A DNA stretch of 40,779 bases from NCBI GenBank assembly GCA_015231925.1, contig JADGAQ010000012.1:1-40779 (forward strand), in the 5' to 3' direction. The notes under the pieces were generated by a model that ran no database searches, was not told the DNA's origin, and worked only from the letters and a program-made list of their open reading frames with translations. This DNA is from Magnetococcales bacterium. Its GTDB lineage: Bacteria > Pseudomonadota > Magnetococcia > Magnetococcales > JADGAQ01. Below are positions 1 to 40,779 of the stretch, one piece after another; the stretch's first letter is position 1, and each line of letters starts with the position of its first letter. The position numbers and the translations under genes were made by a program.

Positions 1-23
1 AAGGTTCTGTTTTTGGTTTTCTC

Positions 24-75
24 TTGTTCTTTTATTCCCCTGGAAGGCTCTCCTTTCAGGGGAATAAAAGAACAA
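24..75. repeat. Long perfect hairpin at the window start
   Basis: A perfect 19-bp inverted repeat lies at 24-42 and 57-75. The loop adds about five more pairs (one of them G-T), so almost the whole 52-nt stretch folds as a single stem with a 4-nt cap. No run of T follows it on either strand, so it is not a textbook intrinsic terminator, though it could end transcription of a gene left of the window. It sits next to the GC-rich hairpin pair at 99-144. Confidence 0.7.
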
Positions 76-98
76 AAATAAGTCAAAGACAACACATT

Positions 99-190
99 GG
101 GGACTCCGTCCCCAAACCCCTGCTGGGGACCATGATGGTCCCCAGACCCCTGCAATAATGCAAAAATGAAACAGAAACGGAATAAAGTCC
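99..190. repeat. GC-rich double-hairpin repeat, class B, copy 1
   Basis: Two perfect GC-rich hairpins sit side by side: 99-104 with 108-113 (3-nt loop), and 124-133 with 135-144 (1-nt centre). They are followed by an AT-rich tail with the words AATGAAACAGAA and GGAATAAAG. The same order (GC hairpin, short C-rich stretch, AATGAAACAGAA, GGAATAAA) occurs on the minus strand at 40707-40778. The two sites are therefore copies of one dispersed repeat type. No transposase or other coding capacity is visible. Confidence 0.6.
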
Positions 191-645
191 GTGCGGTCCT
201 TCTCGCCACCTGTCTCAACGGTGTTACACGATACAAAACTTCCGTATCGGGAGTTTTTGGCACATTGAAATATAAGTTGACAAATTCTCATTAAGATCTA
301 CAATGCGAGCAGGATGCGCTTCGATAGGTCTGTCCTGAATGCGCGAAGTCAGTATGTTCCTCTTGTTCCTTTTCATACCGGATATCCTTCACTCTTCAAT
401 TACATAATCAGTCACGCTCATTTGGCCAGTTCATGTACCTGAATATCATTTATTACTGGAGGCGGTGCGGAACCTTACCAGGCGCTTACCTTAAGAAGCG
501 GTTGCTTTCCGCAACTGAAAACCGAGCACAGTGGCTGGTGAAATGTCACCACCACTGCATCACGGCCGTGTTGGACGGCTTATCGATAACGAAATCCCCG
601 GTCAGGGGATCTTCCCGGACAATGCAGCGATTGAGGTAAAAACGA
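191..645. other. Intergenic stretch upstream of the chemoreceptor
   Basis: I see no convincing gene in this 455-bp stretch. It is lower in GC than its surroundings. A short reading frame from 433 lacks a ribosome binding site and has no recognisable family features. The end of the stretch carries GAGG at about 633-636, a plausible ribosome binding site for the chemoreceptor start at 646. A promoter for that gene is expected here, but no clear -35/-10 pair stands out. Confidence 0.4.
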
Positions 646-2334
646 ATGAATGACATGCGATTGCGGACAAGAATGATCGGTTCTTTTGCGATTCTGATAG
701 CCATTTTCGGGGTGTTGGTGGCCTATCAGATCCACTCCATGTCGATCCAGGCCCATTTCCAGAATGAAGGGGCGGATCGTTTCAAGGATGCCATTTCCAT
801 GGGGGAGATCACCCAGCGGCTGGAGAGGATCTATATCATCGCAGCTGATGCCGCCATCAATCAAAACCTGGACGAGGCCCGACGCTCTCTGAAAGAGGCG
901 ACCGCGCGGATGAGAGAGGATCTCACCGCCGTGGCCAGGATGGTCGACACCCCCGAGGAGCGTGCCAACTCGGATAAACTCTCCATGTTGTGCCGGAACT
1001 ATGTAAATCGCATCGAAACGGAGTACTTTGATGCGGTCAGTGCGATAATGCACGGTGATCAGGGGGCTAATGAAAAGCTGCATCGCATCGACGGGGATGT
1101 CGATGTCTTGAGAAATCAGATCATCGACATCATCGGCGTTATTCATGATTCCATGGTGCAGGAGGCCGAAGAGGCGGATAGTCAGTTCGATGCCACCAGC
1201 ACCGAAACCGTTCGCACGGCCATCGGGGTACTGATCCTGGTGTTGCTGATGGCCGCTGCCTTGGCCCTTTTCAATCTCCGCATCATCCTGCGCCAGGTCG
1301 GCGGGGAGCCGCAGCTCATTGCGGAACTGGCGGGTCGGGTGGCCGATGGCGACCTGAGCATGGCCTTCGGCGATTCCGATCGGGCAACCGGTATTCATCT
1401 GGCGGTGCAGAACATGGTGAACAAACTGCAGCGCATTGTGGGCGAGGTCACCTTGGCAGCGGAGCAGATCGCCATCGGCAGCCGGGGAATAGCCGAGGCG
1501 GCCCAGTCGATTGCCCAGGGAACGACCGAGCAGACCGCCTCCCTGGAGACGACTTCATTGGCCATGGGTGAGATAACGGGGAGCTGCCAGCTCAATACGG
1601 ACAGCTCCGACGAAACGCAGACTCTGGCCGTCAAGGCCTCGCGGAACGCCACCAAAGGGGGCGAAGCCGTCAATCAGGCGGTCACGGCCATGAAGGAGAT
1701 TGCCTCGAAGATCGGCATCATCGAGGAGATTGCCCGCCAGACCAATCTGTTGGCGCTGAATGCCGCCATCGAAGCGGCCCGGGCCGGGGAACACGGAAAA
1801 GGTTTCGCCGTCGTGGCGGCGGAGGTCCGGAAACTGGCGGAAAGAAGCCAGGTGGCTGCCGGCGAGATCAGCCATCTCTCCGTTTCCAGTGTCAACATCT
1901 CCGAGCAGGCGGGATCGATCATCGGGCAGCTCGTGCCCGATATCCAGGAGACGGCTACCCGCATTCGGGGTATCGCGGAATGCAGCCGGCAACAGCGGGA
2001 GGGGATCAAACATATCCGCGATTCGATTCAGCAGCTGGACCAGGTGGTGCATCAAAATGCCAGTTCTTCCGAGGAACTGGCGGCCACTTCCGAAGAGTTG
2101 AGCGTGCAGGCCGATACGATGGCTCAGTCCATCGCCTTCTTCCGGCTGGGGGGGCGGATCTCACCGGCCAAAACGGGCGTAGCCGAAGAGAGTGCCCGGA
2201 GCAAGGCGACCCGGCGCCAGCCGGCGGTATACCAACCCAAACGGAGTGCTGATTCGAAGAAACCGGCAGCGACGGAGATCAACCTGCTGACCGGCCCGGA
2301 AATGCGCCTGGCGGAGGAATTCGACAGCTTCTGA
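646..2334 (+). CDS. Methyl-accepting chemotaxis protein
   Basis: Inner-membrane chemoreceptor that would bind a ligand outside and control CheA through CheW. The 562-residue protein has a first membrane helix at about residues 10-30 and a helical periplasmic sensor of about 155 residues (four-helix-bundle type). A second membrane helix lies at about 190-211, followed by a HAMP linker to about 265. The long cytoplasmic signalling helix pair has the conserved tip [19 protein letters not shown] near residues 362-380. The C-terminus ends in EEFDSF and has no NWETF-type CheR tether. No che genes are nearby, so it is a stand-alone receptor. The ligand cannot be told from sequence. The start at 646 follows GAGG; two more ATGs within 10 bp make the exact start slightly uncertain. 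Confidence 0.95.
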
Positions 2335-2345
2335 CCGCCCAGGGT

Positions 2346-2513
2346 AACTATTCAGACCCTTGCACGGTGCAGCATGATCGTGTCAACGGCGAAAGGAATA
2401 GTCCCAGGGGTGCCCCCTGGACCCCATGGGGTCGGAAGTCAACAGCAAAAGGAAGAGTCCCAGGGCGCTGCCCTGGAGTAAGTCGGGGGGGATAATCCCC
2501 CCCGAACCCCCGT
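2346..2513. repeat. GC-rich hairpin repeat, class A, copy 1
   Basis: Starts with AACTATT and contains a 24-nt block (2372-2395) that is identical, on the opposite strand, to 38594-38617. Then come two small CCAGGG-type hairpins (about 2404-2420 and 2461-2476) and a perfect hairpin 2483-2505 built of seven G, ATAAT and seven C. Bases 2482-2513 match the minus strand of the 38.5-kb copy base for base. The unit with the CCAGGG hairpin is present twice here and once at 38.5 kb, so this copy looks internally duplicated. It lies just after the chemoreceptor stop and may also end its transcript. Confidence 0.75.
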
Positions 2514-2563
2514 TTACCCGCACACCTTCCTGCCGCGCAGCCCGGTTCCCGCGCTGCAATGTT

Positions 2564-2773
2564 CTACATCTCGAAGTCGGGTTCGGTGCGCGCCAGGAGC
2601 GAGGCCTTCTCCTTCACGGGTCTGAGGGATTGGCGCGGCGGTCGGGCCACGACCCACTGTCTGCCGCTCCAGGAGCCGAGTTTCACCCCCAGGGTGACCA
2701 CGCCTCCCGAGAAGAGAACCACGCCGAGCCAGGATACCAGGCCCTTGACCAGGGCAGGGTCGGTGATCTCCAT
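2564..2773 (-). CDS. Small single-pass membrane protein, function unknown
   Basis: A 69-residue protein with one hydrophobic segment (about residues 8-30, LVSWLGVVLFSGGVVTLGV) followed by a basic tail rich in Arg, Pro and Trp, so the C-terminus should face the cytoplasm. The start is well supported: AAGGAG lies seven bases before the ATG. It is divergent from the six-gene run starting at 2887. I do not recognise a family. The ribosome binding site and the membrane segment make it more likely real than the overlapping frames on the other strand. Its position between repeat copy A and the glycosyltransferase run gives no clear hint of function. Confidence 0.6.
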   Translation of the reverse strand: MEITDPALVKGLVSWLGVVLFSGGVVTLGVKLGSWSGRQWVVARPPRQSLRPVKEKASLLARTEPDFEM

Positions 2774-2886
2774 CTTTCACTCCTTGAATGCCTGCATGGA
2801 ATCCTCCGTATTGCCAATGACGCCACCATGAGACATGATGGTTCGTCGTCCGCGTTCAACGTATTGCCAATCGAGATACATCAACC

Positions 2887-3345
2887 ATGAGCGAAGCCCT
2901 TATTGCCTCCGAAGCCCTGAACCGCTGGCGGGATCACCCGGCACTCTCCCTGCAGGAGGCCGCCTGGCTGGCCGGTCTGGCCCCGGAGGTGCTGGTCCAC
3001 GTCCTGGACGCGGCGGGCATTCTGCCCGCCGGCGGTGTCGCCGAGCCCCGTCTGGTCAAGGTTCCGGAGTTGATCCGCGCCGCCTTCGCCCTGCTGGGAC
3101 AACGGGAGGCGCAGAACGCCCTGTTGCGGGTTCAGTTGGACAAGGCCCTGGAACGGGAACGGGATCTGGGTCAAAGCCTGCGGGAAAAGCTGGGCCCCAT
3201 GCCCGGCCAGCCCATGGCTCCGACACCGCTTGTCTCCCCACCGGTTCCTCCGGCCCCCGTCCTGTCGCGTCCGCCCCTCAAGACGTCCACCGTTACCCCC
3301 CTTATCGGCAAGTCCGGCAAGGGACAAAAGAAAAAAGGCAAATGA
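2887..3345 (+). CDS. HTH-like plus coiled-coil protein of unknown function
   Basis: A 152-residue protein. Residues about 20-50 (LQEAAWLAGLAPEVL and following) read like the helix-turn-helix of MerR/excisionase-type domains. Residues about 60-100 are a charged helix likely to form a coiled coil. The rest is Pro-rich with a Lys-rich end (GKGQKKKGK). Its TGA overlaps the ATG of the next gene (ATGA at 3342-3345), so it should be translated together with the GT2 enzyme. The ribosome binding site is weak. It could be a DNA-binding regulator of the operon or a scaffold for the glycosyltransferase; sequence alone does not decide. No exact family is recognised. Confidence 0.7.
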   Translation: MSEALIASEALNRWRDHPALSLQEAAWLAGLAPEVLVHVLDAAGILPAGGVAEPRLVKVPELIRAAFALLGQREAQNALLRVQLDKALERERDLGQSLREKLGPMPGQPMAPTPLVSPPVPPAPVLSRPPLKTSTVTPLIGKSGKGQKKKGK

Positions 3346-4181
3346 GTACGCCCCTGACCTCCATTTTGGTGCCGGTGTTCAATCAGACCCCGCTTCTGGC
3401 CTATCTGTGGGAGAGTCTGCAGCGCCACACCGCCCATTTACCCTGGGAGTTGATCCTGGTGGACAACGCCTCTCGCGAGGAGGGCATGCCGCAACTTCTG
3501 CAAACGCTTGCGGGGCAGGAACGGGTCAAGGTGATCCGCAACGCCGAAAACCGGGGCTTCGGCAAGGCCAACAATCAGGCACTGGCGGCGAGTGAGGGGG
3601 AGTTTCTCTTTCTGATCAATACCGATATGTTCCCCGCCGGACCGTGGCTGGAGTTCCTCCTGGGGCGCATGACCGCGGAGCCGGGCTGCGGGGCGGTTCA
3701 GGGGCGCATTCTGTTGCCCGGTGAGGGCGAGGCGGCTGCCGACTGGCGCGTGCAGACCTGCGGCGCCCGGTTCGGCGCCGACGGCCTGCCCCTCTATCAC
3801 CTGCCCGGTTTCCACCGGGAAGCGCCGGAGGTCAACCGCTCCTTGCGTCTGGAGGCCTTCATGGGCACCGGCGTGCTGTTGCGCCGCCGGGCGGTGGAGG
3901 AGGTCGGTTTCTTCGATGAGGAATACGACCTGGTCTTCATGGAGGATACCGACCTCTCCCTGCGTTTGAGCCAGGCCGGCTATGACTGCTGGTACGAACC
4001 GCACGCTCTTTTCATCCACATGCATTCCGCCTCCATGCCCCACCTCTCCCAGGAAGAGTACGACCGCTCCCGCCATGGCAACCGGGAGCTGTTCCGGCGC
4101 AAATGGCCCGTGGAGCGCATTCGGGAGATCCTGCTGGCTCGGGGTTTCGTTCCCGCGGGGTTCCCTGCCGGAGAGGGGTGA
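3342..4181 (+). CDS. Glycosyltransferase family 2
   Basis: A 279-residue cytoplasmic or membrane-associated GT-A fold enzyme that should transfer a sugar from a nucleotide sugar to a glycan or lipid acceptor. The N-terminus has the typical strand ILVPVFNQ, and ENRGFGKANN matches the rhamnosyltransferase-like subgroup. INTDMF (about residues 92-97) holds the metal-binding DXD-like motif. FMEDTDLSLRL (about 199-209) is the conserved ED acid pair. The start at 3342 is chosen because it overlaps the upstream stop as ATGA and begins exactly at the GT2 domain; an open frame runs further upstream but lies inside the previous gene. The next gene begins 5 bp after its stop. Sugar and acceptor are unknown. 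Confidence 0.9.
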   Translation: MSTPLTSILVPVFNQTPLLAYLWESLQRHTAHLPWELILVDNASREEGMPQLLQTLAGQERVKVIRNAENRGFGKANNQALAASEGEFLFLINTDMFPAGPWLEFLLGRMTAEPGCGAVQGRILLPGEGEAAADWRVQTCGARFGADGLPLYHLPGFHREAPEVNRSLRLEAFMGTGVLLRRRAVEEVGFFDEEYDLVFMEDTDLSLRLSQAGYDCWYEPHALFIHMHSASMPHLSQEEYDRSRHGNRELFRRKWPVERIREILLARGFVPAGFPAGEG

Positions 4182-4186
4182 GTGCC

Positions 4187-5965
4187 ATGTGCGGTTTGTG
4201 CGGGGAAATACGTTTCGACGGGCAGCGGGTGGAGGGGGAACCCCTGCAACGCATGATGGCCTCCATGATCTCGCGGGGACCGGACCAGCACGGTCTGCAT
4301 CTGAACGGCCCGGTGGGTTTCGGCCATCGCCGCCTGAAGATCCTCGATCTGTCGGATCGGGCCGGGCAGCCCATGATCGATCCGGAAAGCGGCCATGTGC
4401 TGGTCTTCAACGGCTGCATCTACAATTTCGAAGCCCTGCGGCAGGAGCTGGAGGCCAAAGGACACCGCTTCCTGACCAGCGGGGACACGGAAGTCATTCT
4501 CAAGGCCTACCGGGAGTGGGGCTGGCAGGCGGTGAGCCGTTTTCTGGGCATGTTCGCCTTCGCCTTGTGGGACGCTGACACGGGTGAGGTGGTGCTGGCC
4601 CGTGACCGATTGGGCATCAAGCCGCTCTATCTGGCCCGCAGCGCGGGACGGCTGCGTTTCGCCTCCACCCTGCCCGCGCTGCTGGCTGCCGGCGGGGTGG
4701 ACACCCGCCTCGACAAACAGGCGTTGCACCACTATCTGACCCTGCATTCGGTGGTTCCGCCGCCGCACACCCTGCTGGCGGGGGTGAGCAAACTGCCGCC
4801 TGCCACGGTGCGCATCGTGCAACCGGACGGAGCCATTCGGGATCACCTCTACTGGTCTTTGCGGATCGGGGGCGAAGTCGAGGAGAGGGAACCCTCCTTC
4901 GAAGCGTGGCAGGAGCGGGTGCTGGCCGCGTTGCGCCTGGCGGTCAAACGCCGCCTGGTGGCGGATGTCCCGGTGGGGGTGCTGCTTTCGGGGGGGCTCG
5001 ATTCCAGCCTGATCGTGGCTCTGCTCGCCGAGGCGGGACAGGGGCGGGCCGGGCTGGAGACCTTTTCCGTCGGTTTCGAGGCGGTGGGGGCCAAGGAGGG
5101 GGACGAGTTCCGCTACTCCGATCGGGTGGCCGCCCATTTCGGCACGCGACACCATCGCCTCCCCATCGCCACCTCCGAGATGCTGCAGGCCCTGCCCCGG
5201 GCTATCGGGGCCATGTCGGAACCGATGACCAGTCACGACAACGTGGGCTTTTTCCTGCTCTCCCGGGAGGTTTCCCGCCACGTCAAGGTGGTGCAGAGCG
5301 GGCAGGGGGCCGATGAGGTCTTCGCGGGCTACTTCTGGCATCCGCCCATGCGGGAGAGCCGGACACCCCTGCAGGATTACATCCGTCTCTATTTCGACCG
5401 CAGCCACGAGGAGATCGCCAAGGTGTTGCAACCCGACTGGGTGGAGCGGGACTACACCCTGGAAAGGGTGGAAAACCACTTTGCCGGCCTGACGGGCTGT
5501 GGTCCTCTGGACAAGGTGCTGCATTTCGACACCGCCGTCATTCTGGTGGACGATCCGGTGAAACGGCTGGACAACATGACCATGGCCTGGGGTCTGGAGG
5601 CGCGGGTGCCCTTCCTGGATCACGAGCTGGTGGAGCTGGCAGGACGCATTCCCGCCCGCTTCAAGGCGGGGGAGAGGGGCAAGTGGCTGTTGAAGGAAGC
5701 GGCGCGGACCCTGCTCCCGGCGGAGGTCATCGATCGGCCCAAGGGCTATTTCCCGGTACCCGCTCTGGAAGATCTCCAGGGTGAGGTTCTGCTCCGGGTG
5801 CGGGAGGTGTTGACTTCGGAGCGCGCCCGGCAACGGGAGCTGTTCCGCCCCTCCCACGTGGAACGTCTCCTGGCCGAGCCGCTGGCCCACCATACCCCGT
5901 TGAAGGGCTCCAAACTCTGGCAACTGGCCCTGCTGGAGTGGTGGTTGCAGGACAAGGGGGTTTAG
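4187..5965 (+). CDS. Asparagine synthase-family amidotransferase, N-acetylglutaminylglutamine amide type
   Basis: A 592-residue glutamine-dependent amidotransferase. The start is fixed by MCG: Cys2 is the Ntn-type glutaminase nucleophile. SRGPD, HRRLKILDLS and NGCIYN belong to the glutaminase half. LLSGGLDSSLI (PP-loop, about residue 268) and QSGQGADEVFAGY (about 370) belong to the ATP-dependent synthetase half. The opening MCGLCGEIRFDG, the stretch FASTLPALL and the overall length match the enzyme that amidates N-acetylglutaminylglutamine to the osmolyte NAGGN (AsnO of Sinorhizobium) better than ordinary AsnB. That enzyme normally sits beside a GNAT/ATP-grasp ligase and a peptidase; neither is in this window. 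Here it is flanked by two glycosyltransferases, so it could instead amidate a glycan. Family call firm, substrate uncertain. Confidence 0.85.
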   Translation: MCGLCGEIRFDGQRVEGEPLQRMMASMISRGPDQHGLHLNGPVGFGHRRLKILDLSDRAGQPMIDPESGHVLVFNGCIYNFEALRQELEAKGHRFLTSGDTEVILKAYREWGWQAVSRFLGMFAFALWDADTGEVVLARDRLGIKPLYLARSAGRLRFASTLPALLAAGGVDTRLDKQALHHYLTLHSVVPPPHTLLAGVSKLPPATVRIVQPDGAIRDHLYWSLRIGGEVEEREPSFEAWQERVLAALRLAVKRRLVADVPVGVLLSGGLDSSLIVALLAEAGQGRAGLETFSVGFEAVGAKEGDEFRYSDRVAAHFGTRHHRLPIATSEMLQALPRAIGAMSEPMTSHDNVGFFLLSREVSRHVKVVQSGQGADEVFAGYFWHPPMRESRTPLQDYIRLYFDRSHEEIAKVLQPDWVERDYTLERVENHFAGLTGCGPLDKVLHFDTAVILVDDPVKRLDNMTMAWGLEARVPFLDHELVELAGRIPARFKAGERGKWLLKEAARTLLPAEVIDRPKGYFPVPALEDLQGEVLLRVREVLTSERARQRELFRPSHVERLLAEPLAHHTPLKGSKLWQLALLEWWLQDKGV

Positions 5966-5966
5966 C

Positions 5967-7163
5967 ATGTCCACACCGCGTCTGCCCATCGTGGCCTTCG
6001 GGCCGAATCCCTGGGAAGGTTTTTGGATGAACCGGCAACAACTGCTCTCCCGGCTGGGACGGCGCGGCTGGCCGGTGGTCTATACCATCGGACCCATGAC
6101 GGTGTGGGAACGGGGCGGCCCCCGCTGGCAACAGGCCGACTGGCTGAGTCGGGGAGTGGCCATGGACGGGGTGGTGGTGGACCGGCCCGGACGCCTCGCG
6201 GCGCGCTGGCCCAAACTCCCCCTTTGGGATCAGGCCGTCTATCGCCTGCATGCCCGGCATCTGCTCAAGCTGGCGGGGTTGCGTCCGGGGCAGCGGGGCA
6301 TCCTCTTTTTCTTCCATCCCGATTTCGTGCCCTATATCGCCTGGATGGGCCAGCCCCATGTGGCCTTTCATGCCTTCGACATGTATGCCCAGATGACGCC
6401 GGGCTGGACGGAGAGCCAGATGCAGCAGGAGGCCTGGCTGTGTCGCCGCGCCGATCTGCTGACCACCATCTCCGATACGGTGCGGCAGGCCATGCCGCCT
6501 CCCGGCCCGGAGAAAGCCCGCATCCTGTTGAACGGCACCGATATCGACACCGTGCTGGCCGCGGATCATCAGCCCTGCCCGGCCGATCTGGCCGCCATTC
6601 CCCGGCCTCGCATCGGCTATGTGGGCCAGATCACCCCCAAGATCGATTTCCGCACCATTCTGGAGGTGGCGCGGCAGCGCCCGCAATGGCACTGGGCGCT
6701 GGTGGGCAACGTCAAAATCGCCGATCGTCCCCAAACCGATTGGGAGATTCGCGCCAAGGCGGATCTGGAAGCGTGTCGCGCCATGCCCAACATCCATTTT
6801 CTGGGTGTTAAACCTTATGGCGAGTTGCCGGTCTATATACGGCACATGGATGTCAACACCATCATCTATCGGGCCGAACCCGGCTGGTGGGCGGCGGGGT
6901 ACCCCCAGAAACTGCACGATTATCTGGGCTCCATGGTTCCCCTGGTGAGCCCCGCCTTCGCCACCCTACGGGAGTTGTCCGGGGTGGTGGGGTTGGTGGA
7001 GGATGATGTCTCCTCCTGGATCGGGGCGCTGCAGCGGGCCATTCGGGAGGGCGGACCGGGAGACCCCGGGGAGCGGCGGGCCATCGCCATGGAAAACAGT
7101 TGGGACCGTCGGGTGGATCTGCTGGAGGAGTGGTTGTTCGAGATGGTCTCACGGGTATCGTAA
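5967..7163 (+). CDS. Glycosyltransferase, GT4-like
   Basis: A 398-residue GT-B type glycosyltransferase, expected to act in the cytoplasm on a nucleotide sugar. The N-terminal half has PNPWEGFWMNRQQLLSRL, typical of the acceptor domain in this group. The C-terminal half has RIGYVGQITPKIDFRTILE (start of the donor domain, about residue 212), NIHFLGVKPYGELP (about 275-288) and YPQKLHDYLGSMVPLVSP (about 312-329), the usual place of donor phosphate contacts. It starts 1 bp after the stop of the amidotransferase, so the two are one operon. With the GT2 gene it suggests synthesis of a surface glycan or modified glycolipid. Product unknown. Confidence 0.85.
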   Translation: MSTPRLPIVAFGPNPWEGFWMNRQQLLSRLGRRGWPVVYTIGPMTVWERGGPRWQQADWLSRGVAMDGVVVDRPGRLAARWPKLPLWDQAVYRLHARHLLKLAGLRPGQRGILFFFHPDFVPYIAWMGQPHVAFHAFDMYAQMTPGWTESQMQQEAWLCRRADLLTTISDTVRQAMPPPGPEKARILLNGTDIDTVLAADHQPCPADLAAIPRPRIGYVGQITPKIDFRTILEVARQRPQWHWALVGNVKIADRPQTDWEIRAKADLEACRAMPNIHFLGVKPYGELPVYIRHMDVNTIIYRAEPGWWAAGYPQKLHDYLGSMVPLVSPAFATLRELSGVVGLVEDDVSSWIGALQRAIREGGPGDPGERRAIAMENSWDRRVDLLEEWLFEMVSRVS

Positions 7164-7174
7164 GCGAGGCGGAG

Positions 7175-7684
7175 ATGGCTGAGACGGAACTCATTCAGGT
7201 CAGGGTAAGAGGCCGGGGGGCCATCCCCCATTTTTTCCACAGTCTCGAAGAGTGGCAGGAGAAAGAGGCGCTCCTGGGGGCGGAGCCGGAGGAGCTGGAG
7301 TTTTCCTATGTGGCGGGTCCTTATGGCGAGTTGTTCAAGGCCATGGGAATCGACGCCCACACCCTTCCCCTCTGGTTTGAACAGGTTCGTGGCCTCAAAC
7401 AGCCGCAGCGCGCCGCCCTCTTCTTTCGCCGCTACACCCAGGGGGACTCCTTCGTCACCGCCCTGCAGGAGATGGGCGAGGTGCGCATTCTGGGAGGGGA
7501 TCCCGGCGATGTCATGGAGGAACTGCATCTGGAGAGCGGCGCCCTCGATCAGGTTCCCGAGCCCTTTGTGCGCTACATCGATTGGGAACGCATGGCCAAC
7601 GACTGGATGCGGGAACGACGCCTGGAGATTTTTCGCTTCGAAGGCATTTTGTGGGTGGTGTTCAACCAGACGGAAGACGAATAG
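7175..7684 (+). CDS. Acidic ArdA-like protein (possible antirestriction protein)
   Basis: A 169-residue, strongly acidic protein (about 32 Asp/Glu against 17 Lys/Arg). The C-terminal part has the feel of the ArdA family: a repeated acidic helix, then RYIDWERMANDW and a closing strand LWVVFN, like the YIDYxxxARDL...YVF ending of ArdA. ArdA proteins are DNA mimics of about 165-170 residues that block type I restriction enzymes. The resemblance is by eye and the N-terminal half is weak, so the call is tentative. The start at 7175 follows GAGGCGGAG; a longer frame from 7100 would run into the glycosyltransferase gene. It sits 11 bp after that gene and 3 bp before the ParB-like gene, so all are probably cotranscribed. 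Confidence 0.5.
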   Translation: MAETELIQVRVRGRGAIPHFFHSLEEWQEKEALLGAEPEELEFSYVAGPYGELFKAMGIDAHTLPLWFEQVRGLKQPQRAALFFRRYTQGDSFVTALQEMGEVRILGGDPGDVMEELHLESGALDQVPEPFVRYIDWERMANDWMRERRLEIFRFEGILWVVFNQTEDE

Positions 7685-7687
7685 ATC

Positions 7688-8479
7688 ATGAAGAATTGCA
7701 AGCATACCCTGGAAAAGGGGGATATCTTCTGCATGCCGGTCGCTTCCGGGCGACCGACCCAGTTTGCCGTGGGTATGGTATCGGTGGACTGCAAACGCAA
7801 AACCCTGGAAGCGCTCCACCTCAAGGGCACCCTGGAAGACGAACTCTGCGAGGAAGGCAATCTGGTGCCGGTGGTGATCGGACCGGGAAAGGTCTTCTAC
7901 CTGGCGGATCATCACCATTTGTGCACGGCTCTGTATCGTTCTGAGGTCATTCCGGAAGAGTCCAAATATGTCTTCGCCTATGTGGTGGACGATTGGTCGG
8001 TGTTGGAGCCGGATCAGTTCTGGCAATCGATGATCGAGGGCCATTTGTGCTGGTTGTGGGACGAAAAGGGCAACGGTCCGCTCAACCCCGGACTGTTGCC
8101 CCATCACGTCAACGGTCTGCTCAACGACCCGTATCGCACCATGGCGCGCTGGGTGCGTGACTTGGGCTGCTACACCAAGGACGTGTTGAAAACCCGGCAT
8201 CGCCCCATGTGCCAGGAGGAGAAGTACCTGCCCGAGAAGCAGGCCAAGGCCTTTTTCATCGAGTTCCGCTGGGCCAATTTTCTGCGGCAGAACGTGCATT
8301 TGAAGCTGCACCGGCCCGACTTCTCCCTGACCTGTCGTTCCATGCCCTATTCGGGCCTCTATCTCAAGCGGGAGGGCGAGGAGCTGATCAAGGCGTTCGA
8401 TATCGTGGTGGATCTGATCGGTTGTCACCAGTTGCAGGAGGTGACCTATGACCGGGAGGGGTGTCTGGAGAAGAGTTGA
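7688..8479 (+). CDS. ParB-like protein (ParBc_2 type)
   Basis: A 263-residue protein. VVIGPGKVFYLADHHHLCTALYR (about residues 62-84) is the signature of the short ParB-like family whose Asp-x-His-His motif corresponds to the phosphate-binding patch of ParB/Srx folds. The N-terminus has no partition-type helix-turn-helix, so it is not a chromosome segregation ParB. Known relatives are called putative ParB-like nucleases, without a proven role. It is the last gene of the run that starts at 2887 and follows the ArdA-like gene by 3 bp. It converges on the histidine kinase gene with only 15 bp between the two stops. Whether it cuts DNA, hydrolyses a nucleotide or only binds is unknown. Confidence 0.7.
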   Translation: MKNCKHTLEKGDIFCMPVASGRPTQFAVGMVSVDCKRKTLEALHLKGTLEDELCEEGNLVPVVIGPGKVFYLADHHHLCTALYRSEVIPEESKYVFAYVVDDWSVLEPDQFWQSMIEGHLCWLWDEKGNGPLNPGLLPHHVNGLLNDPYRTMARWVRDLGCYTKDVLKTRHRPMCQEEKYLPEKQAKAFFIEFRWANFLRQNVHLKLHRPDFSLTCRSMPYSGLYLKREGEELIKAFDIVVDLIGCHQLQEVTYDREGCLEKS

Positions 8480-8494
8480 CGCGGCGGCAGCAGG

Positions 8495-10810
8495 TCACAT
8501 CGGGGAATCATCCGGGTTTTGCGTTCCTTCCGGCGTGGCCAGCGGCATGGTGATCACGATGTTCACACCGTGTCCCGGGCTGCTCTGGCAGGAGATGGTG
8601 CCATTGAGGGTCTGGGTGACCAGATTGTAGACGATGTGCATGCCGAGCCCGCTGCCTCCCCGGTCCCGGCGGGTGGTGTAGAACGGTTCGAAGACCCGGC
8701 GGCAGGTCTCTTCCGTCATGCCGTGACCGTCATCCTGGTAGGTGAAGCGCAGATGTTTACCCTCCACGGTCATCTGTATGCGGATCATCCCCTCCTCTCC
8801 CGGATCGAAGCCGTGTATCAGGGAGTTGCTGAACAGATTGATCACAATTTGGGAGAAGACACCGGGATAACTGTGAATCTCCAGGGTCTCCTCACACTGG
8901 ACGAGGACGGACAGTTTGGTGTTCTTGAATTCGTGGTGCATGGTCAGCACCGTGGATTCCACATACTCTCTCAGGCGGAAAGTGCGCAGTCGTTCGCTGG
9001 ACTGATCCACAGCCACGGATTTGAAGCTGCGCACCAGATCCGCAGCCCGTTCCAGATTGCCTTGTATCAGGGTGATCAGGCGTGTTGTGGATGATAAATA
9101 CTCTTTTAATTCTTCCTCGCTGATGCCTTCTGATTTTAATACACTGACAAATTGTTGTGTTCTTTCCTTCAATTCGGAAACGGCGGTGACGCCGATGCCG
9201 ACCGGTGTGTTGATTTCATGAGCCACCCCCGCCACCATGCTGCCCAATCCGGCCATCTTTTCCGAGCGGATCAGATCGTCGATCAGCAGCTTCTCCTCGG
9301 TCATGTCGGCGATCATGCAGACCATGGCGTCGCGTCCGTCCAGCATCATCGGGTTGAGGGCCATGCGGATGGGGAAGGTGGAGCCATCCCGGTGCGTGGC
9401 TTCGGATTCGAAGTAGAGCGTTTTCGGGGCCTGATCCGTACCGCGAGCAAAGCGGTGGCGCAATTCCACTTCCTGGCGTCGGCGGAAGGTGGGGGAGAGC
9501 AGATCGGTCAGGGGTTTTCCGAGGATCTCCTCGGTCTCATAGCCGAAGAGATGAGATGATTTGGGATTGAAGACGCGAATGATCTCCTGATCATCGGCTA
9601 CCACGATGCCGAAGGGGGCTTTGGCGATGATTTCATGCAACTGCTCCTTCAGTTTTCTCTCCTCGGTGATGTCACGGATCAGGGCGAGGGAACCGATGGC
9701 GCGTCCCCCTTCCCGGAAGGTGGAAGCGAAAAAGTGCAGATCCTTGCCCTTGTAGCGCAGGGTATGGGAAAGGTCGTCGTCGCCGCTTTCCAGGCAGGTG
9801 TGCATGAAGGTTGCGTCATCGGCCAGGTTGAAGAAACCATCGGCTTCGATCAGATCGCGATTTTTCTGCAACAGGCCTTCCGTGGCCGGATTGATCAGCA
9901 CGATGTCGCCCTGGAAGTTGGTGACCACGATGCCTTCGCGGATGCTGTGAATAATGGTGTGCAGCTTGTTGCGTTCCTGCTGGAGGCTCTCGTAGCTCTG
10001 ACGCAACTGAAGGGTGATCTCCTCGGATTGCACTCGGGATTCCGAGAGTCGGAAGTGGGCCTGGAGCAGGGCCTGTTCCTCTTTCAGGAGGGCATCCAGC
10101 ATGCGGTTGAAACCATCGGCCAGGCGTCCCAACTCATCGTTGCGGTTTTCGGGGGCGCGCAGGTCGCGCCGCCCGTCCCGGACGGCGTCGACCACTTCCA
10201 GCAAGGTGTTCAGTCTTCGGGTGAAGCCTCGTGACAGCAGCGTGGCGAAGACGGCGCCGATCAGGATGGCGATGAGCGTATAGATCAGACCCTTCCGGGT
10301 GACGAGCTGCAATCCCGCCTGGTTGTCGAGTTGACCGAGACCGATGCGGGCCCAACCGATCAATTCTCCCTGGAGCAGGATGGGGGCGGCGACATCAAGC
10401 AGCTGATGGTCGGAAACCAGAATGGCGGTGGCGGGCAAGTGATCGGTCAAACGGCGACTGACCGGGTCCACCACGAATTTTCCGTTCAGGTGGCGTTCGG
10501 TGTGTCCCAGGACCTTGCCCAGGGGAGAGAGCACCATGGCGTATCGCAGTTCAGGATAGTTTTTCAGGGCGTTCAGTACCTCCTCCAGGCCGATCACGTC
10601 GTTGGCGAGTACCCAGGAGATGCTGTTTGCCGCCAGGGTTTGACTCAGACTGACGGCCTGTTTTTCCCCCTGAATGTGAAGAAATTCCCGTTGTCTCTCC
10701 ACCAGGTCGAAGACGAACACGGTCATCAGCACGGCATGCACCAGGGCGACGCCCAGTATCAGTTGATTGCGCAGGGAGAGAGCGAGGCGGGAACGGGTGG
10801 CGGAGGTCAT
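8495..10810 (-). CDS. Sensor histidine kinase with two PAS domains
   Basis: A 771-residue inner-membrane kinase. Membrane helices lie at about 15-35 and 174-193 and enclose a periplasmic sensor of about 140 residues. HAMP follows at about 194-247, a coiled coil to about 285, PAS1 at about 283-380 and PAS2 at about 391-505. The phosphorylated His is H531 in GVAHEINTP. The ATP-binding domain has NLFSNSLIHGF (N box), DDGHGM (G1) and GGSGLGMHIV (G2). There is no receiver domain, and no response regulator is in the window. Its ATG overlaps the stop of the upstream binding lipoprotein gene (ATGA at 10807-10810), so the two are made together. The lipoprotein is likely its ligand sensor. Confidence 0.93.
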   Translation of the reverse strand: MTSATRSRLALSLRNQLILGVALVHAVLMTVFVFDLVERQREFLHIQGEKQAVSLSQTLAANSISWVLANDVIGLEEVLNALKNYPELRYAMVLSPLGKVLGHTERHLNGKFVVDPVSRRLTDHLPATAILVSDHQLLDVAAPILLQGELIGWARIGLGQLDNQAGLQLVTRKGLIYTLIAILIGAVFATLLSRGFTRRLNTLLEVVDAVRDGRRDLRAPENRNDELGRLADGFNRMLDALLKEEQALLQAHFRLSESRVQSEEITLQLRQSYESLQQERNKLHTIIHSIREGIVVTNFQGDIVLINPATEGLLQKNRDLIEADGFFNLADDATFMHTCLESGDDDLSHTLRYKGKDLHFFASTFREGGRAIGSLALIRDITEERKLKEQLHEIIAKAPFGIVVADDQEIIRVFNPKSSHLFGYETEEILGKPLTDLLSPTFRRRQEVELRHRFARGTDQAPKTLYFESEATHRDGSTFPIRMALNPMMLDGRDAMVCMIADMTEEKLLIDDLIRSEKMAGLGSMVAGVAHEINTPVGIGVTAVSELKERTQQFVSVLKSEGISEEELKEYLSSTTRLITLIQGNLERAADLVRSFKSVAVDQSSERLRTFRLREYVESTVLTMHHEFKNTKLSVLVQCEETLEIHSYPGVFSQIVINLFSNSLIHGFDPGEEGMIRIQMTVEGKHLRFTYQDDGHGMTEETCRRVFEPFYTTRRDRGGSGLGMHIVYNLVTQTLNGTISCQSSPGHGVNIVITMPLATPEGTQNPDDSPM

Positions 10811-11778
10811 GGTTTTTCCCGGACGGGTCGCACCTGCTGCTCGAAGAGGGCGATAAAGGCTTTCACCGGGGCATAGGTCTCGTTGTCGGCCTCCTCGAAA
10901 CGGCTGAGGGCCATGGGGGCGAGGATGGCCTCTCCTTCGGGATGGGTATGCAGTGCGAAAAAGATGTGGGCCACCTGCCGCACCAGATCCGGAGGTAGCT
11001 CTTTACGGGCCACGAGTCCGTTGTTGGGCAGGCTGTCGGTCTGCCATTTCACTTCCAACTGTTCGGCCAGCTCGGGTCTCTCCCTGCTGAAGGCTTTCCA
11101 GGGGGGAGGCCAGGTGGCGCCGGCGGCGGTGTGTCCCAGAAAGACATTCATGATCGAGGACTCTTGGGAACCCACATAGCGATTCTCGATATCGGTGGTC
11201 ACGTTCAGCCCCTGGGAGTGCAGGAACCACTGGGGCAGCATGGTGGCGGCCAGGGCGGTGGGCGCCGGATAGCTGACCGCTTTTCCCTTCAGGTCGGCGA
11301 CTTCCCGAATGCCGCTGTCGCGGCGAACCAGGAGGATGCCGCGAAAGTTGTGGTCGTCCCCCATCTTGCCGAAGACCCGGTAACCCTTCTCCAGGGCGTT
11401 GATGGTCTGGAAGGGGTTGGGCAGGGCCAGGTGATAGTGTCCGGAGTAAAGCTTTTCCTCATAGGAGGCATAGTTGCGGGAGGCTTCCAATTTCAACTGG
11501 ACGCCTTGCAACTGGCGGTTGATATAATTTACCAGAGGTTGATAAATCGCGAAGAGACGTTCCGGATTGTGCAGGGGGTGAACGCCGAAAAGGTAAACGG
11601 AATTTTGTTCGACGGCCTGGTCGGCATAGCGGGGTCGGTATTCGGCCTGTTCATCGGCCTGGCATCCGGGCAGCAGGAGGCAGAGCCATGCCAACCATCC
11701 CAGGGTCTGGCGGGACCGTCTCTTCCCTGCCGTTGGCCGGGGTAGCGGTACGACGCTTTGCAAAAGCCATGCATCCAT
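10807..11778 (-). CDS. PhnD/SsuA-type substrate-binding lipoprotein
   Basis: A 323-residue periplasmic binding protein anchored as a lipoprotein. The chosen start gives a basic N-region (KRRSR), a hydrophobic stretch and the lipobox LLPGC; a longer frame to 11877 would put an unlikely 33 residues before it. The mature part follows the phosphonate/oxyanion-binding fold: YLFGVHPLHNPERLFAIYQPL at the start, YHLALPNPFQ, VADLKGKAVSYPAPTALAATML and NNGLVARKELP. No ABC permease or ATPase gene is nearby; instead it is coupled to the histidine kinase. The likely role is a sensor subunit that presents a ligand to the kinase, not a transporter part. The ligand is unknown. Confidence 0.85.
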   Translation of the reverse strand: MDAWLLQSVVPLPRPTAGKRRSRQTLGWLAWLCLLLPGCQADEQAEYRPRYADQAVEQNSVYLFGVHPLHNPERLFAIYQPLVNYINRQLQGVQLKLEASRNYASYEEKLYSGHYHLALPNPFQTINALEKGYRVFGKMGDDHNFRGILLVRRDSGIREVADLKGKAVSYPAPTALAATMLPQWFLHSQGLNVTTDIENRYVGSQESSIMNVFLGHTAAGATWPPPWKAFSRERPELAEQLEVKWQTDSLPNNGLVARKELPPDLVRQVAHIFFALHTHPEGEAILAPMALSRFEEADNETYAPVKAFIALFEQQVRPVREKP

Positions 11779-12218
11779 CGGACTTTTACCTGAAACAGGA
11801 AATGGCACTATTAATGAATGATTGCGAAGGGCGTTGCAAAACGCGGTCAATCCAACCGAAGCCAGGCCAATACACATCTTAAATTTTCAATTATAATTAC
11901 TGCTTATTTTCAAGCGCCCTCTCGAATCGGTATTGCAATGCGTTCTATTTGTAATCCAATACGCTCGTGGCAGCAACGGCTTTCAATAATCTGTCCTGGG
12001 AAAAGGCAAGCTCCCGGCCGGTGAAGTACCCTTTCTTGATATGCCGAAATGTAGGTTTGAAAGCTTGTCGAATGGCATTTGTTCTGCATGGAAAATGGAT
12101 GGTCTAATCCGTCAAAAATATTGCCAAACTGAGTTATTGTTGCCACAATTTCCTGTACTGTGCGCACGTATGCGGCAGAGCCGCTCCAGGCCAATTTCCA
12201 CTTTCAGGGATAGCCCCC
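11779..12218. other. Divergent intergenic region before the giant adhesin
   Basis: 440 bp between the divergent lipoprotein and adhesin genes. It is AT-richer than the flanks, most strongly at 11880-11920 (a TATAAT lies on the minus strand there, without a well-spaced -35). Both promoters should lie here. I looked for a c-di-GMP type riboswitch, because adhesin genes often have one, and saw no convincing fold. AGGGA at about 12205-12209 is the probable ribosome binding site of the adhesin gene. Confidence 0.4.
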
Positions 12219-15200
12219 ATGGTCGCCACCCCTTCCCATTCTTCCTCTTCGGCAGTTTTTCCACAACTGTGGGTAAAGGAGAAAGGTATTTCTCTGCTGC
12301 CGGGCCAGGAGATCCTGCAATTGCCGGATGCCTCCTATCTGTTGCAGGGCGATTATCAGCGGCTGGGTACGGATCTGCTCATCACCAATCCGCAAGGCGA
12401 ATCGATCCGCATCGAGGGCTATTTCGCCCGGGCTGATCCTCCCGCGCTGGTACTGGCCAACGGTGCGGCCCTGACCTTCGAGACGGTATCGGCCCTGGCT
12501 CTGCCCGGAGGAGCGGTCCATCTGGCGGGGCCCGTCCCGGAGGGGGAGGGGGGCGATGTCATCGGTCAGGCGGAGATCCTGGTGGGGCGGGTCACGGTGA
12601 CCGGCAAGGATGGCGCCACCCGGCAACTGAAGGAGGGCGACGCGGTTCGGGAAGGGGATCAGGTTCGTACTGCGGAGGAGAGCCTGGTCAAGTTCACCCT
12701 GAAGGATGGGACGGTCTTTCAGCTCGGCGAGCAGGCCCGGGCGGTGGTGGACCACTACGTTTTCCGTCCCGAAGCGGCCCAGGGGGCCTTCGGGGCCTCG
12801 GTGGTGACCGGCATGTTCCGCTACTCCAGCGGGCAGTTGGCTCATCTCAAGGAGGGACGCCACTCCGTCATCAAGACCCCCACCGCCACCATCGGCATTC
12901 GAGGCAGTGAACTGGAGGGGGAAGTGACCCTCCAGGGGGATACCACGGTAGTCCACAGCTCCGGCGTGCTGGATATCGCCGATGCCCTGGGCCGTGGCAG
13001 CGTCACCTTGTTGGAACCCGGCACCGCCACGGTGGTGCATTTTGACGGTGGGCCCCCCCTGCCGGTTTTCAAGGCGCCGGCGGAGTTGATCCAGCGGTTG
13101 CACCATCAGGTTTCCGAGGTCGGACTGCTCAAGGCCAAGGAGGTTGAAAAACAGCGCCAGGACGACCCGAACCGTCAGGATAAAAAAGAGGGTGACGCGG
13201 GGGCGAAACCGGAGGAGAAGGGCAAGGGTAAGGGCGAGGAGAAGGGCAAGGGCGAGGAAAAGGGCAAGGAGGAGGGCAAGGGCGAAGAGAAGGGCAAGGA
13301 GGAGAAGGGCAAGGAAGAGGATCGGAAACACGACGACAAGAAGGCCGATGCGGATCAGGACGACAAGTCGTCTGTCAAGGCAGACGATTCCGCCGGCCAC
13401 AAGGAAGGCGGCAAGGATGTGGCCACCTCGGACAGCCACTCCGACGGCATTCAGCGCCATGCCCTGGAAGAGGGTGGCTCGACGACCCGTCACACCACCC
13501 AGTCGGCTTCGGACACCTCTACGTTGACTTCCGATTTCATGCGGGACGATATGTTGAGTTCCAGCTATAACCAGGTTCTGCAATTGTCCGGGAACCGCTC
13601 AAACGATCCGCTTGCGCTCTCCAATACCACCACCACGACCACTTCGTTCACGTCCGGATCGAGCGGTACGGGGGAGCAGACGACCAATCTCTCCTCCCAG
13701 GAGAATGCAACCACCACGACGCAACTGACGGATACGATCAAGACGATCATCGATCTGCCGCCCGTGCTGAATCTGAGCCCGGTCTTCTCGGGGAGTTCCC
13801 TCAAGGCTGCCATGGTGACGGCCCAGTCCTATACCGGATCGTTCGCCACCTACTTCAGTGACCCCAACGCCGGCGATGTATTGACCTATTCCGCCACGCT
13901 GGGCAACGGACAGGCTTTGCCCTCCTGGCTGAGTTTCAACTCCAAAACAGGTGTACTTTCCGGCACCCCCTTGTATGGTACCCGTGATTTCTCTCTCAAA
14001 TTGACCGCCACCGACGCCAAGGGGGCTTCGGCCAGCGGCACCGTGGATCTCTCCCTGCTCCAGGTCGGCTATTTTCTGGATGACCTGGTTCAGGGTATCA
14101 CGGTGCGCTCCTCATCGGGGCAGAACGGCGTTACCGATTCCCAGGGCCGCTTTTATTACAAGGCGGGGGATACCCTCTCCTTCTCCATCGGCGGCATCAG
14201 TTTGGGTTCCAGCAAGGGCGGCGGCATCATCACCCCCTTCTCGCTGGTCGACTCCAAGGATCAGAGCGGGGCGACCAAAGCGGCCAACATGCTGCGCTTG
14301 TTGCAAACCCTCGACGCGGACGGTGATCCCTCCAACGGCATCACCATCGGCACCGGGGTGCAACAGGCCGCCGAGAACGTCAACGTCGATTTCGGGACCA
14401 GTCCCGACCAGTTTCTCGCCAAGAATTCCGGGTTGGGGAATTTTCTCCAATCCACCCTTGGCAAGACGGAAGTGGTTTCCGCCCAGCAGGCCCTGGCCCA
14501 TTTCAAGGAGGCCCTGACCCGGGAATCGAACCTGGTCACCCAGGTCAAGCAGGAGACCGCCGCCGCCGATGCGTTTGATCAGACCACCGGAAACGACACC
14601 ACCGGTGAGGATGTCACCACGGATACCTCCAGCATCGATACCCTGTTCCAGGGCACGAACAATCCGGGTGAGAGCTTCGAAACGGCGAGCGATCAGGGAG
14701 ATATCCTGGGGGATCACGTCACGCTTACCGGGAGCGTCTCGTTTCAGCAGGCCAGTGATTTTTATCGCTTCGACTTGAGCGAAGACGGTCAGGTGGCGCT
14801 GTTCCTTGCCGACTTCAACACCAGTGGCGGCGATGCGGATATCTATCTGCTGAACGCCGATGAACAAATCATCGATTACTCCGCCACGGATGGTCTCTCC
14901 GAGGCCATACGCATCGACCTGGAAGCCGGCACCTATTGGGTCGAGGTGTTCAGCCCCCTGGAGAACTCCTCCTATACCCTGGAACTGGTGGCTTCACCCA
15001 TCGGGGATGAAAACGGCACCAACGCCCCTCCCGGCGGCACCCTGACCCTTTCCGGCTCCCCGATGGAAGGGGAGAGCCTCGAAGCCGATGTCTCCGCCAT
15101 CTCCGACGGGGACGGGGTCGGCGATTTCACCTTCCTGTGGATGCGTTCCGGGGATGGCATCTCCTGGGATATCATCGATCTCGCCACGGAAGATCATTAT

Positions 15201-18200
15201 GTGCCGATTCAGGAGGATGTGGGCTATTACATCCGGGCCATGGCCTCCTATATCGATGGCCACGGAACCCAGGAAGTGCTGCTCAGCGCCGCCAGCGCCG
15301 CCGTGGCCAACGTCAACGACGACCCGACACTGGTCGTTCCCCTTTCGGATGTCTACTGGAGCAGTGTCGGCTTGCACAGCCACACCATTGCTGACGGCAG
15401 CTTTTTCGATGGCGACGGTGATTCCCTGACCTACACCGCGACTCTGGACGATGGGTCCCCTCTGCCGCAATGGCTTGCTCTCGATCCGGTCACAGGCACC
15501 TTCTCCGGCACCGTTCCTTACGGGGCCTCCGATCTGGAGATCGAGCTGACAGCGGATGACGGGATCGGGGAGCCGGTTTCGGAAGGTTTCACGATTTTCA
15601 TCTCCGGAACCGCAGTGCCGGCTCATACGCCCATTATCAACTATTCCGTCCTCTCTTTCGATGTGACTCTGGCGGATGGCGATACCCTCAGCTTCGACTG
15701 GGACTTCAAGGCTGCCGACTACCTGCCTTTCAATGACTTCGTCTTTTTCCTGGGTGTCGACGGCGCACAGGAGATTCTCTCGGATGTGGCCCAGGTGGGC
15801 AACTACGGCGACAGCGGCTGGCGGACCTTCACCTGGACGCCGGGTGCTTTCAGCGGAACCGTGGCCATCGGTGTGACCAACGTTCGGGACAGCTCCCTCT
15901 CCTCGACGGTGTCGATCGACAATATCGAGGTCAATGGACAAGGCATCAGTAACGGCACCTTCGACAACAGCCTGGCCGGTTTCTCCTCGAAGGGAACCTG
16001 GAGCATCAATAATCTCAACGGGAACAACGTTGCCGTACTGACCCCCTCGGTTGCGGGAGATCCGACGATTCCCCACGTCTGGGATTATGCGCCGATTTCC
16101 GGTGCCCCCGACTTCGGCAACCATCAGCCTTACGTCATGGAGGTTCGCTACGTGGAAGAGTCACTCTTCCGGGTGGGCGATGACCTCGATGTGGTCCTCA
16201 CCTTCGATCAGGCGGTGTCGGTGACGGGCACACCGCATCTGCAACTGGTGCTGGGCAGTACCGGGGGATATAAAACCGTTCTGGCGGATTATGTGTCGGG
16301 AGACGGCGGCAACACGTTGATCTTCTCCTATAACAGCCAGGATGCGGATTCGGGTCAGATTGCCGTGGGCAATCTCTATCTGGGCGGCGGGGATACCATT
16401 CAGGGGGTTTCCAACCAGAGCGACGCCTTTCTGGGCATTACCCGGACCGGCGATGTGGTGGCCAGTCAGTTTCTGTATGGTGCGGAAGTTTCCGTGGGAA
16501 CCTCCGGCAATGACTGGGTGCAACCGGACACCTGGGCCGATTGGAGTACGCCGACCTCCCTGTCGGATGCCCTGGCCTATCTGACTCCCGGCTCCGGCGG
16601 AGACCGGGACGTCCTGGCTTTTTCCATCGTGGATGGAAGTGGTCAGGGATACCTGTCGGGTGGTCTGAATCCCGATGGTAATTTTGACTTGATCCTCGGA
16701 TCGCGCGGTTTCCAGGTGATCAACGCAAACGGCGCGGTCATCCTTTATGAAGTGGTGTCGGGCACTAACGAGTTCATCAAGGATCTGACCGGTTTCGAAA
16801 AGCTGGTTTTTGAATTGACCGACGCTCAGGGGCACACCCTCTCCAATACCCAGGGGGCAATCACCCTGGTCGGTGGAACCTTCATCGATGCCATCCACCC
16901 GGAACATGTGGTCACCGGTTCGGATTTTGACGATACCCTGACCTTGCCCGGTTATCCTTACGGGTATCATCTGATCGTCTGGCCGGGCGAAGGCAACGAC
17001 ACGGTTTACGGCTCCGAAGAAGGCGACAGCATCGATGTTTCCAACGGCAACGACACGCTGTACGGCAATGGGGGCAGCGACTATTTTTCCGTCTGGGGTG
17101 CGGGCCACAGCTGGGTCGATGGCGGTATCGGCATGGATACGCTGTCTTTGGCCAACAATTTCATTCGCGAGCAGTCGGGGCCGTTGACCACCCAGTTGGA
17201 CGGTGGCGGCAAGCTGCATTTTTACCTCAACGGCGATGAAGTGGCGGTTATCACCAAGGATAACGCCGCCAGCCAGTCCTGGGATTATCAGGTGGTCACC
17301 ACTTCCGATGCCGGTCAATCGGGGGATGCCACCATTGATCTGCTCGATGTGGAGTGGTTTTCGGTGTGGACTCCCCAGGGCTCCCAGGTCTATGAACTGG
17401 CCACCCAGTTCAATCAGGGTGGCGGCGGCAGCACTTTTCCGGCCAGTGTCGATCTCGCGCTTCTTGACGGTGCAACCGGTTTCCGGCTCAACGGCGTGGC
17501 GTCGGGGGATGAGGCCGGCTGGTCGGTGGACTTCCTCGGGGATCTCAACGGTGACGGCTACGACGATCTGCTGATCGGCGCCAAACTGGCCGATGTCGGG
17601 GGGATGGTCAATGCCGGGGTCTCTTACGTGGTTTTCGGCCACGCCGATTCGTCGGGCACACCTCTTTCCCAACTGGATCTGTCGGCGCTGGACGGCAGCA
17701 ATGGTTTCCGTCTGGCCGGCGTCGCGGCGGGAGACCAAAGCGGCTATTCGGTTCGGGGCGCGGGGGATGTCAACGGCGACGGGTTCGCCGACCTCCTCAT
17801 CGGGGCCCGGCTGGTTGACGGGGCCTATGCCGATTCCGGAGCGGCCTATGTGGTCTTCGGCCATTCCGGGAGCTGGAATGCCTTGCTGGAGCTTTCCACC
17901 CTGAACGGCGCGGACGGTTTCCGTCTGCTGGGCGAATTGGCGGATGACTACGCCGGTTATGCTGTGGATAGCGCCGGCGACATCAACGGCGATGGTTTCG
18001 ACGATCTTCTGGTGGGGGCCTGGGGGGCCGCCGGTTCCGAACTTTACGATTACGGCGCCACCTATGTGGTCTTCGGCCATGCCGGATCCTGGATGGGCTC
18101 GATGGATCTCTCGGACTTGAACGGCACCAGCGGTTTCAAGATTCGCGGTGTCGCCGAGTACGACGATAGTGGCTATGCGGTCAGCCGCGCGGGGGATGTC

Positions 18201-21200
18201 AACGGGGATGGCTATGCCGATCTGCTCATCGGGGCGCCCAAAGCGGACGGAGGGGCTGTGGACAGCGGTGCGGCCTATGTGGTCTTCGGCCACGCTGCGA
18301 CCTGGGATCCGCTCGTCTCCCTTTCCGCTCTGAACGGCTCCAACGGGTTTGCCCTTTACGGCATCGGCTCCGGAGATCAGACCGGTTACTCCGTGAGCAA
18401 TGCGGGCGACATCAACGGCGACGGTTTTGCCGATCTCTTCATCGGGGCTTGGGCTGCCGATCCGGATGGGGTTGCTTCCGCCGGTTCCGCCTATGTGGTC
18501 TTCGGAGCCGCCTCCGGATGGGCCTCCTCGCTGTTGTTGTCCGAACTGGATGGGACCAACGGATTCCGCATCGATGGCCTTGTCGCCGGAGACTGGATGG
18601 GTCATCCGGTGGCCTCGGCGAGTGATTTCAACAACGATGGCATCGACGATCTGATCACCTCCGCCACGGGCGTCAACAGCGCCGTGGGTGACAGCTATGT
18701 GATCTTCGGGCATACCGGAACCTGGGATGCCCTGATGACGCCGGCCAGCCTGGACGGCAGCAGCGGATTCGTTCTGACGGGTGATGCCGGCCTGACCACC
18801 TGGAGCGGCTATTCCGCTTCCGGAGGCGGCGACTTCAACGGTGACGGGCAGGACGATCTCCTTCTTGGCGCACAGCGGGCCGATCTCGTCGGCACCGATT
18901 CCGGCGTGGCCTATCTGGTTTTCGGTGGCAGCCACAGCATCGCTTCGACCATTCTGGGCAGCGATGGGGCGGATTCGCTTGCCGGAACGGGAGTGATCCG
19001 GGCCGGGGCCGGTCACGACACCATCGCCGTCGGTCAAGCCGGTTTTGGCCTGGCGGATGGCGGCGGGGGCGTCGACACCCTGGAATTGACGGGCAACGTC
19101 TCCCTGGATCTGACCGATTCGACCCAGGGGCGTATCGAGGATATCGAAATCGTCCATCTATCCGGAGGTGGCAATCAGCTCATCCTCTCCCGTTGGGAGG
19201 TGCTGGAAGCCAGTTCCACCAGCAATACCCTGGTGGTCACTTACGACGCGACCGGTCCGGCTTCCGTTCGCCTGATGGATGAATGGACCGGCAACGGTTC
19301 CTATGAAACCAATGGCACCGTCTACCAGACCTTCTCCAGCGACGGAGCCCTGCTGATGATCCAGTCCGGGGTCCAGGTGATCCAGGCCTCGGTGGATCTC
19401 TCCAGCCTCGACGGGACAGCCGGTTTTCGTCTGGATGGCGTTGAATCCAGCCATCTGGGTTGGTCGCCGACGGCAGTCGGCGATGTCAACGGCGACGGCT
19501 TCACCGATCTGGTCGTCGGCTCCTCGGAATACGACGGTTCCGCCAACAATGCCGTTTTTCTGATCTTCGGCGGCGCAGCGGGCCTGACGAGTCCGATGCA
19601 GCTCGGCAGCATGGACGGTGTTTTTGGCGTGCGCTTTGATGCGGGCAGTTCCCTGGATGGTCTCGGCATGGCCGTACAGGGTATCGGTGATCTGAACGGG
19701 GATGGCTTTGACGATTTCGCCATCGGGGCTCCCAGGACCACGGGCGCCTATTTCCGAGGTGGAACGACTTATATTGTATTCGGCAAGGAAGGCCCCTGGA
19801 ACGGATCGGTGGACCTCACCCTCTTGGATGGCAGCGACGGTTTTAGCGTCGAGGGACTGAACGATTCCGAATTAAGTGGCTTTTCCGTGAGTTCCGCAGG
19901 TGATTTCAACGCCGATGGCTACGACGATCTACTCATCGGTGGTGTGAATGGACGGTTTGACGGGATTCAATCCGGAACCGCCTACCTCCTTTTCGGCCAC
20001 ACCGGAACCTGGAACGCCAGCTTCAATCTGACCACCCTCGATGGTCAGAGCGGGACCATGTTTGTTGGAGAGTATTCGGCGGATGCGGCGGGAAGCTCGG
20101 TAACCGGAGGTTTCGACTTCAACGGCGACGGGTTCGACGATCTTGCCATTGCCGCGCCTTCCGCCTGGCTGCCCGACGATACCATGTATGCGGGTAAGGT
20201 TTATGTGGTTTTCGGTCGCGACGGCACCTTCAATCCCACCACCTCCCTCGGGAATCTGGGTCAGCCGTATGCCGAGTCGGGTGTCATCCTGATGGGGGTG
20301 GCTGCCGACGATTACACGGGCACCTCCATCGCTTCGGCGGGAGACCTCAACGGCGATGGTTTCGAGGATCTGCTCATCGGCACTCCGGAAGCCTTCAACA
20401 GTGCGGGTGTGACCTATGTGGTGTTTGGCGGTTCCCAGTGGGGCAGTGCCGGTTCCTTCTCCCTCGGGGGTTTGAACGTGTATGACGGTTTTGTCCTCAC
20501 CGGCCTGCATGACGTGGATTACGCCGGACGGACCGTCTCTTCGGCGGGAGACTTCAACGGCGACGGCTACGACGATCTGATCGTCGGGGCCAACCGGGCC
20601 AACGATGTCGGGGGCAACACGGACTACGGCGCGGCCTACCTGGTCTTTGGTCACGGGGGCGCCTGGTCACCCACTCTGGCCGTCTCCTCCCTGGATGGCA
20701 GCAACGGCTTCCGCCTGGATGGAACGGACCCCGGTGATCAGGCGGGTTGGGTGGGTTCCGCCGGGGATTTCAACGGCGACGGTTGGGATGATGTCATTAT
20801 CGGTGCGCCTTATGCCGGTGCGAACCACTATGGCAGCGCCTACGTCCTGTATGGCGGTAGCAACGGCCTGACCTGGCTGGGGGGAACGGGGGATGCCGGC
20901 GCCAACCTGTTGATCGGCACTTCCGCGACTGAAACCCTGTTCGGTATGGGCGGGGCCGATGTGATTCGTGCCGGTGGCGGTGATGACGAGATTTATGTCT
21001 CCGATACCACCTTTTTCCGCATCGACGGCGGTAATGGTTGGGACACCGTGCATCTGGACGGAACCGGCCTGAGTCTGGATCTGACCGCTCCCGCAACGGC
21101 AGGCCGGATCTCCGGTTTGGAGGGCATTGATCTTTCCGGCAGCGGCGGCAACACCCTGCTCCTGAACCGGCTCGGCCTGGAGCGCATTGCCGGAGACATC

Positions 21201-24200
21201 ACGGTGGTTATCGACGGTGACGCCGACGATACGCTGATCGTTACCGACAGCGCCAACTGGCAGCTTGCGAGCCAGGAGATCATCGGTGGGCTCACTTATC
21301 GCAACTATGTCGCTTCGGGGTTGACCCTCCAGGTTGCCCAGGCGATTGCCGTATCCGGGCCGCCCGCCATGCTTTCTTCTGTCGATCTCTCCATTCTGGA
21401 CGGCAGTAACGGTTTTCGCCTGGACGGGGTGGCGGTTGGGGATCAGAGCGGATTTTCCGCCAGCGGTGCCGGAGATGTGAACGGTGACGGTTTCGACGAT
21501 CTGATCGTTGGAGCCATCTATGCGGGGGCAAGCGATGCGGGAGTCGCCTACGTCGTTTTCGGCAAGGGGAGCGGTTTTGCCGCATCGTTGGATCTGTCGA
21601 GCCTCGACGGCAGCAACGGTTTTCGTCTGAACGGGGTGGCCTCGGGGGATGATACCGGCTGGTCGGTGAATGGGGCCGGAGATGTGAACGCGGACGGATT
21701 CGGTGACCTGATCATCGGATCCCGAGACGATCCCGGAATCAGCTATGTCGTTTTCGGCAAGGGGAGCGGTTATACCGCGACGCTCGATCTTTCCGCGCTT
21801 GACGGCAGTGACGGCTTCCGCCTGGACGGGGTATCGGCTGGGGATCTGAGCGGTTTTTCCGTGAGCGGTGCCGGAGATGTCAACGGTGACGGTTACGACG
21901 ATCTGATCGTCGGGGCTTATGGAGCGGGTCCGGGGGGAAGCGGTTCGGGAGCCAGCTACGTCGTTTTCGGCAAGGGGAGCAGCTTCGCCGCGACCCTGTC
22001 TCTTTCCACCCTTGACGGCAGCGACGGCTTCCGCCTGGACGGGGTGGCCGCCGGTGACCAGAGCGGCCTGTCCGTGAGCAATGCCGGGGATGTGAATGGG
22101 GACGGTTACGACGATCTGATCATCGGGGCTCATGCAGCGAATGACGGGGGAAGTGATTCGGGGTCCGGCTATGTGGTTTTCGGCAAGGGGAGCGGCTTCG
22201 CCTCGACCCTGGATTTGTCGGGTCTCGATGGTGGCAATGGCTTCCGCCTCGATGGCGTGCTGGCCTTTGACCACAGCGGCATTTCCGTGAGCGGCGCCGG
22301 GGATGTGAACGGTGACGGTTACGATGATCTGATTATCGGGGCCGTATTTGCGGATTCCGGAGGACAAGACTCCGGAACCAGCTACGTCGTTTTTGGCTCC
22401 GGAAGTGGTTTTGCCGCCACCTTGGATCTTTCCTCTCTTGACGGCAGCAACGGTTTCCGCCTCGATGGGGTGGATGCTTTCGACAACAGCGGCAATTCCG
22501 TGAGCAGTGCCGGGGATGTGAACGGGGATGGTTACGACGATCTGATCGTCGGGGCTCAAGCGGCGCATGTTGGAGGGGACTATGCGGGAGCCAGCTATAT
22601 CGTTTTCGGCAAGGGGAGCGGGTTTACCGCGACATTGGATCTCTCCGCGCTTGACGGCAACGACGGCTTCCGTCTTCTGGACGGGTCGGCATCCTGGGAT
22701 TGGTTCGGACATTCCGTTCGTGGCGCAGGCGATGTAAACGGGGATGGTTTTGACGATCTGGTCGTTGGGGCTCAAACGGCGGATTTTGGAGGGAGTGACT
22801 CGGGATCCAGCTACGTTTTCTTCGGCGGCAATTTCAGCGGCAATACTCTGGTCACCACCGGCACTGCCGCCGCCGAGTATCTGCAGGGCGGTTCCGGCAA
22901 CGATACCCTGACCGGTGGCGGCGGAGCGGATGTGTTCCGTGGCGGGGCGGGAGATGATCTCCTGGTCGTCACCGATACCGGGTTCCAATCCCTCGACGGC
23001 GGAACCGGAACGGATACCCTGACGCTCGCCGGCAGCGATCTGCATCTCGACCTGACCGATTCCGCCATGCTGGGACGCATAACGAACATCGATGCAATCG
23101 ATCTGGGCAGCCAGGGCACGGGCAATCGGCTGACCCTGTCGTTGCAGACCCTGCTGCACACCACCTCCACGGGCCACACCCTGCAGGTGAACGGCGGCGC
23201 GGAAAGCGCCGTGCATCTCACCGACTATGCCGATTGGGTAGCGGACGGAATCACCACTCTCAACGGCCACGATTACCAGGTTTACACCCAGGGTGGGGCC
23301 AGGTTGCAGATCGAATCCGGCATCGCTTTCGCCGGGCCTTCCGTTATTGAACTCTCCACCCTGAACGGCGGCAACGGTTTCCGACTTGACGGCGTTTCCT
23401 TCGACGATTACAGCGGCTGGTCGGTGGATATCGTCGGCGATGTCAACGGGGACGGCTTTGACGACTTGGTAATCGGCGCCTATCGGGCGGACCCGAACGG
23501 TAGCCAATCGGGGGCGGTCTATGTGGTTTTTGGTCACTCCTTCGAATGGGGTTCGAAGATCGCGCTCGGTAATCTCGACGGCAGCGACGGATTCCGTCTG
23601 GAGGGCTCCGTAGGTGGGGATAGGGCAGGGTACTCGGTCAGCGGCGCGGGGGATTTCAATGGAGATGGTTTTGCCGATCTCCTCATCGGGGCGGATGGAG
23701 CGAGCGGGTATTCTGGAGCCACCTATCTGGTTTTCGGGCGCAGTGGTACCTGGGACGCTACACTGAACCTCTCTACCTTGGACAACGGCAGCCTTGGTTT
23801 CCGTTTGACGGGAGAATCTGCCGGGGACCACAGCAGCGACTCCGTGAGTCGGGCGGGAGATGTCAACGGCGATGGCTACGACGACCTCATCATCGGGGCT
23901 CCCCACTCCACGGCGGGCGGTGTGGGAATCGATACCGGAGTGGCCTATGTGATGTTCGGCCACGAAGGCACGGTCGCCTCACCCCTTTCGTTGGCGGCTT
24001 TCGACGGCAGCGACGGCTTCCGGTTGAACGGCGCGGCCCCGAATGATCGGACCGGCTCCGCCGTCTCCGGCGCCGGGGATGTCAACGGGGACGGTTTCGC
24101 CGATCTGATCGTCGGAGCCCCGGGTTTCAGCGTGGTGGGACCGGAATATGGCGCGGCCTATCTGGTCTTCGGCCATTCCGGGGATTGGACCGCCACGGTC

Positions 24201-25445
24201 GACCTCTCCACTCTGAGCGGCGGCGACGGCGTCCGGCTCGACGGAATCTACAGCGGTGACCGCACCGGCTGGCCCGTGGGCAACGCCGGCGATCTGAACG
24301 GGGACGGTTTCGACGATTTTCTCATCGGCGCCTGGGACAACTACGCCGGTGGTTTGTACAGCGGTTCGACTTACGTGGTCTTTGGTAAAGGGAGTACCTG
24401 GACGGGCACTTTCGATCTGGCCAGCCTGGACGGCAACAACGGTTTCCGCGTGGACGGCGTGGACGGTGGCGATTACGCCGGCCTCGGCAGCAGCGGCATC
24501 GGCGATTTCAACGGGGATGGTTTTGACGATCTGCTGATCGGCGCTCCCGAGTCCGATATCGTCTCCACGGATGCCGGGTCAAGCTATATCCTCTTCGGTC
24601 ACGGCGGGAGCTTCTCCAGCATCATTAACCTGGCCTCCCTGAACGGCGCCAACGGGGTGCGCCTGGACGGAGTCGATGCCGACGACTATTCCGGCAATTC
24701 CGTTTCGGGCATGGGGGATATCAACGGCGACGGTTTTGCCGATATCCTGATCGGCGCTCCCGGTGCGTCTGGTGGGGATTATTATTCCGGCTCCAGCTTC
24801 GTGGTCTTCGGCGGCAACTTCCAGTCCCGCCCGGTGGTTTACGACGATGGCACCGCAGGTGACGACTTCCTTCGCGGAAGCACCACACCAGCCGCGCTGA
24901 TGGGTTATGGCGGCGACGACCTTCTGATGGGCAACAGCGGAGCCGATACCCTGAACGGCGGTTCCGGCATCGACAGCCTGCACGGCGGGGCCGGTAACGA
25001 CATCCTCTACTTCGAAGCCAACGACCGGTTGATCGACGGCGGCAGCGGGCTGGATACCCTGCTCTTCGACGGCACGAGCGACGCCCTCGATCTGCATGCC
25101 CAAAACGTTCAAGGCATCGATCGCATCGATATGGCGAGTTCGTCTCCGGGAGCCGATTCCCTCTCCCTGCGGCTGGATGATCTGCTGAACAAAACCGACG
25201 ATAACGTCTTGCTGGTGGACGGTGACGCCAACGACACGGTCACCGTGACCTGGTACAGCCTCTTCGGTTATCCGCCGCTGCTGGCGGAAAACGACACGGT
25301 GAACTACGACGGAGCCGCTTACACCGTGAATGCCAGCCATCAGGTGACCATCGGCAGTCAATCGTATTTGGCTTGTGGACCAAGTGGCGCACCCTTCGCC
25401 ACCTTGCTGGTGGACAGTGATATGGCATTATTCCGGCAAGACTGA
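12219..25445 (+). CDS. Giant RTX-like adhesin with FecR domain and four FG-GAP beta-propellers
   Basis: A 4408-residue protein, probably exported by a type I system and kept at or released from the cell surface. It has no Sec signal. Approximate residues: 1-115 beta-rich N-terminal module; 115-280 FecR domain (IGIRGSELEGE); 308-408 Lys/Glu linker; 421-514 Ser/Thr-rich; 515-616 cadherin-like; 828-925 PPC-type; 938-1034 Ig-like; 1038-1130 second cadherin-like; about 1430-1640 RTX-like (GNDTLYGNGG). Four FG-GAP blocks follow at 1740-2240, 2390-2883, 3053-3538 and 3707-4201, each with seven DxNGDGxxD repeats, separated by RTX-like spacers. A fifth RTX-like part (GGDDLLMGNSGADTLNGG) forms the C-terminus, where a type I secretion signal belongs. 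It is one open frame with no breaks. Secretion genes are absent here. Possible roles: surface attachment, biofilm, S-layer-like coat. Confidence 0.9.
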   Translation: MVATPSHSSSSAVFPQLWVKEKGISLLPGQEILQLPDASYLLQGDYQRLGTDLLITNPQGESIRIEGYFARADPPALVLANGAALTFETVSALALPGGAVHLAGPVPEGEGGDVIGQAEILVGRVTVTGKDGATRQLKEGDAVREGDQVRTAEESLVKFTLKDGTVFQLGEQARAVVDHYVFRPEAAQGAFGASVVTGMFRYSSGQLAHLKEGRHSVIKTPTATIGIRGSELEGEVTLQGDTTVVHSSGVLDIADALGRGSVTLLEPGTATVVHFDGGPPLPVFKAPAELIQRLHHQVSEVGLLKAKEVEKQRQDDPNRQDKKEGDAGAKPEEKGKGKGEEKGKGEEKGKEEGKGEEKGKEEKGKEEDRKHDDKKADADQDDKSSVKADDSAGHKEGGKDVATSDSHSDGIQRHALEEGGSTTRHTTQSASDTSTLTSDFMRDDMLSSSYNQVLQLSGNRSNDPLALSNTTTTTTSFTSGSSGTGEQTTNLSSQENATTTTQLTDTIKTIIDLPPVLNLSPVFSGSSLKAAMVTAQSYTGSFATYFSDPNAGDVLTYSATLGNGQALPSWLSFNSKTGVLSGTPLYGTRDFSLKLTATDAKGASASGTVDLSLLQVGYFLDDLVQGITVRSSSGQNGVTDSQGRFYYKAGDTLSFSIGGISLGSSKGGGIITPFSLVDSKDQSGATKAANMLRLLQTLDADGDPSNGITIGTGVQQAAENVNVDFGTSPDQFLAKNSGLGNFLQSTLGKTEVVSAQQALAHFKEALTRESNLVTQVKQETAAADAFDQTTGNDTTGEDVTTDTSSIDTLFQGTNNPGESFETASDQGDILGDHVTLTGSVSFQQASDFYRFDLSEDGQVALFLADFNTSGGDADIYLLNADEQIIDYSATDGLSEAIRIDLEAGTYWVEVFSPLENSSYTLELVASPIGDENGTNAPPGGTLTLSGSPMEGESLEADVSAISDGDGVGDFTFLWMRSGDGISWDIIDLATEDHYVPIQEDVGYYIRAMASYIDGHGTQEVLLSAASAAVANVNDDPTLVVPLSDVYWSSVGLHSHTIADGSFFDGDGDSLTYTATLDDGSPLPQWLALDPVTGTFSGTVPYGASDLEIELTADDGIGEPVSEGFTIFISGTAVPAHTPIINYSVLSFDVTLADGDTLSFDWDFKAADYLPFNDFVFFLGVDGAQEILSDVAQVGNYGDSGWRTFTWTPGAFSGTVAIGVTNVRDSSLSSTVSIDNIEVNGQGISNGTFDNSLAGFSSKGTWSINNLNGNNVAVLTPSVAGDPTIPHVWDYAPISGAPDFGNHQPYVMEVRYVEESLFRVGDDLDVVLTFDQAVSVTGTPHLQLVLGSTGGYKTVLADYVSGDGGNTLIFSYNSQDADSGQIAVGNLYLGGGDTIQGVSNQSDAFLGITRTGDVVASQFLYGAEVSVGTSGNDWVQPDTWADWSTPTSLSDALAYLTPGSGGDRDVLAFSIVDGSGQGYLSGGLNPDGNFDLILGSRGFQVINANGAVILYEVVSGTNEFIKDLTGFEKLVFELTDAQGHTLSNTQGAITLVGGTFIDAIHPEHVVTGSDFDDTLTLPGYPYGYHLIVWPGEGNDTVYGSEEGDSIDVSNGNDTLYGNGGSDYFSVWGAGHSWVDGGIGMDTLSLANNFIREQSGPLTTQLDGGGKLHFYLNGDEVAVITKDNAASQSWDYQVVTTSDAGQSGDATIDLLDVEWFSVWTPQGSQVYELATQFNQGGGGSTFPASVDLALLDGATGFRLNGVASGDEAGWSVDFLGDLNGDGYDDLLIGAKLADVGGMVNAGVSYVVFGHADSSGTPLSQLDLSALDGSNGFRLAGVAAGDQSGYSVRGAGDVNGDGFADLLIGARLVDGAYADSGAAYVVFGHSGSWNALLELSTLNGADGFRLLGELADDYAGYAVDSAGDINGDGFDDLLVGAWGAAGSELYDYGATYVVFGHAGSWMGSMDLSDLNGTSGFKIRGVAEYDDSGYAVSRAGDVNGDGYADLLIGAPKADGGAVDSGAAYVVFGHAATWDPLVSLSALNGSNGFALYGIGSGDQTGYSVSNAGDINGDGFADLFIGAWAADPDGVASAGSAYVVFGAASGWASSLLLSELDGTNGFRIDGLVAGDWMGHPVASASDFNNDGIDDLITSATGVNSAVGDSYVIFGHTGTWDALMTPASLDGSSGFVLTGDAGLTTWSGYSASGGGDFNGDGQDDLLLGAQRADLVGTDSGVAYLVFGGSHSIASTILGSDGADSLAGTGVIRAGAGHDTIAVGQAGFGLADGGGGVDTLELTGNVSLDLTDSTQGRIEDIEIVHLSGGGNQLILSRWEVLEASSTSNTLVVTYDATGPASVRLMDEWTGNGSYETNGTVYQTFSSDGALLMIQSGVQVIQASVDLSSLDGTAGFRLDGVESSHLGWSPTAVGDVNGDGFTDLVVGSSEYDGSANNAVFLIFGGAAGLTSPMQLGSMDGVFGVRFDAGSSLDGLGMAVQGIGDLNGDGFDDFAIGAPRTTGAYFRGGTTYIVFGKEGPWNGSVDLTLLDGSDGFSVEGLNDSELSGFSVSSAGDFNADGYDDLLIGGVNGRFDGIQSGTAYLLFGHTGTWNASFNLTTLDGQSGTMFVGEYSADAAGSSVTGGFDFNGDGFDDLAIAAPSAWLPDDTMYAGKVYVVFGRDGTFNPTTSLGNLGQPYAESGVILMGVAADDYTGTSIASAGDLNGDGFEDLLIGTPEAFNSAGVTYVVFGGSQWGSAGSFSLGGLNVYDGFVLTGLHDVDYAGRTVSSAGDFNGDGYDDLIVGANRANDVGGNTDYGAAYLVFGHGGAWSPTLAVSSLDGSNGFRLDGTDPGDQAGWVGSAGDFNGDGWDDVIIGAPYAGANHYGSAYVLYGGSNGLTWLGGTGDAGANLLIGTSATETLFGMGGADVIRAGGGDDEIYVSDTTFFRIDGGNGWDTVHLDGTGLSLDLTAPATAGRISGLEGIDLSGSGGNTLLLNRLGLERIAGDITVVIDGDADDTLIVTDSANWQLASQEIIGGLTYRNYVASGLTLQVAQAIAVSGPPAMLSSVDLSILDGSNGFRLDGVAVGDQSGFSASGAGDVNGDGFDDLIVGAIYAGASDAGVAYVVFGKGSGFAASLDLSSLDGSNGFRLNGVASGDDTGWSVNGAGDVNADGFGDLIIGSRDDPGISYVVFGKGSGYTATLDLSALDGSDGFRLDGVSAGDLSGFSVSGAGDVNGDGYDDLIVGAYGAGPGGSGSGASYVVFGKGSSFAATLSLSTLDGSDGFRLDGVAAGDQSGLSVSNAGDVNGDGYDDLIIGAHAANDGGSDSGSGYVVFGKGSGFASTLDLSGLDGGNGFRLDGVLAFDHSGISVSGAGDVNGDGYDDLIIGAVFADSGGQDSGTSYVVFGSGSGFAATLDLSSLDGSNGFRLDGVDAFDNSGNSVSSAGDVNGDGYDDLIVGAQAAHVGGDYAGASYIVFGKGSGFTATLDLSALDGNDGFRLLDGSASWDWFGHSVRGAGDVNGDGFDDLVVGAQTADFGGSDSGSSYVFFGGNFSGNTLVTTGTAAAEYLQGGSGNDTLTGGGGADVFRGGAGDDLLVVTDTGFQSLDGGTGTDTLTLAGSDLHLDLTDSAMLGRITNIDAIDLGSQGTGNRLTLSLQTLLHTTSTGHTLQVNGGAESAVHLTDYADWVADGITTLNGHDYQVYTQGGARLQIESGIAFAGPSVIELSTLNGGNGFRLDGVSFDDYSGWSVDIVGDVNGDGFDDLVIGAYRADPNGSQSGAVYVVFGHSFEWGSKIALGNLDGSDGFRLEGSVGGDRAGYSVSGAGDFNGDGFADLLIGADGASGYSGATYLVFGRSGTWDATLNLSTLDNGSLGFRLTGESAGDHSSDSVSRAGDVNGDGYDDLIIGAPHSTAGGVGIDTGVAYVMFGHEGTVASPLSLAAFDGSDGFRLNGAAPNDRTGSAVSGAGDVNGDGFADLIVGAPGFSVVGPEYGAAYLVFGHSGDWTATVDLSTLSGGDGVRLDGIYSGDRTGWPVGNAGDLNGDGFDDFLIGAWDNYAGGLYSGSTYVVFGKGSTWTGTFDLASLDGNNGFRVDGVDGGDYAGLGSSGIGDFNGDGFDDLLIGAPESDIVSTDAGSSYILFGHGGSFSSIINLASLNGANGVRLDGVDADDYSGNSVSGMGDINGDGFADILIGAPGASGGDYYSGSSFVVFGGNFQSRPVVYDDGTAGDDFLRGSTTPAALMGYGGDDLLMGNSGADTLNGGSGIDSLHGGAGNDILYFEANDRLIDGGSGLDTLLFDGTSDALDLHAQNVQGIDRIDMASSSPGADSLSLRLDDLLNKTDDNVLLVDGDANDTVTVTWYSLFGYPPLLAENDTVNYDGAAYTVNASHQVTIGSQSYLACGPSGAPFATLLVDSDMALFRQD
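13201..13325 (+). repeat. In-frame Lys/Glu/Gly codon repeat
   Basis: A tandem array of short units such as GAGGAGAAGGGCAAGG, coding for EEKGKGEEKGKEE-type sequence inside the adhesin linker. The stretch is almost pure purine on the + strand. It is likely a flexible, highly charged spacer between the FecR head and the extracellular domains. Such arrays change length easily, in steps that keep the frame. Confidence 0.8.
17437..18938 (+). repeat. FG-GAP block 1 (seven repeats)
   Basis: Seven in-frame units of about 70 codons, each of the form xxLDGxxGFRLxG...AGDxNGDGxxDLLIGA...GxxYVVFG. The sixth unit has NNDG in place of NGDG. Seven units match one complete seven-bladed propeller. Confidence 0.85.
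19386..20866 (+). repeat. FG-GAP block 2 (seven repeats)
   Basis: Seven units of the same kind, the most diverged of the four blocks. Units 2, 4 and 5 have lost the GFRL core word (GVRF, GTMF, GVIL), but all seven keep DxN(G/A)DGxxD. Confidence 0.85.
21376..22830 (+). repeat. FG-GAP block 3 (seven near-identical repeats)
   Basis: Seven units, by far the most alike in the protein. DGSNGFRLDG or DGSDGFRLDG, GAGDVNGDGYDDLI and YVVFGKGSGF recur almost unchanged, and long stretches of DNA agree too, including third codon positions. This points to recent duplication or gene conversion inside the block. Confidence 0.88.
23338..24820 (+). repeat. FG-GAP block 4 (seven repeats)
   Basis: Seven units with moderate divergence. 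Every unit keeps the DxNGDGxxD calcium loop. The block is followed directly by the C-terminal RTX-like part of the adhesin. Confidence 0.85.
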
Positions 25446-27256
25446 TGGAAGGCGTTCCCTTGTTCCGGGAGGCCATCGCCCGGCACCAGGCCGGCGACCT
25501 GGAGGCCGCGACGGGGCTTTACCTGAAACTGCTGTCGGTCGAGCCCGATCACGCCGGAGCCTGGGCCAATCTGGCGGCGGTGCTGCTGGTCAAACGCCGC
25601 GAGCAGGAGGCCATCGCCTGCTGTCGCAAGGCGCTGGCGGTGAACGACAAACACGCGGAGGCCTGGAACAATCTCGGCATTCTGCTGGGGCGTCGCCAGC
25701 GGCACGAGGAGTCGGTGCAGGCCTACGAAAAGTGTCTGGCCAGCGATCCCCGCCACTATCTGGCCTGGACCAACCTGGGTTTGGGGCGGGTGCGCCTGGG
25801 AGAGGTGGAACGGGCGGTACAGGCCTTCGAACAGGCCTTGCGCCTGCGTCCCGACCACACCGAGGCCCTGATCCATCTGATTCACCAGCGGCAGCAGTTG
25901 GCCCACTGGGAGGGGCTCGATCAACTGGTGCCCCGTCTGGCCCGGCAGATGCGCCAGGATGTGGCCGAGGTCAACCCCTTTTCCTACCTCTTCTTGTGCA
26001 ACGATCCCGCCGAGCAGCGGCTCTGCGCCAGCCACTACGCCAAACGGGTGGAAAAGGTGGCCGCCCGGCTGGAACCGCTGCCGCCGTTTCCCGCATTCGA
26101 GGCAACCTCCCGTCTGCGCATCGCCTATCTATCCGCCGATTTCCATCAGCACGCTACCGCCCTGCTGGCCGCCGAGCTTTTCGAGGCCCACGACCGGGAG
26201 CGGTTCGAGGTCTTCGCCTACTCCTTCGGTCCCGAGGATGGCGGCCCGTTGCGAGCCCGCATCCGCCGGGGGGTGGAACACTTCGTGGATGTGGCGGCGC
26301 TGGGGGACCGGGAGCTGGCCGGGCGCATTCGTCAAGACGGCATCCACATTCTCATGGATCTGAAAGGCTTCACCCGGGATGCCCGGCCCACGGTTCTGGC
26401 GTTGCGTCCCGCGCCGGTCCAGATCAATTTCCTGGCCTACCCCGGCACCATGGCCGCCTCCTTCATCGACTACATTCTGGCGGATGAGGTGGTGTTGCCT
26501 GCGGAGATGGAGCCTTATTTCGACGAAAAACCCATCCGCCTGCCGGTGTGTTATCAGGTCAACGACAGCCGACGCCGTATCGATACGCCGGGGGCGCGTC
26601 GGGATTATGGACTGCCGGAGGAGGGTTTCGTCTTCTGTTCGTTCAACCAGACGGCCAAGATCACCCCGGAATTTTTCGGGCTGTGGCTGGAGTTGCTGCG
26701 CCGGGTGCCCGGATCGGTGCTGTGGCTGATGGCGTTTCATCCCGATGCCCAAAAACGCTTGCGGGCGCGGGCCGAACAGGGGGGAATCGCCGGGGAACGC
26801 CTGATCTTCGCCCCGCCGCTGCCCAACGAGGCCCATCTGGCCCGCTACGCCGTGGCGGATCTGGCTCTGGACACCCTGCCGTGCAACGGCCACACCACCA
26901 CCAGCGACGCCTTGTGGGGCGGCTGCCCGGTCCTGACCTGCCAGGGTCGCACCTTCGCCGGCAGGGTCTCCGCAAGTCTGTTGACGGCGCTGGAACTGCC
27001 CGAGCTGATCACCGACTCCCCGGCGGATTACGGACGCAAAGCCCTGCAACTGGCCAAAGAGCCGCAACGCCTGTCGGCCCTGCGGCAACGGCTGCAATCC
27101 GTGCGTCCGGGGCATGCCCTCTTCGACGGGAAGGCGTTTACCCGTGAGTGGGAGAAGGCGCTTTTGCAGGTGTGGCAGCGCTATCAACGTGTCGGCGAAG
27201 AAGGTTTTTCCGTGGGTGGTCCGGATTCCGGGGCGACGTGCTGCAACACCCGGTAA
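25445..27256 (+). CDS. TPR-containing O-GlcNAc transferase-like glycosyltransferase (GT41)
   Basis: A 603-residue protein-glycosylating enzyme of the OGT/SPINDLY group, expected in the cytoplasm. Residues 1 to about 150 are TPR repeats (AWANLAAVLL, AWNNLGILLG, AWTNLGLGRV) that hold the protein substrate. The catalytic part follows: ADFHQHATALL places H236 where human OGT has the active-site His498. FNQTAKITPE carries the Lys of the UDP site, and LPCNGHTTTSDALWGG with GRTFAGRVSASLL forms the nucleotide-binding end. Its ATG shares a base with the adhesin stop (TGATG at 25443-25447), so it is translated from the adhesin transcript. This strongly suggests that the adhesin is its substrate. The last 73 bp overlap, tail to tail, the end of the gene on the other strand. 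Confidence 0.92.
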   Translation: MEGVPLFREAIARHQAGDLEAATGLYLKLLSVEPDHAGAWANLAAVLLVKRREQEAIACCRKALAVNDKHAEAWNNLGILLGRRQRHEESVQAYEKCLASDPRHYLAWTNLGLGRVRLGEVERAVQAFEQALRLRPDHTEALIHLIHQRQQLAHWEGLDQLVPRLARQMRQDVAEVNPFSYLFLCNDPAEQRLCASHYAKRVEKVAARLEPLPPFPAFEATSRLRIAYLSADFHQHATALLAAELFEAHDRERFEVFAYSFGPEDGGPLRARIRRGVEHFVDVAALGDRELAGRIRQDGIHILMDLKGFTRDARPTVLALRPAPVQINFLAYPGTMAASFIDYILADEVVLPAEMEPYFDEKPIRLPVCYQVNDSRRRIDTPGARRDYGLPEEGFVFCSFNQTAKITPEFFGLWLELLRRVPGSVLWLMAFHPDAQKRLRARAEQGGIAGERLIFAPPLPNEAHLARYAVADLALDTLPCNGHTTTSDALWGGCPVLTCQGRTFAGRVSASLLTALELPELITDSPADYGRKALQLAKEPQRLSALRQRLQSVRPGHALFDGKAFTREWEKALLQVWQRYQRVGEEGFSVGGPDSGATCCNTR

Positions 27257-29988
27257 ATCTCCTGCCGTTTGGCCTTGTCATCCTCCGCCACCAGGGCTTG
27301 CAGAAGCTGGGGAGTCGCTTCTTGCGCCCGTCCCTGTCTGATCAGCAGTTCCCCCAGCCGCAAACGGGCCACCGTCCGGGAACCGTCGTTTTCAATGGCG
27401 CGCAGGTACCAGTCGATGGCATCGTCCCACTGCGACAACGCCTCGTGACAGCGGGCCATGCGGTACAACAGTCGTCCGGTCTGATTGCCCGGACGTTGCA
27501 GCGCCGCCTGCAGCATGGGCATGGCTCCCGCCGGGTCGCCATCCTCAAACAACCTTTCCGCCGCACGGGTGAAGGCCTTGGCCGTATCGCTGCGGCGGGC
27601 CACTTCCGTCCGGAGATGACGTTGCTCCCGCTGTTTGTCGGCATCGAAGTCGGGCTGCCGCTGCCGGGTCAGCTCCTCGAAACGGGCCACGAAGGCCCCG
27701 GAGCTGTCCCGTTTGGCCAGATAAAGGGACTGTTGCGTCGCTTTCCAGGGCAGGGCCTCGCCCAACGCCGCTTTCAGACTCTCCGGATCCAGGGTCTCCA
27801 GCAACCACTGTTTGAAATGGGCCAGCCGTTTCTCCCGCAATCGCGCCATGGAAAACTCCAGCACCGGATGGTCCAGGGTGTTGAGTGGCGCATCCCCGCC
27901 GCGCACATAATCCACGGGATCGGTGTGCAGCAGGCCGTAAGGCACCCACTCCGGCAGGATCTCCTCTTCCTCCAGCAGGTGAGCCGACAGAACGGCGTTG
28001 GCCCTAACCCGTTCGGGACCGTGCAGTTGCAACGGCTGGTTCGAGGCCAGCAGCAGAAAATAGCTGTGACGCACCATGCCCATGCGCACATGGGGAAAAC
28101 GCTCCCCGATGGTCTTCAGGATGATGCGGGCCCCTTCGTCGCCGATGCTTGAATCGAACCAGGTCATGTAGACCCCGTCCGGCGCCAGACAGCGGGCCAC
28201 GTCCTGAAAGAAGTCGGCGGTGTAGAGCTTGGAGGAGCTGAAATAGAGGGGCGTCATCACCGTATTGAGGATCAGGTCATAGGGTCGGGGGCAATGGCGC
28301 ACGAAGTGGATGGCGTCGTCCAGATGGAAACGGACATTCTTCTTTTCGTGCAGATTGAAATTGTATCGCCCCAGTTTGGCCAGATTGTCGAGAATGGCGG
28401 CGTTGATCTCCACCGCGTCGGTGTGGTCGAAAAGCTGGGTGACGGCGCTGGCGGTCTTGCCGGAACCCACCCCCAGAACCAGGGCCTGATGGGGACGGGG
28501 GGCGAAGGAGGAGGCGAAAGCCCCGACGATGACCTCGGCGGCGGAGTCGAGGGGAATGCTGATGGAGCCGTTGACCAGAAAGAAGGGTCGGTCGGAGTGG
28601 GTGATGGCCATGACATCCTGGGGGCCTTTGAAGATGTCGAGTCCGGTCAGACGCTTGATGGCTTTTTTCAGGTTGCGCCCTTCGTGGAGTTCGCTGTGTC
28701 CCAGGTAGAGCAGCCGCTCCTCCCAGTAAAAACCGTGCAGCAGGAAGGCGCTGCCCAACAGCATCAGCGGCGCCAGACGATGGGTCAGGAGGGCCTTTCC
28801 CGTCAGCATCCAGGCCGAGGCGGCGCAAACGGCCACCGCCAGCACGATGCCGCCGTAACTCAGATAGGGGTGCAGTCCGAAGACCATGAGCAGGAAACCC
28901 GCCACGTTGGCCAGGGAGGCGAGATAGAGCAGATGTCCGCCGTGGCGGGCGATATCCTGGCGGTTATCCGCCAGCAGCGCGGGCAGGGTGGCTCCGAAAC
29001 CGAGGGCGGGCAGGGCCATGAGAATCGCCAGCAACACCCCCTTGAGCGCCGGTGCGCCGAACAGGGTGCTGGCTGTGGAGACCCAGGGGGCGGTGAAAAG
29101 GCCCATGGTCCACAATAATCCTGCCACCAGCCAGGCCAGACCGACCAGGGACAGGACCATGGCCCCCGCGAAGGAGAGGCGGAAGCGTTCCACCAGGGCC
29201 GCGCCCCCCGCCAATCCCCCCAGGATGAGTACCAACACCAGAGCGAAGTGTTCCCGGAACGGTCCCAGCAGCAACTCCGCCAGTTTGACCATTAGCAGTT
29301 GAAACACCGCCGAGCCGAGGCTGGCCACCAGCAGGGCCGCGAGCAGGGAGCGGGAGAGGGGGGCGGTGTTGTTGTTTCCCTCGGAGGGGGGCGGGGCTCT
29401 CAAGCCGTTGAAGGAGTAACGCAACACGAAGGCGGTGAAGAGGTTGACCAGGGCTACGGAGAGGATGGTCAGCCGCAGGCCCGCCTGACGCAGAATGACG
29501 AATTCGATGAGCAGAACCGTGGATGCCGCGCCCAGATTGTAGAAACCGTAGGCCCAGGAGAAGCCGGGAGCCGGGTGCAGACGTTGCCAGTAGCCCGCGA
29601 AGAGGGGCATGGAACAGCCGATGAGAAACGAGGGTACGGCCAGCACCAGAACACAGACCACGACGGTGTTGAACAGCCCCGGAATCAGTCCGGGCAGACC
29701 GTCGTGGAGGGGGCCGTCCAGCAGAGGGGTGCCCAGTGCCAGCAGAAGGCCGGAGAGGCCGATGCCCGCTTCCACCAGCCACAAGTGGGGCCACAGGCGA
29801 TGGGCGCTACGGGAGCCGAAACCGATGCCCAGCAGAAAGGCGATCAGAATGGAGGCGCTGACGGCGAACTGGTCTCCCGCCAGATTGCCCAGCAAGCGGC
29901 CATACAGCACCTCGTAGGAGAGGCCGCAATACCCGGAAAGCAGCAGCAATCCGGTAAAGAGCCCCGTGGAGGCGTCAGAACCGCGCAC
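27184..29988 (-). CDS. Membrane protein fused to spermidine synthase-like domain and TPRs
   Basis: A 934-residue fusion. Residues about 10-420 hold many membrane helices of the MFS-like type seen in spermidine synthase fusions (LSGYCGLSYEVLYGRLLG at the start is typical). Residues about 480-700 are a SAM-binding fold: ALVLGVGSGKTASAV (glycine loop), DAVEINAAI (acidic residue for SAM ribose) and RPYDLILNT. Residues about 800-925 are TPRs (LLYRMARCHEALSQWDDAIDWY). A real spermidine synthase role is doubtful, since these fusions are usually uncharacterised. The start is GTG with GGAG seven bases before. It lies 14 bp after the Cache-like gene and converges on the OGT-like gene with a 73-bp coding overlap. 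It might modify a lipid or surface polymer at the membrane. Confidence 0.85.
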   Translation of the reverse strand: MRGSDASTGLFTGLLLLSGYCGLSYEVLYGRLLGNLAGDQFAVSASILIAFLLGIGFGSRSAHRLWPHLWLVEAGIGLSGLLLALGTPLLDGPLHDGLPGLIPGLFNTVVVCVLVLAVPSFLIGCSMPLFAGYWQRLHPAPGFSWAYGFYNLGAASTVLLIEFVILRQAGLRLTILSVALVNLFTAFVLRYSFNGLRAPPPSEGNNNTAPLSRSLLAALLVASLGSAVFQLLMVKLAELLLGPFREHFALVLVLILGGLAGGAALVERFRLSFAGAMVLSLVGLAWLVAGLLWTMGLFTAPWVSTASTLFGAPALKGVLLAILMALPALGFGATLPALLADNRQDIARHGGHLLYLASLANVAGFLLMVFGLHPYLSYGGIVLAVAVCAASAWMLTGKALLTHRLAPLMLLGSAFLLHGFYWEERLLYLGHSELHEGRNLKKAIKRLTGLDIFKGPQDVMAITHSDRPFFLVNGSISIPLDSAAEVIVGAFASSFAPRPHQALVLGVGSGKTASAVTQLFDHTDAVEINAAILDNLAKLGRYNFNLHEKKNVRFHLDDAIHFVRHCPRPYDLILNTVMTPLYFSSSKLYTADFFQDVARCLAPDGVYMTWFDSSIGDEGARIILKTIGERFPHVRMGMVRHSYFLLLASNQPLQLHGPERVRANAVLSAHLLEEEEILPEWVPYGLLHTDPVDYVRGGDAPLNTLDHPVLEFSMARLREKRLAHFKQWLLETLDPESLKAALGEALPWKATQQSLYLAKRDSSGAFVARFEELTRQRQPDFDADKQREQRHLRTEVARRSDTAKAFTRAAERLFEDGDPAGAMPMLQAALQRPGNQTGRLLYRMARCHEALSQWDDAIDWYLRAIENDGSRTVARLRLGELLIRQGRAQEATPQLLQALVAEDDKAKRQEIYRVLQHVAPESGPPTEKPSSPTR

Positions 29989-30002
29989 CGTTCACTCCGG
30001 AC

Positions 30003-31016
30003 TCAGGGTGAGAGGATCGGGTCAAGGTGGAACAGGATCCAGGGGCGGTCCGGAACCATGCGATAGACCAGTATGTAACGGGCTTTCCCGATGGAAAAGA
30101 CCGTTTCTCCCGCCAGCTTGCCGCGGCCCTGGGCCACGGCTTGCAGAAAAACGGGATCCGACTGAATCGAGGTCAGGGGCGGCAGATAGGTTTCCAATTT
30201 TTCAGGAGGGAGGTAATCGGGCAGGTCCTCGTGAGAACGGGGATTGCGCTCCTCCTTGAGGCGCAGCTCGATTACCTGCCCGCTGTCGGCCAGGAGCAGT
30301 CCGTTTTCGTCCAGAATGAAGTAGCGTCCCTCTTCGTCCTTGTTTGGCCGGACCTCCCGGTCGGCCCGGAAAGGCAGATCCTTGGTCATAACCAGTTCCT
30401 GATAGTAGGAGAGGGGCACTTCGAAATGCAGGAATCCCGGAATCTGCCCGCCGGGGAGAACGACGGGCGAGACGAAAGCCACGACCCACATCAGGGAGTC
30501 GGCGGACATGTAGGGTTTGGAGAGGTGGACCGCCCCTTTGGGCAGTCTGAAGGCGGGTTCGAAGAAGGGAGCGCCCTGTTCGTGATCCGAAAAGAGGTAA
30601 GCGGCTTCCGCCTTGTCGCCCACCACTCGCAGATGTTCCTGCCCCTCGTGGTCCACCAGACAGGTTTCGGCGATGGGAAAACGGCGGTGCAGACGCACGG
30701 CCCAGGATTCCATATGATGCCGCAACTCCTGCTGCATTTTAGAAAAGAGCGGCATATGGTTGCTGTCACGCGCCAGCTTCCGGGATTCCGGCAGCGCGAA
30801 GTAGTCCTGGAAAAACGGCAGATCGAGGGAGGAGAGCAGGCTGCTGCGGGCTTCGTGATGGAACATGGAGATGCGGAAGAGCATTTCGTCCATCTGGGAG
30901 TTGGCTTGCCGGGAGGCCGATGTCGGGTCGGAAAGCGCCTCGGGGAAGGCCGGGGCTGAAATCAGAACCGGGATCAAGCCGACGAGGAGAGAGATTATCC
31001 GTGAGAAGCGGGTCAT
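30003..31016 (-). CDS. Exported Cache-like sensor protein
   Basis: A 337-residue protein with a signal peptide (about residues 1-26, ending SAPAFPEA) and no later membrane segment, so it should be periplasmic. The remainder reads like a double-Cache sensor: a long N-terminal helix (QMDEMLFRISMFHHEARSSL), ETCLVDHEGQEHLRVVGD, a middle FVSPVVLPGG and FHFEVPLSYY-like strands, then YFILDENGLLLADSG for the second lobe. There is no signalling domain attached, which is unusual for Cache proteins. The start at 31016 is preferred because AGGAAG precedes it at good distance; a longer frame reaches 31043. It probably belongs to one operon with its two neighbours. The ligand is unknown. Confidence 0.7.
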   Translation of the reverse strand: MTRFSRIISLLVGLIPVLISAPAFPEALSDPTSASRQANSQMDEMLFRISMFHHEARSSLLSSLDLPFFQDYFALPESRKLARDSNHMPLFSKMQQELRHHMESWAVRLHRRFPIAETCLVDHEGQEHLRVVGDKAEAAYLFSDHEQGAPFFEPAFRLPKGAVHLSKPYMSADSLMWVVAFVSPVVLPGGQIPGFLHFEVPLSYYQELVMTKDLPFRADREVRPNKDEEGRYFILDENGLLLADSGQVIELRLKEERNPRSHEDLPDYLPPEKLETYLPPLTSIQSDPVFLQAVAQGRGKLAGETVFSIGKARYILVYRMVPDRPWILFHLDPILSP

Positions 31017-31042
31017 GGTTCTTCCTTGTCGTGACGGAGACA

Positions 31043-31924
31043 TTACGGAACACCGGGAAAAACGAAGTGCAAGGGCTCGCTGATGCGTTTGCGCAGAGTA
31101 TATTCGGCGTTGAACAGGGCAATCTGACCAATCACTTCACCCCGGGTCGGAAAGACCACATCGTTGGGGTCCGGGGTTTTCAGTTCCCGGGATATTTCCA
31201 GGGTCCAGAACCCATCCTTCCAACTGCCTTTGGCCTGGACATCGGCCCGGCTGCCGGAGGGTTCTCCCTGCACGATCACCCCCGGAATGATTTCGGGGCC
31301 GGGCTCCTTGGGATCGGGCGTGTAGGCCCAGCCGCGCTGTCCCTCGTCCGGCAGCTTCTGAATATAGATCGTGCCATACGGGCTGGCGTATTCCTGGGCC
31401 GGATCGAGGCGTTGCGGCGAAAAACGATGGGTCAGATCCTCGGCGCGACCGACCAGGTTGGAGCGCCCTGCGCTCCAGATCCAGAGATCGGTGGCATAGG
31501 TGCGCCGGGAGATCATGCATTTGGCGAAATCACCGCTTATGGGAAAACGGATGGCGAACATATCGTCCTTGTTGAGCCCCCGACGATAGCCGCTGCCCAT
31601 CTTTTTCAGGGGCTTGTACTGCGTATTGGCCACACTGTCCGTCCATTGGGCCGCCAGATAGAAGCGCGTGCCGAAAAGACCGGCCTGGACCTGCAGGATG
31701 GGTTGCCAGGATTTCTCCTCGGTGGCGTTTTCGGCTTCCGCATCCTGGCCGAGGGAGGAGGTTTCCAGCGGGACAACCTTTGGAGACAACCGGGCGGACT
31801 TCCAGTCGTTCCAGTCCCCATCGATGACGGGGGCTTGTTGCAAGGGCACGACGGGGATGGCCAGACCCGATTCGGACCAGACCAGGGTGGGGAATAATAC
31901 GATCAACATCGAAATGCGCACCAT
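31043..31924 (-). CDS. Exported ethylbenzene dehydrogenase-related (EB_dh) heme-binding-type protein
   Basis: A 293-residue periplasmic protein with a signal peptide (about residues 1-22). VIDGDWNDW near residue 33 and the strands LQVQAGLFGTRFYLAAQWTD are typical of the EB_dh/DOMON-like beta-sandwich, as in the heme b subunit of ethylbenzene dehydrogenase and related DMSO reductase-family enzymes. NKDDMFAIRFPI, DLWIWSAGRSN and WKDGFWTLEISREL continue the pattern. No molybdenum enzyme is nearby, so it may be a stand-alone heme or redox sensor protein. AAAGGA precedes the ATG. It is the first gene of the minus-strand group with the Cache-like and spermidine synthase-like genes. Heme binding is inferred from the family only. 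Confidence 0.75.
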   Translation of the reverse strand: MVRISMLIVLFPTLVWSESGLAIPVVPLQQAPVIDGDWNDWKSARLSPKVVPLETSSLGQDAEAENATEEKSWQPILQVQAGLFGTRFYLAAQWTDSVANTQYKPLKKMGSGYRRGLNKDDMFAIRFPISGDFAKCMISRRTYATDLWIWSAGRSNLVGRAEDLTHRFSPQRLDPAQEYASPYGTIYIQKLPDEGQRGWAYTPDPKEPGPEIIPGVIVQGEPSGSRADVQAKGSWKDGFWTLEISRELKTPDPNDVVFPTRGEVIGQIALFNAEYTLRKRISEPLHFVFPGVP

Positions 31925-31939
31925 CTTTATTTCCTTTGG

Positions 31940-32689
31940 TCAGCGTGGCGCCAGTCGTTGGCGCATTACTTCATACAGAACGATACCGGCGGCAACCGAA
32001 ACGTTCAACGAGGCCATACGCCCCTGGTTGGGAATGGAGACCAGAGTGTCGCAATGTTCCCGGGTCAGGCGACGCAGACCCCGTTCCTCGTTGCCGAGAA
32101 CCAGGGCCAGGGGGCCGGAGAGGTCGCTCCGGGGCAAAGAGGTGCTGCCTTCCTCGGCCAGCCCGATGATCTGAAAACCCGCCTCCTTCAGCTCTTCCAT
32201 GGTGCGCGCCAGATTGCTCACCTTGAAGAGATCCACCAGGCTGGCCGCGCCGGCGGCGGCTTTTTCCGCGCCGGGGCCGAGAGGGGCGGAGTGCATGCGC
32301 GGCACCACCACGCCGGAGACGCCGAAGACCTCTGCGGAACGCAGGATGGCGCCCAGGTTGCGGGGATCCTCCACCTGATCCAGAAGCAGCAGCAGCGGAT
32401 GAGGCTGTTCTTTCAAGAGGGGCAGGAAATCGTCCCATTGCGGGGTGATGCGGGGGCTGGCCAGCAACACCACCCCCTGGTGGGTCAGCCCCTGTCCCAG
32501 TTCATCCAGCTCCGCCCGCTCCACCAGGCGGATCTTGACCCGCATGGTGCGGGCCAGTTGCAGCAGCCCCTCCATGCGTTTGTCCAGACGGTTGCGATCC
32601 ACCGCCAGATATTCGATGCCCGCCGCACCGTTCCGCAGAGCGGCGGCCACGGCGTGAAAGCCTCCGGTCAGACGTGTCGGCCCGTTCAC
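31940..32689 (-). CDS. rlmB: 23S rRNA (guanosine-2'-O)-methyltransferase RlmB (SpoU family)
   Basis: A 249-residue SPOUT methyltransferase that should methylate the ribose of G2251 in 23S rRNA using SAM. The N-terminal part (about residues 8-80) is the substrate-binding domain, with GGFHAVAAAL. The catalytic part has motif 1 DPRNLGAILRSAEVFG (about 108-123; N111 and R117), motif 2 LVLGNEERGL and motif 3 IPNQGRMASLNVSVA, all intact. The start is GTG and abuts the TGA of cysS with no gap, so the two are coupled. The annotation could also be TrmH-like, but length and motifs fit RlmB. Confidence 0.9.
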   Translation of the reverse strand: MNGPTRLTGGFHAVAAALRNGAAGIEYLAVDRNRLDKRMEGLLQLARTMRVKIRLVERAELDELGQGLTHQGVVLLASPRITPQWDDFLPLLKEQPHPLLLLLDQVEDPRNLGAILRSAEVFGVSGVVVPRMHSAPLGPGAEKAAAGAASLVDLFKVSNLARTMEELKEAGFQIIGLAEEGSTSLPRSDLSGPLALVLGNEERGLRRLTREHCDTLVSIPNQGRMASLNVSVAAGIVLYEVMRQRLAPR

Positions 32690-34114
32690 TCAGTTTCGCC
32701 TCCAGGTGGTGCCCTGCTTGGAGTCCTCCAGAACGACACCCATGGCCAGCAAGGCATCCCGCAGGCGATCCGCCTCGGCGAACTGCCGGGTCCGTCGCGC
32801 TTGGTTGCGCTGATCGATCAAGGCTTCGATCTCCGCGTTGTCCGCCGACGGGCCTTGAAACCACCGTTCCGGTTCGGCCTGAAGCAGTCCCAGCCGCAAT
32901 CCCAATTCGCGCATCAGGGCCAACCCTTCCTCCCCCGTCCGCCGCGAGGCCCCGTCGAGGCTGTTGAGGGCTTTGCCCAGTTCGAACAGCACCGCCAACG
33001 CCTTGGGGGTGTTGAAATCGTCGTCCATGGCGGCTACGAAACGCTCCCGACAGCCCTGAAATTCCTGCAGGCGTCCGGGATCGGCTTCCCCGTCGGGGGC
33101 GCTTTGCAGTCGCTCCTCCCCCTGACGCAGCACGGTGTACAAACGGTCGAGGGCCGCTTTGGCCCCTTCCAGCAGGCTGTTGCTGAAATCCAGGGGATGG
33201 CGATAGTGGCTGTTGAGGATGAAGTAGCGCAACACCTCGCCGGGATGCTCCTGCAGCAACTCCCGAATGGTGCGGAAGTTGCCCAGGCTCTTGGACATCT
33301 TCTCCCGCTCCCCTTCGGAACTGACCACGTTGACGAAGCCGTTGTGCATCCAGTAGCGCACCGGGGCCTGCCCCGCCGCGCCCTGGGACTGGGCGATCTC
33401 GTTCTCGTGATGGGGGAAGATCAGATCCATGCCTCCGCCGTGGATGTCGAAGCTCTCCCCGAGATAACGGGTGCTCATGGCGGAACACTCGATGTGCCAG
33501 CCCGGTCTGCCGGGCCCCCAGGGGCTCTGCCAGGTGGGTTCGCCCGGTTTGGCGCTTTTCCACAGGGCGAAGTCGAGGGGATTGGCCTTTTGTTCATCCA
33601 CACCGACACGGGCTCCGGACTGCAGCTCATCCAGGGGTTTGCCGGAGAGGGCCCCATACGGCTGGAAGCGATCCACGGCGAAATAGACATCCCCACCCTC
33701 GGTGACATAGGCCAGCCGGTTGTCCAGCAGCCGGGAGATCAGGCTCTGCATCTCGGCCACGTGGGCGGTGGCCAGGGGCTCCACATCGGCGGGCAGTACG
33801 GCCAGAGCCGCCATATCCTCCTGAAAAGCGCCGATGAAACGACGGGTCAGCGCTTCCCAGGATTCCCCGTTCTGTTGGGCGCGGGCGATGATCTTGTCGT
33901 CGATGTCGGTGAAGTTGCGCACATAGGTGACCTCCAGCCCCATGGCCCGCAGATGGCGCACCACCACGTCGAAAACCACCATGACCCGGGCATGGCCTAT
34001 GTGACAATAATCATAAACCGTGACGCCGCATACATAGATGCCCGTCTTTCCGGGCAGCCGGGGCTCGAAGGCCTCCTTTTTCCGGGTCATGCTGTTGAAC
34101 AGCAGCAATCCCAT
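32690..34114 (-). CDS. cysS: Cysteinyl-tRNA synthetase
   Basis: A 474-residue class I aminoacyl-tRNA synthetase that charges tRNA-Cys in the cytoplasm. The HIGH motif is at residues 38-41 ([10 protein letters not shown]) and the KMSKS motif near 270 ([11 protein letters not shown]). The zinc ligands typical of CysRS are visible: C29 in YVCGVTVYD, the Cys of GWHIECSAM, and the His/Glu of FPHHENE. The C-terminal DALR/anticodon region is present and the length is normal. AAGGAG lies at good distance before the ATG. The gene is divergent from trxB and followed directly by rlmB. Confidence 0.97.
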
Positions 34115-34218
34115 GGCATGTCTCCTTTTTACTTATCAAAATCCTGAAAAAATGGTATACCCCCAAGGCCGAACGACACGATTTTGCTGTCATGCAATGC
34201 CCCCAGGAGAGAGATACC

Positions 34219-35181
34219 ATGGCCAAAGAGACCCACCATCCCCTGATTGTTCTCGGTTCCGGGCCTGCCGGATATACCGCCGCCATCTATGCCGGTCGCG
34301 CCAATCTGGCCCCGTTGCTCATCCAGGGCATGCAGCCGGGTGGTCAGCTCGTCACCACCACCGATGTGGACAATTTTCCGGGCTTTCCCGAAGGCGTTCA
34401 AGGGCCCGATCTGATGCAGCGCATGCAGACCCAGGCGGAACGCTTCGGCACCCAGGTGGTTTTCGATACCATCCTCAAGGCGGAATTGACCCGGACGCCC
34501 TTCCGGTTGGAAGGAGACAGCGGCGACACCTTCACCTGTGACGCTTTGATCATCGCCACCGGGGCTTCGGCGCGTTGGCTCGGTTTGGAATCGGAAACCC
34601 GTTTGCGGGGCTTCGGGGTTTCGGCCTGCGCCACCTGCGACGGTTTCTTTTTCCGGGGACAGGATATCGCCGTCATCGGAGGCGGGGATACCGCCGTCGA
34701 GGAAGCCATCTTTTTGACCAACTTCGCCACCCGTGTCTATCTGGTGCACCGCCGCGACCAGTTGCGTGCCGAGCGTATCATGCAGGAGCATCTGTTTGCC
34801 AATGAAAAGGTGACTCCCGTTTGGAACGTGGCGGTGGACTCTTTCGAGGGCGATCCGGCCTCGGGAGGATTGAAGGGGCTGCGTCTGCGGGATGTCAAAA
34901 GCGGGGAGATCAAGGAACTTGCGGTGACCGGAGCCTTTGTGGCCATCGGGCACAAACCCAACACCGACCTTTTCGAAGGCCAGTTGCAGTTGGATGAGAC
35001 CGGCTACATTCTCACCAAGCCCGGTTCGACCTCGACCAACATTCCGGGTGTCTTCGCGGCGGGGGATGTGCAGGACAAGATCTATCGCCAGGCCATCACT
35101 GCGGCGGGAACGGGATGTATGGCGGCCCTGGAAGCGGAGCGCCATCTGGCGACCCACGGGCATGGCGTCAGCCGCAAATAG
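34219..35181 (+). CDS. trxB: Thioredoxin reductase
   Basis: A 320-residue FAD enzyme that reduces thioredoxin with [24 protein letters not shown] is the FAD-binding glycine loop, CATCDG (about residues 136-141) is the redox-active disulfide, and [12 protein letters not shown] with HRRDQLRA forms the NADPH site. [23 protein letters not shown] closes the FAD domain. The start at 34219 is chosen because AGGAGA precedes it and [11 protein letters not shown] fits the family; a frame from 34192 would add nine residues. It converges on an ArsR-type regulator gene. No thioredoxin gene is in the window. Confidence 0.96.
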
Positions 35182-35187
35182 TGTGGA

Positions 35188-35217
35188 CCGGAAGGGGAGA
35201 AGTCTCTCCCCTTCCGG
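35188..35217. terminator. Hairpin between convergent trxB and ArsR genes
   Basis: A perfect 13-bp stem (35188-35200 with 35205-35217) with a 4-nt loop, 6 bp after the trxB stop and 11 bp from the end of the convergent regulator gene. No clear T-run follows on either side, so it may end transcription poorly or act with Rho. Its place and strength still suggest a shared terminator. Confidence 0.6.
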
Positions 35218-35228
35218 GAAGAGGCGCT

Positions 35229-35561
35229 TCAGCCTGGTTTTTCGGGGACGCCGTGGTCGTTTTTTTCGCCCTGGCAAAAGACCTTTTTGGTCAAGCTGAC
35301 CAGATCGAGCACCTTGCAGTCCCCCACCCGATAAAAGACCTGATTGGCCACGCGGCGCGATTCCAGGATGTTCTTGTCCCGCATGATGGTCAGATGCTGG
35401 GAGACATTGGACTGGGTGGTGCCCACGGCGTCCACCAGGGCCTGTACGCTCAGTTCCTGGGTGTTGAGGGCCACGATGACCTTGAGCCGCAGGGGGTGGG
35501 CCAGGGCCTTCATGCAGCGGGCCACCTTTTCGATACTGGCTTCGTCGAATTCACATCCCAC
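35229..35561 (-). CDS. ArsR-family winged-helix regulator
   Basis: A repressor-type DNA-binding protein of 110 residues from the GTG at 35561. That start is chosen because GAGG lies six bases before it; a TTG at 35576 would add five residues. MKALAHPLRLKVIVAL is the ArsR opening, TTQSNVSQHLTIMRDKNIL is the recognition helix region, and RRVANQVFYRV is the wing. Four cysteines are present (C3, C16, C82, C96). Paired cysteines in this family can bind metal or sense sulfide/persulfide, so a thiol or metal signal is possible. The convergent neighbour is trxB. A perfect palindrome at 35705-35720, upstream of its start, could be its operator. Confidence 0.88.
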   Translation of the reverse strand: MGCEFDEASIEKVARCMKALAHPLRLKVIVALNTQELSVQALVDAVGTTQSNVSQHLTIMRDKNILESRRVANQVFYRVGDCKVLDLVSLTKKVFCQGEKNDHGVPEKPG

Positions 35562-35576
35562 GGAAAACCTCGGCAA

Positions 35577-35887
35577 TATCTAGAAATTGATCCAGATGTC
35601 CTCACAGTCCTCGCCCAGCCAACGCTTCCCGGGAATGCTTTGGTCCGGATCCGGGGGTCTTTCTTGATTCAGATCAAGCTCCAATGATATCCAAAGATCA
35701 GCGCATTAGCTATAGCTAATATATGGGCTCCATGGCAAGGTGTTTCGATAATCGGCGGATAAAATGGCTTTGTTCTGGCCGGTATGATCTTTGCATTATC
35801 TTGGTGGATGAGCCCCTCCGGCCAGAATATGGCGGAGCGGACAGCGTTTGATGGTCAACCGGAGACTCCCGAAAAGGAAGCACGAAG
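35577..35887. other. Divergent intergenic region with dyads
   Basis: 311 bp between the ArsR-type gene and the DUF484 gene, AT-rich near the middle. It holds a perfect 16-bp palindrome (35705-35720) and a 10-bp inverted repeat, TTCTGGCCGG at 35773-35782 with its complement at 35818-35827. No gene is seen. Promoters for both divergent genes should lie here. Confidence 0.5.
35705..35720. promoter_or_regulatory. Palindromic operator-like site
   Basis: ATTAGCTATAGCTAAT is a perfect 16-bp palindrome in the region upstream of the ArsR-type gene. ArsR proteins bind such AT-rich dyads as dimers, often near their own promoter. It is about 144 bp from the regulator's start, which is far for simple autorepression, so its partner is uncertain. 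Confidence 0.45.
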
Positions 35888-36607
35888 ATGAGCAATACGC
35901 CATCCATCCAGGAAGCGGATGTGCGGGTTTGGCTGGAAGCCAATCCGGATTTTCTGTCGCGTCATCCCGATTTACTGGCCGCGCGGGGAGAGGCGTCGGC
36001 AAAGGTGCATCAGCTCGGCGATGCCCGACTGGCCAGCATGGAAAAGGAGTTGAGCGGCTGTCGCAAGCATCTCGATCACCTGCTGGAACAGATTCGGCGC
36101 AACGAAGAGATTTACAATAATTTTCATCATCTGGAAATGCGCATGATCACCGCGCCCGATCTCGGGGAGCTGGTGAACACGGTGTGTCATGACATGGAAC
36201 GGATATTTGCCATCCATCGGGTGACGCTGGCCCTGTCGAACGGGATGGACAGTCCGGGCGCCCTGCTGGGCAGCCAGGTTCCCGAGGCCCTGGCCCAGCG
36301 GCTTTTCCTGCTGGATCAGGAGACCGTGAAACAGGCCTTCGGCGAGTCCCCGAAAGTGCTGATCCGCGTCGGTCAGGAGGGCGCCAATCGGGAGCGCTTC
36401 TTCGGCGCGGTGGCGGGGGACATCCGCTCCGAGGCCCTGGTTCCGCTCTTTGCGGGTCCGCCGGTCTTTTCGGGTCCGTTGCGCATGATCGGCAGCCTGA
36501 ATCTGGGCGGCTCGGTGCCCAGCCGTTTTCTGCCCGGCTATTCCACGGATCTGCTGGAAAATCTGGCCGAGATTCTCGCCCTGTGCCTGCACAATGTGCT
36601 GAAATGA
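35888..36607 (+). CDS. DUF484 family protein (GAF-like)
   Basis: A 239-residue cytoplasmic protein. VRVWLEANPDFLSRHPDLLA at the N-terminus is the mark of DUF484, followed by a coiled coil and a GAF-like domain from about residue 85 to the end (LSNG, RSEALVPLF, GSLNLGG). The molecular role is not known. Its TGA overlaps the ATG of xerC (ATGA at 36604-36607), and DUF484-xerC adjacency is a known arrangement in proteobacteria. A GGAAG stretch lies just before the start. Confidence 0.9.
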   Translation: MSNTPSIQEADVRVWLEANPDFLSRHPDLLAARGEASAKVHQLGDARLASMEKELSGCRKHLDHLLEQIRRNEEIYNNFHHLEMRMITAPDLGELVNTVCHDMERIFAIHRVTLALSNGMDSPGALLGSQVPEALAQRLFLLDQETVKQAFGESPKVLIRVGQEGANRERFFGAVAGDIRSEALVPLFAGPPVFSGPLRMIGSLNLGGSVPSRFLPGYSTDLLENLAEILALCLHNVLK

Positions 36608-37590
36608 GAGCCGAACCCGCAGAGGGCAGCTGGGAAGAGGCCTTCGCCCGTCATCTGGCCACGGAGCGGCGTTATTCGGCACATACCGTGGCGGCCTACC
36701 GCCGCGATATGGATCTGTACCGGGCATTCTGGTCATCCCGTGAGGGCGAAACCTTCGAGGAGGCCCAGTGGACCCGGGTGACCCCGGAGCATCTGCGCGG
36801 TTTTCTGGGCTGGTGCCATCGGCAACAGGTTTCCAAAGCCACCATGCAGCGGCGCATCGCCTCCCTTCGCAGTTGGTTCCGCTTTCTGGAGCGGGAAGGG
36901 ATCGTCACCGGCAATCCCGCCACGCTGGTGGCCACGCCACGGGTGCCCCAGCGTCTGCCGCGCGCTCCCGGCGAGGAGCAGACCGCCTTTCTGCTGGAGA
37001 GTCTTGCCCCTCGCGAAAATGGCGCGTCATCGGAGAAGGCTTGGTTGAAGGTGCGTTCCCATCGCAACATCGCCATGCTGGAGTTGCTTTACAGCGCCGG
37101 ATTGCGCATCGGCGAGCTGTGTCGCCTGCGTTTCGGCGATGTGGATGTCTCCGCCCAGACGGTGCGGGTATTGGGCAAAGGGGGCAAGGAGCGCATCGTT
37201 CCCGTCGGCCCGCCGGCCCTGGCCGCTTTGAGCGCATACCGGAAGCTTCGCGATGCCTTCTGGCCGGATCAGGCGGGTGCGGGATTCTGGTTTCTGGGTC
37301 AACGGGGTCAGCCCATGTCCCCCCGGGAGGCGCAACGTTTGCTGGAGGAGTGGCGGGAGAAGCTGGAGATGCCGGCTTCCCTGACGCCACATGCCCTGCG
37401 CCACGCTTTCGCCACGCATCTGTTGCGGGGAGGGGCTGATCTGCGTTCCATTCAGGAGATGATGGGTCATGCCGCCCTCTCCACCACGCAGCGGTACACC
37501 CATCTGGAGCTGGCCAGTCTGGCCCGGATCTACGATGCCGCCCATCCTCGGGCCAAAGCCTGCCGCGCCTCCCGCGAGGAGGAGCGATGA
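36604..37590 (+). CDS. xerC: Tyrosine recombinase XerC
   Basis: A 328-residue site-specific recombinase that, with XerD, resolves chromosome dimers at dif. The N-terminal SAM-like domain is at about residues 10-100 (HLATERRYSAHTVAAYRRDM). The catalytic part has the Arg of YSAGLRIGELCRL, the Lys of LGKGGKERIVP, HALRHAFATHLLRGG (His-x-x-Arg) and GHAALSTTQRYTHL with the nucleophile Tyr at about residue 298. All catalytic residues are present. The start is set by the ATGA overlap with DUF484. XerC rather than XerD is inferred from the DUF484 neighbour. The next gene starts inside its stop codon. Confidence 0.93.
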   Translation: MRAEPAEGSWEEAFARHLATERRYSAHTVAAYRRDMDLYRAFWSSREGETFEEAQWTRVTPEHLRGFLGWCHRQQVSKATMQRRIASLRSWFRFLEREGIVTGNPATLVATPRVPQRLPRAPGEEQTAFLLESLAPRENGASSEKAWLKVRSHRNIAMLELLYSAGLRIGELCRLRFGDVDVSAQTVRVLGKGGKERIVPVGPPALAALSAYRKLRDAFWPDQAGAGFWFLGQRGQPMSPREAQRLLEEWREKLEMPASLTPHALRHAFATHLLRGGADLRSIQEMMGHAALSTTQRYTHLELASLARIYDAAHPRAKACRASREEER

Positions 37591-38459
37591 CCTGGTTGGT
37601 TCATCTGCTTCTGGAGCGATTTCTGCTGACCCCCTGGCCCTGGGTGGCCGGGGCCTTCTGGGGGGCTTCCCTCCGCTGGATGCGGCCAGGATTGGGAGCT
37701 GCGCTTCTGGGGGGTTCCCTCTTCGTTCTCTACCTGTTGACCATCCCTCTGCCGGGCGTATTGTTGCTGGCTCCGCTGGAGGCCCCGTTTGCCGCTCTGT
37801 CCACGGAGGCGCTGCAGAGTGTCGAAGCCGATGCCATCGTGGTGCTGGGGGGAGGGCGTCGTCCGGCGGCTCGGGAATACGATGAGGACGATGTGGTCAA
37901 CCACTCCTCCCTGACCCGGATTCATATGGCGGCCCATCTTTACCGTCGCACCGCTCTTCCTGTCCTCTTGTCCGGGGGCAGTCCCATGGACGAGCCTGTT
38001 TCCGAAGCCGCTCTGATGGCCAAGACCCTGGAAGGCGATTTTCAGGTTCCGGTTCGCTGGCAGGAGGGGAAGAGTCGCAACACCTGGGAAAATGCCGTCT
38101 TTTCCAAACGGATGCTTGAACCGCACGGTGTGGGCCGGATTCTGCTGGTGACCCAGGCCTATCATATGCTGCGGGCGCGTTGGTGTTTCGAAGAGGCGGG
38201 GTTCGAGGTGGTTGCCGTGCCGACGGAATTCATGGTGGGGCAGGAGTGGGATTATCTCTCGCTGTTGTGGCCGCGGATGATGACCGGCGAAAAAATGATG
38301 CTGGCCACCCACGAATGGCTGGGGCTGGGCTGGTATCGCCTGCGATATCTCCTCTGGCCGGTTCTGGAGGCTCGTCTGTCCCAATGGGAGAGGGGGCTTT
38401 CCCGGTTCCTGACGAAACAACACAATCCCCTGACGTTCAATATGTTGCCTTTAAAGTAG
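37587..38459 (+). CDS. YdcF/ElyC-like DUF218 membrane protein
   Basis: A 290-residue inner-membrane protein with two hydrophobic segments near the N-terminus (about residues 15-30 and 37-60) and a DUF218 domain from about 80 on. ADAIVVLGGGRR, LPVLLSGGS, EGKSRNTWENAVFS and ILLVTQAYHMLRA are the usual DUF218 motifs. E. coli ElyC, of this family, affects peptidoglycan and lipid carrier use; the same role here is inference. It overlaps the xerC stop (ATGA). Its last six codons and stop lie inside the left arm of the long inverted repeat 38439-38488, so its C-terminal end seems to be supplied by the repeat. Confidence 0.85.
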   Translation: MTWLVHLLLERFLLTPWPWVAGAFWGASLRWMRPGLGAALLGGSLFVLYLLTIPLPGVLLLAPLEAPFAALSTEALQSVEADAIVVLGGGRRPAAREYDEDDVVNHSSLTRIHMAAHLYRRTALPVLLSGGSPMDEPVSEAALMAKTLEGDFQVPVRWQEGKSRNTWENAVFSKRMLEPHGVGRILLVTQAYHMLRARWCFEEAGFEVVAVPTEFMVGQEWDYLSLLWPRMMTGEKMMLATHEWLGLGWYRLRYLLWPVLEARLSQWERGLSRFLTKQHNPLTFNMLPLK

Positions 38460-38701
38460 CAAAAAAAGGAAATGTTCTATCCTTTGACCTTGTCCGTTAT
38501 CCTGTTAAGGAAAAGTGTATCCTTTCAGATATACGGGGGTTCGGGGGGGATTATCCCCCCCGACGGGTCCAGGGCAGCGCCCTGGGACTCTTTCTTTCGC
38601 CGTTGACACGATCATGCCGCTCTGTGCAGGGGCCTCAATAGTTTCCGAAAAGTCAAAGGATAGAACATTTCCTTTTTTTGCTTTCTTAAAGGCAAAATAT
38701 T
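38439..38701. repeat. 263-bp element with 50-bp terminal inverted repeats and GC-rich core (class A, copy 2)
   Basis: The arms 38439-38488 and 38652-38701 are inverted copies that differ at about 4 of 50 positions. Between them lies a core of about 163 bp. On the minus strand it matches the repeat at 2346-2513: AACTATT, the 24-nt block (38594-38617 here), one CCAGGGC hairpin (38569-38585) and a perfect G7/C7 hairpin (38541-38563). The left arm holds the stop codon of the upstream gene and the right arm reaches the stop codon of the downstream convergent gene. It has no coding capacity and no clear target-site duplication. It may be a MITE-like element or a duplicated transcription terminator invaded by repeat A. 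Confidence 0.8.
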
Positions 38702-39551
38702 AAAAAGAATGTTCAGTCATGAGTTCTTCCAGTCGTTGCAGGTCGTCCCAGGCGTCTTTTTTGCGGCTGGATTGGCGCAGATAAAAGGCGGGATGATAGC
38801 TGGCCACCACGGGAATGCCTCGCCAGGCGGCGCTGCGATTGCGCGCCGCGCCGATGGGACCGGTATGGCCCAGCAGGCTTTCGATGGCGAAGCGTCCCAG
38901 TGCGAAGAGAATGACCGGCTGAATGATCTCCAGTTGCCGGAAAAGAAAGCCCTGACAGAGGGCGACCTCTTCCGGTGCGGGATTGCGATTGGCCGGGGGG
39001 CGGCACTTGAGGACGTTGGCGATATAGATCTGACCGCGGTCGAGACCGATGGAGGCGAGCATGCGATCCAGCAGCTTTCCCGCCTGTCCGACGAAGGGTT
39101 CGCCCCGTTTGTCCTCTTCCGCTCCCGGCGCCTCGCCGACGAAGACCACCCGCGCGGTGGGATCACCCACGCCGAAGACGGTCTGAATACGGCTGGCGGA
39201 GAGGGCACAGCGTTGGCAGGGCAGCACCTCCTGACGAAGGCGATCGAGTTCCTGCACCTTTTCGGCATCGGAGAGGCGACGGGTGGTGGTCATAGTCGTT
39301 TGATTGGCCAGAACGGGTTGGGGGACGGAAATGGAGGCCGACGGTCTCGCCGTCGGGGCGTTTCGGACGGGGCCCGAAGGGGGAACCATGGCTACGGGGG
39401 CGGCTCGCAGGGGTTTGCTCACCTGCGCAGACGGTGCGGGTTCCGAGACCGTCCAATCCTGGGGATCGTCCGCCGTGAGATGGGAAATCCCGCAACTTTC
39501 CCAGTATTCGAGAAGGGTTACCACGGGAGAGGAGGGGTTGATCGGCTTCAT
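38700..39551 (-). CDS. Uracil-DNA glycosylase, family 4 (Fe-S)
   Basis: A 283-residue DNA repair enzyme that removes uracil from DNA. CQRC (C112, C115), C183 in VLKCRPP and C199 in ALCQGF are the four ligands of the Fe-S cluster of family 4. GEAPGAEED (139-147) is the active-site motif and YHPAFYLR (252-259) the second one. The first ~90 residues are a Pro/Ala-rich extension common in such proteins, starting with a short helix ([12 protein letters not shown]). The start at 39551 is preferred for this helix; an open frame continues to 39605. No strong ribosome binding site is visible. Its stop touches the right arm of the inverted repeat. Confidence 0.92.
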
Positions 39552-39598
39552 GGCGGGCTGCCTGTGAGGTCGTTGTTGCCGGGAGAGGAACAAATCCC

Positions 39599-39627
39599 TT
39601 CCCACTCTAGCAAACTTCGCCTATAAT
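39599..39627 (+). promoter_or_regulatory. Promoter of tRNA-Val
   Basis: TATAAT at 39622-39627 with TTCCCA at 39599-39604, 17 bp apart, gives a perfect -10 and a four-of-six -35. It lies 44 bp before the tRNA, a normal leader length. Confidence 0.65.
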
Positions 39628-39671
39628 TCGAAGCTCTCATGCGGGGTGCGTTGCAAAGAGCGCATCTCCAC

Positions 39672-39746
39672 GGGCGGCTAGCTCAGCGGGAGAGCACTGC
39701 CTTCACACGGCAGGGGTCACAGGTTCAAACCCTGTGCCGCCCACCA
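39672..39746 (+). tRNA. tRNA-Val (anticodon CAC)
   Basis: A complete 75-nt cloverleaf with the CCA end encoded. The acceptor stem GGGCGGC pairs fully with GCCGCCC. The D arm is GCTC/GAGC, the anticodon stem CTGCC/GGCAG has the loop TTCACAC (anticodon at 39704-39706), and the T arm is ACAGG/CCTGT with loop TTCAAAC. It reads GTG codons. Confidence 0.97.
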
Positions 39747-39756
39747 TCAAAAAATC

Positions 39757-39791
39757 AAGGGGTTAGGCCATCTTCGGTCTAACCCCTTTTT
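39757..39791 (+). terminator. Intrinsic terminator of tRNA-Val
   Basis: The stem AAGGGGTTAG (39757-39766) pairs with CTAACCCCTT (39779-39788), extended inward by three pairs around a short loop, and a run of T follows to 39791. It is a standard Rho-independent terminator 10 bp after the tRNA. Confidence 0.9.
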
Positions 39792-40049
39792 GGTCCAGCA
39801 ATCACATGGTACCCATCAGGGGAAAATTCCCCGCTTCCAGTACCCAAATCAGTACCCGACCAATCGGCCCCGGCATGGTGCCCGCCAATCAATTCTTAAA
39901 AAGAAGAAATCCTGAAAGAATCATGCAGGCCCGCCAAGCGTGGCATCCGGTTAAGCGGCAAATAACCCCCAGGATTTCCATTGCTGGTGTTTGAGCCAAG
40001 GTGGTGGTTCCATTTCCCGCCGTCGCGGCTGACCCGGTCTTCGGTGGGG
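39792..40049. other. Gene-free stretch between tRNA-Val and the toxin gene
   Basis: 258 bp without a supported gene. It contains a perfect palindrome GGGGAAAATTCCCC (39819-39832) and an imperfect hairpin 40029-40053 that overlaps the end of the toxin gene and may end its transcript. It lies where the attachment site of an integrated element is expected, but no copy of the tRNA 3' end is seen here. Confidence 0.4.
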
Positions 40050-40307
40050 TCAGCGGTAGATTTCACGCCGATGCCCGATCTTGACCACCAGGACAATCAG
40101 TTTGTCGTCCTCGATGGTGTAGAGGATGCGGTAATCGCCAACACGTATACGCCACACATCGACCGACCCTTCCAGCTTCAAAGCTCCCGGTGGACGGGGC
40201 ATGGCTTCCAGAGAAACCACTTTCTGAAGGATGCGGCGCCGAATATCCTGGTCCAGCCTGAGAACCTGCTTCTTGGCAGCATGGTCCCAAACAACCGCAT
40301 AGGTCAT
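40050..40307 (-). CDS. RelE/ParE-family toxin
   Basis: An 85-residue toxin of the RelE/ParE fold. WDHAAKKQVLRLDQDIRRRI, LEGSVDVWRIRVGDYRILYTI and VVKIGHRREIYR are the family's typical three blocks. The WRIRVGDYRILY strand and the terminal HRREIYR make RelE-type (mRNA cutting) the more likely subgroup. The ATG overlaps the antitoxin stop (ATGA at 40304-40307), and the antitoxin comes first, as usual. Together they would form a type II toxin-antitoxin pair. Confidence 0.9.
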   Translation of the reverse strand: MTYAVVWDHAAKKQVLRLDQDIRRRILQKVVSLEAMPRPPGALKLEGSVDVWRIRVGDYRILYTIEDDKLIVLVVKIGHRREIYR

Positions 40308-40549
40308 CTCAGGTCATCCCTGGAAAGGCCCGCCTCCTCCAGAACGTCATCCATGGTCGCGAAACTTCCCGGACTTTTCAGGTAAGCCACCTGGACTCTT
40401 TCGGCAACGATGGCGTCATGCCGGTCTTCCCATTCCTCCAGAAAGCGGTCCAGTGCCTCCCGGACCAACTCTTTCATGGATTTCCCGGTCTCCCTGGAGA
40501 CCGATTCCATCATCTCTTCCATGTCGGGTGAAAGCTCAATGGCCAGCAT
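40304..40549 (-). CDS. Ribbon-helix-helix type antitoxin
   Basis: An 81-residue antitoxin. The N-terminus MLAIELSPDMEEMMESVSRETGKSMKELV matches a ribbon-helix-helix DNA-binding domain (strand, then two helices). The acidic C-terminal half (DDVLEEAGLSRDDLR) should wrap the toxin. GGGAGG precedes the ATG by seven to eight bases. The pair would repress its own promoter, which must lie upstream, near or within the integrase remnant. Confidence 0.85.
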   Translation of the reverse strand: MLAIELSPDMEEMMESVSRETGKSMKELVREALDRFLEEWEDRHDAIVAERVQVAYLKSPGSFATMDDVLEEAGLSRDDLR

Positions 40550-40552
40550 GGT

Positions 40553-40735
40553 TCAACCTCCCTGGTTGGCGTGGATCTTGACCCTGTTCAAAGGTATCAC
40601 CTCTGCCGTAGGTTTGCCATCCAATGCAGCGGCAATGTGCCCCGATACGTGGTCAGCGGCCACCTTGACGGGATCATCTGCCAGATGGGCATAACGGGCG
40701 GTCATGGCAGGAATTTTATTCCAGTTCTGTTTCAT
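40553..40735 (-). pseudogene. C-terminal remnant of a phage-type tyrosine integrase
   Basis: A 60-residue frame. Residues about 11-42 (MTARYAHLADDPVKVAADH and following IAAAL) are the very end of a phage-type tyrosine integrase, including the nucleophile Tyr of the RYAHL motif. The Arg, Lys and His-x-x-Arg parts are missing. The first eight codons (MKQNWNKI) lie in the tail of the class B repeat, so the integrase gene is cut by that repeat. It ends 3 bp before the antitoxin start. Such a stump cannot recombine. It could still be translated. Confidence 0.7.
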
Positions 40736-40778
40736 TCGTTCATTAATACGGGGGTCCGGGGGCGATTATCGCCCCCGG
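40707..40778. repeat. GC-rich hairpin repeat, class B, copy 2
   Basis: On the minus strand it has a perfect 11-bp hairpin (40756-40778, one-base centre), a C-rich stretch, then AATGAAACAGAA and GGAATAAA. This is the same order as in 99-190. The hairpin reaches almost to the window edge, so the element probably continues beyond it. Confidence 0.6.
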
Positions 40779-40779
40779 C

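Follow-up and report, generated by a model that had tools for sequence, protein, structure and literature searches.

Two nested repeats between convergent genes in a Magnetococcales genome

At a convergent gene junction in a Magnetococcales draft genome (4.51 Mb in 358 contigs, 97.4% complete) we found two nested repeats, which we interpret, with a probability of about 0.65, as an older, lineage-specific, non-coding palindromic arm element and a younger 129-bp MITE in its loop. The older element would consist of two facing arms of ~60 nt around a short AT-rich loop, placed in many gene junctions, frequently right up against the stop codons of the flanking genes. The MITE would have transposed into that loop, duplicating 8 bp. 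At the level of sequence, the two repeat families, their nesting, the 8-bp duplication and the packed counterparts, in relatives, of the arm junctions examined are established.

The junction and its two repeats

The window, by which we mean the whole 40,779-nt stretch of DNA that was analysed, is contig C12 of this genome. Two arms of 56 nt each (38436-38491 and 38649-38704) form an inverted repeat that is 89% complementary, with 157 nt between them. They sit between a plus-strand gene, whose stop codon extends to 38459, and a minus-strand gene, which ends at 38700. An earlier note on this DNA had described such arms, and over the span it gave they are identical at 48 of 53 positions (~91%). 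A profile of the arm family places the left arm, which the note has starting at 38439, at 38431-38493 on the plus strand (64 bits, E 3e-19) and the right arm at 38646-38706 on the minus strand (52 bits, E 2e-15). As that note had also read, the left arm supplies the final codons and stop of the plus-strand gene (37587-38459), which terminates as ...TFNMLPLK-TAG inside the arm, and at its outer edge the right arm overlaps the uracil-DNA glycosylase stop codon (38700-38702). The right-hand gene clearly encodes a family-4 uracil-DNA glycosylase; the assignment of the left-hand gene as ElyC/YdcF-like is weak. Among the named hits of the glycosylase, the one with the best E-value comes from a Magnetococcales bin (49% identity), which makes this order probable for the genome. 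The hairpin has a folding energy of -128.5 kcal/mol (z = -11.7), and none of 200 shuffled sequences folded as well. No promoter-like site was found across 38350-38800. The window also contains a single plus-strand open reading frame of 4408 codons (12219-25445).

Between the arms lies a GC-rich core of 129 bp on the plus strand (38517-38645; core profile 95 bits), with imperfect ends GTATCCTTTCAG and CTCAATAGTTTC. It is bracketed by GGAAAAGT (38509-38516) and CGAAAAGT (38646-38653, reaching into the right arm on its loop-facing side), which are alike at 7 of 8 bp. When the flanks of the core are rejoined, with 38492-38508 as the first part of the original loop, the result is an arm, a loop of ~26 nt and a second arm, giving a 21-bp stem followed by U7. 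The core belongs to a family with copies of ~129 and ~185 bp and 12-bp ends GTAWCTRTTCAG and CTGAAYAGWTAC, for which the part of the genome read contained 54 end pairs and 184 profile hits. The flanks of these copies are identical over 8 bp in 10 of 54 cases, with 0.2 expected, and there is no excess at other lengths. The core is short and non-coding, with terminal inverted repeats, many copies and target duplications of one fixed length. Neither these ends and duplications nor the genome-wide repetition of the arm appeared in the earlier note, which had nevertheless reported a copy of the core near 2.4 kb and an invasion by a second repeat. The copy is at 2343-2522, in reverse orientation and without arms, and a further partial copy on the plus strand (40736-40778) reaches the contig end. 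The invasion is borne out by the target duplication around the core and its recurrence across the family, which demonstrate that an arm-loop-arm element was there first and that the core, a distinct MITE of 129 bp, inserted into its loop.

The order of events has a parallel elsewhere in the genome, where an arm is interrupted by a core copy with GATACTTA at both sides. Because the core lies within the loop in the window and splits an arm in that second case, the arms are the older component in both. In all, 24 core elements are wholly contained within arm pairs. The 8-bp duplication and GTA- ends of the core are reminiscent of IS66; as a source of the core IS66 was rejected, as none of its loci is flanked by matching ends. 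The core family is partly present across the order, unlike the arm.

The arm family in the genome and its relatives

The arm is an AT-rich repeat of ~60 nt with the consensus (T)TTTGACTTTCAATATTTTATCTTTTAAGTATCAAAAAAAGRAAATGTTCTRTCCTTTGAC. The earlier note would have given up its account had the arm been found nowhere else; a 26-nt piece of it has 372 copies genome-wide at up to three mismatches, with none for the reversed control, and on this point the account stands. We read 1.06 Mb closely, including contigs of a second genome (G008, discussed below), and searched it with the arm profile; the total sequence covered was ~1.8 Mb of 4.5 Mb, the first megabase being picked largely for arm content, and 73 kb were masked. 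The profile found 221 arms in the 1.06 Mb, forming 78 facing pairs within 600 nt and no back-to-back pair; the remainder comprised 5 same-direction neighbours and 65 single arms, for most of which a low-similarity partner was missing. As judged with a simple purpose-made gene caller, no pair or single arm in this sequence lies inside a called gene. The inner 28 nt of the arm are nearly invariant except at two purine positions, and the outer end is ragged.

Paired arms are most frequently separated by 40-75 nt. These short loops have a G+C content of 23%, versus 55% in other intergenic DNA. In the part read, 32 of 48 had no other match, and most matches of the rest were weak or AT-rich. Since mostly unrelated loops lie between conserved arms, a pair does not resemble a single unit that is copied whole.

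Arm and core densities co-vary across the stretches read (rho = 0.56, a value inflated by the choice of stretches). Both repeats are dense on stretches L080-L119 and L198-L217 and nearly absent from 757 kb that include L336-L375, which is partly a selection effect. The repeats could be clustered in certain regions of the genome, or else the bin could be mixed, and the draft cannot tell which; a mixed bin found no backing in tetranucleotide composition, to which arm density is unrelated (|rho| < 0.19).

Among 48 genomes of the order, the arm was found in this genome and G008 and was absent from the 46 others; a phylum sample of 398 genomes yielded the same two only. The 14 arms of G008 are all on two contigs, C153 (stretch L193) and C253 (stretches L194 and L195). 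Contig C153 bears pyrB, while G008 holds another pyrB that is 72% identical and the genome of the window has none. From this second pyrB in one genome and its lack in the other, C153 probably comes from the species of the window and was misbinned, as C253 may have been. Horizontal transfer to G008 was rejected as the source of its arms, given their confinement to two contigs and a pyrB pattern that makes misbinning of at least C153 probable. No exact match to the arm was found in IMG/VR and no match among plasmids, and Rfam returned only sub-threshold matches, none above the gathering score.

The earlier note had proposed a comparison with empty sites in relatives. The site in the window yielded none, as ydcF does not adjoin the uracil-DNA glycosylase gene in the flanks fetched from relatives, but other junctions that contain arm elements here are packed there. 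On contig C62 of this genome, arm elements occupy every junction of pal, cpoB, queC and tilS; they are also found after tilS (stretch L085, 2091-6705), in a cluster that is compact in relatives. The cpoB-queC spacing is 358 nt and the queC-tilS spacing 449 nt. In relatives, no more than 137 nt, and mostly fewer than 45 nt, lie between the stop of cpoB and the first aligned residue of QueC, and TilS usually comes no more than 160 nt later, a single exception lying near 570 nt. On C153, 426 nt containing four arms separate the pyrB stop from the first aligned PyrC residue; where relatives have pyrB and pyrC both on the plus strand, nearly all of these pairs overlap or abut, and one has a gap of 109 nt. 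The tight arrangement of both clusters in relatives, set against the arm elements in this lineage, identifies the arm elements as insertions. Three of the arms between pyrB and pyrC are in direct tandem with 54-nt spacing, next to a short AGAGGATT-type repeat array (stretch L193, 2626-3031).

Mobile repeat, terminator or cassette

The earlier note had offered a MITE-like insertion as one description of the paired arms. Inverted ends, the many copies, their almost exclusive occurrence in one genome and the packed junctions of relatives agree with this description, but the pairs lack a shared interior and a target duplication: among 68 pairs no offset or length was prominent, while a comparable test was clearly positive for the core. 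Without such a duplication the paired arms cannot be classed as an ordinary MITE. It is also a point against our interpretation that the conserved end of the arm is the inner rather than the outer one. In the part of the genome read, facing arms enclosed no recognisable transposase gene, and neither there nor at the IS66 loci did we find an autonomous partner for arm or core. The arm element would have been spread by a putative transposase acting in trans, and would persist through tolerance at gene junctions, above all at 3' ends.

Some arms carry additional sequence. A module on their outer side (M0) is followed by an arm in 20 of 21 hits, and a module on the inner side (M3), decayed and present in a minority of elements, lies inside or next to arms in 18 of 22 hits; both are essentially limited to this genome. 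Around single arms, M0, arm and M3 form a half unit of ~170 bp with inverted ends GAGGGAGTTGCAAAAC..GTTTTGCAATTGGCTC. In 5 of 18 cases the half unit is flanked by matching 4-bp sequences, with 0.6 expected. The boundaries used were initially suggested by visual inspection, and among 810 combinations of offset and length they came out close to the top. The half unit may be the true mobile unit, most copies of which have been worn down, and it leaves the near-constant facing of the arms unexplained. One half unit is at 16246-16395 of stretch L211, with ~20 other copies, and M0 can form two overlapping, mutually exclusive hairpins.

The pre-insertion form in the window, with 21 perfect pairs and then U7 on both strands (z = -10.4), has the stem and U-run of a terminator. 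This terminator-like shape is clear, and terminator function is predicted from it. The element could be retained because it works as a bidirectional transcription terminator or as a hairpin for RNA processing, and the almost complete lack of variation in the A7/T7 tracts of the arm, the closeness of its outer edge to gene 3' ends (median 11.5 nt) and the 30:8 ratio of convergent to divergent junctions are in keeping with such a role. Intrinsic bidirectional terminators have an A-run, a GC-containing stem and a T-run that can be read from either strand. The arm element resembles them in having A-run, stem and T-run, but here it is sequence rather than pairing that is conserved, and the stem continues beyond the U-run; to our knowledge, one conserved sequence repeated from site to site is not a feature of ordinary terminators. 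We consider selection for this role unlikely. The unrelated core, where it occurs without arms, leans towards convergent junctions in the same way (16:7), and most arm elements are between co-directional genes, some at junctions that form operons in relatives. At the majority of its variable sites the columns of the arm disagree within pairs, contrary to what base-pairing would demand, and relatives do without the elements. A promoter within the arms was also considered and rejected, as no spacing peak was found between the inner TTGAC and TATAAT-like sites. Given the similar leaning of the core, the co-directional placement, the disagreement of columns and the lack of a promoter signal, we regard the element as mainly a mobile repeat that the genome tolerates, whose effects on transcript ends are likely but incidental. 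Transcribed from either strand, it would fold into a strong hairpin with a U-run, and this may incidentally terminate transcripts or attract cleavage by RNase III.

The earlier note had alternatively suggested a terminator that was duplicated and inverted on the spot. The arms of this pair are ~91% alike, and identity within pairs generally is slightly over chance, at 86.6% compared with 85.5% across different pairs. So small a difference, together with the presence of the arm at hundreds of other places, refutes local duplication as a general account and makes it highly improbable at this site.

The arms could instead be the ends of lineage-specific cassettes with interchangeable toxin-antitoxin or defence cargo, the small hairpins being emptied or decayed cassettes. 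The arms nearly always face each other around variable sequence, and four of the six facing intervals of 0.8-2 kb hold such genes between arms 1.2-1.9 kb apart (stretch L202, 1196-2465 and 9689-11128; L097, 11986-13136; L115, 9234-11180): two ParD/ParE pairs, DUF2442/DUF4160 and AAA_21/DUF4276, the last matching the candidate defence system HEC-01. Two single arms also have HigB/HigA pairs next to them, towards the inside. In a control of 96 random small genes, the 25 families listed contained no such family with more than a single occurrence; nucleotidyltransferase and DUF5615, which are possible members of such systems, are among them. There are, however, only six intervals, the control covers just the families listed, and toxin-antitoxin genes prefer insertion-tolerant junctions anyway. 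A further 757 kb yielded 15 arms and no facing interval of 0.8-2 kb, and the loops are much more AT-rich than the cargo. With these small numbers the association of arms with toxin-antitoxin and candidate defence genes is suggestive, not established, and we regard the cassette origin as doubtful. Were it true that facing arms carry such genes, they would be a new small vehicle for them.

Relation to known repeats and significance

A close likeness to the arrangement described here is found among the repeats of Streptococcus pneumoniae, where the SPRITE, BOX and RUP families insert into one another (PMC3049150). SPRITE is a small, AT-rich, terminator-like repeat without an established target duplication that is enriched between convergent genes, and the convergent-junction bias of the pneumococcal repeats has been taken as a mark of parasitic elements (PMC3049150). 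Arm and core likewise nest in each other, and the arm element is AT-rich and terminator-like, with no target duplication found. It differs in its unrelated sequence and host, in its hundreds of arm copies, many of them between co-directional genes, and in having arms of ~60 nt round variable loops, in place of the short AAAA/TTTT ends and 18-bp duplex of SPRITE (PMC3049150).

Bacterial MITEs such as the Correia element are short, non-coding, intergenic and high in copy number, with terminal inverted repeats of usually ~4-30 bp and a stable stem-loop (PMC10969869). The core fits this description fully; the paired arms depart from it in their longer inverted repeats, their lack of a target duplication and their non-homologous interiors. 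REP units are palindromes of 20-40 bp with GTAG- or CGTC-tagged ends that may cluster as BIME (PMC3733652). The arms are similarly extragenic and can lie close together in larger clusters, but an arm is ~60 nt long and a single arm is not palindromic, folding no better than its shuffles (z 0.24).

The target duplications of the core give a relative order for the two repeat families. Gene clusters such as pal-cpoB-queC-tilS, which are compact in relatives and split at each junction in this genome, constitute a natural test of how operons survive the insertion of repeats.
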